Origin: Bacteroidetes/Chlorobi group bacterium MS-B_bin-24
GTDB taxonomy: Bacteria > Bacteroidota > Ignavibacteria > Kapaibacteriales > UBA2268
NCBI GenBank assembly: GCA_003731685.1
Contig: RCNO01000009.1
Span: 18,047-73,320 of the forward strand
Reading direction: 5' to 3'
Length of the DNA: 55,274 bases
Below the pieces are notes generated by a model. It did not search any database and was not told the DNA's origin. It saw only the letters and a program-made list of their open reading frames with translations. The stretch's first letter is position 1. Every line of letters begins with the position of its first letter. Made by a program: the position numbers and the translations under genes. Below, piece after piece: positions 1 to 55,274 of this stretch.

Positions 1-1299
1 CAGAATTCCATCTTTACTCAGAAAACCCGAGGTTAAAGGAACACCACAAATAGCCAGTGTAACCATCAGGAAGGTTCTATATGTCCAAGGCATCGTTCTT
101 CTTAGTCCGCCCATATTACGAATGTCTTGTGGGTCGGTATGGTGGTCGCCAAGATGATGAGCTGAATGGTGCATAGCGTGAATAACTGAACCCGAAGCAA
201 GGAACAAAGCGGCTTTGAACCAAGCGTGGGTAACCAAATGGAAAAAGCCCATTGTGTATGCCCCAACACCGAGAGACATAATCATATACCCTAACTGACT
301 CACAGTAGAATATGCCAAAACTCTTTTGAAATCGACCTGCGTCAAGGCAATCGTCGCAGCAAGGAATGCGGTAATTGCACCAATAGAGGCGATAAAGCTT
401 AAAGCAGAGGCTGTAAACATTGCGTAGACGCGGGCAGTAAGATAAACACCAGCGGCGACCATTGTTGCAGCGTGAATCAAAGCACTAACAGGAGTTGGAC
501 CTTCCATTGCATCGGGCAACCAAATATGGAGCGGGAACTGAGCCGATTTCCCTATTGCACCACAAAAAACAAAAATTCCAGCAAGAGTTAGAACTGTTTC
601 GCTACCAAAAGGAAGCACCCCCTGTTCAATTTTGCCAAATATATCATCGAAAAGCAAAGTACTATAACTGAAATAAAGTATCATTATTCCTATGAAAAAG
701 CCAAGGTCCCCAACGCGATTGACAAGGAAAGCTTTTTTACCAGCATCCGAAGCGGATTTCTTTTCGTACCAGAAGCCAATCAGCAAATAGGAACTTATTC
801 CAACAAGTTCCCAAAATATATACATAAAGAGAAAATTATTAGCAAGCACAATTCCATTCATCGAAAAAGTAAAGAGACCAAGGTAGGCAAAGTACCGAGA
901 AAATCTTGGGTCGCCAGCCATATACTCAATCGAAAACAGATGCACAAGGAAGCTAATCATAGCAACAACCACGAGCATAATTGCCGAAAGGTTGTCTATC
1001 CCAATTCCTACCTTGAGAGAAACCGATTGTAAATCAATCCAAGTAAATTTAAACTGCAAAATTTTGTCTGAAATCTCCAACAAATAATTTTGCGAGGCTA
1101 CTACTTTATTTTCAAAATGATTAAAAACTTTGCCATAGAAAACAATTATTGAAAGCAAAAGCACAATGCCAAGAATAGAAGTTGCAACGATTGAGCTACT
1201 TCGACCAAGTTTTTTCCTAAAGAAGATATTGATTGCAAAGCTTAAAACAGGCAGAACTAAAATGGCTATACCAATATAAAGTAATGATTCTCCGCTCAT
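1..1299 (-). CDS. nuoL: NADH-quinone oxidoreductase subunit L (partial, C-terminus beyond window)
   Basis: Antiporter-like proton-pumping membrane subunit of complex I. The minus frame is open from an ATG at 1299 to the window edge, giving the first 433 codons of a family usually over 600 residues. The translation is very hydrophobic and carries the family core WELVGISSYLLIGFWYEK followed by KKAFLVNRVGDLGFF. A weak GGGAT lies a few bases before the ATG. It is 21 nt downstream of nuoK in the same operon; nuoM and nuoN would be expected next, outside the window. Identification is firm; only the 3' end is unknown. Confidence 0.95.
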   Translation of the reverse strand, partial: MSGESLLYIGIAILVLPVLSFAINIFFRKKLGRSSSIVATSILGIVLLLSIIVFYGKVFNHFENKVVASQNYLLEISDKILQFKFTWIDLQSVSLKVGIGIDNLSAIMLVVVAMISFLVHLFSIEYMAGDPRFSRYFAYLGLFTFSMNGIVLANNFLFMYIFWELVGISSYLLIGFWYEKKSASDAGKKAFLVNRVGDLGFFIGIMILYFSYSTLLFDDIFGKIEQGVLPFGSETVLTLAGIFVFCGAIGKSAQFPLHIWLPDAMEGPTPVSALIHAATMVAAGVYLTARVYAMFTASALSFIASIGAITAFLAATIALTQVDFKRVLAYSTVSQLGYMIMSLGVGAYTMGFFHLVTHAWFKAALFLASGSVIHAMHHSAHHLGDHHTDPQDIRNMGGLRRTMPWTYRTFLMVTLAICGVPLTSGFLSKDGIL

Positions 1300-1320
1300 A
1301 ATCTTATCCCGATTTCTTTA

Positions 1321-1629
1321 CTAATCCTTCAAATTATCTATTTCATCAACATTTATGTGTTTATAGTTCTGATAAATATTCAGCACAATTGCCAAAGCCA
1401 CGGCAACTTCGATCGCGGCAAGCATAATCACAAAAATTGCAGCAATGTGACCATCAATCTTCAAGTTATTGAATTTCGAAAAGGCAATAAAGTTGATATT
1501 CGCAGAATTTAGAACTAATTCAACTCCCATAAGAACTAAAACAGCATTTTTCCGCGTAATTATTGCGAAAATCCCAAGACCGAACAAAATTGCACTTAAT
1601 ATAATGTAATGAGATAGCCCTATTCCCAT
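1321..1629 (-). CDS. nuoK: NADH-quinone oxidoreductase subunit K
   Basis: Small three-helix membrane subunit of complex I, homologous to MrpC. The ATG at 1629 is chosen over an upstream in-frame start because AGGAG sits 7 nt before it; this gives 102 residues beginning MGIGLSHYII, the usual NuoK length. The helix-2 motif MGVELVLNSANI holds the conserved membrane glutamate needed for proton translocation. Only one base separates it from the nuoJ stop, so translational coupling is likely. The C-terminus ends in an acidic tail. Confidence 0.95.
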   Translation of the reverse strand: MGIGLSHYIILSAILFGLGIFAIITRKNAVLVLMGVELVLNSANINFIAFSKFNNLKIDGHIAAIFVIMLAAIEVAVALAIVLNIYQNYKHINVDEIDNLKD

Positions 1630-1630
1630 T

Positions 1631-2131
1631 TTACTTTCTCCTTGCAATTAATGCAGCACCAATAATAGCAATCAAAAGAAGCACAGAAGCGGATTCGAAC
1701 GCTAAAAGATAATTAGTCAACAATGATTTCCCTATTAACTCGATAGTAGAATAAACTTCGGCAGAAGGCACGGCGGAATACCATTTGGTCGTCAAAGCAA
1801 TAAAAATCAATCCAACAATAACAATCAAAGAGAAGATGCCAGCAAAGAATATTTGAATCTTTCCAGTCTGACCACTTTTGATGTCCACTCCTGTAATGTT
1901 GCTCGTAATCATAATACCAAATATCAAGAGAACGAGTATGCCTCCAATGTAAATCATTATCTGCGTTACAGCGAGAAAATCGGCATTAAGCAATACATAA
2001 ATACCAGCAACACCAAAAAAGGTAAAAAGGAGTGAAAACACTGCATAAATCATATTTCTAGAAAAAACAACAACACAAGCCGAACCGATTGTCAATATAG
2101 CAAAGAACCAAAAAACAATCTCTGTTATCAT
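1631..2131 (-). CDS. nuoJ: NADH-quinone oxidoreductase subunit J
   Basis: Membrane subunit of complex I, 166 residues with about five hydrophobic helices. The segment around residues 20-60 (NMIYAVFSLLFTFFGVAGIY, then LNADFLAVTQIMIYIGGILV) is the conserved NuoJ core. It follows nuoI by 16 nt and abuts nuoK, in the usual H-I-J-K-L order. Nothing is unusual in length or motif. Confidence 0.95.
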   Translation of the reverse strand: MITEIVFWFFAILTIGSACVVVFSRNMIYAVFSLLFTFFGVAGIYVLLNADFLAVTQIMIYIGGILVLLIFGIMITSNITGVDIKSGQTGKIQIFFAGIFSLIVIVGLIFIALTTKWYSAVPSAEVYSTIELIGKSLLTNYLLAFESASVLLLIAIIGAALIARRK

Positions 2132-2147
2132 TTTATTCTTTCTTTAA

Positions 2148-2705
2148 TTAACTTTCTTTATTTTCTGAACTTGCAACATTTTTTGCAGCGGCTTCTTTGG
2201 CTGCCTTTTGCTTTTCGTTCCATTCAGCAAGCAACTTTTTCTTTTGTTCAACCTTTTCGGGCGTCATCGGCGAAAAATGATATATCAAACCATCGCGTGT
2301 GTATGAACTATACTCAAAATCTGTTGTATGCTTTATAGCTTCGGTTGGACAAACAGTCGTACACAAGCCACAAAAACAGCATTTCGCAAAATCTATGTCA
2401 TAACGGGTGACCCAAATTTTTCTGGGTGTGCCGTCGCCCATTTTTGGTTGTTCAGGGTCATTGGGTACAACTTTCAACGTTTCAACGGTAATACATTGTA
2501 CAGGACAAATACGAGAGCATTGTAAACAGCCATTGCAGGCATCGGGGTCGAGTTGCAAGCGATTTCGGGCATTCGATGGGATTGGATATCGCTCGTCGGG
2601 ATATTGTATCGTAACTTTTGGGGCAAATAAATGCCGCAAAGTAATTTTCATCCCGACAACTATTGTATAGAACCAAGTCCAAACGTTTTTCAAATATTCT
2701 CCCAT
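2148..2705 (-). CDS. nuoI: NADH-quinone oxidoreductase subunit I (2x[4Fe-4S] ferredoxin-type)
   Basis: Peripheral-arm subunit that carries clusters N6a and N6b and passes electrons to NuoB. Two complete CxxCxxCxxxCP motifs are visible: Cys57, 60, 63, 67 and Cys109, 112, 115, 119. The protein has 185 residues; the last 25 or so are Lys/Ala/Glu-rich and look like a lineage-specific extension. An AGGA lies 7 nt before the ATG. Because nuoE, F and G are absent from the operon, this ferredoxin-like subunit may be the electron entry point; that last point is inference. Confidence 0.96.
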   Translation of the reverse strand: MGEYLKNVWTWFYTIVVGMKITLRHLFAPKVTIQYPDERYPIPSNARNRLQLDPDACNGCLQCSRICPVQCITVETLKVVPNDPEQPKMGDGTPRKIWVTRYDIDFAKCCFCGLCTTVCPTEAIKHTTDFEYSSYTRDGLIYHFSPMTPEKVEQKKKLLAEWNEKQKAAKEAAAKNVASSENKES

Positions 2706-2723
2706 ATCAATTCCTCAGTAAAA

Positions 2724-3776
2724 TTAATATACAATTCTATAAAGACTAATAAAAATGAAACAAACCAAAGAAAATGGCAAAAGAACTTTCCAACCTAAAT
2801 ACATTAATTGGTCAACACGAACCCTTGGCAAAGTCCAACGCAACCAAATTTGAATAAACACAATAAACATTGCTTTGATAATGAACCAGAAAATGCCCCA
2901 CCAAAATCCACTCATAAAACTGCCAAAGGGAGAGTTCCAACCACCAAGAAATACAACTGCTAAAATTGATGCAATAATAAACATATTAGAATATTCAGCA
3001 AAGAAGAACATTGCAAATTTCATTCCTGAATATTCTGTATGATACCCAGCAACAAGCTCAGATTCACCTTCGGGTATATCAAAGGGTGTTCGGTTCGTTT
3101 CGGCGAGCGAAGACACCATATAGATAAGAGACAACAAAACTGTAAATGGTAAAATCCAAATTTTCGACCAATCGCCGGGTCCTCCAAACAAAAACCAATT
3201 CCAAAAAGGCCCGCTTTGCAAAGCTGTGATTTTTTGCATATCCAAAGAATTAGCTAAAACAGCAGCGGAAAGAATAACTAAAGCACCGGGAATTTCGTAG
3301 CTTATCATTTGCGACGCCGAACGCATCGCTCCAAGCAGGGAGTATTTATTATTCGATGCCCATCCACCCATCACAATTCCAATCACTGCAAAAGCCCCAA
3401 CCGCAAAAACATAGAACAATCCTATATTGATTTCAGCGGGAACAAATGCTGCAGTGAAAGGAATCACAGCAAACCCCGCAAACGAACCAGCAAATATTAT
3501 GTAAGGAGCGAGATTGAACAAAAGTTTATTTGCACCAGCAGGAACAATATCCTCTTTCTGGATAAGCTTAACAACTTCTGCAAGTGGCTGAAGAATCCCA
3601 TAAGGACCGGTACGCATTGGACCAAGTCGTTCTTGAATCCAAGCGGATATTTTCAATTCTCCAAGAATAGCTATCAATGCATAAATAATTAAGAAAATCA
3701 AAGGGAGGATAACGCTAACCAGCGCACTTAGTATATTTTCTCCCAAAAGCTTATCGAAAATGTTAAATACTTCCAT
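2724..3776 (-). CDS. nuoH: NADH-quinone oxidoreductase subunit H
   Basis: Membrane subunit at the junction of the two arms, forming part of the quinone chamber. The 350 residues have about eight hydrophobic helices. Diagnostic motifs are ERLGPMRTGPYGILQPLAE near residue 50, with the following loop KLIQKEDIVPAG, and AETNRTPFDIPEGESELVAG near residue 225, the quinone-site loop rich in charged residues. It sits between nuoD and nuoI, which is where nuoE, F and G lie in 14-subunit operons; here nuoD is followed directly by nuoH after 14 nt. Confidence 0.96.
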   Translation of the reverse strand: MEVFNIFDKLLGENILSALVSVILPLIFLIIYALIAILGELKISAWIQERLGPMRTGPYGILQPLAEVVKLIQKEDIVPAGANKLLFNLAPYIIFAGSFAGFAVIPFTAAFVPAEINIGLFYVFAVGAFAVIGIVMGGWASNNKYSLLGAMRSASQMISYEIPGALVILSAAVLANSLDMQKITALQSGPFWNWFLFGGPGDWSKIWILPFTVLLSLIYMVSSLAETNRTPFDIPEGESELVAGYHTEYSGMKFAMFFFAEYSNMFIIASILAVVFLGGWNSPFGSFMSGFWWGIFWFIIKAMFIVFIQIWLRWTLPRVRVDQLMYLGWKVLLPFSLVCFIFISLYRIVY

Positions 3777-3790
3777 ATTCTCTTTAAATT

Positions 3791-4942
3791 TTACCTATCA
3801 ACTTCTCCGAGAACAATATCTATACTACCTAAGATAACAATAAGGTCTGCAAAGAGATACCCTTTCGATATTTCGGGCAAAACGCTAAGATTTACGAAAC
3901 TGGGAGCTCTTCCTTTGACGCGATAAGGCTTATCTTTTCCATCACTAATAATGTAAAATCCGAGTTCCCCTTTGGGATTTTCCGCACGGAAGTAAACTTC
4001 GCCCTTCGGTGGCCTTATCTTCTTTGGTATTGCTGCTTGAACATCACCAGAATCGGGCATTTGAGCAACCGCCTGCTCAATTATACGGCAACTTTGCTCC
4101 ATTTCACGCATTCGGACAATATTTCTATCCCAGCAATCCCCAACTGTTCCAACTTCGCCTGTACCAACGGGAATGTCAAAGTCAAATCTATCATAAATCG
4201 AATAGGGGTCATCTTTGCGCAAATCAAATTTCACACCAGAACCACGAAGAACCGGTCCGCTGCATCCATAATTAATTGCCACATCGGCAGGCAAAACACC
4301 AATGTTTGCGGTTCTATCGATAAAAATCTTATTGTAAATCAAAAGTTCTTCAATTTCTTTGTTTGTTTTTCTAACTTGTTTGACAATATTCAAAACATCT
4401 TCCTTAAAAGTGGGATAGACATCGTTTGCCAAGCCACCGACCCAGAAGTAATTAAAAAGAAGGCGTCCACCCGATGCCTTTTCGAAAATCCAAAGAATAT
4501 ATTCCCGGTCGCGGAACAGATACAGAAACGGTGTGAAAGCACCAGCATCAAGTCCAAATGTAGCAACTGCAATCTGGTGATTCGCAATTCTGTTCAATTC
4601 AGCCATTATAACACGTATGTATTCAACTTTTTCGGGAACCTTAATTCCCAAAAGTTTCTCGACTGCCATTACATAGGGCAGTTCGTTATTCATCGAAGAG
4701 ATGTAATCCATCCTATCAACATAGGGGATTACTTGCTGATAATTCATATTTTCGGCTATCTTCTCGAAACAACGATGAAGATAGCCAATATGTGGGATAA
4801 CATTCGTAACAACTTCGCCATCGAGTTCAACTTCAAGGCGTAAAACACCGTGAGTCGAAGGATGTTGCGGACCAACATTCAACCGCATTCGGTCCGATTC
4901 AATCTTGCTAAAATCAATGTCGATAAATTTTGTTGTTGTCAT
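3791..4942 (-). CDS. nuoD: NADH-quinone oxidoreductase subunit D (49 kDa)
   Basis: Peripheral-arm subunit related to [NiFe]-hydrogenase large subunits, forming the quinone site with NuoB. The 383 residues begin with the conserved LNVGPQHPSTHGVLRL (about residues 20-35) and IGYLHRCFEK; the C-terminus ends GSIDIVLGEVDR as in the family. It is a separate gene rather than a nuoCD fusion. It lies 9 nt downstream of nuoC. Identification is firm. Confidence 0.96.
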   Translation of the reverse strand: MTTTKFIDIDFSKIESDRMRLNVGPQHPSTHGVLRLEVELDGEVVTNVIPHIGYLHRCFEKIAENMNYQQVIPYVDRMDYISSMNNELPYVMAVEKLLGIKVPEKVEYIRVIMAELNRIANHQIAVATFGLDAGAFTPFLYLFRDREYILWIFEKASGGRLLFNYFWVGGLANDVYPTFKEDVLNIVKQVRKTNKEIEELLIYNKIFIDRTANIGVLPADVAINYGCSGPVLRGSGVKFDLRKDDPYSIYDRFDFDIPVGTGEVGTVGDCWDRNIVRMREMEQSCRIIEQAVAQMPDSGDVQAAIPKKIRPPKGEVYFRAENPKGELGFYIISDGKDKPYRVKGRAPSFVNLSVLPEISKGYLFADLIVILGSIDIVLGEVDR

Positions 4943-4951
4943 AATTTCCCT

Positions 4952-5428
4952 TTAATATGGAACTCTCATTCCATGATAAGTTTCTGGTTCTTTATAGTCT
5001 TTCCTCAATGGATGCCCTTCCCAATCATAAGGAAGGAAAATACGAATCAAATTATGATGACCTTCGAAGATGATGCCGAACAAATCGTATGCCTCGCGTT
5101 CGTGCCAATCCGCAGACCTCCATATTCTTTCAATTGATGGAACCTTTGGATTGTCTTTGGGAACAGTAACCTTCAAAACAAATTTATGTTTCTTATTCAT
5201 CGAATAAAGATGATACACAACCTGTAAATTTTCGGGAAAGTCGACCCCGCTCAAACACATCAAATAGTCGAAATCTAATTCAGGATTATCTCGTAACTCA
5301 AGACAAATGTCAAACAATTTTTCAGCCGAAACCTCAACGTATGGGTCGCTCGGCGGATTATTAACCAGTTCACCAACCGAGTCACCAAATTTTTCCTTAA
5401 GAATTTTATGGATTTCTTCGTATGTCAT
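4952..5428 (-). CDS. nuoC: NADH-quinone oxidoreductase subunit C (30 kDa)
   Basis: Peripheral-arm scaffold subunit without a redox cofactor. The 158 residues carry the family signature ERIWRSADWHEREAYDLFGI in the C-terminal third, followed by a GHPLRKDY motif. It is 2 nt downstream of nuoB, so the two are likely coupled. Length is that of a stand-alone NuoC. Confidence 0.95.
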   Translation of the reverse strand: MTYEEIHKILKEKFGDSVGELVNNPPSDPYVEVSAEKLFDICLELRDNPELDFDYLMCLSGVDFPENLQVVYHLYSMNKKHKFVLKVTVPKDNPKVPSIERIWRSADWHEREAYDLFGIIFEGHHNLIRIFLPYDWEGHPLRKDYKEPETYHGMRVPY

Positions 5429-5430
5429 TT

Positions 5431-5976
5431 TTAACCTTTATTTTGAAGTTCGAATAATTTTTCCTCTTCTGCAAGTCGTTGCCGTTTGCGGAAAATCGCC
5501 TGCTGGTCTATCATTTTTTGCAATTTCATCATCCCTTCTTCCATTGCTTCGGGTCTTGGTGGGCACCCGGGCACATAAACGTGAACAGGAATAATTCTAT
5601 CAACCCCTTTAAGTACGTGATAGCCATATTGCCAATACGGTCCCCCGCTATTTGCACACGAACCGACAGAGATACAATATTTTGGTTCAGCCATTTGCTC
5701 CCAAAGAACTTTAATCCGTTCAGCCATTTTAAGGGTAACGGTTCCTGTTATCATAATGAAATCGGCTTGACGCGGGGTTGCACGAGGAATTATTCCAAAA
5801 CGCATAAAATCGAAATGCGAAGCATTCATCGACATAAATTCAATTGCACAGCAGGCAAGACCAAAATGAAGATACCAATCGGATTTACTTCGTCCCCAGT
5901 TCAAAATATCTTCGAGTGTTCCTAAAATAATGCCTCCCGTTTCGTAGGGATTGTCCAATCTATTTAATAACCCCAT
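5431..5976 (-). CDS. nuoB: NADH-quinone oxidoreductase subunit B (cluster N2)
   Basis: Carries the terminal [4Fe-4S] cluster N2, the direct reductant of quinone. The four ligands can be placed: the tandem pair Cys42-Cys43 in [10 protein letters not shown], Cys107 in [10 protein letters not shown] and Cys138 in [10 protein letters not shown]. The protein has 181 residues, a normal length, with a charged C-terminal tail. It follows nuoA by 10 nt and precedes nuoC by 2 nt. Confidence 0.96.
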
Positions 5977-5986
5977 ATCACAACTC

Positions 5987-6409
5987 CTATTGTTTCTTAT
6001 AAATCAAATAGTCAAGATTTGGAATAATAGGTTTAGCACGCTCCCAATCAAGGTCGCCTTTTGCCCAAACATAAGCAAAACCAAAAACCAATATGACAAC
6101 GAAGATGAACATTTCAAGGAAAACAAACAAGCCAAGCCCAAACGATTTAAAATAATTAATTACAACAGCCCAAGGCAAGAGGAAAACAATCTCAACATCG
6201 AACAATAGAAAAACCAAAGCAACAACATAAAACCTAACGTTAAAGCGAATCCAAGGATAACCTATAGGTTGCTCCCCGCATTCGTATGTCGATAATTTTA
6301 TTGGATTTGGTTTGTTGGGCCTTATAATTGCTGCAGCGAGCAATCCAACAGCCACAAAAAGAAAACCCACAATAAAGAAAAGCAGAACTATACCAAATTC
6401 ACCAAGCAT
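5987..6409 (-). CDS. nuoA: NADH-quinone oxidoreductase subunit A
   Basis: First gene of the complex I operon; a three-helix membrane subunit. The frame is open further upstream, but the ATG at 6409 gives 140 residues starting [10 protein letters not shown], is preceded by a purine-rich AAAGGAAAAAGGCGAA, and matches the usual length. The conserved loop [11 protein letters not shown] (with the cysteine known from NuoA/ND3) and the motif [14 protein letters not shown] identify it. A TATTTTTG box at 6436-6443 fits the Bacteroidota -7 promoter element. Confidence 0.93.
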
Positions 6410-6435
6410 TTCGCCTTTTTCCTTTAAATAAATTT

Positions 6436-6443
6436 CAAAAATA
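6436..6443 (-). promoter_or_regulatory. candidate -7 box (TAnnTTTG) for the nuo operon
   Basis: On the minus strand the 8-mer reads TATTTTTG, matching the TAnnTTTG -7 element known in Bacteroidota, 26 nt upstream of the chosen nuoA ATG. No clear -33 TTTG was found. In such AT-rich DNA chance matches are frequent. Confidence 0.35.
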
Positions 6444-6642
6444 AAAAAAATTGGTTTTCCAATCAGAATAACAAAAATCAACCGTTGTTGGAATTAAGAA
6501 TGTAAACCAGATTGGTAACAAACTTTAAGTTATTATTTTAAAAACAATTATGAAAATAATATTTCATTGGGTTTTAGTGGAACCAAACAACAATTTTTTA
6601 CAAAAAGCAGAATAACAGTAGTTCGGAAGAATTTTAAGAATT

Positions 6643-8904
6643 TCAATTGGTTACAGTTATTTTTTTTGAAAGCTCTGCACTCAATTGGTTCAAAGTTTCA
6701 ACAAGATTGATTACACGTTTACTAATTCCAAACAAAGATTCTATCAAGGAGATATAAATAATGCCTCTCTTTGCATTAGCACCGGGTCTTTTCAATGCTT
6801 TCATATAAGTTTTATGTATCCTTTTTGTTTCTTTGGCAAATTCATCGGAGAAAACTTTAATCTCGAGCGACAAGTCCAAAACAGAAGTTTCGGCAAGTGA
6901 AAGTATTTTATCGTAAAGCTGTTCATATAATTTCATAATAAGTTTCAAGTCATTAAGCTGATTTTGGGTTAAAGGCTTTTGTGAGTTATCTACATAATGG
7001 TAACACCTTTGAGTAATAGTTAAAATACTACTCGCAATAGAAGTAAGGTCGGACATTGCGGTAGCATAGATATGGGAGCTTTCGAACATACTATCGTCAA
7101 AACCTTTGAGACTTCGCGCAAAGTCTGCAAAAATCGTTTCGATATTTTGATTAAGTTGTTCGGCTCGCTTCTTTGCTTTTCTCAAATCTTTAAATTTAAA
7201 TTTTGAAATTCCGTTTACACAAAGCAGCGAAATTTCTTTTGTTTCCCTCAAAAAGTTAAGTATATCTAAAACAAAGATTTTAAAGCTTTCTTGGGCATTT
7301 TCCCGCTGAATTCTCATTTTCTCTTCCGCCAGCTTACGAGCTTTAACTCTTCTTTTATGAACTATTGCTGTTCGTGCAAAAGACAAAGCAACTAAAATTA
7401 CCAACGCAATAACACCGAAAACATTTGTGAAATACAAGAAAGTAGCAATTAAGCCAGCAACCAAGCCACAAATTACCGCTGTCAAAAGCCATCCGCCGAT
7501 TACAACCAAAATTCCAGAAATTCTGTACACAGCATAATCTCTGCCCCAAGCCCTATCGGCAAATGCGGTAGACATAGCAACAATAAATGTAATATATGTT
7601 GTAGACAAAGGTAGCTTCAATGAAGTTCCAAAAGAAATTAATGCAGAAGCAATTGTTAAATTCACCGTAGCACGAATCAAATCGAAAGAAGCTCTTTCAC
7701 CGTTTGCATCGGTTAACAAAATAACTTTGGATGCGTCAAATCTTTCGTTTACTTTATTTCTTATTTTTTCAGGAACTATTTTCACTAATGTCTCTGTCAT
7801 CGAAGTAAAAATTCGCACAAGCAAACGAGCAAATTGGTTAGACCCAAAAGCTTCGTAACCTTCAACTTGGCGACTCAAATCAACTTCGGTAGAGGTAACT
7901 GTTCTTGCTTTCTTGGAAAAGAAAAGCGTCAAAACCATTATCAAGCCACAAAACAAAAGAATCTCGGTCTGTGCTCGAATGGGAGCAGCGAGCCCTCCCA
8001 TTTTCATATTCAATGCATCGGGTTGATTGCCAGCAATTTGATAAGCATATAAAGAAGTTAGACCGGGTCCAACAAAATTGACCAAGTCGTTAGCAGCAAA
8101 AGCCATTGCAAGAGCTGCTGTGCCAATTAAAACAATACCTTTCAAGATATTTATTTTACCAAACAAACCAAACAAATAAAGAATTATTGCAACACCTATG
8201 AAGATAACTAAAAGGATTTGCCAGAAATGGGTGGTTACGAAGTTATGCATTTCAGGAGTAATAAACGAAGCACCTTCGAGTCCTTTAATCGAAACAAAAA
8301 ACAGAATAAAAGTTAAAGCAAAACTTGCCCAAATGGGACCAATCTTCTTGAAAATTCTTGTATAATCAAAAGAAAAAATCAATCGAGAGATAAACTGACC
8401 CAAATAACCAAAAACAAAAGCAAAAACGATAGAAACTATTATCGAAACATAAATAGCAGTTAATTTCGCAAGGTTCATATAATTCCCGACAAATTCCAAA
8501 GATTGATTATAGCTAAATAATTTAATAATTGTTAAGCCCAGTGCAGCACCGGTCATACCCGAAACCATCGAAACAGTTGTCGAGGTCGGTATCCCAAATG
8601 TGTTGAAAAAGTCCAAAAGGAGAATGTCGGTAACAACTGTTGCTAAGAAAATAATTAGAACTTCATAAAGAGTAAAAGCAGAAGGATTAAAGATGCCTTT
8701 TCGGGCAATTTCCATCATACCGCTCGAAAGAGTAACGCCGATAAAAATACCAACAGAGGCTGCAATCAAAGCTTTTCGGAAAGTTGTAACCTTTGACCCT
8801 ACGGCACTATTCAGAAAGTTAACTGCATCATTCGCTACACCGACTGTTAAGTCGATGATTGAGAGTACAATAGTAACAACCAGAAAAATTAATGCAATTT
8901 CCAA
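6643..8904 (-). CDS. Inorganic phosphate transporter, Pit family, with PhoU-like C-terminal domain
   Basis: Membrane phosphate (or metal-phosphate) symporter. Two copies of the Pit signature are visible: GVANDAVNFLNSAVGSK near residues 22-38 and AFAANDLVNFVGPG near 268. Hydrophobic helices run to about residue 510. The last 210 residues are a charged helical domain resembling PhoU, so the protein (753 residues) is much longer than a plain PitA of about 500. It stands alone, transcribed divergently from purB, with a TAATTTTG box 31 nt upstream of the ATG. Substrate is inferred from family. Confidence 0.88.
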   Translation of the reverse strand: MEIALIFLVVTIVLSIIDLTVGVANDAVNFLNSAVGSKVTTFRKALIAASVGIFIGVTLSSGMMEIARKGIFNPSAFTLYEVLIIFLATVVTDILLLDFFNTFGIPTSTTVSMVSGMTGAALGLTIIKLFSYNQSLEFVGNYMNLAKLTAIYVSIIVSIVFAFVFGYLGQFISRLIFSFDYTRIFKKIGPIWASFALTFILFFVSIKGLEGASFITPEMHNFVTTHFWQILLVIFIGVAIILYLFGLFGKINILKGIVLIGTAALAMAFAANDLVNFVGPGLTSLYAYQIAGNQPDALNMKMGGLAAPIRAQTEILLFCGLIMVLTLFFSKKARTVTSTEVDLSRQVEGYEAFGSNQFARLLVRIFTSMTETLVKIVPEKIRNKVNERFDASKVILLTDANGERASFDLIRATVNLTIASALISFGTSLKLPLSTTYITFIVAMSTAFADRAWGRDYAVYRISGILVVIGGWLLTAVICGLVAGLIATFLYFTNVFGVIALVILVALSFARTAIVHKRRVKARKLAEEKMRIQRENAQESFKIFVLDILNFLRETKEISLLCVNGISKFKFKDLRKAKKRAEQLNQNIETIFADFARSLKGFDDSMFESSHIYATAMSDLTSIASSILTITQRCYHYVDNSQKPLTQNQLNDLKLIMKLYEQLYDKILSLAETSVLDLSLEIKVFSDEFAKETKRIHKTYMKALKRPGANAKRGIIYISLIESLFGISKRVINLVETLNQLSAELSKKITVTN

Positions 8905-8935
8905 TTTTGTTTAAAAATTGTTAAACAAATTAAAA

Positions 8936-8943
8936 CAAAATTA
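8936..8943 (-). promoter_or_regulatory. candidate -7 box for the Pit transporter
   Basis: The minus strand reads TTAATTTTG here, containing TAATTTTG, a match to the Bacteroidota TAnnTTTG element. It is 31 nt upstream of the pit start. The same nonamer precedes several other genes in the window. Confidence 0.4.
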
Positions 8944-9013
8944 AAAAGAAAAATTTCTTATAATGTTAAAATTCCGTTAAGAAAATTAAGTCATATTTGC
9001 CACTATATTTTAT

Positions 9014-9021
9014 TAATTTTG
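9014..9021 (+). promoter_or_regulatory. candidate -7 box for purB
   Basis: TAATTTTG lies 22 nt before the purB ATG within TTATTAATTTTG. A TTTG at 8996-8999 is only 14 nt upstream, shorter than the spacing usual for a -33 element, so that part is doubtful. Confidence 0.4.
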
Positions 9022-9043
9022 ATTTTTATCAAAATTTATTTCT

Positions 9044-10339
9044 ATGATTTCAAGATACACATTGCCAGAAATTGGTCGAATTTGGGAAGACCAAAATAAA
9101 TTTTCCATTTGGTTGGAAATAGAAATTCTTGCTGCCGAAGCAATGGCAAAACTTGGATGGTTTTCCGAAGAAATCCCACAAAAAATGCGTCAGCTTGCTC
9201 AATTCAATATCGAAAGGATTAACGAAATCGAAAAAACAACGAAACACGATGTTATCGCCTTTTTAACCAATGTCGAGGAAAGTATTGGCGAACTTGCTCA
9301 GTATCTTCACTTCGGAATGACCTCAAGCGATGTTTTAGACACCTGCCTTGCTGTTCAAGCTCGGCAAGCAGGATTACTTATCTTAGAAAAGCTAAACTTG
9401 CTGGGAGAAACCCTTAAAAGCAGAGCAAAGGAGTTTAAATACGTTCCTTGCATAGGACGGTCACACGGGGTTCACGCCGAACCAACAACTTTTGGTTTGA
9501 AATTTGCTCTCTGGTTCGACGAATGTAATCGCAATATCAAAAGATTAGAAAGTGCCATCGATGAAATTTCGTATGGGAAAGTTAGCGGTGCAGTTGGAAC
9601 TTTCGAGCATATTCCTCCTTTCGTCGAGGAATACGTTTGCCAAAAATTAGGCTTGAAACCTGCACCAATTTCGACACAAGTTATCCAACGAGACCGCCAC
9701 GCTTTCTTCATCTCAACTTTGGGAATTATTGCTTCGATGCTCGAAAAAATTGCTACCGAAGTGAGACATTTGCAAAGGACAGAGGTTTTGGAAGCAGAAG
9801 AATATTTTTCGGCTGGTCAAAAGGGAAGTTCTGCAATGCCACATAAAAGAAATCCAATTACCAGCGAAAATATATGTGGACAGTCCCGTCTTATTCGGTC
9901 CTACATCATTCCTGCAATAGAAGACAACATCCTTTGGCACGAACGGGATATTTCCCACAGCAGTGTCGAAAGGATTATTTTCCCCGACGCAACCATTTCA
10001 CTCTATTACATATTAACAAAAACCATTGACCTCGTCAAAAACCTTATTGTTTATCCCGAAAATATGCAGAAAAATATTGAACTTACTGGTGGTTTAATCT
10101 ATTCCCAAAAGGTCTTGCTCGAGTTAATGAAAAAAGGAATGAAAAGACAAGAAGCATATAAACTTGTCCAAAAATGCTCGCTTCGGGTTTGGGAGAACAA
10201 AATCAACTTCTACGATGTTTCAATACAAGATTCCGAAATTTTAAAATTTCTAACAGCGGACGAGATTAAGCAATTGTTTTCCTATCAAAACATTTTTCAA
10301 AATGTTGATTACATTTTCCATCGTCTTGGAATTGAATAA
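9044..10339 (+). CDS. purB: Adenylosuccinate lyase
   Basis: Cytosolic purine-pathway enzyme that cleaves SAICAR and adenylosuccinate, releasing fumarate. The fumarase/aspartase superfamily signature GSSAMPHKRNPITSEN occurs near residue 262, in the loop that carries the catalytic serine. Earlier conserved pieces are KHDVIAFL (around residue 66), HFGMTSSDVLDT and GRSHGVHAEPTTFG with the catalytic histidine. The length of 431 is typical. It is followed after 6 nt by an MFS gene, so the two may be co-transcribed. Confidence 0.96.
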   Translation: MISRYTLPEIGRIWEDQNKFSIWLEIEILAAEAMAKLGWFSEEIPQKMRQLAQFNIERINEIEKTTKHDVIAFLTNVEESIGELAQYLHFGMTSSDVLDTCLAVQARQAGLLILEKLNLLGETLKSRAKEFKYVPCIGRSHGVHAEPTTFGLKFALWFDECNRNIKRLESAIDEISYGKVSGAVGTFEHIPPFVEEYVCQKLGLKPAPISTQVIQRDRHAFFISTLGIIASMLEKIATEVRHLQRTEVLEAEEYFSAGQKGSSAMPHKRNPITSENICGQSRLIRSYIIPAIEDNILWHERDISHSSVERIIFPDATISLYYILTKTIDLVKNLIVYPENMQKNIELTGGLIYSQKVLLELMKKGMKRQEAYKLVQKCSLRVWENKINFYDVSIQDSEILKFLTADEIKQLFSYQNIFQNVDYIFHRLGIE

Positions 10340-10345
10340 GAAGTA

Positions 10346-11716
10346 ATGAAAATTTCGGGCAAATCTTCTTTTATCCCTGCTCTCTCAATACAATTTCTTG
10401 AACGGCTTGCCTACACCATTGTTCTCATTCAATTGCCAATTTACTTGGCTCAAAAAGATGTAGAGAAGGGTCTGGCTTGGGGACAGGAAACGAAAGGATG
10501 GATTTTTTTTGTCTGGGCTTTTATTCAGAATACGATTCCAATTTTTGCTGGTATACTTGCCGATAAAATTTCGCAAAAGAAATCTTTGGTTATTTCTTTG
10601 CTGATTGTAGCTTTTGGCTATTTACTGCTCTTGTTTGCAAAAACACTTCCTCTTTTCCTCATCGGAATCTTTTTTCTTGGGCTGGGGAGTGGAATTTTCA
10701 AGCCATCGCTACAAGGACTGATTTCGAGTTGCCAAAGTGAAAGGACTACAATTTGGGCTTTTTATATTTTCACAACCAATCTCGCTTTTCTACTTGCGGG
10801 TGTTCTCTCGAAAGTATTAAAGGATTTCGACTGGTCACTGCTTTTTCTTTCGAGCTTCATTCTTTCGTTGTTGAACTTACTTTTTGTTGCCATTTTTATT
10901 AAGCCTCCTCAAATGCAAAACCCTACTTCCTCAACTTTCAAGATTAGTTACTTTTTTGAAGAACTTAAACAAACAATATCGAAACGGGAAATTGTTCTAA
11001 TCATAGGCTTCACAAGTTGCTTCGCATTGATTTATATGCAATTTTACGAGACTTTGCCAAATTTTATTTACGATTGGACAAACACAAACTCGATTGCACG
11101 CCATTTGCCTGAACTTTTTACAATGAGAACTTCGCAGGGAATTCAAATAAGTTACGAATGGATTTACAACCTCAATCCAATTACAATAATCATCTTTATT
11201 TTGATTGTAGCAAGGTTAACCGCAAAAATTGAAATAACAAATTCTTTAATCATAGGTTTGATTTTAACGATTGTGGGTTTTGGTTTATCTGGAACCACAA
11301 GAGAGGGAAAAATTCTTCTGCTTGGTGTTATTATTTACACTTTTGGGGAAATGATTTTCAATATGCAAATTCTTGAATTGATAACAAAAATTGCACCCGA
11401 AAGGAAAAAGTCTTCATACTTTGGAATACTCAATATAAGTTATACCTTTGGACTTTGTATTGGTGCATTAAGTGGTGGTTATTTCTACAAAGAGGTAGCC
11501 GAAAAATATACTCTTGCAAAGAAGTTCCTTTTTGAAAATGCAAATATGAACTCAACATCTTTAATTGATTTCCTAAATAGAAATTTCTCGACAGAATTGC
11601 TTTGGAATATTTATCAGCCATACTACTTTTGGTTGCCTTTTATTCTATTTGGAATTTTTGGCTTAATTTTGTTGTTTTATTTCAAAAAAATAATAACAAA
11701 CAAAAATAGTCAATAA
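10346..11716 (+). CDS. MFS transporter (POT/oligopeptide-symporter-like)
   Basis: Integral membrane protein of 456 residues with about 12 hydrophobic segments. The N-terminal QFLERLAYTIVLIQLPIYL resembles the first helix of the POT/PTR branch of the major facilitator superfamily, and GILADKISQKKSL after helix 2 is the MFS loop 2-3 motif. The long loop near residues 235-275 is enriched in aromatic and polar residues. Substrate cannot be told from sequence; peptides are a family-based guess. The gene starts 6 nt after purB and ends just before uppS. Confidence 0.75.
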   Translation: MKISGKSSFIPALSIQFLERLAYTIVLIQLPIYLAQKDVEKGLAWGQETKGWIFFVWAFIQNTIPIFAGILADKISQKKSLVISLLIVAFGYLLLLFAKTLPLFLIGIFFLGLGSGIFKPSLQGLISSCQSERTTIWAFYIFTTNLAFLLAGVLSKVLKDFDWSLLFLSSFILSLLNLLFVAIFIKPPQMQNPTSSTFKISYFFEELKQTISKREIVLIIGFTSCFALIYMQFYETLPNFIYDWTNTNSIARHLPELFTMRTSQGIQISYEWIYNLNPITIIIFILIVARLTAKIEITNSLIIGLILTIVGFGLSGTTREGKILLLGVIIYTFGEMIFNMQILELITKIAPERKKSSYFGILNISYTFGLCIGALSGGYFYKEVAEKYTLAKKFLFENANMNSTSLIDFLNRNFSTELLWNIYQPYYFWLPFILFGIFGLILLFYFKKIITNKNSQ

Positions 11717-11739
11717 CAGCGGTCAGAATTGTAAAAAAT

Positions 11740-12567
11740 ATGAATTGGTACAACGAACAAACAGATAATGATTTATCAAAACAGCAGGAAATCCTACAAA
11801 CTTGTAAATTGCCCAAGCATATTGGAATAATAATGGATGGTAACGGACGCTGGGCAATTGAACACGGCTTGACACGAACAGAAGGACATCGTCAAGGTAT
11901 CGAAAGTGTTCGGGACATCGTGAAAGCCTGTGCACAATTAAAAATCCCCTACCTTACACTTTATGCTTTTTCGATAGAAAATTGGAAAAGACCTTCGAGC
12001 GAAATTGGTGTTTTGATGCAACTTTTGGAATACTATTTAAGAAAAGAGATAAACGAGTTGCATCAAAACAACGTTCGCCTGATTTCAATCGGGAAAATTA
12101 GTTCGCTACCCAAGAAAGTTCAAAGATTGTTGTTCGAATCTATTGAACTTACTGCAAACAATACTGGTTTGACTCTGACACTTGCATTGAGTTATAGTGG
12201 TCGTTGGGATATTGTTCGTGCTACACAAATGATTGCCCACGATATTCGTAGCGGAAAACTTGCCCCCGAAGAAATCACCGAAGAAATCTTTTCGAGCTAC
12301 CTCCAAACAGCACACTTGCCAGACCCAGATTTAATCATTCGAACGAGCGGTGAAATGCGACTTAGCAATTTCCTGCTTTGGGAGTCGGCATATTCAGAGA
12401 TTTACATCTCGAATAAATATTGGCCAGATTTTCGTCGCGAGGATTTATACGAAGCAATAAAAGATTACTCCCGACGCGAAAGGCGATTTGGCAAGATTTC
12501 TGCACAAATCCAATCTGAACTTCAAAATATGGCTGTTTTCGAAATCAACAAAAAAGCCGAGAAATGA
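11740..12567 (+). CDS. uppS: Isoprenyl (undecaprenyl) diphosphate synthase
   Basis: Makes the C55 lipid carrier for peptidoglycan and polysaccharide synthesis by adding isopentenyl units in cis. The catalytic aspartate is Asp33 in GIIMDGNGRWA; downstream motifs are LYAFSIENWKRP and DLIIRTSGEMRLSNFLLW, all diagnostic of the cis-prenyltransferase family. It has 275 residues with an N-terminal extension of about 25. Its TGA overlaps the bamA ATG by 4 nt (ATGA), which suggests coupled translation with the outer-membrane assembly genes. Confidence 0.95.
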   Translation: MNWYNEQTDNDLSKQQEILQTCKLPKHIGIIMDGNGRWAIEHGLTRTEGHRQGIESVRDIVKACAQLKIPYLTLYAFSIENWKRPSSEIGVLMQLLEYYLRKEINELHQNNVRLISIGKISSLPKKVQRLLFESIELTANNTGLTLTLALSYSGRWDIVRATQMIAHDIRSGKLAPEEITEEIFSSYLQTAHLPDPDLIIRTSGEMRLSNFLLWESAYSEIYISNKYWPDFRREDLYEAIKDYSRRERRFGKISAQIQSELQNMAVFEINKKAEK

Positions 12568-14918
12568 GGAAACAAGCTTTATTTCCCTTTTTAATTCTCT
12601 TTGCTATTTTGTTTTGTTTCCCTCTATATTCTCAACAGCAGAAAAAATATATTATCGCCGATATAACAGTTGAAGGTGCTTTTTTTGCCGATCCATTGAC
12701 GATTATCTCTATATCCGGACTTAACAAAGGGGAAAGCATTTCCTATCCCTTCGACCAAAAACTCCAGAAGGCTATCAAAAACTTATGGAACCGAAAGCAA
12801 TTTTCCGACGTTCAAATCATTGCCGACAAAATTTCTGGGGAGTTAATTTTCCTTGTGATTAAGGTCAAAGAATTTCCCAGAATTGCAGAAATAGTGATAA
12901 AGAACAACAAAGCTATATCGAAAGAAGATTTAATGAAAGTTATCAATAAAAATCTTGGGGATATCATTTCCCCTTACGAAGTATATCAAATTCAACAACG
13001 AATAAAAAGAACATACAAAGACGAAGGGCGACCATTTGCAAGAGTCGAAACTGAACTTGTTCAGAGTGAAACCCCAAATTACTATCGCCTCGACATTATT
13101 ATTGACGAAGGAGTAAAATATAAGGTCAATTCAATCACATTTTTCGGCAATAAATACTTCGACAATGATGATTTAAAAGGAGCATTCGAAGAAACCAAAA
13201 CGAAACATTGGTGGCAATTCTGGTGTTCAGCCAAATTTGAGCCCTCGAATTATGAAAAAGACAAAGAACTGCTTGTGAATTTTTGCCGAAACAATGGTTT
13301 CATCGATTTTGAGATTCTTGGGGATACGGTTATTTACAACGATAAAGATGGAACAGTCGATATTCAAATTTACGTCAACGAAGGCAAAAAATATTATGTC
13401 CGAAATATCTACTTTTTGGGCAATACGGTTTTTCCGAGTGAAATTCTCCTTCGCCGTTTAGATTTTACAAAAGGTGAAGTTTATAATCAGGAGAAATTCC
13501 AGCAAAATCTTAACGGCAATAAAGAAAATACCGATGCAATGAGTTTATACTTCGACAGTGGCTATCTTTTCGCCCGAAATGAAATCCAAGAAGTTCGAAT
13601 CGAACCAGATTCAATCGATTTTTACATAAGAATTTACGAGGGCAATCGAGTTACAATCCGAATGGTCGACATCGTTGGCAACAAAAAGACCAAAGACAAA
13701 GTCATACGTAGAGAACTTTACACTTACCCCGGGGATTATTTCAACCGCACAGCTATCATCAACAGCATCAAAGCATTAGGACGACTTAATTACTTCAATC
13801 CCGAAACGCTTCGCCCCGATGTAAAAATGGTCGACAAAACTCGAGTCGATATTGTTTATCGCGTCGAAGAACGCTCGACCGACACTTTCAACGCTTCAAT
13901 TGGCTTTGCTGGCTCATTTGGCTTAACTGGTGCTATTGGCTTTTCGTTCAATAACTTTTCTTTGCTTGAGCCGCTAAAAGGCGGTGCCGGACAGTTGTTT
14001 AACTTCAACTTGGAGTTTGGCCAAGCAAATCGTTATCGAACAATCTCGCTTGGTTTTACTGAACCTTGGCTTTTCGACGACCCAACCACTTTGGGATTCA
14101 ATCTTTACGACCAAAGAATTATTTACTCACCTATTGACCTCCGCAGAACTGGTTTTGGATTGAATCTTGGACGCCGTTTGCGTTGGCCCGATGATTACTT
14201 CCGTGTCGACGGTGGATTTAGAGTCCAAAGAAACAATGTTGGTACTGGTTATTCAAGTTATTACCGTCCGGGAGTTACCACCGAATTCGCGGTCGTTGGC
14301 TCATTATCACGAATTAGTTTGGATAACTTATTCTTCCCGACCAGTGGCTCTCGATTTTCTATTTCAACGGATTTTGCTCTCGGAGGATTGGGAATTGGAA
14401 CCACAGACTTTTTAAAAACTGAATTGAAATTTGAGTTCAACCAAACAGTTCTAAAAATTAACGAGCAACCTCGAGTAGTTTTAAACGTCTCATCAAATTG
14501 GGGATATATTACCGGACTTAAAAGCGACACTTCCATTAATCCTATCGAATTGTTTTATATGGGCGGAACAGGTTTAAGTAGTGGATTTCCTGTAACACCA
14601 TTACGAGGCTATCCAGACCAATCTGTTGGACCCCGTGGCGGTGGGAAAATCCTTGCTCGGCACTTCGCAGAATTACGTTTTGCTGTAAGCTTGGACCCAA
14701 TGCCAATTTATTTCTATGGCTTTGTTGAATCGGGAAATGTTTGGAGCGATTTAAACAAGACCGACCCATTCAATCTAAAAAGGTCTGCTGGTGTTGGTGT
14801 TCAACTATTCTTGCAAGCTCTCGGTATAATAGGATTCAGTTATGGCTATGGCTTCGACAAAACTGATGATACTGGACAGTTATCTGGTTGGAGATTTCTT
14901 TTCCATATTGGGCAATAA
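12564..14918 (+). CDS. bamA: Outer membrane protein assembly factor BamA
   Basis: Outer-membrane Omp85 insertase. An N-terminal hydrophobic signal peptide (about residues 1-24) precedes a series of POTRA-type domains (about 25-430), with repeated patterns such as YKVNSITFFGNKYF and YYVRNIYFLGNTVF. The remainder is the beta-barrel, containing RLRWPDDYFR and the lid-loop type GLSSGFPVTPLRGYPDQ. The total of 784 residues is normal. It is followed by two OmpH/Skp-like genes and lpxD, a classic envelope biogenesis order. Confidence 0.94.
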   Translation: MRKQALFPFLILFAILFCFPLYSQQQKKYIIADITVEGAFFADPLTIISISGLNKGESISYPFDQKLQKAIKNLWNRKQFSDVQIIADKISGELIFLVIKVKEFPRIAEIVIKNNKAISKEDLMKVINKNLGDIISPYEVYQIQQRIKRTYKDEGRPFARVETELVQSETPNYYRLDIIIDEGVKYKVNSITFFGNKYFDNDDLKGAFEETKTKHWWQFWCSAKFEPSNYEKDKELLVNFCRNNGFIDFEILGDTVIYNDKDGTVDIQIYVNEGKKYYVRNIYFLGNTVFPSEILLRRLDFTKGEVYNQEKFQQNLNGNKENTDAMSLYFDSGYLFARNEIQEVRIEPDSIDFYIRIYEGNRVTIRMVDIVGNKKTKDKVIRRELYTYPGDYFNRTAIINSIKALGRLNYFNPETLRPDVKMVDKTRVDIVYRVEERSTDTFNASIGFAGSFGLTGAIGFSFNNFSLLEPLKGGAGQLFNFNLEFGQANRYRTISLGFTEPWLFDDPTTLGFNLYDQRIIYSPIDLRRTGFGLNLGRRLRWPDDYFRVDGGFRVQRNNVGTGYSSYYRPGVTTEFAVVGSLSRISLDNLFFPTSGSRFSISTDFALGGLGIGTTDFLKTELKFEFNQTVLKINEQPRVVLNVSSNWGYITGLKSDTSINPIELFYMGGTGLSSGFPVTPLRGYPDQSVGPRGGGKILARHFAELRFAVSLDPMPIYFYGFVESGNVWSDLNKTDPFNLKRSAGVGVQLFLQALGIIGFSYGYGFDKTDDTGQLSGWRFLFHIGQ

Positions 14919-14923
14919 TTTAT

Positions 14924-14931
14924 TAATTTTG
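14924..14931 (+). promoter_or_regulatory. candidate -7 box between bamA and the first ompH
   Basis: TAATTTTG in the context TTATTAATTTTG, 14 nt before the ATG of the first OmpH-like gene and just after the bamA stop. The context is nearly the same as that before purB. It may give an internal promoter; chance match remains possible. Confidence 0.3.
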
Positions 14932-14945
14932 TATTTTAAAACATT

Positions 14946-15494
14946 ATGAGTGGTTTTATGTTTTCAAGAGTTCTTATAGTTATTTCGCTTTTAGGATTAT
15001 TTTTTACGCAACCATCTTTTGGGCAAAAAGGAACATCCTCTTCTTCCCCACAGTTATCGTTTGGTGCAGTTGATATTAATTTAATTGTTGAACAAATGCC
15101 CGAAGCAAAGGAAGCCGATGCTAAACTCAAAGAAATGCAAAAACAACTGCAAGACACAATTATGAAGATGCAGGATGCTTTACAAAAGAAAGTCGATAGC
15201 TACTTGAAGCAAAAAAGCATTATGCCCGCCGACCAGCAACAAAAGCAAGAGCAGGCTCTCCAAGAAGAACAACAAAAGATGCAGCAATTTTACAACGAAA
15301 GACTTTCGGAAATCCAAAACAAACGAGAAGAATTCCTTGAGCCCATTCGGAACAAAGTTAAAAATGCAATTCAAGCCGTAGCAAAGGAAGAAAACTTGCA
15401 ACTGGTCTTCGATAAGGGAAGTCTTCTTTTTGTCGAAGACAAATTCGATATTACTTACAAAGTTTTGGATAAAATTAAAAGAGGAGGCAAATAG
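14946..15494 (+). CDS. OmpH/Skp-family periplasmic chaperone (copy 1)
   Basis: Predicted periplasmic holdase that guides outer-membrane proteins to BamA. An N-terminal signal peptide ends near FFTQPSFGQ. Then comes VDINLIVEQMPEAKEADAKL, the Skp-type start strand, a long Gln/Lys/Glu-rich coiled coil (about residues 55-145), and a C-terminal strand region with LQLVFDKGSLLFVEDKFDIT. Its 182 residues match the family. A second in-frame ATG four codons downstream is possible. It sits between bamA and a second copy. Confidence 0.88.
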   Translation: MSGFMFSRVLIVISLLGLFFTQPSFGQKGTSSSSPQLSFGAVDINLIVEQMPEAKEADAKLKEMQKQLQDTIMKMQDALQKKVDSYLKQKSIMPADQQQKQEQALQEEQQKMQQFYNERLSEIQNKREEFLEPIRNKVKNAIQAVAKEENLQLVFDKGSLLFVEDKFDITYKVLDKIKRGGK

Positions 15495-15530
15495 TTCTTT
15501 TGCCGCTGTTAAGTTATTTTAAGAACTTTT

Positions 15531-16211
15531 ATGAAAATACTACTTTCATCTATTATTCTTTTTTTATTGTTGATTAGCAATGCCTACTCTCAACGAGTAG
15601 GTTTTATTGCTTCCGATGTAATTCGAGAAAAATTTCCCGAAGCAAAACAAGCCGAGCAACGAATCCGCTCAATCGTCGAGGAATGGAAGCGTGATATTGA
15701 GGATATGGAAAAGCGAATTGAAAATTTGAAATTCGAAATCAACAAAAACAGATTGATTTGGACGGAAGAGGAAAAAAAGCAAAAGGAAAAAGAACTCGAA
15801 GACTTGACAACGCAAAAGCTTGTTTATTCACGAAAAAAATTTGAACCGGGTGGCGAATACGACTTAATTGTCAAAACAATAATGCAACCCGTTGAAGAGA
15901 AAATTTACGCTGCGGTTCAAAAAGTTGCAGCAGAAAATGGTTTCGACATTATTTGGGACAAAAGCACTGCCCCGCTTGCTTACGTCAACTACAAATACGA
16001 CCTGACTTTGAAAGTGCTCAGAGAACTTGGTGTCGATGTTTCGCAAATGGAAAAGGAACTGCAGGAAAAAATTGCAAAAGACCCACGAAACCAAGTTAAA
16101 GTTGAAACTCCCGCAGCCACACGAAAAAAACAAAGAACCAAGAAAGAAGTCGAAGAAAAACCAAAAGATAACCAACCAAACGAACCCGAAGTAATTGAAC
16201 CAAAAAAATAA
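15531..16211 (+). CDS. OmpH/Skp-family periplasmic chaperone (copy 2, Lys/Glu-rich tail)
   Basis: Second Skp-like chaperone. Signal peptide residues 1-20 (ending SNAYS), then [20 protein letters not shown], coiled coil to about residue 110, then [20 protein letters not shown] and [13 protein letters not shown]. It has 226 residues; the last 40 or so form a Lys/Glu/Pro-rich tail not seen in copy 1 and of unknown role. It stops 5 nt before lpxD. Confidence 0.87.
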
Positions 16212-16216
16212 ATTCT

Positions 16217-17275
16217 ATGGAATTTGAAACTCCGAAAAAAGTTATTGAAATTGCCAATCTGCTTGGCGGAAAAGTTATTGGAAATCCAGATGACTTGATT
16301 TTAAGACTGAACAGAATCGAATATGCCTCTGCCGGCGATTTAACTTTTTTTTCAGACAAGAAATATCTCAACTATCTGCTAAATTCCGATGCAACTGCAA
16401 TTTTAGTTCCTAAAAATTTCGAACTTGCTACGCCTAAACAAAACCAAACGTTTATCGAAGTCGATAATCCTTACAATTCTTTCTTTAAACTTCTTTTGAT
16501 TTTCGATACTTATTACAAACAGTTCACTTCTTTTATCCATCCAAATGCTGTAATTGGAGATAATTCGCAAATCGACCCAACTGCTTACATCGGTGCAAAC
16601 GTTGTAATAGGCAAAAATTGTAAAATTGGAAAAAACAGCATTCTGATGCCAAATGTTACATTATACGACAATGTCCAAATAGGCGACAACTGCTTGATTC
16701 ACGCAAATGTGGTTTGCTATTACAATACAAGGATAGGAAACAATTGTATTATACACTCGGGTGCAGTTATTGGCTCCGATGGATTTGGATTCATCGAAAA
16801 CAAAGATGGAAGTTTTACCAAAATACCCCAATTAGGGAATGTTGTTATTGGAAACAACGTAGAAATTGGAGCAAACACAACCATCGACCGAGCCATTGTT
16901 GGAAGCACTATTATTGAGGATGGAGTAAAAATAGACAACCTTGTTCAAATTGCCCACAATGTTCATATTGGAGAACACACTGCAATGGCTGCTCAGGTTG
17001 GCATTTCTGGTAGCACAAAAATAGGCAAGCGAAATCGCTTCGCAGGTCAAGTGGGCATCGCCGGGCATATCAAAATTGCTGACGATGTTGTTTTGGAAGC
17101 CAAATCTGGCGTAGCAAAATCAATCGAAGAAAGCGGCGTTTATTTTGGTGCCCCGCCCAAGAAGAAAACCGAAGCATTTCGTATCCTTATGTCCACAAAT
17201 GAATTACCACAATTGCTGAAAGAATTTACAAGATTAAAAAAAATTCTTAAAGATAAATTTGATATCGACTTATAG
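16217..17275 (+). CDS. lpxD: UDP-3-O-(3-hydroxyacyl)glucosamine N-acyltransferase
   Basis: Third committed step of lipid A synthesis. The N-terminal about 95 residues form the LpxD-specific domain ([11 protein letters not shown]), followed by hexapeptide left-handed helix repeats such as [13 protein letters not shown]. The catalytic histidine lies in [15 protein letters not shown] near residue 240, followed by [19 protein letters not shown]. The 352 residues are typical. It ends 4 nt from the 3' end of the convergent PASTA gene, with no visible terminator between them. Confidence 0.95.
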
Positions 17276-17279
17276 CCTT

Positions 17280-18011
17280 TCACTTGACGACTGTTAAATC
17301 CACTGAGGTCCCTTTTTTCACAAGTTCCCCTGCCTTTATACTTTGGTGTAATACTGTATTTGGAAGGTAAGTTTGATTTTCGACATAAACCACGTTCCCA
17401 ACGTGTAAATCCGATTCCAAAAGTATCTTGGTGGCATTTTCCAAATTCAAACCTTCGAGGGCGGGAACTTTAACCAAATTCACCGAACCCTTGCTGACAA
17501 CCAAATCGACCGTCTTTCCATAAACCACACGCGTTCCTGCAACAGGACTCTGAGCTACAATTGTATCGACGCCATAATTTTCATCGTTAACATAAGTAAT
17601 GTTTCCGATATCAAGTCCACTGTTTTTTAGCAATATTCGAGAATTTCGAATATTTTGACCAACGAGGTTTGGAACTGAAACTTCTTCGCGACCTTGGCTA
17701 ACGGTCAGATAAACATCTCTGCCTTTTTTCACGATTTGCCCTGCCCGAGGACTTTGGTTGATTACAGTTCCGGGTGCATATTGTTCACTATAAAGTTCAT
17801 TTACTTTGCTCAACTTTAGGTCGAGAGAATTAATTGTCCTTTCGGCATCATTCAATTTCATCCCAATCAAATTCGGCATCTTTACAGTCTCTTCGCTATG
17901 AACTAATACAGGAAAAACAATCTTATCCAAAATTATGATTGTTATTATAACAGTAACAAAAAACCCTAACAAAACATAAACATAAGGAAGCAGGTTTTTA
18001 AACTTTTCCAT
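17280..18011 (-). CDS. PASTA-domain membrane protein
   Basis: Single-pass membrane protein with a short cytoplasmic tail, one hydrophobic helix (about residues 9-30) and three PASTA domains (starting MPNLIGMKLNDAE, VPNLVGQNIRNS and VPALEGLNLENA). PASTA domains are known to bind peptidoglycan or beta-lactams in kinases and PBPs; no kinase domain is attached here. The start at 18011 (MEKFKNLL) is preferred over an in-frame upstream start, which would add an unlikely hydrophobic leader. Length 243 residues. Role probably in cell-wall sensing or structure, by inference. Confidence 0.82.
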   Translation of the reverse strand: MEKFKNLLPYVYVLLGFFVTVIITIIILDKIVFPVLVHSEETVKMPNLIGMKLNDAERTINSLDLKLSKVNELYSEQYAPGTVINQSPRAGQIVKKGRDVYLTVSQGREEVSVPNLVGQNIRNSRILLKNSGLDIGNITYVNDENYGVDTIVAQSPVAGTRVVYGKTVDLVVSKGSVNLVKVPALEGLNLENATKILLESDLHVGNVVYVENQTYLPNTVLHQSIKAGELVKKGTSVDLTVVK

Positions 18012-18124
18012 ATTCTGCTGAAATAAAAAAGCAAAATTGCAAAAATCGAAAAAAATAACAATTTTTTGTAACAAAAATTCGTTAAAGATGTTATTGCTAT
18101 TTTGTAATATAACTTATTGAGCAT

Positions 18125-18532
18125 ATGGAACGAAAAGAATTCTTAAAACTCGCAACTTTAACAATTGCTTGTGCAACTTTTGGAATTGGTCTCAAAAGTT
18201 GCAGCGAAAACTCAACCAGTCCAGTAAACGTCGATTTCACAATAGACCTGACCCAACCAGAATTCGCACAATTAAACGAAATTGGTGGGTATGTGGTTTA
18301 TAATTCTGTGATAATCATTCGCAAGGACGCAAATACTTTTGTTGCCCTTTCGAGCAAATGCACTCACGAAGGTTTTACCCTTGACTACGATGCTTCTAAG
18401 AACAAAATAATCTGCAACAAACACAATTCTGAATTTAACCTTGACGGGTCGGTTACTAATGGTCCAGCTAAAAAATCCCTTCAAAAGTTTAACGTAAAAC
18501 AAAATGGCAACCTGTTAAGGATTTATTCATAA
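18125..18532 (+). CDS. Rieske [2Fe-2S] protein
   Basis: Exported electron-transfer protein of 135 residues. Ligands are clear: Cys79 and His81 in KCTHEG, and Cys97 and His100 in CNKHNSEF. The N-terminus RKEFLKLATL resembles a Tat signal with Arg-Lys in place of Arg-Arg, and Cys26 in LKSCSEN could be a lipid anchor though the lipobox is imperfect. The domain lacks the second ligand-adjacent cysteines of bc1-type Rieske proteins. It leads a run of four secreted or membrane redox-looking genes, so it may act with them. Confidence 0.85.
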   Translation: MERKEFLKLATLTIACATFGIGLKSCSENSTSPVNVDFTIDLTQPEFAQLNEIGGYVVYNSVIIIRKDANTFVALSSKCTHEGFTLDYDASKNKIICNKHNSEFNLDGSVTNGPAKKSLQKFNVKQNGNLLRIYS

Positions 18533-18547
18533 CCAATTGAGGCTAAA

Positions 18548-19231
18548 ATGAAGAAATACACGAAAATTTATTTGTTTGTGCTTATTTTATTTCTCTTTCT
18601 AAATGCCATATTCCAACCTCAAAATGTCTATTCACAAAGCGATGCCCAAGATACTACAAATATGAATCTTTTGAAATTTGACGATGAAATCATAACAAAA
18701 AGTTCTGATTTGTTACCGGAACGAATTAGTTTTATGGAAAATTTCCTTTGGGGCGAAAAAGGAGCCTTTCGTAAAATTGGATTTGCAGGGGAATTGAGTC
18801 CAGAAACTCGAGAATATGAATTGAAATTGCGGAGGACAATGCTAACTATACATCAAACTCTTGGAATTTTTACCTGGGTATCGATGGCTGCTACAGTTAC
18901 CGCAGGCCAACTTTGGCTCGATGGTAAATTGGATTCACCTACTCTTCATAGAACACTGAAATGGCCCACAATCATTGGTTATTCCTTAACCGGCTTGCTG
19001 GCAATAATCACCCCACCCCCAGTTCAAAGAAAACCTGAATTTTCTACTATTACAGTTCACAAAACTCTTGCTTGGGCACATTTCTTGGGTATGGTAGCAA
19101 CACCAATTTTAGGTCGTTTAATACTAAATAGCAACGACTATTACAAATCTGCTCGATTTCACCAAATCGTCGGGTACACTACATTTGCCATTTACACAAC
19201 ATCTATGTTAGTTATTCTTTTGTTTGAATAA
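18548..19231 (+). CDS. Four-helix membrane protein with conserved histidines (b561-like candidate)
   Basis: I do not recognise a named family with certainty. The 227 residues have a signal peptide (about 1-30), a short periplasmic stretch, and four hydrophobic helices from about residue 98 on. Histidines 102, 134, 171, 178 and 205 lie at or near helix ends (TIHQTLG, TLHRTLKW, VHKTLAWAHFLG, FHQIVGY), as in cytochromes b561 that bind two b haems. The gene starts 15 nt after the Rieske gene and precedes a YceI-like gene, so a membrane electron-transfer role is plausible but inferred. Confidence 0.6.
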   Translation: MKKYTKIYLFVLILFLFLNAIFQPQNVYSQSDAQDTTNMNLLKFDDEIITKSSDLLPERISFMENFLWGEKGAFRKIGFAGELSPETREYELKLRRTMLTIHQTLGIFTWVSMAATVTAGQLWLDGKLDSPTLHRTLKWPTIIGYSLTGLLAIITPPPVQRKPEFSTITVHKTLAWAHFLGMVATPILGRLILNSNDYYKSARFHQIVGYTTFAIYTTSMLVILLFE

Positions 19232-19247
19232 AAGGGGAGAAAGGTAT

Positions 19248-19799
19248 ATGAAAAAACTTTCAATTTTGATTGCCATTTTCTCGACCATCTTGATTCAAAA
19301 TCTTTTTGCACAAAAGGTAATTTTAACAAACGAGAAAAAGTATTCCAACATATCCTACTTACTTATTCACCCTGCACACAAAGTTTATGCTACGAGCAAA
19401 GAACTTGAAGCTAAAGTTGAATTCGATAAAACAACCAATCAAGTTACCAACGTAATTGCTAGGGTTAAAGTTACTACTTTCGATAGCCAAAACTCAAACC
19501 GCGACTCTCATGCAATGGAACTCATTGAAGCCATCAAGTATCCCTATTCTTCATTCCAAAGCAATAAAATTGTCTACAAGCAAGATTCCGTTTTTATCTA
19601 TGGGAATTTGACATTTCACGGGATAACGAAACCCACTCAAATAAGGGCAAAGCAGTGGATTGAAAATCAAAAGCTAAAATTCAAAGGAAATTTCGAAATT
19701 AGCCTCGAGGCTTTTGGTGTCGAAAGACCAAAATTGCTTTTTGTTCCAACCGAAGATACGCTAAATTTTGACTTCTATGTAGAATTTGTTGTAAAATAA
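19248..19799 (+). CDS. YceI-like periplasmic lipocalin-fold protein
   Basis: Signal peptide of about 21 residues ending NLFAQ, then a beta-rich domain of the YceI type: HPAHKVYATSKELEAKVEF, SHAMELIEAIKYPYSSFQS, YGNLTFHGITKPTQI. YceI proteins bind isoprenoid lipids such as quinones in the periplasm. The ATG at 19248 is chosen because GGGGAGAAAGG lies just before it; an upstream in-frame start would overlap the previous gene. Length 183 residues. Its place between a candidate b-type cytochrome and a CxxCH protein suits a redox or quinone-linked function. Confidence 0.75.
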   Translation: MKKLSILIAIFSTILIQNLFAQKVILTNEKKYSNISYLLIHPAHKVYATSKELEAKVEFDKTTNQVTNVIARVKVTTFDSQNSNRDSHAMELIEAIKYPYSSFQSNKIVYKQDSVFIYGNLTFHGITKPTQIRAKQWIENQKLKFKGNFEISLEAFGVERPKLLFVPTEDTLNFDFYVEFVVK

Positions 19800-19810
19800 C
19801 TGAGGGAAAA

Positions 19811-20653
19811 ATGAAACGTATAAACCACAAATTAGTTGCAATTTTCCTTATAATTTTCATATTCTTACCTTTTTGGGGATATCTTGCCTTTTCGAAAAAG
19901 AATGGCGTCTCTGGTTTGACAAACATGAACAGTAAAAGTTGCGGTGAGTGTCACTCATCTAATCCCGGTCCTAACGTAATTATTTCGCTCCAATCCGATT
20001 CCAATTTGAATAACATACCCCCACAGACACGAATTAAATTCACTCTCACAGCAAATCTCCCTAACGCAAAAGTTTCTGGTATTGATGTGGCGGTAAAAAA
20101 CCAAGTCAATGGTACCCAAAATGTTGGGACTTTGACACCAGAAACCAATTCTGGGTTGAAAATTTTGAATGGTGAAATCACCCACAGCAGCCCGATAAAT
20201 TGTAGTAATAGTCAAATTACTTACAACTTCTTTTGGACTGCCCCACAAACCGAAGGTTCTTACTTTTTGCAAGGTGCTGTTCTTATGGGAAATGGCAACG
20301 GTAAAGAAGATTCGGGCGACCTTTGGAATTGGTTACAACCCGTTGAACTTAAGGTTAAAACAACTTCTAATGTCGAAAACAATGGAGAGTCAAAAAATAA
20401 GAGTATTCTTTTCTTTGACAACACAAAAGGGAAATTTTCTTTACTTCTTCCGGCTGAACAATTAAACAAAATAGATTTATTCAAAGTAGTTGATTTACAC
20501 GGCAAAGAAATTACAACGCTAAACTACATTGGAAACAATTCACTTCCACAGCAATTCGAAGCTTTACAGGATTTATTACCAAATGGGATATATTTCGTTG
20601 TGATTAAAACAGGCAATAAAACATATTTCGAAAAGTTTTTTGTTGAAAAATAA
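19811..20653 (+). CDS. CxxCH- and Reeler-like-domain protein with T9SS C-terminal sorting domain
   Basis: Secreted protein of 280 residues. An N-terminal hydrophobic segment is followed by SCGECHSSNPG (Cys44, Cys47, His48), a single c-type haem motif. Residues about 50-185 resemble the Reeler/choice-of-anchor V domain (FTLTANLPNAKVSGIDVAV, GEITHSSP, FFWTAPQTEGSYFLQGAVL, NGNGKEDSGD). The last 75 residues, ending GIYFVVIKTGNKTYFEKFFV, look like a type A T9SS sorting domain, so export to the surface is expected. It is 11 nt after the YceI gene. Confidence 0.72.
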   Translation: MKRINHKLVAIFLIIFIFLPFWGYLAFSKKNGVSGLTNMNSKSCGECHSSNPGPNVIISLQSDSNLNNIPPQTRIKFTLTANLPNAKVSGIDVAVKNQVNGTQNVGTLTPETNSGLKILNGEITHSSPINCSNSQITYNFFWTAPQTEGSYFLQGAVLMGNGNGKEDSGDLWNWLQPVELKVKTTSNVENNGESKNKSILFFDNTKGKFSLLLPAEQLNKIDLFKVVDLHGKEITTLNYIGNNSLPQQFEALQDLLPNGIYFVVIKTGNKTYFEKFFVEK

Positions 20654-20705
20654 AACAAATTTTTCTTTTTTTCGTTTAAACTAATTAAAAAATTTGGAGT
20701 TTAAT

Positions 20706-21275
20706 ATGTGGGTTAAGTTTGTTTCTTTGTTGTTAGTTTTAAGTTTTCTCAATGCATTTCAGTTAATTGGAAAAGATAAAATGAACCAAAATATATATTC
20801 ACTCAACCTTACTCTTTTGGATATTGACAAAAAGCCTGTGAAGCTCAGTGATTTCAAGGGCAAAGTTTTGCTCATTGTCAATGTCGCAAGCAAATGCGGA
20901 TTTACACCTCAATACGAAGGACTGGAAAAACTTTACCGAAAATACAAAGGCAAAGGCTTTGAAATTCTTGCCTTTCCGTGCAACCAGTTCGCAAACCAAG
21001 AACCCGGAACCAATGAGGAAATAAAAAACTTCTGCACAACAAAATACAACGTTACTTTCCGACTCTTCGACAAAATCGATGTCAACGGACCAAACACCCA
21101 TCCACTTTATGCTTTCTTGAAAGAAGCCAAGCCGGGTTTGATGGGGACAAAAGACATAAAATGGAACTTCACTAAATTCCTCATCGACCGAGAAGGAAAT
21201 GTGGTCGAAAGATATGCACCTCAAACAACCCCCGAGAGCATCGAAAAGGACATCGAAAAATTATTGAATAAGTAA
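20706..21275 (+). CDS. Glutathione peroxidase-family thiol peroxidase
   Basis: Peroxide-detoxifying enzyme; bacterial members often use thioredoxin. The peroxidatic cysteine is Cys64 in [26 protein letters not shown] holds the catalytic Gln and a possible resolving Cys, and [13 protein letters not shown] the catalytic Trp/Asn. The N-terminal 20 residues are hydrophobic, so export or membrane anchoring is likely. The ATG at 20706 (MWVKFVSLL) has GGAG 6 nt upstream and is preferred over an upstream TTG. Length 189 residues. Confidence 0.92.
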
Positions 21276-21279
21276 TTCA

Positions 21280-24200
21280 TCAGTAAATTTCAATTTTGCA
21301 AATACTTTGAAATAGACAATATGAGCAAATCCGTCCGCTGTCCAGCGGTTTAACAGCGAAGTTCTTGTTATCGCGAATGGCTTTTAAAATTTGATACGCA
21401 TTGATTCGTGCTTGGGTAATTATTTGCTCTAAATCATCGCCCCTTTTTGTACTTTTTTGCGGAAAATATTTCCCTAATTTCGATTCATCATTTATAACAA
21501 AGCTTTTATAATTCAGGACATTTTCCTTCTTTTCGGAAACTTTGAAATCGAATATCTGATAAAGTAAATTTATGACCAATGGCATATTTATTCCATTTTT
21601 TTCAAAAATATTCCTTAATGCAATAGCGTAAAAAGGCATCTGAAACGACTCACCCTTCTCTACACTCCTTAGTGTTTTGCATTCCGCAGCCTTCAACTTA
21701 TAATCGATCACCAAAATTTCATACTTATCGTCGGTTTCAAGGAAATCGACACGGTCGATTTTCCCTCGTAAAGTAATACTTTCGCCCAAAACTAAATCAA
21801 CAGAAACAGCTTCAAGAGAATCTTTAGTATTCAATCCAAAGGCAAGCTCGAACAACACTGGATAAAATTCCCAGTTTGCCCTTTGCAATTCATAATTCAA
21901 CCAAAGTTGGACATATCCAATCCGTCCTAACTCTGTGGAAAAAAATTCCTCGAAATCAATTTCGAAAAGGCTAATCTCTGTGTCGAATTTACTCAAAATG
22001 CTACTGGTGATTGCTTTAATCCGTTCGATATACTCTTCTTTTTTGTTTGGGTCTAATTTGACAGGCACAAAAACCTTATTCCCCAATTTCAAGTTTAGCA
22101 CATCAGCTGTTTCGTTCGTTCGATTCTGTGCTAATTCCTTGAAAAAGTTCGAGACAATAAGGTGTAAAATTTCCCCTTTTTCACGATTCGAGAGGAAAAT
22201 TTCCATCTCGGGCATTGGCTTGGTTATTTGCAAAATCCTGTCGACAAAAAATTGATAAGGACAGCGTGCATACTCTTCGAGAAAAGAAATCGAAAGTGGT
22301 CGTGAAACTAATTTCACAATAAACTCTTTGGCTTTTTCACTCAATTTGCTCTCGTGTAAACTATTTTCTTCAAATTTTTTGTAATAAAGTTCTACCGCTT
22401 GGAAATTTTCCTGTTCTGCACTGGTTCCGTCTTCAATAATTCCAGCAATATTGCTTTCAACATTTGAAGTAATTGCAGAGACCCATTCCATTCCTTCGAA
22501 ATTTTGTTCTTTGTGTGAAAATCTCCCAATTTCAAAAACAAATTCGTCCAAACTAACCCCCAATAACTCGCAGAGTGAGAAAATAAAAGGACTGGGAACA
22601 AACTCACGCTTCGAATCCCGCTTCGGGAAGAAAATGTATGTCCATCTTTCGTTTCTATCGAATAGGTAATTGTTGTTCGTAAGGAAAAAGAAAAACTCGA
22701 GTCTCTCGTTCTCGAAATGTCGCTTTTCACTTTTTCCTAAAACTCTACCAAGAAACTTTTCGGGGGAATAACGCATAGGGAATTCACCATCGATTGCTCC
22801 ACAAAGTATCATTACCGTGAAAGGAATACCCCTTGTTTGTTCGATTGTGGTAATATTTACCCCAGCATTGGGCTTTCGAGACAATTGATAGCGTTCTTCG
22901 AAGATAACAACCTTGAATAAATCTGTAATTTCCTCAAGGGAAAATTTTTTGTCTTTAAAGCGTATCGATGAAGTAAACACAAATTCTTCAAGAATCTTCA
23001 AAAATTTTGTCAATGCTCTCGTATCCCGCTCGATTTCCTCTATCTTTGCAATCTTGTCGTATTTTGAATAAACACCTAAATTTTCTACTAAATTATTTGC
23101 GACGTTTTCCAAAATGTTTAAAACACCAAATCCCTTGATAATCCTATTTGTAACAATATCATAAAAGTCTTCGAAGGATAATTCTTTATCGGGGAAATTA
23201 AAATAGATAGTGAAAGCCTCGAAGTCCTCTTTTGTCTGTTCGACGGAGCTTCGTTCGGCTTTCAGCGATGAAACTTCCATTGGGTCTGGATAGTCCAACG
23301 AATTCAACATTTCAAGGCGTTGGTCAATCACTTTCAATCGGTTTTTAAAACGACTTTCCCAATATTTTTTCCCGTTAAATTCCTTCCCACCAAGAATTTT
23401 CATTTTGGTGGCAAGTCCAAGCAGATTTTCGACATCAACCGGCTCGGAATTTTTTTGATTATAAAAGCGGAAGTAAAAGCTTAAAAGCACCTTGCGAACA
23501 TCTTGGAAACGAAAACCACGTGTTACAACATCCAGTGCAGCCAAAATTGATATAATCAAAGGGGAAGAGCTCAATCGGAAACGTTCCGTTATGTTTGCTG
23601 GAATTCCAGCGTCTTGGAAAACTTCGCGAAACAATGGAGAGTAGCTTTGTGGGTTCTTTGTAACAATGCAAATTTCCGACGGCTCAATATTTCCTTTTAA
23701 AATCAAATACTTACACAATTTGGCAATTTCCTTTGCTTCGCTGTAGCGGTTCTCTGTTGCACAAATTCTAATTCTTTCTGCAAGTTCACCCCGAGTTTGC
23801 CCCAAATAATTGTTGAATAAGTATTTTTTTACAAAATTTGTGTTTGAATCGATTTTATTGTCCCCAATACTTATTGTGTTAAAGCCAAACTTTTTAAAGT
23901 TCAGCAACAAGTCTATGTAATTTCCAAAAAGCGGTCCGTTTGTTTCATCAAAGTCCAGAAAAATAGCCACTGGATTCGATAATTTTGCCAGCGAACTCAA
24001 AAATTTAATTTCGGGAACTTTGAAATCGAAGAATCCAAAGAAAAGAAAGGTTTTTTGAGGCGTGGAATCTAATATTGAGAAAGAATTGCCTAACTCTGCA
24101 AATTGATTAATTTTATCGGCAACAAAGTATGTTGCATCAATTATATCAAAAAAATTGCTTTCATCAAGTTTCCTTTGATAGTATTCGAAAAGTAATTTAG

Positions 24201-24696
24201 TATCGTTGAACTTCAAGGGGTTAACAACCGAAGTGCCCGAGTTGTTCATTTCCAATTCAAAGTTTTCTAATGTAATTCCATCTTCCTTCAACCCGAATAT
24301 AATCTGCGAAAGCCATTTGATAACAAACAAAGGAACCTTTTCCTTGCTATGCCTTTTGAAAAAATTCAGCGGAGCTTCATCAAAGGCTTCTTTAAATACC
24401 AAAAATCTCAACGATTCAGAAAGAATCTTCTTTTTATCTGGTATTTTCAAAGATTCGTAGACCTTTCGAATCAATCCCTCAAGATTCGAGGCAACAAAGT
24501 TTGCCACTGCTTTTCGTTTTGATGCATAGAACTTTTCAGCAAAATCCAAACGAAAATTCCAAGCAAGTTGATTTGTTGCAGTTACGAAATAAAATTCGGA
24601 AACATCGCCCTTGTTAATTATTTGTTCTAAAAGGCTCTCGAAGGAAATCGAACCAAATTTTTCTTTAAATCGCTCGTTGCAAACAACAAACCCCAT
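21280..24696 (-). CDS. addB: AddB-like helicase/nuclease with C-terminal PD-(D/E)XK domain
   Basis: Large recombination nuclease of 1138 residues. The C-terminal nuclease shows GKIDRVDFLET and ILVIDYKLKAAE. Cys812 (YARCPYQFF) together with Cys1124, Cys1127 and Cys1133 (CSYCLFQSIC) match the split four-cysteine iron-sulfur arrangement of AddB. The N-terminal half is an inactivated-helicase-like region (FVTATNQLAWNFRLDF). The ATG at 24696 is preferred to an in-frame TTG. No addA lies in the window, so the partner must be elsewhere or lacking. It follows the Xer gene closely on the same strand. Confidence 0.8.
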   Translation of the reverse strand: MGFVVCNERFKEKFGSISFESLLEQIINKGDVSEFYFVTATNQLAWNFRLDFAEKFYASKRKAVANFVASNLEGLIRKVYESLKIPDKKKILSESLRFLVFKEAFDEAPLNFFKRHSKEKVPLFVIKWLSQIIFGLKEDGITLENFELEMNNSGTSVVNPLKFNDTKLLFEYYQRKLDESNFFDIIDATYFVADKINQFAELGNSFSILDSTPQKTFLFFGFFDFKVPEIKFLSSLAKLSNPVAIFLDFDETNGPLFGNYIDLLLNFKKFGFNTISIGDNKIDSNTNFVKKYLFNNYLGQTRGELAERIRICATENRYSEAKEIAKLCKYLILKGNIEPSEICIVTKNPQSYSPLFREVFQDAGIPANITERFRLSSSPLIISILAALDVVTRGFRFQDVRKVLLSFYFRFYNQKNSEPVDVENLLGLATKMKILGGKEFNGKKYWESRFKNRLKVIDQRLEMLNSLDYPDPMEVSSLKAERSSVEQTKEDFEAFTIYFNFPDKELSFEDFYDIVTNRIIKGFGVLNILENVANNLVENLGVYSKYDKIAKIEEIERDTRALTKFLKILEEFVFTSSIRFKDKKFSLEEITDLFKVVIFEERYQLSRKPNAGVNITTIEQTRGIPFTVMILCGAIDGEFPMRYSPEKFLGRVLGKSEKRHFENERLEFFFFLTNNNYLFDRNERWTYIFFPKRDSKREFVPSPFIFSLCELLGVSLDEFVFEIGRFSHKEQNFEGMEWVSAITSNVESNIAGIIEDGTSAEQENFQAVELYYKKFEENSLHESKLSEKAKEFIVKLVSRPLSISFLEEYARCPYQFFVDRILQITKPMPEMEIFLSNREKGEILHLIVSNFFKELAQNRTNETADVLNLKLGNKVFVPVKLDPNKKEEYIERIKAITSSILSKFDTEISLFEIDFEEFFSTELGRIGYVQLWLNYELQRANWEFYPVLFELAFGLNTKDSLEAVSVDLVLGESITLRGKIDRVDFLETDDKYEILVIDYKLKAAECKTLRSVEKGESFQMPFYAIALRNIFEKNGINMPLVINLLYQIFDFKVSEKKENVLNYKSFVINDESKLGKYFPQKSTKRGDDLEQIITQARINAYQILKAIRDNKNFAVKPLDSGRICSYCLFQSICKIEIY

Positions 24697-24708
24697 TTGT
24701 AAACCCAA

Positions 24709-25623
24709 TTATGCTCTTGGATGATATGTCTTATGAACCTCTATCAAATATTCCTTTGTAATATGAGTATAAATTTGTGTTGTCGAAATATCCGAATGAC
24801 CAAGCATTTCCTGAACAATTCTTATGTCTGCTCCACCTTCGATTAAATGAGTTGCAAAGGAATGTCGAAATATGTGGGGGTGGACTTTATTTTCCAATCC
24901 CACAAGCAAAGCATAACTTCGTATAATTTTCCAAATTCCCATACGGGAAAATTTTTTACCAAACTTGTTCAAAAACAAAATATCCTTGCTATCGCTTCCA
25001 ATTTTTTCGAAACTACTTCTGCATTTCTGTTGATAAAGATTAATCCATTGCAAAGCAGAAGAGCCAATTGGAACTATTCGCTCCTTTGAACCTTTTCCGA
25101 AAACAATCAAAATTTCTTGCTCTTTTAGGATGTCCCGCTGTTTAAGGTTGATTAGTTCGGAAATTCGCAACCCACAGGCATATAGCGTTTCGAGAATTGC
25201 CCTATCCCTAATCCCAATGCAATTATCCGTTGGAACAGCATTTAGGATTTGCAAAACTTCTTCGACTGTCAAAACATTTGGTAATCCTCGGCGAATTTTT
25301 GGGGATTCAATTTTCTCAACTGGGTTTGAGTTGATTATATTCTTTTCGATTAAAAATCGAAAAAATGTTCTTAAACTCGAAAGATAACGAGACTGACTCC
25401 GCAAAGAAACCTCGCTCAAGTTCAAGTAGTTAATAAACTCTTCCAAAACAATTCTATCGACCGATTTTACATCCGCAATTTTCTTTTCACTTAAAAAATT
25501 GAAAAATTTTTTCAAATCGAATTGATATGAAGCAATGGTATTCGAACTAAGCCCTTTCTCGACCGACAGAAAAAAAGCGAATTCATTCAACAACGAATCG
25601 AATTCAGATTCAGGATTGCTCAT
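24709..25623 (-). CDS. Tyrosine recombinase, XerC/XerD family
   Basis: Site-specific recombinase, probably resolving chromosome dimers at dif. The N-terminal SAM-like core-binding domain (about residues 10-95) precedes the catalytic domain with Arg in CGLRISEL (about 150), Lys in GKGSKER, HIFRHSFATHL, LGHSD and the nucleophile Tyr near 285 in TTQIYTHI. Start at 25623 gives 304 residues, the usual Xer length, and overlaps the upstream HD-protein stop by 14 nt. XerC and XerD cannot be told apart by eye. Nothing suggests an integrase of a mobile element. Confidence 0.9.
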   Translation of the reverse strand: MSNPESEFDSLLNEFAFFLSVEKGLSSNTIASYQFDLKKFFNFLSEKKIADVKSVDRIVLEEFINYLNLSEVSLRSQSRYLSSLRTFFRFLIEKNIINSNPVEKIESPKIRRGLPNVLTVEEVLQILNAVPTDNCIGIRDRAILETLYACGLRISELINLKQRDILKEQEILIVFGKGSKERIVPIGSSALQWINLYQQKCRSSFEKIGSDSKDILFLNKFGKKFSRMGIWKIIRSYALLVGLENKVHPHIFRHSFATHLIEGGADIRIVQEMLGHSDISTTQIYTHITKEYLIEVHKTYHPRA

Positions 25624-27835
25624 CGCTTTTCTTGACTTTTTCTTCGGGAATTTCCTTATACTCAATACGGGGATGTATTATCCCATAGAGAAGTCGAACA
25701 CAAACTTCCTGTATTGTTTTTAAATCCTTTACCGATATATCCGACTCATCGAATTGCCCATCCAGTAGCTTATTCATAATCATCTTTTCGATTGAAATAG
25801 AAAGCTCCTCTTTGCTTTTAATTGGTAAACGGGACATTGCCTCGGCAGAATCACATATCATCACAATTGCAGTTTCTTTGTTATTGGGCTTGGGTCCCGG
25901 ATACCTAAAATCGGCTTCGTCAACTGGCTCGCCTTGAGATTCTTCCAATGCTTTTGCATAGAAATGCTTAATCAAAGATGTGCCGTGATGCATTGGAATA
26001 AAATCGATAATTCGAGAAGGCAAATGATATTCTTTTGCAAGTTCAATTCCTTTGGTAACGTGCTCACGAATGATTTCGGCACTTCGCTTTGGGGAAATAA
26101 ATTCGTGCTTGTTTTCTAAATCGATTTGATTTTCTACAAAGTATTCGGGCTTGTAAAGTTTACCAATGTCGTGAAAATAAGCACCAACACGAGTGAGAAG
26201 ACGATTGGCACCAATAGCTTCGGCACAAGACTCCGCCAACAAAGCCAACGAAAGCGTGTGTTGGTAAGTTCCCGGAGCATTTTCGCTAAGTTTTTTCAAC
26301 AGAGGATGATTAATATCATCAAACTCTTTCAACTTTAAATCGGTTGTGATATTTGATATTTTTTCAATTACAAACAATAACCCATAACTAACAATGGGAG
26401 AGAGAATAGAATTTAACGAAGCAAGACTCAAAGATTCAACCAACGAGCCAAAAGGTGTTGCCTTTTCCAAATGGAAAGCAATTAACGGAATAATGATGCC
26501 AATCTCGACGAATACCATAGAGCGGAACATTTGGGTCCGACTTTGAATATCACGGACGGAATAGGCACCAATAACTCCTGCAAGCATCAAAGCCACCGAC
26601 GTTTCGAAGTCGTTGCCGCGAATCGATGCTATAAGCATAGCAAATGTTACGGTGGAATAAAACGCTGTGCGTGAATCGAAAACAATTGCAATTAAAATCG
26701 AAACGGAAGGCAGAAAAATCAAAAATCTCAATGGAATCTCGCTGGGAATGATAACACTAAGCCAACTCAAAAGCCCAACCAAAAGGAAACAAGCATTGAT
26801 TAGCCCGAACTGAAAATCATCGGCAAAAATCCTTTTGCGAAGAATGATTAGATAAATAAGAATTATTAAGTATATTGCTATTATAGTCAACAATGAACCA
26901 AGAATCATTGTCCAATTGCTTCTGTCGCCTTTTTCAAGAAGTCGAACTCGTTCATAGGATTGAAGTTTCAATAAAATATCTTCTGTGATAAGCCTTCCCT
27001 TTTCAACAATTACTTCCCCAGCCTTAACAAAACCAATAGTTTTTGGAACAGATAACTCTGCAAATTGGATTTTGCGCTGGGTAAGTTCATTCGAAAATAC
27101 CAGAGAGTTGACCAACGAACGAGACACTAATTCCACAAAAAACTCTACGATTTCGGTTTTGTAGCCCTGCGATAAGTTGTTCCTCAAATCATCAACAAAC
27201 CTTTCCTTATCGTAAAGAAATCGTGTGGGGACGATTCGCTCAGTATTCGATAATTTAGAAACAATAGCAATTTCAGGAGTTTTAATGTTTTTTAATCCAA
27301 CATCGATCACACCTTTTTGGTAGACATTCGTAGCAAACCTAAGTGTTTGTGTTTTAGCCCGTTGAATTTCACTAAGCTTTTCGGTTGATTGCGTTGTGAA
27401 AAAATTTCGGAAAGGGAAACTCGGGGCTATCTCATCGAAAGCCGCATCGGAAAAATTCATATATAAAAATCTTTGGTACAACGAATCGAAACGACGAGAA
27501 AAAGCTTCGTAAGAATTTGCTTCGGAAACAAACACAGGCAAAACTTGGGCTTTCGCTTCTTCAACTTCTTTCAGATAAGTTGTTCGACTTTTAAAGATCG
27601 GGAATGAATACTCAGCCACGAGTGTTTTATGTGGCCAAATACTACCTACTTGAACCGCATAGGATGATATATCATCTTGCTTGTTAAAACGTACGATATG
27701 AAAGAAAGTAGACAATCCAATCGTGATTATTATTATTAGAATCTTCATCTTCAAATCGGTTGCGGGGAGAAACTTTTTTGTTTCCAATTTTTCGGCAATC
27801 AACCTCTTTGCAAGTTTAGGATTTTCTTTTCCCAT
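25610..27835 (-). CDS. pgpH: 7TMR-HDED/HD-domain phosphodiesterase, PgpH-like
   Basis: Membrane protein of 741 residues. A first helix near residue 35 is followed by an extracytoplasmic domain (about 55-290), seven hydrophobic helices (about 300-500) and a cytosolic HD domain (about 510-690) with GTYQHTLSLALLAE, GAYFHDIGKLYKPEYF and IPMHHGTSLIKHF. This architecture is that of PgpH, a c-di-AMP phosphodiesterase. The role in degrading c-di-AMP is from family knowledge. It shares a short divergent intergenic region with the heptosyltransferase gene. Confidence 0.9.
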   Translation of the reverse strand: MGKENPKLAKRLIAEKLETKKFLPATDLKMKILIIIITIGLSTFFHIVRFNKQDDISSYAVQVGSIWPHKTLVAEYSFPIFKSRTTYLKEVEEAKAQVLPVFVSEANSYEAFSRRFDSLYQRFLYMNFSDAAFDEIAPSFPFRNFFTTQSTEKLSEIQRAKTQTLRFATNVYQKGVIDVGLKNIKTPEIAIVSKLSNTERIVPTRFLYDKERFVDDLRNNLSQGYKTEIVEFFVELVSRSLVNSLVFSNELTQRKIQFAELSVPKTIGFVKAGEVIVEKGRLITEDILLKLQSYERVRLLEKGDRSNWTMILGSLLTIIAIYLIILIYLIILRKRIFADDFQFGLINACFLLVGLLSWLSVIIPSEIPLRFLIFLPSVSILIAIVFDSRTAFYSTVTFAMLIASIRGNDFETSVALMLAGVIGAYSVRDIQSRTQMFRSMVFVEIGIIIPLIAFHLEKATPFGSLVESLSLASLNSILSPIVSYGLLFVIEKISNITTDLKLKEFDDINHPLLKKLSENAPGTYQHTLSLALLAESCAEAIGANRLLTRVGAYFHDIGKLYKPEYFVENQIDLENKHEFISPKRSAEIIREHVTKGIELAKEYHLPSRIIDFIPMHHGTSLIKHFYAKALEESQGEPVDEADFRYPGPKPNNKETAIVMICDSAEAMSRLPIKSKEELSISIEKMIMNKLLDGQFDESDISVKDLKTIQEVCVRLLYGIIHPRIEYKEIPEEKVKKSDEQS

Positions 27836-27878
27836 AAATGATTAATTTTATAAACTTGAAATAGTTCAAATTAACTTA

Positions 27879-28973
27879 ATGATTGAAAAAAACAAAATTA
27901 CAAATTACCAGAAAATAGCAATCATAAATACAGCATTCATTGGAGATGTATTACTTTCAATTTTTTTGGCTCAACAAATAAAAAATTTTCACCCCAATTC
28001 AAAAATCTTTTTCATTACTTCATCCAGATTATTCGAACTTTTAAATTGCGTCAAAGCAATTGATAAAATTATAACTTATGATAAACACACAAAAGACAAG
28101 GGAATACAAGGATTTATCACAATTGTTCAAAAGATTCGCCAAGAACAAGTTAAATTAATTTTGGCACCACATCGTTCCGCACGCACAAGTTTGATTTCTT
28201 TCTTTTCCCATCCAGTTTTCTCTGTTTCATACGATACTTCATCGTTGAAATTTCTTTACAAAAAAACGGTCAAATACCAGCATACACTTCACGAAATAGA
28301 AAGGAATTTTGAACTTTTGAGACCCTTTGATGATGTTGTTTTCCCGCTCGGTCTACCAACTGTTGACTTCGTTTTCCCAAACAATTTACCCGGTAAAATC
28401 GCCGCACTACTTGGTGAGTCATTCGAAAAAGAGAAAATAATAGCAATGGCACCCGGTTCGGTTTGGAAAACAAAGCAATGGCTACCAGAAAGATTTCAAT
28501 ACCTCGGCACAGAACTTCAAAAGGCAGGATACAAAGTAGTCCTAATTGGCGGTGAGGACGACCGATTGCTCTGCGAAGAAATAGCAAAAAACTCAGGTGC
28601 ATTGAATATTGCAGGGGAGACAAGTTTAGTCGAAAGCCTTTACCTAATTAAACAATCGAAACTACTTATAACAAACGACAGCAGTCCAACCCACCTTGCT
28701 TCGCTTACTGATTGCCCCTGCATAACAATTTATGGACCAACAATACCTGAATTTGGCTTCTATCCCCGCTCCAAAAAGAGCAGAATAATTCAAGTGGAAA
28801 ACTTAAAATGCAAGCCCTGTTCAATCCACGGTTACAACCGATGCCCTCTCAAACACCACGACTGTATGAAATTAATAAACGAAAAAGATGTATTAAATAC
28901 GGCTTTGGAACTACTTTCGGATAAAGGATTTCACATCGACACCGCCCATTTCACAAATTCGATAAAAAGCTGA
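27879..28973 (+). CDS. waaF: Glycosyltransferase family 9, heptosyltransferase II-like
   Basis: Transfers a heptose to the inner core of lipopolysaccharide. GT9 features: IAIINTAFIGDVLLSIFLA near the N-terminus, MAPGSVWKTKQWLPERFQ at the domain junction, LLITNDSSPTHLASL and CITIYGPTIPEFGF in the nucleotide-sugar half. The cysteine-rich LKCKPCSIHGYNRCPLKHHDC near the C-terminus is typical of WaaF-type members. 364 residues. Its 3' end overlaps the convergent EVE gene by 63 nt. The exact acceptor is not known. Confidence 0.87.
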   Translation: MIEKNKITNYQKIAIINTAFIGDVLLSIFLAQQIKNFHPNSKIFFITSSRLFELLNCVKAIDKIITYDKHTKDKGIQGFITIVQKIRQEQVKLILAPHRSARTSLISFFSHPVFSVSYDTSSLKFLYKKTVKYQHTLHEIERNFELLRPFDDVVFPLGLPTVDFVFPNNLPGKIAALLGESFEKEKIIAMAPGSVWKTKQWLPERFQYLGTELQKAGYKVVLIGGEDDRLLCEEIAKNSGALNIAGETSLVESLYLIKQSKLLITNDSSPTHLASLTDCPCITIYGPTIPEFGFYPRSKKSRIIQVENLKCKPCSIHGYNRCPLKHHDCMKLINEKDVLNTALELLSDKGFHIDTAHFTNSIKS

Positions 28974-29339
28974 ATCTTCAATTGGCATAATCGATAACCT
29001 CGATTGGCGAATTAAAGGGAGATTTGCTAATTCGCTATTAGATTTAATCGCTTGTAGCGTTACTTTCTGTGGCAAAGCAACTACTGGAACAATTTCAACT
29101 GCAACCCAATTCGAACTTTCGGCAGTTGGGTCGGGGAAAGCCGAACTTACTGCTTTTGCAATTCCAACAACTGCTTTGTCGCTTTGGCTGTGGTAAATTA
29201 GTATTAAATCTCCGGGAGCGACTTTTTCTAAATAGTTTCGAGCCTGAAAATTACGAACTCCATCCCAAATGGTTTTGCCATCCTTCACCAGATCGTCCCA
29301 AGAATATGTTTCGGGGTCGGTTTTGAAAAGCCAAAACAT
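28911..29339 (-). CDS. EVE-domain protein
   Basis: Small soluble protein (142 residues) of the PUA-like EVE fold, which recognises modified bases. Motifs: MFWLFKTDPETYSWDDL at the N-terminus, GVRNFQARNYL and GDLILIYHSQSDKAVVGIA in the core. It overlaps the 3' end of waaF by 63 nt tail to tail and lies 2 nt downstream of a lipoprotein gene on the same strand. Its biological role is unknown; EVE proteins are sometimes linked to defence, but no restriction or defence gene is seen beside it. Confidence 0.9.
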   Translation of the reverse strand: MFWLFKTDPETYSWDDLVKDGKTIWDGVRNFQARNYLEKVAPGDLILIYHSQSDKAVVGIAKAVSSAFPDPTAESSNWVAVEIVPVVALPQKVTLQAIKSNSELANLPLIRQSRLSIMPIEDSAFYRICEMGGVDVKSFIRK

Positions 29340-29341
29340 CT

Positions 29342-29875
29342 TTAATTCTCCAAACTTTTTGCTATGATATGCTCCATTCGATACTTTCCGGGAAACTTCA
29401 CTCGATAAAGTTCAAACGTATCTACAACAGAATAGTATTTTGAAGTTGTAGAGTCAATTTCAGTGAAGCAACTGGGAAGTATCTTAACAGTGAATTTATG
29501 CATAAAAGGATGTGAATAGGTTTCGTTAAGCATAGAATAAATCAAAATTACAGAATCAGGAATATTCGAAGCTTTTAGCGATTTAATAATGCTCGGAAAA
29601 GTTTTTTGTGTTTCTGTACAATTACAACTTGGATTAACAAAGACAATAAACCTGTATTTTTTAATTTTCCATAAAGAATCAATCTGCATAGTAACCGAAG
29701 AATCGGGTTTGTACAAAGAAAATTCATAAGGAAACCAATCGTAGCCAATAATATAGTTCAACAATTCCTGAATGGTCAAAAGTTTCGCAGATTTATCCAC
29801 ATCATTTATTTCACAGGATACGAAAAAGAATAAAACAAAAATAGATAATACCTTGAAAAGTTTTGAGACAACCAT
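29342..29875 (-). CDS. Lipoprotein with thioredoxin-like SCNC motif, function unknown
   Basis: The signal peptide ends in FFVSC, with Cys21 as the lipidation site. In the mature part, YRFIVFVNPSCNCTETQKTFP looks like strand beta-1 of a thioredoxin fold followed by a CxC motif in place of CxxC, and the rest (VILIYSMLN, FTVKILPSCF with a cis-Pro-like IlePro) fits such a fold loosely. 177 residues. It is directly downstream of the seven-repeat cysteine-rich lipoprotein gene, which makes a thiol role appealing but unproven. A TAATTTTG box precedes it by 26 nt. Confidence 0.55.
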   Translation of the reverse strand: MVVSKLFKVLSIFVLFFFVSCEINDVDKSAKLLTIQELLNYIIGYDWFPYEFSLYKPDSSVTMQIDSLWKIKKYRFIVFVNPSCNCTETQKTFPSIIKSLKASNIPDSVILIYSMLNETYSHPFMHKFTVKILPSCFTEIDSTTSKYYSVVDTFELYRVKFPGKYRMEHIIAKSLEN

Positions 29876-29901
29876 CGCTAAAACCTAAATTTGACAAAAA
29901 A

Positions 29902-29909
29902 CAAAATTA
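29902..29909 (-). promoter_or_regulatory. candidate -7 box for the SCNC lipoprotein
   Basis: Minus strand TTAATTTTG containing TAATTTTG, 26 nt upstream of the ATG at 29875, just after the terminator of the preceding gene. A terminator followed by a new promoter would make the gene its own unit. Confidence 0.4.
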
Positions 29910-29938
29910 AAAAAAAAGCAAGGGAATGACCCCTTGCT
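29910..29938 (-). terminator. rho-independent terminator of the seven-repeat lipoprotein
   Basis: On the minus strand AGCAAGGG pairs with CCCTTGCT around a 6-nt loop, followed by a run of T. It lies 25 nt after the stop of the repeat protein. Confidence 0.8.
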
Positions 29939-29962
29939 CTTTAGTTATCAACAAATTATATT

Positions 29963-32224
29963 TTATTGGCGAACCAAGCGAATAGTTTCTGCTATTGTTT
30001 TGCATTCACCAAATCTGATTGTAAATTCGCGAACCTGATACCCTTCGGCAGAAACCCGTATAGAGTATGTTCTTGGGGCACATAAATTATACGCAACAGC
30101 CCAACCTTCGGAATTAGAAACCGGGTCGGCGATATTTGTTCCTTCATACCTAACTATCACTCGAGCTCCAGAAATTGCTGTTCCAGTTGAATCATCCAGT
30201 ATCTTCAACTTCAAAATAGCGGTGCAACAGGTATCGCTCGAAGGAACTAAATATTTCACCAATTCTTTTGTTTCGTTGCAACCTAATTCAAATTCAAATT
30301 CTTTGGAACGATAGCCAGACTTCGACATCGAAATAGAATATTTACCAGAACAGATTTTTTCGAAAACTACGCGACCATTTTCGCCAGTTGTGCTAACAGC
30401 AATTTTCTGTGAGCCATACCAAAGCCTAACTTCGACCCCGGCAATTCCTTGACTGTTCGTTGTGTCTTTAACATACAAAATTACTTTGCCATTGCAACAA
30501 GTATCCTTCCGTTCGGATTCAAGATATTTTGTGATTTCAATTGTATCGTTGCAGGCGAATTCCAAAGAAAACTCAATAGTTTTATATGTATCCTTAATGA
30601 TTGAAAAGCAATACTCGCCGGGACAAATATAGCGAAAGATTGCTGAACCATTCGAGACAGTTTCCAAGCGAACAACAGCGCCATTTTTCCACATCTTTAC
30701 ATTTGCACCATTAAGACTTTTGTTAGTTTGTTTATCCTTAACGTGGACAACAAGTAACCCATTACAGCAAGAATCGTTTTCAGTTCTTTGAAGCACTTGT
30801 GTAACTATCTTTTCTTCGTTGCATCCTAACTCGACAGCAAATTCAATATGCTTGTACCCTTCCTTGAAAATATCAAATCCATACTTACCTTGGCATAGGT
30901 TCTTAAAGATAACGTAGCCGTCTGAGTTTGTTGATGCACTATCCAATTTTTTCCCATCTTTCCAGATAATTACCAAGGCTTGTGGTATAGGTTGATTTTC
31001 GTGGTTTTTAACAGCAACTTTAATTGCTCCTTTACAGCAACTATCGCTGTGAAGTGCTTCGAGAGTCTTTGTAACAGATTTTTCTTCATTACATCCTATC
31101 TCGACTTGAAATTCAATTGCTTTGAAACCATCTTTACTGATGGAAAATCCATAAGTTCCTTTGCAAAGGTCACGGAAAACGACAACACCATCGTCGTTGG
31201 TTAAGTAATATCCAAGTTGAATTCCGCCTTTCCATATTGAAACTTTTGCCTGTGGAATTGGATTCCCCTCACTATTCTTGACAATGACACGGAGAACACT
31301 ATTACAGCAAGTATCGACTTCGAGAACTGTTGAAATGAATGTAGAATCATTGCATTCAATTCTAACATTTCTTTCCAAAGGTTTATAGCCTTCTTTATAA
31401 ATCAAAAGGCTATATTCTCCCGGGCAAAGTTCACGGAAAAACACAGGCTTGTTTCCTTTTACCGTTAAAGTTTTTAATAAAGTTCCCTGCTTTCGAAGTT
31501 TAACGATGGCACCATTCAAAAATTCACCGCTCCCGTTTTTCACTTCAACTCCAATTATCCCACGACAGCAGGTATCTGTTTCTCTTCGATTCAAATAAAA
31601 ACTAAATTCCAAAGTATCGCAATTTTGCAGATTGAACTCTCTTTCGATGACTTGAAAGCCTTCTTTGGCAATGCGTACCCAATAACTTCCAGAGCAAACC
31701 TTTTCAAACACAAGAACACCATTGTCATTGGTTTTGCTCTTGCGAACCAACTCATGTCCACGATTCAATCTCACTTCAACATTGCCCAAAGCCGATGAGT
31801 CCGATGTGTAAGTATGGATTATAATTTTCCCGCAACAATGGTCATCGTGTTTTAAATGCACTCGTAATTTCCGTTTGTCCTGATTTTCAAGGATTTTCAA
31901 CAGAAATTCTTCGAAAACACTAAAATCCTTATGGACAATTCGTAATTTCAACGAGCCAAGGGGCGAAGGAAGATTTTTCAACTCGAAATTCCCTTCTTCA
32001 TCGGTTGTATCGGTCACAATTACCAGCTCGGAAACAAGAATATTAGTTTTCCCATCGGAAATTTTAACCACATTTATTATGGCATTGGGCACAGGATTAC
32101 CTTGTTCATCGTATAAAGTTCCACTGAAAATATTCTCTTCGGTCGTTTGGTTTGTAGTTTCATTACAAGAGGTAAAGAATAGAAAACTTAAACCCAAAAA
32201 GAACAAATAGACAAACTTTTTCAT
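29963..32224 (-). CDS. Large lipoprotein with seven cysteine-rich 90-residue domains
   Basis: The start at 32224 (MKKFVYLFFL) has AGGGGG just upstream and gives 753 residues; the longer open frame is not needed. The signal peptide ends FFTSC, so it is a lipoprotein. Residues about 30-125 form a carboxypeptidase-regulatory-like domain without cysteine. Then come seven domains, each opening with D(S/T/H)CC, with a further Cys in a (L/I/V)C(S/P/K/Q)G(E/K/T/S)Y motif and a fourth near (G/E/A)CN(E/D). They resemble PEGA/CarboxypepD_reg beta-sandwiches. Surface exposure and disulfide bonding are inferred. A terminator follows. Confidence 0.75.
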   Translation of the reverse strand: MKKFVYLFFLGLSFLFFTSCNETTNQTTEENIFSGTLYDEQGNPVPNAIINVVKISDGKTNILVSELVIVTDTTDEEGNFELKNLPSPLGSLKLRIVHKDFSVFEEFLLKILENQDKRKLRVHLKHDDHCCGKIIIHTYTSDSSALGNVEVRLNRGHELVRKSKTNDNGVLVFEKVCSGSYWVRIAKEGFQVIEREFNLQNCDTLEFSFYLNRRETDTCCRGIIGVEVKNGSGEFLNGAIVKLRKQGTLLKTLTVKGNKPVFFRELCPGEYSLLIYKEGYKPLERNVRIECNDSTFISTVLEVDTCCNSVLRVIVKNSEGNPIPQAKVSIWKGGIQLGYYLTNDDGVVVFRDLCKGTYGFSISKDGFKAIEFQVEIGCNEEKSVTKTLEALHSDSCCKGAIKVAVKNHENQPIPQALVIIWKDGKKLDSASTNSDGYVIFKNLCQGKYGFDIFKEGYKHIEFAVELGCNEEKIVTQVLQRTENDSCCNGLLVVHVKDKQTNKSLNGANVKMWKNGAVVRLETVSNGSAIFRYICPGEYCFSIIKDTYKTIEFSLEFACNDTIEITKYLESERKDTCCNGKVILYVKDTTNSQGIAGVEVRLWYGSQKIAVSTTGENGRVVFEKICSGKYSISMSKSGYRSKEFEFELGCNETKELVKYLVPSSDTCCTAILKLKILDDSTGTAISGARVIVRYEGTNIADPVSNSEGWAVAYNLCAPRTYSIRVSAEGYQVREFTIRFGECKTIAETIRLVRQ
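30224..31837 (-). repeat. tandem protein-domain repeat, seven units with 261-270 nt period
   Basis: The vicinal Cys-Cys codons of the seven units lie at 31832-31837, 31565-31570, 31304-31309, 31034-31039, 30764-30769, 30494-30499 and 30224-30229. The steps are 267, 261, 270, 270, 270 and 270 nt. Units differ widely at base level, so this is an old domain amplification, not recent slippage. Confidence 0.85.
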
Positions 32225-32464
32225 AGAACCCCCTGAATTTTTAAAATTTTTAAAAAAACAATATAACAAAACTTTGAAAAAAGTTACAGGGGAATCTAAT
32301 TTTTTTAAAAAATTTTCTTTTGGTAAGATATTATATTTTCTGTTTTTCTCAACCAAACTTGCTTTCAGAATTGTTAAAAACAAAAAATAGTCCCTCGTTC
32401 AATGTAACTTCAAACTAATAACCTTTGAAGTCGATGTTGCAAAAAGATAGTTTTTACCACTCTT

Positions 32465-32860
32465 TTATGAAAAAACAATAAACTTATTACCTAAGCTAAA
32501 CAAAATCAAACCTGGCTCATTCTTTTCTTTTAAAAAAACAATTAAATCTTGTAAGTTTACTACATTAATATTGCACTGATTTTTACGGACTTCTACGATA
32601 AGATTTTCAAATCTTTTTATCCACTTTCTAATTGTATTTCGACTCACTCCAACATACTTTTCAATCTCGCTTATCCCCAAACCTTCTAAATACAACTGAA
32701 GTGCTTTGACAATATAATTATTGTCAACTCTTTTCCCAAGTTTATTTACTGTAAAATGGTAATTACATTCTTTGCATAAGTAACGTTGCTGGCTAATAAT
32801 TTTCCCATTTTTAACAATTTTTGAAGCCCTACACCTTGGGCACCTAATAGCTGTGTCCAC
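32465..32860 (-). CDS. Orphan IS1-like (InsA-type) zinc-ribbon/HTH protein
   Basis: 131 residues. Cys7, Cys10, Cys29 and Cys32 (CPRC and CKEC) form a zinc ribbon like that at the start of IS1 transposases, followed by a helix-turn-helix near residues 60-85 (GISEIEKYVGVSRNTIRKWI). The last 35 residues look like the first strands of the DDE domain, but the expected catalytic Asp is not apparent and the frame then stops. No InsB-like frame follows and no terminal inverted repeats were seen. It is either a transposase remnant or a co-opted DNA-binding protein. Confidence 0.6.
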   Translation of the reverse strand: MDTAIRCPRCRASKIVKNGKIISQQRYLCKECNYHFTVNKLGKRVDNNYIVKALQLYLEGLGISEIEKYVGVSRNTIRKWIKRFENLIVEVRKNQCNINVVNLQDLIVFLKEKNEPGLILFSLGNKFIVFS

Positions 32861-33016
32861 TCAAATTTTATAGAAAATATATTAATAACAGCCTTGAAAT
32901 GCTAAATCCCAATCAAAATATACTGAAAGGACGGGGTCACAAACATTACCAGAAAAAGGCTCACGCCAGGTTATACTTCTACTAGCAAGGTTATAAACAG
33001 CTCTTCGACCTGGACA

Positions 33017-33355
33017 TCATGGATCGTTACATATAACTATTTGCATATTAACTAATTTAACAGCTTTATCACAGGGAAAGTTGTCGAAAACAGCAAGCGA
33101 TTCTGGATTTTGTTGAGGAGAAAGATTAATAGACGAGCGTGGTTTCAACCTTCTATATTCACCCCTGTCGACAGCATCTAAATCCTCTTTTTTCCCTTCC
33201 CAAATGTTAATATGGGATTCACAGACCTTTAACCCTGCTGGCAAATTTGCTAATCGAAAAGTAATTTTACAATGAGAACAGCTGCCACACTTTAGCCCAA
33301 GGAAAGAAAAAATTACAGATAAAAACAAAAATAAAATAATTATTTTCTTGCCCAT
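33017..33355 (-). CDS. Small exported cysteine-rich protein; frame continues beyond a UGA
   Basis: 112 residues with a hydrophobic signal segment, then Cys23, Cys26 and Cys29 (KCGSCSHCK), and later VCESH, NFPCD and VICNDP. No family recognised. After the TGA at 33017-33019 the same frame stays open for another 44 codons to a TAA at 32882-32884 and keeps a protein-like composition with three more cysteines (CPGRRAVYNLASRSITWREP is the first part). So the gene may be broken by a nonsense change, contain a sequence error, or recode UGA. It lies downstream of a lipoprotein gene on the same strand. Confidence 0.5.
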   Translation of the reverse strand: MGKKIIILFLFLSVIFSFLGLKCGSCSHCKITFRLANLPAGLKVCESHINIWEGKKEDLDAVDRGEYRRLKPRSSINLSPQQNPESLAVFDNFPCDKAVKLVNMQIVICNDP

Positions 33356-33372
33356 TTTTTTGACCTAAAAAA

Positions 33373-34086
33373 TCAACGTAATACAAGCAAGATACCATTA
33401 GTGAAAAGATTTACAAAAAGATAATTTTTTCCATCAATTTTTTCGATATCTCTCCAAACTCTATCCAAAATAATATGTATGGTGTCGCCAGACCTTATAC
33501 CTAAATTAGAAAAAACACTTGGACTGAATGTATAACTACCATTATCCAAGGTTTTGAACATTAAAACATCAGACAAACCTGTTGTGTCCCGAGGTAAAAA
33601 CTTATAATTAGAAATAAAAATGAAAATATCAGTATTCGAGGAATCCGAAGGAGTGGACCAAGTAATTGTTCCGTTCGATGAAATTGTATCATACCAATTG
33701 TGAGAAGTTATATCGAATGGTTCCATTCCGGGAATGGTCTTTTCAATCGAGGGTATTCCAAGCTCAGGTTTAGCAGTGACATACCAAATATGACTCGTAC
33801 AAGGATTAATGTTTAAACGCACATCATAATCGTTAATTTCGAAACTGTCAAGCTTAATTGGTACAATACCTTTCCAATCTTGGTAAAACAAATCTACTTG
33901 TACATCAACATTGGATGGGTTTTCCCTATGAGATGTTTGGATAAAAAATACACCACCATCAATAGTTGTACTATCGGAAAGGACAATTTTAAATGGCGAC
34001 CTTTTGCACGGTTGGAGTGAATTATCATAGCACGAAGTGAATAGTAACAATGCGAAGATTATACTTAAAATCAGATTCCTTTTCAT
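33373..34086 (-). CDS. Lipoprotein of unknown function
   Basis: 237 residues. The signal peptide ends LLLFTSC, with Cys19 as the lipidation site. The mature region is rich in beta-type sequence and aromatic residues (VDVQVDLFYQDWKGIVPIKL, GTITWSTPSDSSNTDIFIFI), as in Ig- or fibronectin-like surface domains, but I recognise no family. It is followed after 17 nt by the small cysteine-rich gene on the same strand. A TAATTTTG box lies 34 nt upstream. Confidence 0.65.
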   Translation of the reverse strand: MKRNLILSIIFALLLFTSCYDNSLQPCKRSPFKIVLSDSTTIDGGVFFIQTSHRENPSNVDVQVDLFYQDWKGIVPIKLDSFEINDYDVRLNINPCTSHIWYVTAKPELGIPSIEKTIPGMEPFDITSHNWYDTISSNGTITWSTPSDSSNTDIFIFISNYKFLPRDTTGLSDVLMFKTLDNGSYTFSPSVFSNLGIRSGDTIHIILDRVWRDIEKIDGKNYLFVNLFTNGILLVLR

Positions 34087-34120
34087 ATAACCTCCTCAAT
34101 AATAATAATAACTTACAATG

Positions 34121-34128
34121 CAAAATTA
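34121..34128 (-). promoter_or_regulatory. candidate -7 box for the lipoprotein operon
   Basis: Minus strand TAATTTTG, 34 nt upstream of the ATG at 34086. It could drive the lipoprotein and the small cysteine-rich gene together. Confidence 0.4.
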
Positions 34129-34339
34129 TAATTTTTCAAACAAATTTTCAAAAAAATTTATTCAAATACTATACATTTTTTATCTAGAAAACCAACAATT
34201 TTCACAATCGGTTAGAAAAGATTGTAATTTTCTATACATTGTGCTTATAAACCAAGTTGCATAGATTTTTAACTAAATGGGAAAAATGAAAATCAGTCTA
34301 TCCTATTTTTCTAATAGTGTATATAATGAGAAAAAGGAA

Positions 34340-36130
34340 TTAATCGGGTGCAACATTTGTCGTATCAACTCCTGCAAGATGTTCTTTTATCCCAAAGAAT
34401 TCTTTGAGCAACTCACGAGCAATTGGAGCGGCAACAGCCGCACCAAAGCCCGCATTTTCGACAATAATAGCCATTGCTATCTTGGGGTTGTCCTTTGGTG
34501 CAAAGCAAATGAACCAAGAGTGGTCGGTTTTGCCTTTTCCAGCCTGGGCTGTTCCAGTCTTGCCACAAATATCCAAACCCGGGATTCGAATGCCAAAAGC
34601 TGTACCGCCGGGTTCATTAACTACCTTGTACATTCCTTGCTTAACAATTTCGATTGTCTTTGGGCTAATATTCAAATTTCGGCTTTCCACCTTAAGCAAA
34701 GAAATTTGGTTCAAAATATTATTCCTAATCGCTCGAACGATATGGGGGCGATAATATGTCCCTCCATTAGCTATTGTTGCGACATAACAAGCCATTTGAA
34801 TAGGTGTTGCCGAAATTTCCCCTTGTCCAATTCCATAATTTAAAAGTCCCCCAGTGGGCATCTTCTTCAAATCTCCGTATCGCTTTTTCAAATATTCAAG
34901 GGTTGGAAAAACCCCGGTATTTTCGAAAGGCAAGTCAATTCCTGTTTGTTGCCCAAAACCAAACTTTGAACCCCATTTTGCAATTCTTTCAATCTGCAAT
35001 TTCAGCGCAGTTTGATAGAAGAAAACATTACAGGATGCTTGAATTGCTCGAACAACATTTACGTTTCCGTGAGCACCGTGGCAACCATAGGCTCTGTCGC
35101 CATAGAGCAAACTTCCCGGGCAGTAAAAAGTGGTATTCTCATTTATCACTCCTTCTTCGAGTGCAGCAGTAGCCATTAGTGGCTTGATAGTTGAACCGGG
35201 CGGGTAACGCGATTGAATAGCTCGATTCAGCAATGGATTTTGAGTATTCGATGCCAATTGCTCGTAATTTTTCTTAAAATCTTTCCCGCTCAACAAAGAA
35301 ATATCGTAATCGGGTTTGCTAACAAGAGCCAAAATTTCGCCATTGTTTGGGTCAATTGCAACACAGGCTCCGCGACGCCCCTCCAAAAGCTGTTCAGCTT
35401 TAGATTGCAGATTTAAATCGATAGACAAAAACAAGTCGTCGCCGTTTTTGACTGGCTGGTCTGCTCGCCCTTCATTAAATCGGGTGGTTTTTATTCCGCC
35501 ACCCAGAACCCCGATATACCGCTTACCTTTTTGACCACGAAGCTCGATTTCATAAGTTCTTTCTATTCCAGTTTTTCCAATATAATCACCGATATCGTAA
35601 AATTGTTCCTCTTTAAGTTCATCAGGGTTAATTTCTTGAAGATACCCAATAATATGCGACATTCTTGCCTGCAAATTGTAGACTCGCTTGGACTCTACAA
35701 CAATTTCGACCCCGGGCAAAAGCTCGCTATTCTCTTGAATTTTTTGAACTGTCTCGTAATCTAAGTCTCTCATTATCTTTACATCGCCATACCTATAATT
35801 CAAAATATTCTGGAGAATTAGATTATACACTTCGGCACTATCAATTCCAAGCAGATGTCCAAGCAATCCCGCACGGTCTAACCGAAACGTCCCAAGGAAA
35901 ATTTGTAAAGAATAGGAAGGGACATTGTACACAAGCAGATTGCCGTTTCGGTCGTAAATGTAGCCCCTAAAAGGGTAAACCACTTGGGCTTTTATTGCTT
36001 GGGTTTCCGACTTTAATTTGTAGACATTTCCCTTCAATATTTGAAGGTAAAAAAGTCTGCCAACAAAAGATAGACAGATAGTTAAAACTACCAGCAAAAT
36101 AATCTTTCTTCTAAAATTTATCTCTTCCAT
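34340..36130 (-). CDS. mrdA: Penicillin-binding protein 2 (peptidoglycan transpeptidase)
   Basis: Class B PBP for cell elongation. One N-terminal membrane helix (about residues 8-28), a dimerisation domain with FRGYIYDRNGNLLVYN, and a transpeptidase domain with the nucleophile Ser313 and Lys316 in PPGSTIKPL, the SxN motif Ser366-Cys-Asn368 and the KTG motif at 524-526 (CGKTGTAQ). 596 residues, as usual. No rodA neighbour appears; the tmRNA gene lies upstream on the other strand. A TAATTTTG box lies 18 nt before the ATG. Confidence 0.95.
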   Translation of the reverse strand: MEEINFRRKIILLVVLTICLSFVGRLFYLQILKGNVYKLKSETQAIKAQVVYPFRGYIYDRNGNLLVYNVPSYSLQIFLGTFRLDRAGLLGHLLGIDSAEVYNLILQNILNYRYGDVKIMRDLDYETVQKIQENSELLPGVEIVVESKRVYNLQARMSHIIGYLQEINPDELKEEQFYDIGDYIGKTGIERTYEIELRGQKGKRYIGVLGGGIKTTRFNEGRADQPVKNGDDLFLSIDLNLQSKAEQLLEGRRGACVAIDPNNGEILALVSKPDYDISLLSGKDFKKNYEQLASNTQNPLLNRAIQSRYPPGSTIKPLMATAALEEGVINENTTFYCPGSLLYGDRAYGCHGAHGNVNVVRAIQASCNVFFYQTALKLQIERIAKWGSKFGFGQQTGIDLPFENTGVFPTLEYLKKRYGDLKKMPTGGLLNYGIGQGEISATPIQMACYVATIANGGTYYRPHIVRAIRNNILNQISLLKVESRNLNISPKTIEIVKQGMYKVVNEPGGTAFGIRIPGLDICGKTGTAQAGKGKTDHSWFICFAPKDNPKIAMAIIVENAGFGAAVAAPIARELLKEFFGIKEHLAGVDTTNVAPD

Positions 36131-36148
36131 AATTAATCACCCGGAATA

Positions 36149-36156
36149 CAAAATTA
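36149..36156 (-). promoter_or_regulatory. candidate -7 box for mrdA
   Basis: Minus strand TAATTTTG, 18 nt before the mrdA start, matching TAnnTTTG. Confidence 0.4.
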
Positions 36157-36220
36157 CAAAAGGTTAAGTGGTTGAAATAAAAAAAAGAAAATTTCGTCGA
36201 AAAAATTGAACGCTCTTTGA

Positions 36221-36580
36221 GGGGATGAAATGGCTTCGACGGGGTGAAGGAGGCTTGTAGTGGCATACCGTGCTTTGCCGTGGCTGCACGTAAATCCAAA
36301 CGGCAAACAAAAAATGCCGAAAGCAATTACGCTTTGGCTGCCTAATTAAGTAAAGCAGCCCATCTGTCGGAAAACTTGCCTATCGGTTTTCCGATGGGTG
36401 TCGCATTTAGATAGGCTGGCAAATGGATTTTTCGGTTGCTCCATTTGCGACAAATTCAACCGATAGCCTTTACGAAACCTGTCGTTCGGTTCGCGTAAAG
36501 GCGAAATTCAAAGAACGACTAAGTATGTAGGCACTACAGTCGAAACACTCCGGACGCGGGTTCAACTCCCGCCATCTCCA
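36221..36580 (+). ncRNA. ssrA: tmRNA (transfer-messenger RNA)
   Basis: Rescues stalled ribosomes. The 5' end GGGGATGAAATGGCTTCGAC and the 3' end GCGGGTTCAACTCCCGCCAT then CTCCA are the conserved tRNA-like ends; GGGGATG pairs with CATCTCC. The 3' CCA is not encoded after the discriminator A. The tag frame ends with codons for NAESNYALAA followed by TAA at 36343-36345, giving the ALAA degron read by ClpXP. Internal stems for pseudoknots, such as TCGGTTTTCCGA-like pairs, are visible. The resume codon could not be fixed by eye. Confidence 0.96.
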
Positions 36581-36648
36581 CAAAATATAATCCATCCAAA
36601 TATTTCACATTTTCTTTCAATTTTCATTGTAGAAATAAAATTTATTGT

Positions 36649-36656
36649 TAATTTTG
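36649..36656 (+). promoter_or_regulatory. candidate -7 box for the arsenite operon
   Basis: TTAATTTTG containing TAATTTTG, 35 nt before the ACR3 ATG. No obvious ArsR-type inverted repeat was noticed near it. Confidence 0.4.
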
Positions 36657-36691
36657 TCATTTTGTTATTTGGTTAAATTATTAAGGATAAT

Positions 36692-37750
36692 ATGGCAACC
36701 ATATCTAAAAAGCTTTCTTTTTTCGACAGGTATTTAACCCTGTGGATTTTCCTTACTATGTTCCTTGGAGTTGGAGTGGGTTCGCTCTATCCATCAATCG
36801 CAAATTTTTGGAACTCTTTGAGCCGAGGCACAACCAATATACCCATTGCTATCGGCTTAATTCTAATGATGTATCCACCTTTAGCTAAGGTCAGATACGA
36901 AGAATTGCCAGTAGTATTTAGCAACCTTCGCTTATTATCATTCTCTTTAATACAAAATTGGATTGTTGGTCCAATCCTTATGTTCCTTCTGGCAATGGTT
37001 TTCTTGCCCGACAAACCAGAATTTGCCTATGGGGTCATTCTTGTTGGTCTTGCCCGTTGCATTGCTATGGTTTTAGTTTGGAACGACCTTGCAAGCGGAG
37101 ATTCCGAACTCGCCGCCGGGCTTGTCGCCTTTAATGCTTTGTTCCAGGTTCTAACATATTCAATATATGCATACATCTTTATAACAATTTTGCCTCCCCT
37201 TTTCGGGATGAAATCACAGCTTGTTAACATTTCAATAGTTGAAGTCGCAAGCAGTGTTTTGATTTACTTAGGGATTCCTTTTTTACTGGGCATCACCACT
37301 CGCTTTTTTTTGATTAAACTCAAAAGCAAAGATTGGTACCACAAAGAATTTATCCCTAAGATAAGTATTATAACACCAGTGGCTCTACTTTTTACGATTT
37401 TTGTTATGTTCTCACTCAAGGGCGAAAAAATCCTTGAGTTGCCAATGGATGTTATTAGAGTTGCAATTCCCTATTTCTTTTACTTCGTAATAATGTTTTT
37501 TTCAACCTTTTTCATTTTAAAAAAGAAAGGATTTTCGTACCCTCGAACAACATCAGTATCATTTAGTGCGGCCAGCAATGACTTTGAGCTTGCAATTGCT
37601 GTGTCTATTGCAGTTTTTGGTATCAATTCGCCAGCGGCTTTTGCCACTGTTATTGGACCACTGCTCGAAGTTCCAATTCTTATCTCACTTGTTAACTTTG
37701 CTTTAGCATTTGAGAAAAAATTTAAAAATCAATCTTTTGTTAACAAATAG
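36692..37750 (+). CDS. acr3: ACR3-family arsenite efflux transporter
   Basis: Inner-membrane arsenite extruder with about ten helices and 352 residues. The conserved cysteine lies in [16 protein letters not shown], and the conserved glutamate in [12 protein letters not shown] near the C-terminus; both are needed for transport in studied ACR3 proteins. It starts a tight four-gene run with a CoA-binding protein, a thioredoxin and a CcdA-like protein. Neither ArsR nor ArsC is visible in the window, although the thioredoxin could supply reducing power for arsenate reduction elsewhere. Confidence 0.93.
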
Positions 37751-37759
37751 GGTTAAAAA

Positions 37760-38182
37760 ATGGAAATCGACCCCGTCGAGGTGATGAAATCAACACAAAC
37801 ATTTGCAATACTCGGAGCATCGGCAAACGAAAGCTCCTATGGCTTTAAATTAGTTAAAAATTTGTGCGACGTTGGGTACAACATTTTCCCAGTCAATCCT
37901 AAGTATGAAACAATATACGGAATTAAATGTTACAAAAGCCTTGATGAAATCCCTTCTAAAATACAAAACATTGTTTTTGCATTATCTCCATCAAATAGCT
38001 TAAAATTGCTTAACCAGATAAATATCGACAAGAGCTGTTACGTTTGGTTCCCACCCGAATGCTGGAACGAAGAACTTTTGGAAACTGCCAAAAGCAAAGA
38101 GTTAAGAATTATTGTCGACCATTGTCCAATTGGAACCTATCTAAAATTAAATTACTTAAAACAACACAAGGAGGAAAAATGA
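37760..38182 (+). CDS. CoA-binding (YccU-like) protein
   Basis: Small Rossmann-fold protein of 140 residues. The glycine-rich segment FAILGASANESSYGFKLVKN and later FPVNPKYETIYGIKCYKSL and the C-terminal IIVDHCPIGTYLK match the CoA_binding_2 family (E. coli YccU). Function in arsenic metabolism is not established. It starts 9 nt after ACR3 and its TGA overlaps the thioredoxin ATG, so it is part of the operon. Confidence 0.88.
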   Translation: MEIDPVEVMKSTQTFAILGASANESSYGFKLVKNLCDVGYNIFPVNPKYETIYGIKCYKSLDEIPSKIQNIVFALSPSNSLKLLNQINIDKSCYVWFPPECWNEELLETAKSKELRIIVDHCPIGTYLKLNYLKQHKEEK

Positions 38183-38586
38183 AAAAAGGGACGTTTAACA
38201 AAACGCTCTTTATTTTAGCATTTACTTTGATTTTTACCTTACAATTTACTTTGTTGCAATCGCAAAATCAGGAAAAGAAAAACGAACCAAAACCGTTGGT
38301 TACTTTCATTGAACTTGGCTCTGTTAATTGTATCCCTTGCAAAAAAATGCAACCAATAATGAAGTCACTCGAAACAAAGTATGGAAGCCAACTCAAGGTA
38401 ATTTTTTACGACGTTTGGAAACCCGACCAAAAAAAATACGCTGAAATGTACAAAATTCGAGTTATACCAACTCAAGTATTCTTAGACAAGGACGGCAAGG
38501 AATTCTTTCGCCACGAAGGTTTCTTCCCCGAAGAGGAGATAGATAAGCTCCTTCAAAAGCGAGGCTTAAAACCTTTAAAAAAATGA
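38179..38586 (+). CDS. Exported thioredoxin-family protein
   Basis: The ATG at 38179 has AAGGAGG 5 nt upstream and overlaps the previous stop (ATGA); the open frame further upstream is out of use. 135 residues: N-terminal signal or anchor (about 9-28), then the active site Cys51-Ile-Pro-Cys54 in NCIPCKKM and the cis-Pro loop RVIPTQVFLDKDG. It is followed 7 nt later by a CcdA-like gene, which would supply electrons across the membrane to this periplasmic thioredoxin. Confidence 0.9.
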   Translation: MKKGTFNKTLFILAFTLIFTLQFTLLQSQNQEKKNEPKPLVTFIELGSVNCIPCKKMQPIMKSLETKYGSQLKVIFYDVWKPDQKKYAEMYKIRVIPTQVFLDKDGKEFFRHEGFFPEEEIDKLLQKRGLKPLKK

Positions 38587-38593
38587 GGGAACA

Positions 38594-39319
38594 ATGTTCG
38601 AAAACCTTTTCGAAAAATTATATTACGCTGTAAATGAATTATCCTTTTTGGCAATTTTGGCTTCCTTTTTATGGGGAATTTTAAGTATTCTGCTATCGCC
38701 CTGCCATCTGTCCAGTATTGCTTTGATTGTTAGTTACATCAGTGCCAAAGAAATAACATCTCTTAAAAAGACTTTCTTTGTATCTTCAATCTTTTCGATT
38801 GGTACTTTGCTCACTATTGCAGTTATCGGAACTGTTACGGCACTTCTGGGCAGGCTTATGGGCGACATTGGTTCATTCGGCAATTATCTCGTTGCTGCAA
38901 TTTTCTTAATCGTTGGATTATACCTGATGGATATAATCAAATTGGATTGGAGCGGTGTTCGACTCTCCCAAAGCAAAAAGATTTCGCTCTGGACCCCACT
39001 CCTACTTGGATTACTGTTTGGATTTGCCCTTGGTCCTTGTACATTCGCATATATGGCACCAGTGCTTGGGGCTGTATTTCAAACTGCCCAAACCAATCTT
39101 CCTTTTTCGATTTCTTTGCTGTTTGCATTTGCTATTGGGAACTGTTCGATTATCATCGCAATTGGAACTCTTATAGGCAAAGTCCAATCTTACTTGATTT
39201 GGAGCCAAAAAACCAAAATCGTAACTGGTATAAAAAGATTTTCGGGCTTTCTGGTTTTCTTGGGCGGAGTTTATTTGATTTTAAATCAAATTGGATGGCT
39301 CCAACTATCCTTCTTTTAA
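38594..39319 (+). CDS. CcdA/DsbD-transmembrane-like thiol electron transporter
   Basis: Six-helix membrane protein of 241 residues in the CcdA family, moving reducing equivalents from cytosolic thioredoxin to periplasmic partners. The two redox cysteines are Cys37 in LLSPCHLSSI (helix 1) and Cys149 in ALGPCTFAY (helix 4), each next to a proline as in the family. It is the last gene of the arsenite operon and abuts the convergent ABC fusion gene end to end. Confidence 0.88.
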   Translation: MFENLFEKLYYAVNELSFLAILASFLWGILSILLSPCHLSSIALIVSYISAKEITSLKKTFFVSSIFSIGTLLTIAVIGTVTALLGRLMGDIGSFGNYLVAAIFLIVGLYLMDIIKLDWSGVRLSQSKKISLWTPLLLGLLFGFALGPCTFAYMAPVLGAVFQTAQTNLPFSISLLFAFAIGNCSIIIAIGTLIGKVQSYLIWSQKTKIVTGIKRFSGFLVFLGGVYLILNQIGWLQLSFF

Positions 39320-40909
39320 TCATTGTAGGACTTTGCGAAAGCGAGTGGAACTGATAACGAACGTAATGACCCCAAACCCTAACAAAATAAGTATCTGAGT
39401 CCAAAGCTCGGCAAAGCCAATACCTTTCAACACGATTCCCCTGAGTATCACAAGAAAATACCGCAAGGGAATCAAATACGTAATGGGTTGAATTATTTTC
39501 GGCATATTTTCGATGGGGAAAACAAAGCCAGAAAGGTATATCATTGGCACAATAACCCCAAAAACTGAAACAATCACAGCCTGTTGCTGCGATTTAGATG
39601 ATGTTGAAATGAACAAACCAATCCCAAGATTCGAAAACTCAAATAAGAATGCCGTTGCAAACAGAAGCAAAACACTGCCACGGATTTGAATACCAAACCA
39701 GAACCGCATTACCAAAAGGACAAAAACAAAATCGATAAAACCAATAATCAGAAATGGGATGAGTTTCCCTGCTATAATCTGATACGGCTTCAGAGGGGAA
39801 ACAAGGATTTGCTCTATTGTTCCGCTTTCTTTTTCACGAACCACAGCCATAGCAGTCAATGGAATTGCAATAATCAAAAGTAAAAGGGCAACAATTCCAG
39901 GTAAAAGAAAACGGCGAGTCTCCATCTCTGGATTGTACCAAACACGAATCTCCGGACTTATACCAGAGTACCGAAAATAACCTTTTTTCGAAACAGATAC
40001 AAGCTCTTCTGCAATCAAATGCTTATAAAACCCTGGAGAAATCCTCTCGATTTCAACCTCAGGCAATCCAACTCCTTTGATAAATTCATTTAATTCATTT
40101 AAATTTCTTTCACTTTTTGGCATCACAACGTTAATTCTATCGCCAAACAACTGGATTTCGCACTTCTTTTTAAATAAATCAATGCTTTCCGATAACCCTT
40201 TACCAACGATTTCGAACACATCAAAGTCGCTGTTGAACTTTTCGATTAGGTTTTTGGGGCTATCGCAAACAAGTATTTTCCCTTGGTTCAACAACGCAAC
40301 TCGATTGACTCGTTCTGCCTCGTCAAGATATGGCGTCGATAACAAAATAGTCTTCCCACTTTTTACCAAACTGCTCAGCAGGAACCAAAATTCCCTTCGC
40401 GAAATAGGGTCTACTCCCGTTGTTGGTTCATCAAGCAAAAGAACCTCGGGGTCGTAAATCATTGCACAAATCAAAGCAAGTTTCTGTTTCATTCCCCCGG
40501 ATAAATTACCAACAAGCACATTTTGAAAATTTTCGAGCTTTGCAAATTTTATCAGTTTCTCGTACTTTTCCGAAAAGTTTTGAATCTGATGAATCTCGGC
40601 AAAAAACTCCAAATTTTCTCGAACTGTTAAATCTGTGTAATGGGAAAAGTTTTGCGAAACGTACCCAATTTTCCTTTTAACTTCATCGAAGTTGTGTTGA
40701 ATGTCAACATCAAATATATGAATCGTTCCTTCCGTCGGCTTAATAGAGCCTGCAATTTGTCTTATCAAAGTTGTCTTTCCAGCACCATCGGGACCGGCAA
40801 CACAAAAAATTTCCCCTCGGTTAACTGAAAAATTGATTTCATAATTGGCTAAAACATTTCCAAACTTTTTTGTCAAATTTTTTACAAAGATAACGGGCAC
40901 TTCTGCCAT
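39320..40909 (-). CDS. ABC ATPase fused to a shortened ABC-2 permease
   Basis: 529 residues. Residues 1-290 are an ABC ATPase of the YbhF/DrrA kind: Walker A GPDGAGKTT (39-47), signature NLSGGMKQ, Walker B EVLLLDEPTTGVDP; the switch position reads STPYLDEAER, with Pro where many ATPases have His. After a 30-residue linker the sequence enters an ABC-2 permease at RVWYNPEMETRRFLLPG, with EKESGTIEQILVSPLKPYQ and SGFVFPIENMP. The first helix and extracytoplasmic domain expected before WYNPE are missing. It follows the HlyD-like gene by 1 nt. Confidence 0.85.
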   Translation of the reverse strand: MAEVPVIFVKNLTKKFGNVLANYEINFSVNRGEIFCVAGPDGAGKTTLIRQIAGSIKPTEGTIHIFDVDIQHNFDEVKRKIGYVSQNFSHYTDLTVRENLEFFAEIHQIQNFSEKYEKLIKFAKLENFQNVLVGNLSGGMKQKLALICAMIYDPEVLLLDEPTTGVDPISRREFWFLLSSLVKSGKTILLSTPYLDEAERVNRVALLNQGKILVCDSPKNLIEKFNSDFDVFEIVGKGLSESIDLFKKKCEIQLFGDRINVVMPKSERNLNELNEFIKGVGLPEVEIERISPGFYKHLIAEELVSVSKKGYFRYSGISPEIRVWYNPEMETRRFLLPGIVALLLLIIAIPLTAMAVVREKESGTIEQILVSPLKPYQIIAGKLIPFLIIGFIDFVFVLLVMRFWFGIQIRGSVLLLFATAFLFEFSNLGIGLFISTSSKSQQQAVIVSVFGVIVPMIYLSGFVFPIENMPKIIQPITYLIPLRYFLVILRGIVLKGIGFAELWTQILILLGFGVITFVISSTRFRKVLQ

Positions 40910-40910
40910 C

Positions 40911-41876
40911 TTAATTCAAATTCAAAATAATTTTTGCATCAGCGGGCATTCCGGGCTTAAGCTCGAATTCCGCATTGGGTATTCTGATTTTAACCGCATA
41001 GACAAGTGTTATTCGCTCGTCTTTGGTTTGAATATTTTTTGGGGTAAATTCTGCTTCATTCGAAATGAAAATAACTTTGCCCTTGTATATTTTGCCCGGG
41101 TATGTATCTGTTGAAACTTCAACATCTTTGCCCAGCATAACTTTTCCCAAATCGCTTTCGGGAATGTACACAACCATTTCTACGGTATCGAGCTTCCCAA
41201 GTTTAAACAAAGGTGAACCAATTGTTACGAATTCACCATTTTCAACAAATTTTTTCAACAGGACACCATCGGAAGGAGCCAAAACAAAGCATTCTGTGAA
41301 GTTCTTCAGTGCAGAATTTTTAGCTGCTATTGCCTTTTGCAAATTTGCTTCGGCTTGAGCAATTTCTTCAGGACGGAAAAAGTTCTTCATTTTATTCACA
41401 TTAGCCTTGGCTTGGGCAAGACGAGATTCTGCTAATTTCATCTGCAACTCTGCCTCTTCGTATTGCTTTTGATTAAATGAACCAGAAGATTTTAAATCCA
41501 ATGCCCTATCGAAGTTAATTTTTGCCACTTTGTAATTTTCTTCGGCTTGGCGAAGATTTTCCTCTGCAACCATAACATCCTCCAAACGAGCACCCTTGCG
41601 AACCAATTCAAGCTGGGAACGCGCATACCTTTCCATCGACTCAGCCTGTTCCAGCTGATATTTCAAACTTTCAAAATCAAGAATTAAAAGGGTATCGCCC
41701 TTTTTAACTTTTTCGCCTTCGTCTCTTCTAATTTCAACGATTTGGGAGGGAACTTTAGAATTGATTAAAATTTCGGTGGCTTCAATAATCCCGGTCGCCT
41801 CGATAACATTATGATTGTTCCTTTTGCTACAAGAGAACAACAGCACCACATATAGCAAGAATATAAACTTTCTCAT
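40911..41876 (-). CDS. HlyD/YbhG-like membrane-fusion lipoprotein
   Basis: Periplasmic adaptor of an ABC efflux system. The start at 41876 (MRKFIFLLYV) gives 321 residues and a signal peptide ending LLFSCS, hence a lipoprotein. Two lipoyl half-motifs flank a long coiled coil (EEAELQMKLAESRLAQAKA, about residues 80-190): TEILINSKVPSQIVEI and LAPSDGVLLKKFVENGEFV. The adaptor is paired with the ABC fusion that starts right after it. A TATTTTTG box lies 18 nt upstream of the ATG. Confidence 0.9.
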   Translation of the reverse strand: MRKFIFLLYVVLLFSCSKRNNHNVIEATGIIEATEILINSKVPSQIVEIRRDEGEKVKKGDTLLILDFESLKYQLEQAESMERYARSQLELVRKGARLEDVMVAEENLRQAEENYKVAKINFDRALDLKSSGSFNQKQYEEAELQMKLAESRLAQAKANVNKMKNFFRPEEIAQAEANLQKAIAAKNSALKNFTECFVLAPSDGVLLKKFVENGEFVTIGSPLFKLGKLDTVEMVVYIPESDLGKVMLGKDVEVSTDTYPGKIYKGKVIFISNEAEFTPKNIQTKDERITLVYAVKIRIPNAEFELKPGMPADAKIILNLN

Positions 41877-41894
41877 TTTCAATAAGCAAAAAAT

Positions 41895-41902
41895 CAAAAA
41901 TA
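41895..41902 (-). promoter_or_regulatory. candidate -7 box for the HlyD-ABC operon
   Basis: Minus strand TATTTTTG, matching TAnnTTTG, 18 nt before the HlyD-like start and facing away from the tRNA gene. Confidence 0.3.
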
Positions 41903-41937
41903 AATAAAAAGAAATTTCGTAATTTCGTATCTTAAAA

Positions 41938-42011
41938 GGTCCCGTAGTTCAGCAGGATAGAACGGCAGTTTCCTAAACTGCGTGTCGGGGGTTCGAGTCC
42001 CTCCGGGACCG
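41938..42011 (+). tRNA. tRNA-Arg, anticodon CCU
   Basis: 74-nt cloverleaf: acceptor GGTCCCG pairs with CGGGACC; anticodon stem GCAGT/ACTGC encloses TTCCTAA, giving anticodon CCT; the T-arm GGGGGTTCGAGTCCCTC is intact; the discriminator is G. CCA is not encoded. Confidence 0.96.
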
Positions 42012-42290
42012 CAAGAATCCTCTTAATTCCTTGATAAATCAAAAAGTTGGCGAAAACCTATTTTTGTATCCATACAAATTCAAGTGATTTACTCTCGAAA
42101 AATTTTTTTGTTAATCCCGCAGTTATTTTCTTCCACAAAAATTTTTTCCTTTTAATTTTTTTATTAATTTGCTTTGGTTTTTCGGTATTTAAAACGAAAA
42201 CCTCATTTCAATTTTTGAAATGCAATGCAATGAAATAGGCTTTTTTCATTTTTCGTTTCTCTTTCGATTTTACCAATTTTTATATTCTAC
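42012..42290. other. intergenic, no supported gene
   Basis: Between tRNA-Arg and a short gene remnant. A 63-codon plus frame here is of low complexity (Phe/Leu/Ile/Lys from AT-rich DNA) and is not called. No terminator or att-like copy of the tRNA 3' end was noticed. Confidence 0.5.
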
Positions 42291-42377
42291 ACAGCGGAAA
42301 TACTTTCGGGCGAAAATATCGTAACAATACAAGCCGAAAATCAAATCAAGCCATACAAATTGATTGTAGTAAAGTAG
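42291..42377 (+). pseudogene. possible 3' remnant of a T9SS-cargo gene
   Basis: The plus frame ending at TAG 42375-42377 reads AEILSGENIVTIQAENQIKP then YKLIVVK. This looks like the very end of a type A T9SS sorting domain, which typically closes with a strand such as GIYIVKI...KLIV. Upstream of it the frame turns into low-complexity sequence and meets a stop at 42231. No start or body remains. A chance frame cannot be excluded. Confidence 0.3.
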
Positions 42378-42400
42378 TATTGATGTGAAAATCAGAAGAA

Positions 42401-45400
42401 TCAATACTTCAACTTAATTAGTTTCCCAAATACTGGGTCGGAATAAATTTCGCCCGACACGTTCACCGAAAAGAAATAAACCCCTTGTGGAATCGAGTGT
42501 CCGTTGTCGTCAAATCCATCCCAGTAAATATAATCATCATTTAAATTAATGTTTTTTGTTAATGTCCTTATTTTTTTGCCTGAAACATCAAAGATGTCGA
42601 TTTTAGCTAATCCGCCGCCTTTGGGAGAAAGGTATCTAATCAAAAATGTAGCGTCATTAGTAACAGGGTTCGGAGCGACAACGCACGAATCAATCTTCGC
42701 CAAGCGAGAAACATAAACTGGTACATCAAGCGTATCTTTATTCCCCGTTGGGTCGGTTGTGTAGATTGTAAAGTAGTTTAGTCCATACTCAAGTTCATCG
42801 GAATCAAGAGAATAAGAGCATTTCAAAGGAATATTCCGACCGTAAATTGTAAATTTAGCTCTTTCCCCAAGGTTGATTTTTTTTGTATTTATTAGCAATG
42901 TAGTGGAATTTGTATCAAAAGTTAATTTGCTGTTATCGTAAATTTCAATTAAAACCTGAGGTTTTTTAGTAACATACTCTTTGCCATAAATTTTCATACC
43001 ATCAAGATACAAAACAATTTCAGGGCGAACATTATCTTCGAAAAGGTTCACACTCAAAATGTCCCGATTGTTGAAAGCGTAAGATTCAGAATTCGGTTGC
43101 AAACAAGAAAATTCAATAATGTTTTTAGTATCAAATTTATCGGTAACAAGATTGCCGTTGATTTCCTTATAAGAATTTGGCGGAATTGCACCCAAAACAA
43201 ATGTGCTGAGCTCCTGCGTTTGAGACTGAGTCTTCAAAACAGAAGTAACAAAGGTAGAATCGCTCGAAGTGCGGTTAGAAAGATTATGGATTCGCAAGAG
43301 ATAACCAATTTCTTCGCCACGAAGTATTAAACTATCCGCGGGCAAATTAGGTTCAACAATTTCCAAAGCAAGTTCAGGAGAAGGAATAAAATCAATGGAC
43401 ACATCTTTCCAAACGAAGTTGCTCGATTCATAGGGATTCGAAATCATCACTTCTATCGATAGGTAAGGATATTCAAGTGCATAGATTGAATTAAGTTCAA
43501 TCTCCGAAAGATTAGAACTTTTGAGAAGTAATATTTTGTCCTTATCCAAAAGCGATTTTATACCATAAATCGATACGAAGAGATTAATTGAGTCTTGCGG
43601 AGCCTCGAAGTTCATCTTCAATTGGTTCCACTTTTTTGCTGGACCAAGCAAAGGGATTTGAATTCGAGCTTCTCTTGGATTTTGAATCATAAAGCCTTCG
43701 GATTGAACTGTGTCGCCATCCAAATCGAATCCCTCGTCGATTGCGACTTTCTTGCCAAAAAAGTTTCTGCCGACAAAAAAGAATGAATTGCCCCAGTAGC
43801 CTTGGGAACCCAGCGAATCGGCAAAAACACTGCCCCATTCCCGCAAAGCAGCCTTCAATGTGTCGAGCGAGCCCGGGCTATTTGGAACATAAAGCTTATG
43901 CATAATTGGCACTCGAAGCGAAGAACTATGTGCTACAAGAAAAATGTAATCGCCATCGGGAACAGAATCCCTTAAATATTGAACAAGTTTTATGCTGGAT
44001 GAATCCTTCTCGGGTGGGTCAGTCCCCCAAGTTTCAAAAATTCGGTACTCTTTCAAAGAGAAGTTTTCGTGCGAAATAATTACAACGTGGAAGCCAACAA
44101 TATCGAGGTCGGGCGCCATTGTAACATAAACTTTATTGTTAACAGTGATTTCTTTACCCTTTTCGGAGCGTTCATTGCCCGAGGCTTCCATTATCTTGTA
44201 GGGAATTTTATAAGGCTCCAATCTTAAAGTATTCGAAAGCGTATCGAAAAATATATTTTTAAACTCAAAATTTGCGAATTCCGATTTCTCTTTGTATGAA
44301 AGAGTAGTAAATGGAATGACACTGCTATTTTCGAAATGGAATGGTATCCAGAGCGTTTGATTTTGAAAATTAGTATCGTTCGTAAGTTTCCTTGCATACA
44401 GCCAGAAATGCCCAGTTGGGAAATTAAAACTGGGCAGCCAGTCGATTTTGATTTTGCTCTTTTGGATTTCCTCATTTCGAGAAGAGTATATCAGGGTTGA
44501 ATTGGTATCGGGTTCAGTATAGATTTTAAACGAGTAGTTTTGTTGATTTTCATTAAAATACGGGTCTATAAATCTAAACAATGGATTTGTTACATTAACA
44601 TCCCAGTTGGCTTGGGGTTCAACAGGGAATAAAGAGGAAGAATAAACATATATTTCGTAGTTCAAAGAATTATTCGCAAAATCATAATCATTTATTCTAT
44701 GCTCTGGGTCAATTATTAGTTGGAATCTATGAATGCCGATTTGCTGGCGAACGGGAATCCGAAATTCAAATTCAATAAGGGAACAAGCCTCATTAAATCG
44801 GCGGATGCGCAAATCCTCGGGAATTGTTTTCCCATTAAACTGATGATTTAGTACCAAATTAAAAGATTCTTTGGTGGCAAAACCAGAATTACCAATAACA
44901 CCTCGAATAATGAAAAGAGAATCGTTTTGGGTTATAGTTGTTCTCCCGGATTCGTTAGTAATCGATACTTTGTTGTCTAAAAAATACAAATCGGGCTGAC
45001 GCCTGATTCTCATTTTCAGCAATGGGTCGCCGAGATAAACATAGTGATACATTGTTAAAATGTTAAAAAAGTCTTGTGAGGCAGAAATTTGACGAGACTT
45101 TGCCAAATCGAAAAGTTCAAGGAAGTTGTCCGTTTTTATCGTGCTGTCGGCGATAATTTTAAGAAGGTTTTCAGCCAGCAACAAGGAATAAAGCCGAATA
45201 CTTACACCACCCGACCCAATTGTTGCAACAAAACCCTTTTCGGGATAAATCGTATACTCCTCGTTTCGACAGATAAGAGTTGGTTCGGCAAAGTTTGCGG
45301 TATTGCACGAAAAAGAGCCGAAGAAACCATACTTCCCTTTATTGTTCAATGTTTGCACCTTCCATCCATCGGTATCGAAAACCTTTGCAGAGCCATGCCC

Positions 45401-47680
45401 TGCGAAAAACATCATTTGTACTCCATCGTTGATTGCAGAGCGAATGAAACTTGCATCGGCTTCACTTCCAACAACTTCATCACTCTTACGGATGAGTTGT
45501 GTTTGAACGCATATCGGGCTATAAGCCAAAAGGTAATCCGCAAATTCACCTTTCAAGCGGTCGTAAAAATAATCTCGTTCAACAGGATTTGTCCCACCGC
45601 TAAGAAATAGGAACTTCTTCATCCAAGGCGAAGTTAAAGCATTATCGTATTCCTGGATTTTCTCAATGTATGAATATCCTTCTTCTATTGTTTTAATTGG
45701 AATTCTGCCTATGTGAACATCGGGCACAAAATCCTTTCCCTCGAGCAAGCAATACCAGTAATCAGTTGGGGGCCATCCGAAGGCAGGAACAAAGTCTTTA
45801 TAAACGCTATATGGCAGAACATTCCTTGTGTCGAAACTTGCATCTCCCAACAGTGTTACAAATTTAAATCTTGGCATTTTCCATTTGTAATAAGCCCAAA
45901 CAAGGAAACGCTTAATTGCGTCTGGTGACTTTTTCCCAAAGTTGAACTCTTTGTAAATATCTTCGCTCAAAGCAAGGTAAAAATTGTATTCAGGGTACGT
46001 TTGCTTCCGATATTCAATGTACTTTCGTGCAACATCAGCGAAAATCTGAGGTGCAATTACAATTACATCGGCTTGGTTTGTATCGGAAAAAAGATTCGAC
46101 ACTTCAACAGAGTTAACTTGGGCAAAAGGAATGCTTTGGTTATCAGCAACATAAAGAAATCCTTGTTTAACCACATCGGAGAAGTTTATAGTAACCGAGC
46201 AAGTTCGTGAATAATTGGCTTTGAAATAGCCATAAAGCTTAGTGTTTACCTCGGAACTTGCAATTTCAAACTTTTTCGCCTCGCCTTTCTTTCTACTGAA
46301 AACCCAGTTCTGATTGGAACGAGATTTCGAAACTTCGGTGCTACCTTCATTGATAAAGAAATCAATCACTTCATTTTCAATTCTTTCCCCGTTAAAAACA
46401 ACAAGATAAATAGAGTTAAGAGCAATATTTTTTAAATCATTCACGATCTTTTTAGAATTTTCGGGGTAATACCAATATTTTATTACTTTCTCGAGGCTGT
46501 CGTAAACAAAGCAGTGTAACCCTTTGCGGTTGTCTTGGAATGTCGAATCACCAAAAGAAACGAAAATGCTTTGTTTTGAAACATTTACTGCAAAGGCAAC
46601 GGAAGGAAAACCGCGAATCTTTGCAAACCCTTGATTCAAAGTATCGAATAAAATTACTTCGGTAGACTTAAAATTGTGTAAGACTAACGACGAGAAAGCA
46701 AAGGAACTATCCACAGGAAAACTTATGAACCCATTTTGTGAAAAAGGAATGTCCATTCCTGAATATTCAAAATACTGAAAACCAACAGCATCGGGAATTA
46801 TCAATTGTCCATTGCTCGAGTAATTACCCAAATTTACAACTTCGAAATCGTTAACTCCAAATTTCAACTTATTTGATGGGTATTTGAAATCAATTATAAT
46901 ATTTTTCCCCGGAGGGAAACTTCCTTTAAATGCAGTATCTTGATTAATTAAAATAGCCAAATTATGCATTGTCTTTACCGAATCGAATTTGCTACTAAAA
47001 GCGAAAAACCGAAATCCAACAGAATCGACTTGGGTAGTTGGATAAAGAATTTTCGAGAATTTTAGATTGCTTTGTTTTATGTAGTCGTCGCTCGGGGAAA
47101 GTAACTCCCAAACCCAACCTTCACCATTCATAGTTTGCGATGAGAATTCGGGCACTCCAATCGAATATTGATGATGCTCTTCAAAATGTAAACTGCGAGA
47201 AATTGAATTTATAACATTCTGCTTATCCGAAGAAAAACTTATTGGTTCAAACTTTTTACTAGAATAGTTCTCGTCGTAGTAGAAAAAGAAAAATTCACTT
47301 TGTTCAAAGCTATCGAACCAGGTAGTATCTCCACGAGGCCTCGACCCAACAAACACAAGAGTGTCGGTTTCATCAAATAATTCATCTTGGGAAACAATAT
47401 AAATAGGAATTTCCCTGCCTTTGTGCAAGAGATGAAAATATTCAATATTCTTTCCGTAAAAATCCTTTGCCTTTTCAACAATTTTACTCGCAGGAAGCCG
47501 ATAAATCTGGTCAGAATTTGTTAGAATTTGAACATATTCCTTTTGAGGATTGTACCAACGAAATTCCAAAGGTAGTTTGTAAGACTCAACGATGCGAGCG
47601 AGTTCCTCTTCGGGAGTTTGCCCAAAACTTTTTGCAATAGCAAAGAAATATAAGAAAAACAAAAACTTTAAGTTTCTCAT
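42401..47680 (-). CDS. Giant secreted C25 (gingipain-like) cysteine protease with ILEI-like domain and T9SS tail
   Basis: 1759 residues from the ATG at 47680. Signal peptide about 1-20 (ends SFGQ). The C25 catalytic domain (about 530-900) shows MMFFAGHGSAKVF with His762 and FGSFSCNTANF with Cys792, the gingipain dyad. Residues about 1190-1320 (FHVVIISHENFSLKEYRIFE, VPDGDYIFLVAHSSSL, LREWGSVFADSLGSQGYWGN) resemble the ILEI/PANDER lectin-like domain. The last 95 residues (SCVVAPNPVTNDATFLIRYL, GKKIRTL, GVYFFSV) form a FlgD-type/T9SS C-terminal domain. It could be the T9SS sortase PorU or a cargo protease; the sorting tail favours cargo. Confidence 0.8.
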   Translation of the reverse strand: MRNLKFLFFLYFFAIAKSFGQTPEEELARIVESYKLPLEFRWYNPQKEYVQILTNSDQIYRLPASKIVEKAKDFYGKNIEYFHLLHKGREIPIYIVSQDELFDETDTLVFVGSRPRGDTTWFDSFEQSEFFFFYYDENYSSKKFEPISFSSDKQNVINSISRSLHFEEHHQYSIGVPEFSSQTMNGEGWVWELLSPSDDYIKQSNLKFSKILYPTTQVDSVGFRFFAFSSKFDSVKTMHNLAILINQDTAFKGSFPPGKNIIIDFKYPSNKLKFGVNDFEVVNLGNYSSNGQLIIPDAVGFQYFEYSGMDIPFSQNGFISFPVDSSFAFSSLVLHNFKSTEVILFDTLNQGFAKIRGFPSVAFAVNVSKQSIFVSFGDSTFQDNRKGLHCFVYDSLEKVIKYWYYPENSKKIVNDLKNIALNSIYLVVFNGERIENEVIDFFINEGSTEVSKSRSNQNWVFSRKKGEAKKFEIASSEVNTKLYGYFKANYSRTCSVTINFSDVVKQGFLYVADNQSIPFAQVNSVEVSNLFSDTNQADVIVIAPQIFADVARKYIEYRKQTYPEYNFYLALSEDIYKEFNFGKKSPDAIKRFLVWAYYKWKMPRFKFVTLLGDASFDTRNVLPYSVYKDFVPAFGWPPTDYWYCLLEGKDFVPDVHIGRIPIKTIEEGYSYIEKIQEYDNALTSPWMKKFLFLSGGTNPVERDYFYDRLKGEFADYLLAYSPICVQTQLIRKSDEVVGSEADASFIRSAINDGVQMMFFAGHGSAKVFDTDGWKVQTLNNKGKYGFFGSFSCNTANFAEPTLICRNEEYTIYPEKGFVATIGSGGVSIRLYSLLLAENLLKIIADSTIKTDNFLELFDLAKSRQISASQDFFNILTMYHYVYLGDPLLKMRIRRQPDLYFLDNKVSITNESGRTTITQNDSLFIIRGVIGNSGFATKESFNLVLNHQFNGKTIPEDLRIRRFNEACSLIEFEFRIPVRQQIGIHRFQLIIDPEHRINDYDFANNSLNYEIYVYSSSLFPVEPQANWDVNVTNPLFRFIDPYFNENQQNYSFKIYTEPDTNSTLIYSSRNEEIQKSKIKIDWLPSFNFPTGHFWLYARKLTNDTNFQNQTLWIPFHFENSSVIPFTTLSYKEKSEFANFEFKNIFFDTLSNTLRLEPYKIPYKIMEASGNERSEKGKEITVNNKVYVTMAPDLDIVGFHVVIISHENFSLKEYRIFETWGTDPPEKDSSSIKLVQYLRDSVPDGDYIFLVAHSSSLRVPIMHKLYVPNSPGSLDTLKAALREWGSVFADSLGSQGYWGNSFFFVGRNFFGKKVAIDEGFDLDGDTVQSEGFMIQNPREARIQIPLLGPAKKWNQLKMNFEAPQDSINLFVSIYGIKSLLDKDKILLLKSSNLSEIELNSIYALEYPYLSIEVMISNPYESSNFVWKDVSIDFIPSPELALEIVEPNLPADSLILRGEEIGYLLRIHNLSNRTSSDSTFVTSVLKTQSQTQELSTFVLGAIPPNSYKEINGNLVTDKFDTKNIIEFSCLQPNSESYAFNNRDILSVNLFEDNVRPEIVLYLDGMKIYGKEYVTKKPQVLIEIYDNSKLTFDTNSTTLLINTKKINLGERAKFTIYGRNIPLKCSYSLDSDELEYGLNYFTIYTTDPTGNKDTLDVPVYVSRLAKIDSCVVAPNPVTNDATFLIRYLSPKGGGLAKIDIFDVSGKKIRTLTKNINLNDDYIYWDGFDDNGHSIPQGVYFFSVNVSGEIYSDPVFGKLIKLKY

Positions 47681-47816
47681 CACCAAAAACTTTTTTAAAA
47701 ATAAAAGACAAAGTAAAATAACAATAATTGTAGAAAATTTGTTACAATCTTTTTCTATCTATAAATCGAAACAAAAATGACAAAAAACTTTGAGAGCCCG
47801 AAACAAATTTTGTTGT

Positions 47817-47840
47817 AGGGGCGAATAATTATTCGCCCCT
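47817..47840. repeat. 24-bp perfect palindrome, copy 1 of a dispersed repeat
   Basis: Each half is AGGGGCGAATAA and its complement. The same core recurs at 55139-55170 and in damaged form near 47954. It stands 24 nt outside any gene and has no T-run, so a simple terminator role is unlikely. Confidence 0.9.
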
Positions 47841-47911
47841 TGAAGACATAAATTATTTAGTGGATTGACCGAAAACTCTTGTTCGTGACCCTAACGGAAA
47901 TCATTACAAAA

Positions 47912-47944
47912 AGACATCGGATGTTTGCGAAACATCCGATGTCT
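47912..47944. repeat. 33-nt hairpin with 15-bp stem
   Basis: AGACATCGGATGTTT pairs perfectly with AAACATCCGATGTCT around a GCG loop. No other copy was seen in the window. It is not followed by a T-run on either strand. Confidence 0.85.
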
Positions 47945-47953
47945 GAAAAATAC

Positions 47954-47983
47954 TTGTAGGGGCGAACTAGCGCATTCGCTTCT
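47954..47983. repeat. degenerate copy of the AGGGGCGAA palindrome
   Basis: TTGTAGGGGCGAAC matches the left arm of the copy at 55139; the right arm is altered (TTCGCTTCT in place of TTCGCCCCT). Confidence 0.6.
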
Positions 47984-48222
47984 TGTTCCTGTGTGTTCGA
48001 TTCTTGAACTACAACCTGTAACGATTTGTTTTGCAAGGTATGATAGTATGTTTTTTTAGATGCAATTCATAAATTGGCCCAACAATAGAACAAATTATGA
48101 TAAATTTTTAAAGTTCAAATATAGGGTGGATTGTATTAAGTAATTACCAAAATGTTTAAATCACAACATTCCAACCAATACCATTCCGCAATTAATTCAA
48201 CCACTCATAATGTGGAGAAAAC

Positions 48223-48251
48223 AAAAAGGGCTGTCCTACCCGAGACAGCCC
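48223..48251 (-). terminator. rho-independent terminator of the 48.3-49.6 kb gene
   Basis: On the minus strand GGGCTGTC pairs with GACAGCCC around an 8-nt loop and is followed by TTTTTG. It lies 27 nt past the stop of the upstream minus-strand gene. Confidence 0.85.
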
Positions 48252-48277
48252 CTAATTAATTGCAATTTAAAATAAGT

Positions 48278-49636
48278 TTACTTTTCCTCTTGGTTAAGGA
48301 AAGATTCCTTAAGACCAATTAGAATTTTCTGGCTAATTTCCTCGGCAATCATTCGTTTCACGTGGTCGTCGCTGGTAAGGTATTCGGAAATAGCCTTTTC
48401 AACCCTGCTTTTTATGATTTCAGCCGATTGACCAACAAGAACTGATGTCAATTGATGTATATCATATTGTTGACTGCGCAATGCTTCGAGCTGGCTTTTG
48501 TTTGCATCTTCCATCTTTTTAAGCATTCTGTCCATTCGTTCTTCTTCTTCGGTGTAAATTAATGTTATCGAAAGCATCAACAACATAGTAAATTCAAGGA
48601 ATATTGCCAGAAGGATGAAGGATGGCTTAGTAGCGGGGATAAACTTCAACCCTCGGATACCTACCGCAACAATCAAGAAAGCAGCACCGCCATAAGCCAA
48701 ACCTGTAACATTATTGGAATACTTTTCGGTAAAGTGGTGAGCCATATACAAACGTAATCCTTTGAATACAAGGAAATGATTACGCCGCCAGAGCAAACCA
48801 TCCTTGGTATCTTCAATCTCTTTCAGAACGAAATCGGAGAAGTAATCCTTAATTCGGCTATAAAGGGTTATGTTACGGAATTTCACAATGTCGGTAGTTT
48901 CATCAAAAAGGTCTTCAAATTGTATTGAACGACGAGGGGAGGACATTTCTTCGCCAATAGTTCGTTCCCAAACCAGACGGAAAGCATTTTCGACTTCATC
49001 CCTATCCTTCTGCATCAATTGGTCATCGGGCATAACAAGAATTTCAACAACTTCTTCTGGGAATCCTGTTTGTAAACGTATCTTTGTCTTGGTATTATCG
49101 ATTTGTCGGTCGAAAAGAAGGGACATAAATCCAAACTTAGTCGGCATAACCATTGTCAGAAAAACTGCTAAGACCAAAGCAAGGTCGAGAGCTAAAATCG
49201 AAAAACCGAGCTCAGGGTCCAAAATAATTGCATTCTCGCCAATTACTTCAGACTTAACATAAAATTGAAGTGATTCCTTAACATATCCATGTTCTTTTTC
49301 GTTACGAGGCTTAAAGGTGAAGTCAAAAATGTATTCTTTATTAATCAAATCTTTGGAAATTTCTATTCCTCCTTGCTTTATAATCTCCTCGGCTTTTTCT
49401 TTTGTTGTCGATGCCCAAACCAATCCGTTGAATTTTACAAAGCCGATTTTCTCGAGTTTATCCCCGCCCGGTTTAAACAAAGGAACCACAAACTGTGCAA
49501 CGCCCCAAGGGATAATCGTGCGGAAAAAGAAAATGAAGAAGAAAATCAATAGCCCAAGAAAAATTATTACTTGGGTCGGACCCAATCGCTTCAATTGGGC
49601 TTCAACAGGTTTCCTAGATCTGCTTTTTGCATTCAT
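48278..49636 (-). CDS. Membrane protein of unknown function with C-terminal coiled coil
   Basis: 452 residues; I do not recognise a family. Visible features: a basic N-terminus, helix 1 at about 22-39, a 100-residue extracytoplasmic stretch, helix 2 at about 143-165, a large cytoplasmic region with acidic patches, two helices at about 317-365, and a Glu/Gln/Lys-rich coiled coil to the end (EEERMDRMLKKMEDANKSQL). It has its own terminator, and a TAATTTTG box 94 nt upstream, so it seems to be a single-gene unit. Confidence 0.7.
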   Translation of the reverse strand: MNAKSRSRKPVEAQLKRLGPTQVIIFLGLLIFFFIFFFRTIIPWGVAQFVVPLFKPGGDKLEKIGFVKFNGLVWASTTKEKAEEIIKQGGIEISKDLINKEYIFDFTFKPRNEKEHGYVKESLQFYVKSEVIGENAIILDPELGFSILALDLALVLAVFLTMVMPTKFGFMSLLFDRQIDNTKTKIRLQTGFPEEVVEILVMPDDQLMQKDRDEVENAFRLVWERTIGEEMSSPRRSIQFEDLFDETTDIVKFRNITLYSRIKDYFSDFVLKEIEDTKDGLLWRRNHFLVFKGLRLYMAHHFTEKYSNNVTGLAYGGAAFLIVAVGIRGLKFIPATKPSFILLAIFLEFTMLLMLSITLIYTEEEERMDRMLKKMEDANKSQLEALRSQQYDIHQLTSVLVGQSAEIIKSRVEKAISEYLTSDDHVKRMIAEEISQKILIGLKESFLNQEEK

Positions 49637-49730
49637 TCAATTTCCTCGCTTTTTTAATAAAACATACTCTATTATCAAAATAAATTTCAAACTTAATAAT
49701 TTCTCAAAATTATAATTTATATAACAAAAG

Positions 49731-49738
49731 CAAAATTA
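49731..49738 (-). promoter_or_regulatory. candidate -7 box for the unknown membrane protein
   Basis: Minus strand TTAATTTTG with TAATTTTG, 94 nt upstream of the ATG at 49636. Confidence 0.35.
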
Positions 49739-49844
49739 ACAAATAAATTTTTTAAACAAATAAAATTTTCAATGAATTTTTTGTCAATTTTTTAAAAATT
49801 GATTTGTAGTTGGAAAAATGACAAGATTTTCGCGTATTTTTCGT

Positions 49845-49852
49845 TAATTTTG
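49845..49852 (+). promoter_or_regulatory. candidate -7 box upstream of lat
   Basis: TTAATTTTG with TAATTTTG. A transcript from here would begin near 49858-49860, exactly at the ATG of a 44-codon frame, and give lat a leader of about 195 nt. Confidence 0.35.
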
Positions 49853-49857
49853 TTGCG

Positions 49858-49992
49858 ATGAGATGGAAAACTTTAAAAGCGAGTATTAATATTTTTCGAG
49901 GCACCATTCGAGGTGGTTCCTTCCCATCCTACTACATCTTGCATTTACTTTTAACATTAATTCTTTTGTTATCCTCTATTCCCTCGCTTTAA
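49858..49992 (+). CDS. possible 44-residue small membrane protein or leader peptide
   Basis: ATG to TAA, 44 codons. The first half is basic (MRWKTLKASINIFRGTIRGG) and the second half is a Leu-rich hydrophobic helix (YYILHLLLTLILLLSSIPSL), a positive-inside single-pass pattern. No ribosome site is visible, and the start would coincide with the predicted transcript start, so translation would have to be leaderless. It may instead be noise in the lat leader. Confidence 0.3.
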   Translation: MRWKTLKASINIFRGTIRGGSFPSYYILHLLLTLILLLSSIPSL

Positions 49993-50054
49993 TCTAATTT
50001 CTTCATTACCAAGTTAAATTCTTTTCAATTTATTAATCAAGAAAGGAGGAAATT

Positions 50055-51407
50055 ATGTTTGTGAAAGTTTCTAGTTATGTTCCAAAATACTTTGTAGAAG
50101 GGTCCAAAGTACTTGAGACATTAAAAAAGCATATGCTGGTTGATGGGTTCCCATTGGTTGTTGATTTGTATGAAAGTAATCCCAGCTTCTTTGTCGACAA
50201 AGTTACAGGCGAAAATTACCGTGATTTGTTCACCTGTTTTGCTTCTTTGCCATTAGGATTGAATCATCCTAAGATGCTCGACGACTCATTCCTCGAATAT
50301 TTAAAATATGCCGCGGTTAACAAACCTTCGAACTCTGATATTTACACCGAAGAGATGGCGACCTTTGTAAATACCTTCTTCAAGGTTGCCGTCCCAGAAC
50401 ATTTTCAATATGCCTTTTTCATCGAAGGAGGCGCTCTTGCAGTCGAGAATGCACTGAAAGCCGCTTTCGATTGGAAAGTGAGGAAGAACTTCCAAAAAGG
50501 TATAACCGAAGAGAAAGGACACAAAATAATTCATTTTCGTGAAGCTTTTCACGGCCGTTCGGGTTATACAATGAGCCTTACAAATACTGACCCTACGAAA
50601 ATTATGTATTACCCAAAATTTGAAGGCTGGCCAAGAATAACCAACCCCAAAATGACTTTCCCTTTTGAAGGGGAAAATCTTAAAACCACATTGAAATTGG
50701 AGCAGACGGCTATTAAAGAAATCAAAAAAGCATTTAAAGACAACCCGGATGACATTGCCGCTATAATCATTGAGCCAATTCAGGGCGAAGGTGGCGATAA
50801 TCACTTCCGTCCAGAGTTCCTGCAAACTTTACGAGAGCTTGCAGATGAAAACGATTGCTTATTAATTTTCGACGAAGTTCAAACTGGTGTTGGAATCACT
50901 GGCACAATGTGGGCACACGAACAAATGAACGTCAAACCCGACATAATGACTTTCGGAAAGAAGATGCAAGTGTGTGGTATTTTAGCTGGGAAAAAACTGG
51001 ATGAAGTTCCGGATAATGTTTTCCATACATCCAGCCGAATTAATTCAACTTGGGGCGGAAATCTTGTAGATATGGTTCGTGCCACACGATATCTTGAAAT
51101 CATCGAAGAGGACAATCTTTTGGAAAATGCACGAAATATGGGGCAGTATTTGATTGAAAAGCTTCATACCCTCGAAATGGAATTCCCCCATTACATAAGC
51201 AATGTTCGAGGTCGTGGTTTGTTCTGTGCCTTCGACTTGCCCGATAACGAAAAACGTAACAAATTCAAAGACTTAGCGCTCAAACACCACCTGCTCATTC
51301 TTGGGTCGGGTGTGAAATCAATTCGCTTCCGTCCTTCTTTGTGCATAACAAAAAACGATATTGACGAAGGCATTGATATCATCCGACAAGTTCTAAAAGA
51401 ATTATAA
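50055..51407 (+). CDS. lat: L-lysine 6-aminotransferase (class III PLP enzyme)
   Basis: Transfers the epsilon-amino group of lysine to 2-oxoglutarate. Signature pieces: PKYFVEGSKVLETLKKHMLV and DGFPLVVDLYESN near the N-terminus, FTCFASLPLGLNHP, IIEPIQGEGGDNHF, FDEVQTGVGITG with the PLP-binding Asp, and the Schiff-base Lys302 in TFGKKMQVCGI. 450 residues. A strong AAAGGAGG lies just before the ATG, and a terminator hairpin follows the stop. It is monocistronic; lysine degradation or piperideine-carboxylate formation is the expected role. Confidence 0.92.
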   Translation: MFVKVSSYVPKYFVEGSKVLETLKKHMLVDGFPLVVDLYESNPSFFVDKVTGENYRDLFTCFASLPLGLNHPKMLDDSFLEYLKYAAVNKPSNSDIYTEEMATFVNTFFKVAVPEHFQYAFFIEGGALAVENALKAAFDWKVRKNFQKGITEEKGHKIIHFREAFHGRSGYTMSLTNTDPTKIMYYPKFEGWPRITNPKMTFPFEGENLKTTLKLEQTAIKEIKKAFKDNPDDIAAIIIEPIQGEGGDNHFRPEFLQTLRELADENDCLLIFDEVQTGVGITGTMWAHEQMNVKPDIMTFGKKMQVCGILAGKKLDEVPDNVFHTSSRINSTWGGNLVDMVRATRYLEIIEEDNLLENARNMGQYLIEKLHTLEMEFPHYISNVRGRGLFCAFDLPDNEKRNKFKDLALKHHLLILGSGVKSIRFRPSLCITKNDIDEGIDIIRQVLKEL

Positions 51408-51437
51408 AGTTTGACCATCTTTTCCTTTAAACACAAA

Positions 51438-51472
51438 AGGGCTGGATGCTTTACACCAGCCCTGTTTTTTTT
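51438..51472 (+). terminator. rho-independent terminator, probably bidirectional
   Basis: AGGGCTGG pairs with CCAGCCCT around a 10-nt loop, followed by GTTTTTTTT on the plus strand (after lat). On the minus strand it is followed by TTTTGTGTTT, so it may also end the lpx transcript whose last stop is at 51501. Confidence 0.88.
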
Positions 51473-51500
51473 AAAATTTGATTAGGATTATAAAAAAGAA

Positions 51501-52283
51501 TTACCTGTAAACACCACGTTGAGATTTTTGGATAAATTCAATACAATGCTGTATTTCGGGAAGAATGCCATTGGGATGAAGCTCGAGATACTTATTAATG
51601 CCATCAGTATTGTTCAAACCCGAATGGAATACCATTTTGTAAAATTCTTCAATCTCTTTAATAACTTCGGGCGAAAAGCCACGCCTTTTCAGCCCTATTT
51701 TATTTATACCATCGACTTTTGGTGGATTTTCTCCTACAAGAGTGTATGGAGCTATGTCTTTAGTAACTTTTACATCCCCGCCAACCATTGCGTGGCAACC
51801 AATTTTGCAAAACTGATGAATTTTAACAACTCCACCAATCACAACCCAATCTTCAATATGCACATGACCAGCCAGTTGGACAACATTTGCCAGCACATTA
51901 TAATCACCAACGCGGCAGTCGTGTGCAATATGGGAATAAGCCATAATTAAATTATTATTTCCAACAATGGTAACACCTGTTGCTTGCGAACCACGATGAA
52001 TTGTAACATACTCCCTAATTTCGTTGTTATCGCCAATGACCGTTTTCGTTGGTGAATTGTCGTATTTCAAATCTTGTGGTTTTGTAGAAATTACCACGCC
52101 CGGGAAAATCAGGCAATTTTTACCAATTGTTGCACCATTGGCAATATAAGCATTGGAGATTATTTCGGTTCCTTCGTGAATATGAACATCGTCTTCAATA
52201 ATTGTGAATGGTCCAATCTTTACATTATCATCAATTTGGGCTTTCGGCGAAACAATTGCAGTTGGATGTTGCGTTATAGCCAT
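51501..52283 (-). CDS. lpxA: UDP-N-acetylglucosamine O-acyltransferase
   Basis: First step of lipid A synthesis. Hexapeptide repeats (PKAQIDDNVKIGPFTII and onward) form the left-handed helix; the catalytic histidine is in YSHIAHDCRVGDYNV, and the IREYVTIHRGS loop is typical. The ATG at 52283 has AGGG 6 nt upstream and gives 260 residues, the usual length; the open frame upstream overlaps lpxC-fabZ. It lies 10 nt after that gene in the same operon. Confidence 0.95.
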   Translation of the reverse strand: MAITQHPTAIVSPKAQIDDNVKIGPFTIIEDDVHIHEGTEIISNAYIANGATIGKNCLIFPGVVISTKPQDLKYDNSPTKTVIGDNNEIREYVTIHRGSQATGVTIVGNNNLIMAYSHIAHDCRVGDYNVLANVVQLAGHVHIEDWVVIGGVVKIHQFCKIGCHAMVGGDVKVTKDIAPYTLVGENPPKVDGINKIGLKRRGFSPEVIKEIEEFYKMVFHSGLNNTDGINKYLELHPNGILPEIQHCIEFIQKSQRGVYR

Positions 52284-52293
52284 AATATCCCTT

Positions 52294-53697
52294 TTATAAT
52301 TGAATATTTCGGTCGACAAGCGCTGCTTGCAGGTCGGCTTCGGCAACGACCTGACCATTTACAGTAGCAACTCCGTGGAATCTATATGCATTAAACTTTT
52401 TCCCTACCATTTGTACTTGCATTACGAGTTGGTCTCCGGGAATTACAGGCTTTCGAAATTTTGCATTATCTATCCCCATAAACAGCAGAAGTTTATTGGA
52501 TGCATCAACAGAATTTAGTAGCATTAACCCTCCTGTTTGTGCCATCGCTTCGATTAACAAAACGCCCGGCATAACAGGTTTTTCGGGAAAATGCCCCATA
52601 AAAAATGGTTCATTCACTGTAACATTTTTAACTCCAATGATTGTATTTGTATCGGGGTCAATGTTGATTATTCTATCAATAAGTAAAAATGGATAACGAT
52701 GGGGCATAATTTTCAGAAGGGAGTAAATGTCCATCAATGCATCTTTTCCCTTCTTGCCTTGAAGTTTAAGGAAGGGTAGCTTTTTCAAATAGAGATTGCG
52801 AATTTTCTTTGCAAACTCAATATTGCTTGCATGCCCCGGCCGAGCAGCAAGAATCTGTGCTTTTATGGGAACTCCAATCAAAGCAAGGTCGCCAAGCATA
52901 TCCAGAAGCTTATGCCGAGCGGGTTCATTTTTAAAACGAAGTCCTGTTCCATTCAGAATTCCTCCTTTTGGCTCGGGCAAATGTTCAATTTGGAAAAGTT
53001 CTTGCAACTTCTTCAATTCATTTTCATCAAGTTCTTTATCGATGATAACAATTGCATTATTAAGATTTCCACCTTTAATTAAACCTTGGCGATAAAGTTC
53101 TTCTACTTCGGTTAAGAAACAAAATGTTCGCGCAGGAGCAAATTCTGTGAGAAACTCTTTTTCAAGATTGAATACACCTGTATGTTGACTACCCAGAGCA
53201 GGTATATAATAATCTATCATCACAGTAATTCTGTAATCATCGGTAGGCAAAGCAACAATATCGACGCCTTTCTCTTCGTTCGTGTATCGGACTGTTTCAT
53301 CGATGACGAAATATTCTCGCTCGGCTTCCTGTTCAACAATCCCTGCTTCCAGTAGCTTTTCGGCATAGGGCAAAGAACTCCCATCTATCACTGGTGGCTC
53401 TTTTCCATTTAACTCAATTCGGCAATTATCAATTCTTAAACCGACGAGAGCAGCAAGAACGTGTTCGACTGTCAAAACTCTAACATCTCCAATCCCAAGT
53501 GTTGTTCCTCGCGAAAGGTCAACAACATAATCCACAAGAGCGGGAATTTCTACGGGTTCAGGAAGGTCAACCCGAACAAAACGATATCCATAGTTTTCCG
53601 GAGCTGGATGGAAAGTTATCGTTGTTTCTTCACCCGAATGAATTCCAATTCCAGTTAAACTTATTGGTCGCTTTATAGTTCTTTGTTTCTCAGCCAT
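52294..53697 (-). CDS. lpxC-fabZ: Bifunctional LpxC deacetylase / FabZ dehydratase
   Basis: 467-residue fusion. LpxC half (about 1-300): zinc ligand His79 in LTVEHVLAAL, later PARHKLLDMLGDLAL with further ligands, and GHASNIEFAKKI. FabZ half (about 318-467): MPHRYPFLLIDRI, catalytic His in MGHFPEKPVMPG and Glu in VLLIEAMAQTGG. The fusion is common in Bacteroidota and Chlorobi and links the committed step of lipid A synthesis with 3-hydroxyacyl-ACP dehydration. A TAAATTTG box lies 26 nt upstream. Confidence 0.95.
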   Translation of the reverse strand: MAEKQRTIKRPISLTGIGIHSGEETTITFHPAPENYGYRFVRVDLPEPVEIPALVDYVVDLSRGTTLGIGDVRVLTVEHVLAALVGLRIDNCRIELNGKEPPVIDGSSLPYAEKLLEAGIVEQEAEREYFVIDETVRYTNEEKGVDIVALPTDDYRITVMIDYYIPALGSQHTGVFNLEKEFLTEFAPARTFCFLTEVEELYRQGLIKGGNLNNAIVIIDKELDENELKKLQELFQIEHLPEPKGGILNGTGLRFKNEPARHKLLDMLGDLALIGVPIKAQILAARPGHASNIEFAKKIRNLYLKKLPFLKLQGKKGKDALMDIYSLLKIMPHRYPFLLIDRIINIDPDTNTIIGVKNVTVNEPFFMGHFPEKPVMPGVLLIEAMAQTGGLMLLNSVDASNKLLLFMGIDNAKFRKPVIPGDQLVMQVQMVGKKFNAYRFHGVATVNGQVVAEADLQAALVDRNIQL

Positions 53698-53723
53698 ATT
53701 AAAATTTAAATATTAAAAAGTAA

Positions 53724-53731
53724 CAAATTTA
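53724..53731 (-). promoter_or_regulatory. candidate -7 box for lpxC-fabZ
   Basis: Minus strand TAAATTTG, matching TAnnTTTG, 26 nt before the ATG at 53697. Confidence 0.35.
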
Positions 53732-53740
53732 AAAAAAATT

Positions 53741-53786
53741 TAAAAAAGGGAAGGGATAGGACGGAGATTTATTCCCTCCTACCCTT
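53741..53786 (-). terminator. probable terminator of the AsnRS-like gene
   Basis: On the minus strand AAGGGTAGGA pairs with TCCTATCCCTT with one bulge, followed after a CCC by TTTTTT. It lies 17 nt past the stop at 53804 and before the lpxC promoter box. Confidence 0.65.
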
Positions 53787-53803
53787 AACAAAAAAGAAAA
53801 TTT

Positions 53804-54766
53804 TTAAAACTGCACAATTTCTTTCGAGCCAAGAATGAATTGGGTAACTCTTCCAAAACCCATACCCATTCCAGACCTTCTTTGTGGGTTGTTTTTGAAA
53901 AGGTCTAAATACTCTTCGAATACCTGGTCTATCTCTTCTGGTTTATTATCGTGTATAGTCTTCAACTGGCGAAGCTGTTTTATCATCGTTCCCTCGTAGA
54001 GTCGTTTACGAAGGATTTCGTAATCATATTCCCTTTCGGAGCCACCAATGGATTCACCCGAGTGTTTAAGAATTACGTCGACGCATTCGCAAGTTTGCCT
54101 TTCTGGGTCGCAATTACGAGTCAACTTCATATTGAAAAACTTTATCGATTCAGGATAATGTGTTATCATTAAATTTTTATCAAAATATTCCACAAGTTTC
54201 TGTTCGTGCTCCGATTTTAAATCATCACCCCAATTAATGTTTATTTTATATTCCTTTTGCAAAATTTCGACACCTTCGGTATAAGTAATAATTTCGAAAC
54301 CTTTTTCATAGTAGATGTATAAATTATGATGTTGTTCAGGGGTAAGCAATCCATATTTCGAGGAAACATTAAGAACATTAACGAAAATATAGTTCAGCAA
54401 ATCCTTGCAATGTTTCAAAAGCCAATTAAGGTCGGTATCCAATGCTTCCGTTTCCAGAAGTTCAAAATCGTTCAAATGGCGACCATCGGAATGCCATTGG
54501 CTGTTGTCCTTGCGGAACGACCTATTTGTCGAAAACATTCTTGGCAAGCCATTTTGCATAATATCTCGTTCCAGATGCAGTTGAACTGTTTGCGAAAGTG
54601 TAAGAAACGGCTTTTCGTTCAGGGTAAACACATTGCTAACTGCTTCGCACGAACCCGTTGCATTGGTGATTCCAGTATAAGGAATTCCGATGAACCCTTC
54701 CTGCCACAAAAATTCCAACGCAGATTGATAAATTAAGCTTTTGAGAATAATTGTGTTTTTGGACAT
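53804..54766 (-). CDS. AspRS/AsnRS-like class II synthetase core, possible archaeal-type asparagine synthetase
   Basis: 320 residues starting after a strong AAAGGAGG. The catalytic core of class II aminoacyl-tRNA synthetases is present: motif 2 region MFSTNRSFRKDNSQW with GRHLNDFELLETE, then WGDDLKSEHEQ, GESIGGSEREYDYEILRKRL and motif 3 in GMGMGFGRVTQFIL. The N-terminal anticodon-binding OB domain is missing. Proteins of this form in archaea (AsnRS-related) make asparagine from aspartate without tRNA. Asparagine synthesis is thus the leading inference; another amidation is possible. It is preceded by a 263-nt leader that contains a terminator. Confidence 0.7.
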   Translation of the reverse strand: MSKNTIILKSLIYQSALEFLWQEGFIGIPYTGITNATGSCEAVSNVFTLNEKPFLTLSQTVQLHLERDIMQNGLPRMFSTNRSFRKDNSQWHSDGRHLNDFELLETEALDTDLNWLLKHCKDLLNYIFVNVLNVSSKYGLLTPEQHHNLYIYYEKGFEIITYTEGVEILQKEYKININWGDDLKSEHEQKLVEYFDKNLMITHYPESIKFFNMKLTRNCDPERQTCECVDVILKHSGESIGGSEREYDYEILRKRLYEGTMIKQLRQLKTIHDNKPEEIDQVFEEYLDLFKNNPQRRSGMGMGFGRVTQFILGSKEIVQF

Positions 54767-54861
54767 AAGACCTCCTTTAATTTGTTATTGTTAAACATAC
54801 AGGCGGGTAAAATTCTTACCCTTTTTTCTTGTCGATTTTTGGAGGAAAGTTTAAAAAAGGC

Positions 54862-54890
54862 AAAAAAAAAGGCTGGGAAAACCCAGCCTT
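54862..54890 (-). terminator. strong terminator within the leader of the AsnRS-like gene
   Basis: On the minus strand AAGGCTGGG pairs with CCCAGCCTT around TTTT, followed by seven or more T. It lies 95 nt before the ATG at 54766 and after a promoter box at 55036, so it would stop transcripts before the gene. Confidence 0.85.
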
Positions 54891-54903
54891 CGAAAGCTAA
54901 AAT

Positions 54904-54922
54904 GCTGCTTTGCCCAAGCAGC
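54904..54922 (-). promoter_or_regulatory. leader hairpin upstream of the terminator
   Basis: GCTGCTT pairs with AAGCAGC around five bases. Just outside, minus-strand AAAGCT and AGCTTT can also pair across this hairpin, giving a longer alternative stem next to the terminator. Confidence 0.5.
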
Positions 54923-54929
54923 TTTGCTC

Positions 54930-54977
54930 TTAAATGAAACCAAAAACTCTTGTGGTATATTTGTTTTGTTTCCGCAT
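54930..54977 (-). CDS. possible 15-residue leader peptide
   Basis: ATG to TAA reading MRKQNKYTTRVFGFI, placed after the predicted transcript start and before the two hairpins. There is no strong ribosome site (AGG is 15 nt upstream). It contains one Asn codon only, so a classical Asn-codon attenuation is not obvious. Could also be chance. Confidence 0.25.
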   Translation of the reverse strand: MRKQNKYTTRVFGFI

Positions 54978-55035
54978 TTTTCGAATTTCTACCTAAATGA
55001 TTCAAAATTTAAAATAAACTAAAATTTGTAAAAGA

Positions 55036-55043
55036 CAAAATTA
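55036..55043 (-). promoter_or_regulatory. candidate -7 box for the AsnRS-like gene leader
   Basis: Minus strand TTAATTTTG containing TAATTTTG. A start near 55029 would give a leader of about 263 nt before the ATG at 54766. Confidence 0.4.
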
Positions 55044-55138
55044 AGAAAAAAATTAAAAATAAATATATTTTTTCATTAAACTTTTTTACAAAAAATTCTT
55101 TAAACAAACTAAAGGAATTTCTGAAATAATCAACTAAT

Positions 55139-55170
55139 TTGTAGGGGCGAATAATTATTCGCCCCTACAA
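55139..55170. repeat. 32-bp perfect palindrome, copy 2 of the dispersed repeat
   Basis: Each half is TTGTAGGGGCGAATAA and its complement. It contains the whole 24-bp palindrome at 47817-47840 and adds four base pairs on each side. It lies outside any called gene. Confidence 0.92.
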
Positions 55171-55274
55171 GATATTAACCCGAATTATGCATTAGAGATA
55201 TCCAAAGGGGAGAAAAATTATCGATATTTTCAACGCAAACATTGCTGATGTTAATCTTAACCCTCCCCACGGAC
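55171..55274. other. window end, nothing supported
   Basis: About 100 nt of mixed sequence after the palindrome. Open frames exist on both strands but are too short to judge. Confidence 0.4.

Follow-up and report, generated by a model that had tools for sequence, protein, structure and literature searches.

The window, by which we mean the whole stretch of 55,274 nucleotides that was analyzed, carries on its minus strand a gene that starts with an ATG at 32224, ends with a stop at 29963, and encodes a 753-residue protein. In the following list, the signal peptide was read directly from the sequence, domain 0 was placed by a Pfam match and its cysteine count, and Cys domains 1 to 7 were delimited by cysteine positions and alignment, with a structural model in addition for the fourth.

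29963-32224, minus strand: whole gene, encoding a predicted lipoprotein (753 aa) with one Cys-free and seven four-Cys transthyretin-like domains
32165-32224, minus strand: signal peptide and lipobox, FFTSC at residues 16-20, Cys20
31856-32134, minus strand: domain 0, Cys-free and regulatory-like, approximately residues 31-123
31589-31855, minus strand: Cys domain 1, with C130, C131, C177, and C202; register shifted by one
31328-31588, minus strand: Cys domain 2, with C219, C220, C267, and C291
31058-31327, minus strand: Cys domain 3, with C306, C307, C354, and C378
30788-31057, minus strand: Cys domain 4, with C396, C397, C444, and C468; modeled alone
30518-30787, minus strand: Cys domain 5, with C486, C487, C534, and C558, plus an unpaired C539
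30248-30517, minus strand: Cys domain 6, with C576, C577, C625, and C649
29966-30247, minus strand: Cys domain 7, the C-terminal cap, with C666, C667, C715, and C741
29342-29875, minus strand: small lipoprotein with a C-x-C motif, a possible redox partner (a lead only, from its motif and adjacency)

The CC pairs of the seven Cys domains start at residues 130, 219, 306, 396, 486, 576, and 666, which gives spacings of 89, 87, 90, 90, 90, and 90 aa, in exact agreement with the original prediction of a lipobox, one Cys-free domain, and seven CC domains at intervals of 267, 261, 270, 270, 270, and 270 nt. Two further cysteines had been noted at set places in each domain, and they are found in all seven. 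The third (C3) lies 47 to 49 residues past the first, in a (V/L/I)C-x-G motif that is replaced by LCAP in the seventh domain, and the fourth (C4) lies 24 to 26 residues past the third. Outside this scheme are two cysteines, the lipobox C20 and, in Cys domain 5, C539. Counting against complete pairing, the 29 cysteines past the lipobox are an odd number; by a rough count, in which truncated frames are included, the same is true of 22 of the 70 frames of the family. Seven CC pairs did not occur in any of 20,000 shuffles of the protein sequence (the maximum was six), even though no spacing was required. Since the seven Cys domains share 21-55% pairwise identity, they are diverged repeats, and in a search of its own genome at E ≤ 0.01 the protein matched only itself. 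When aligned with four same-genus orthologs and one family-level homolog, 24 of the 28 cysteines of the scheme are invariant, and the remaining four are all in the fourth Cys domain, where one ortholog (L007) is one domain shorter. Close homologs lacking these cysteines would have refuted the original prediction; the same-genus orthologs retain them.

Domain fold and position of the cysteines

That the domains are regulatory-like, as originally proposed, was borne out by a Pfam scan of the whole protein, in which CarboxypepD_reg (PF13620) matches eight stretches with an E value of 1.1e-58 and a score of 195.9 bits, well above the curated cut-off of 32.3. Cys domain 4 alone scores 31.6, just under that cut-off. 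The related models SpaA, SdrD_B, and PEGA match the protein as well, and in a set of 58 single domains 55 are matched by PF13620 and 49 by SpaA at E ≤ 0.01. An AlphaFold2 model of Cys domain 4, computed with an alignment of 57 homologous domains, has a pLDDT of 95.4 and a pTM of 0.85 and displays seven β-strands (residues 10-17, 28-33, 36-42, 48-54, 57-64, 71-77, and 82-88). The best structural matches of this model are closely tied and, as for the full chain, include transthyretin-like and CnaB domains. SleC (9h68) comes on top, with a Z of 13.1 and an rmsd of 2.1 over 89 aligned residues; the tied best also include the transthyretin-like domain of carboxypeptidase D (5aq0; Z 12.1, rmsd 1.4, 77 aligned) and CnaB domains such as 8bdw (Z 12.1, rmsd 1.7, 83 aligned). 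As judged from both profile matches and the model, the domains are CarboxypepD_reg/CnaB-like, that is, transthyretin-like, seven-strand β-sandwiches. Structure prediction, which had been proposed for a single domain and for the full chain, delivered the former but not the latter: the full-chain AlphaFold2 model has a mean pLDDT of 83 and a pTM of only 0.31, so it predicts the domains and not their mutual arrangement.

In the model of Cys domain 4, the vicinal pair (C1 and C2) occupies residues 7-8, ahead of strand A (10-17), while C3 (residue 55) falls between strands D and E and C4 (residue 79) between strands F and G. From the directions of the strands, all four cysteines would lie at one pole of the domain, where the chain enters from the previous one. 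Cysteines placed far apart would have refuted the original prediction; the predicted topology, which speaks of topology and not of distances, gathers them at a single pole.

Family distribution and paired loss of cysteines

A profile search, suggested at the outset as a way of finding relatives, reveals that the four-Cys pattern does define a family, with a homolog at E ≤ 1e-10 in 57 of the 149 relatives' genomes searched, its own included. The named collection yielded 19 loci, of which 17 were kept, labeled as Ignavibacteria/Ignavibacteriae (six), Kapabacteria/Kapaibacterium (four), Bacteroidetes bacterium (five), bacterium (one), and Chloroherpeton (one); the other two, L075 (Thiogranum) and L077 (Tannerella), were discarded because the frames read there show no CC pair. 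The family searches covered this phylum only. With the seven-domain profile at E ≤ 1e-12, 10 of 395 genomes sampled across the phylum match, all in the window's class, and matches outside that class in the same sample are weaker (best 8.2e-11). Within the class, 64 of 391 genomes match at that threshold, again counting its own. Ten loci of other classes yielded nine homologous domains, with no domain match in L050, and none has the four-Cys scheme: eight are Cys-free and one (L058) has two cysteines, one of them at the C3 place. Because the pattern recurs in many relatives, CC-C-C is, as far as sequence comparison can tell, the mark of a real family, a variant of a common domain type.

The fate of individual cysteines was followed in 93 family proteins from 92 loci, of which 23 were removed as 90% redundant, leaving 70 representatives with 454 complete domains (of 463; nine were left out as incomplete), aligned with an HMM built from the same loci to which it was applied. 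These domains comprise 357 with four cysteines, 56 without any, 17 with one N-terminal Cys and C3, 16 with one N-terminal Cys and C4, and eight with other patterns. All but one of the 56 Cys-free domains (55) are the first domain of their protein. Among the eight others, which were left out of the two-Cys count, five have a cysteine near the C4 place just beyond the scored columns (L141, L145, L016, L011, and L030) and three are true exceptions (L092, which reads NCNCC and has no C4, L108, and L103); the L021 frame, which begins mid-domain, was also odd in an earlier count.

All 33 domains with a single N-terminal cysteine retain exactly one of C3 and C4, and which one they retain is predicted by register. 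In gap-free distance, the lone N-terminal cysteine is five residues ahead of a fixed point in strand A in 17/17 domains that keep C3, and six (11 domains) or four (five domains) residues ahead of it in 16/16 that keep C4. Register thus predicts the retained partner in 33 of 33 cases (Fisher p 9e-10, with descent ignored); the 33 domains are related by descent and, by our estimate, represent about five separate losses. Positions 4 and 6 of an extended strand point one way and position 5 the other, and the pattern is therefore what one would expect to remain if a vicinal pair had formed two disulfides, each with a different hairpin. Both kinds of keeper occur in first Cys domains (13 with C3, five with C4) and interior domains (four with C3, one with C4), and last domains include 10 C4-keepers. 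On either side of the 33 stand four-Cys or Cys-free domains or the array end, and never half-lost domains, which argues for bonds within each domain.

The common register, found in 311 of the 357 four-Cys domains, implies C1-C4 and C2-C3 bonds inside the domain, to judge from the alignment. In the shifted register (46 of 357), to which the window's first Cys domain belongs as judged by a gap placed in the alignment, C1 and C2 would exchange roles. The best-kept columns of the 357 domains are C1, C2, and C3 (100%, by selection), followed by a Tyr (97%) and a Gly (92%). The seven domains very probably carry the same two disulfides. The original prediction had offered two disulfides per domain or a metal site, and the paired loss favors the former over the latter; a ring disulfide between C1 and C2 was also considered and was rejected on the same pattern.

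The number of four-Cys domains per protein varies from 1 to 10 among the 70 representatives, truncated ones included. Within the genus, domains are collinear (L002-L004), and L007 has one fewer. Compared with L005 and L009, the array is fixed toward its two ends (domain 0 and Cys domains 1 and 2 on one side, the last domain on the other) and not in between. L015 retains domain 0 and Cys domain 1 along with the last domain; in L020 the last domain and a single interior one are retained, and in L017 the first Cys domain only. A fixed base and cap are thus not universal in distant relatives, L017 and L020 being the departures, and the C-terminal domain holds its position in L002-L005, L007, L009, L015, and L020 but not in L017. 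This is consistent with, but does not prove, a rod in which length changes occur mainly in the middle. Fibrillar adhesins combine a ligand-binding tip domain with stalk domains; here the best candidate for a tip would be the C-terminal domain, and no separate adhesin domain was found among the 25 Pfam families listed for the protein. The long stalk of the original prediction is therefore a reasonable reading, given the variable domain number, although its placement at the surface did not fare as well, as the published export signal is lacking (see below).

Envelope location and possible routes of cysteine oxidation

With its signal peptide and lipobox cysteine, the protein is a bacterial lipoprotein by sequence, and a lipobox is recognized under a loose rule in 65 of the 70 representatives. 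Bacteroidota lipoproteins destined for the surface carry K-(D/E)2 or Q-A-(D/E)2 soon after the lipobox cysteine, and the minimal Capnocytophaga signal requires two acidic residues (PMC5080379). The protein has CNETTN and departs from this signal, which was established with members of other classes of Bacteroidota. At least two acidic residues are found at positions +2 to +6 in 25 of the 65 relatives with a lipobox. Within the genus, the gene sits between what we take to be a penicillin-binding-protein-like gene and the gene for the C-x-C lipoprotein, with a presumably glycosyltransferase-like gene beyond on the opposite strand; in most other genera, the neighborhood is different. Close upstream in the window is an IS1-family transposase N-terminal-like fragment (32465-32860, minus strand; E 2.4e-22, under the family cut-off), and the upstream gap is shorter than 90 bases in L002, L003, L004, and L007. 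Further along, a small exported Cys-containing ORF (32882-33355, minus strand) is broken by one in-frame TGA. Selenocysteine was considered for this codon and rejected: in 60 genomes the ORF has one match besides its own, and since this same-genus copy (G003) holds an internal TAA, a decaying gene is likelier. The window also contains a tmRNA gene (36221-36581, plus strand) with the tag peptide AESNYALAA.

No VKOR, Thioredoxin_4, DSBA, or DsbB profile matches the protein's own genome, which is 98.82% complete, and each of these profiles matches 3 to 9 of 14 control genomes. Among the 57 genomes with the family, DSBA is found in 12, VKOR in two, and neither in 44. If anything, DSBA is less frequent where the family is present (12/57 genomes) than where it is not (34/92; p 0.05). 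A search of a partial literature collection for DsbA, DsbB, or VKOR in Bacteroidetes returned no paper. Either another catalyst acts, or oxidation is unaided, or the bonds never form. The small C-x-C lipoprotein, whose gene adjoins that of the repeat protein in the window as well as in four further genomes of the genus, has no Pfam match and only weak NCBIfam matches (E 0.12 and 0.17). Its motif, kept in 8/8 loci read (CNC, CAC, and CSC), would make it thioredoxin-like and a possible disulfide oxidase or isomerase. Relatives occur in 51 of 60 genomes, namely in 33/37 with the repeat protein and 18/23 without (Fisher p 0.28). As a dedicated disulfide enzyme it was rejected on this count, and since it is found whether or not the repeat protein is, it is no more than a lead. 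Another lead only is a cluster of exported proteins encoded downstream of the repeat protein in L064, L065, L072, and L076 and upstream in L062, with Thioredoxin_7 matching both members scanned (L064 and L062). In the former four loci, ABC-2 transporter genes and the Thioredoxin_7 gene follow on the same strand, the families having been checked in L064. That these bacteria oxidize a fourteen-disulfide protein without DsbA, DsbB, or VKOR, through an undescribed catalyst such as the adjacent C-x-C lipoprotein, strikes us as unlikely; if true, the repeat protein would be a natural substrate exposing a new oxidative folding route.

Taken as a whole, the protein is probably a lipid-anchored, exported chain of eight transthyretin-like domains, seven of them doubly disulfide-stapled, that forms a stiff rod. 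Its place in the envelope is less certain. The same stapled rod might be no surface stalk but lie inside the periplasm, where it would serve as a scaffold or spacer linking the outer membrane to the cell wall or inner membrane. This is a serious rival because the published export signal is not found in CNETTN, and one with which the adjoining penicillin-binding-protein-like gene is consistent. However, this neighbor is not shared by most other genera and acidic residues do follow the lipobox in the 25 relatives mentioned, and we regard a periplasmic rod as a distinct possibility, short of being probable.

The absence of canonical disulfide catalysts could also mean that the bonds are not there. 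The domains could be ordinary regulatory-like ones whose cysteines stay reduced and merely reflect shared descent, which would agree with the lack of DsbA, DsbB, and VKOR matches in the protein's own genome and of both DSBA and VKOR in most others with the family. Yet the four cysteines are the best-kept positions across the 357 domains (C1, C2, and C3 by selection) and vanish in pairs, which makes this quite improbable. Even less probable is that the four cysteines of each domain make up a metal site or a redox-active thiol site, in a protein that would store metal or handle electrons. The predicted gathering of four cysteines at one pole would suit it, as would the missing catalysts, but a four-ligand site should be kept or lost whole, and 33 of 33 domains have lost one N-terminal and exactly one other cysteine, as register predicts; the paired loss rules against such a site.

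A putative stapled rod and its known relatives

In the preferred reading, that of a disulfide-stapled rod, a lipid anchor would hold an exported chain of eight transthyretin-like β-sandwich domains. In seven of these, the vicinal C1 and C2, on the entering segment at the start of strand A, would each reach a hairpin at the same pole: C1 would bond with C4 of the F-G hairpin, and C2 with C3 of the D-E hairpin. These staples would likely lock each domain and its junction with the preceding one, and the outcome would be a stiff, protease-resistant rod whose length is altered by gain or loss of domains, above all in mid-array. If true, this would be a Gram-negative answer to a problem that many Gram-positive stalks solve by isopeptide bonds, using the same fold but locking it with a pair of disulfides at one pole. 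Natural variants with two cysteines would provide a ready-made test of the role of each bond. With the usual disulfide catalysts missing by profile search in most genomes that encode the protein, oxidation of envelope proteins in this group would also become testable.

The closest likeness in sequence is to CarboxypepD_reg (PF13620) and CarbopepD_reg_2 (PF13715), with which the domains share the profile matches and seven-strand sandwich described above. C3 falls in the usual L-P-x-G-x-Y motif. The nine homologous domains read outside the class, unlike the domains reported here, are without the four-Cys scheme. The Gram-positive stalk domains CnaB, SpaA, and SdrD_B (PF17802, PF17210) are alike in fold, tandem use, and variable domain number. 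In many stalk domains of this kind, an isopeptide bond between Lys and Asn/Asp, formed with a catalytic Glu/Asp, provides a cross-link. Such a bond was considered and rejected, since the 357 domains have no conserved Lys/Asn pair, with no Lys or Asn column above 60% identity; their acidic columns include one Asp at 81% and one Glu at 85%. Disulfides have been published for some SpaA_2/3/4 and CLIPPER domains (PMC12617251).

The transthyretin-like domain of metallocarboxypeptidase D (5aq0, 1qmu), among the tied best structures (Z 12.0-13.6, rmsd 1.2-1.4), is a single accessory domain of an enzyme, in contrast to the tandem array seen here. NOMO, from the BOS complex, is the best PDB sequence match to the domain profile (E 1.2e-13 for the chain, with no single stretch passing alone). 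It is a eukaryotic ER protein with tandem domains of this type; in the aligned segments shown, and unlike the present domains, it lacks a cysteine at the C3 place. We know of no described family with a vicinal four-Cys scheme, and a full-text search of a partial literature collection returned no paper on such a scheme in transthyretin-like or CarboxypepD domains. The fold, its tandem use, and the idea of a stalk are known from CnaB/SpaA/SdrD proteins and CarboxypepD_reg repeats; the vicinal four-Cys scheme is what sets the present domains apart.
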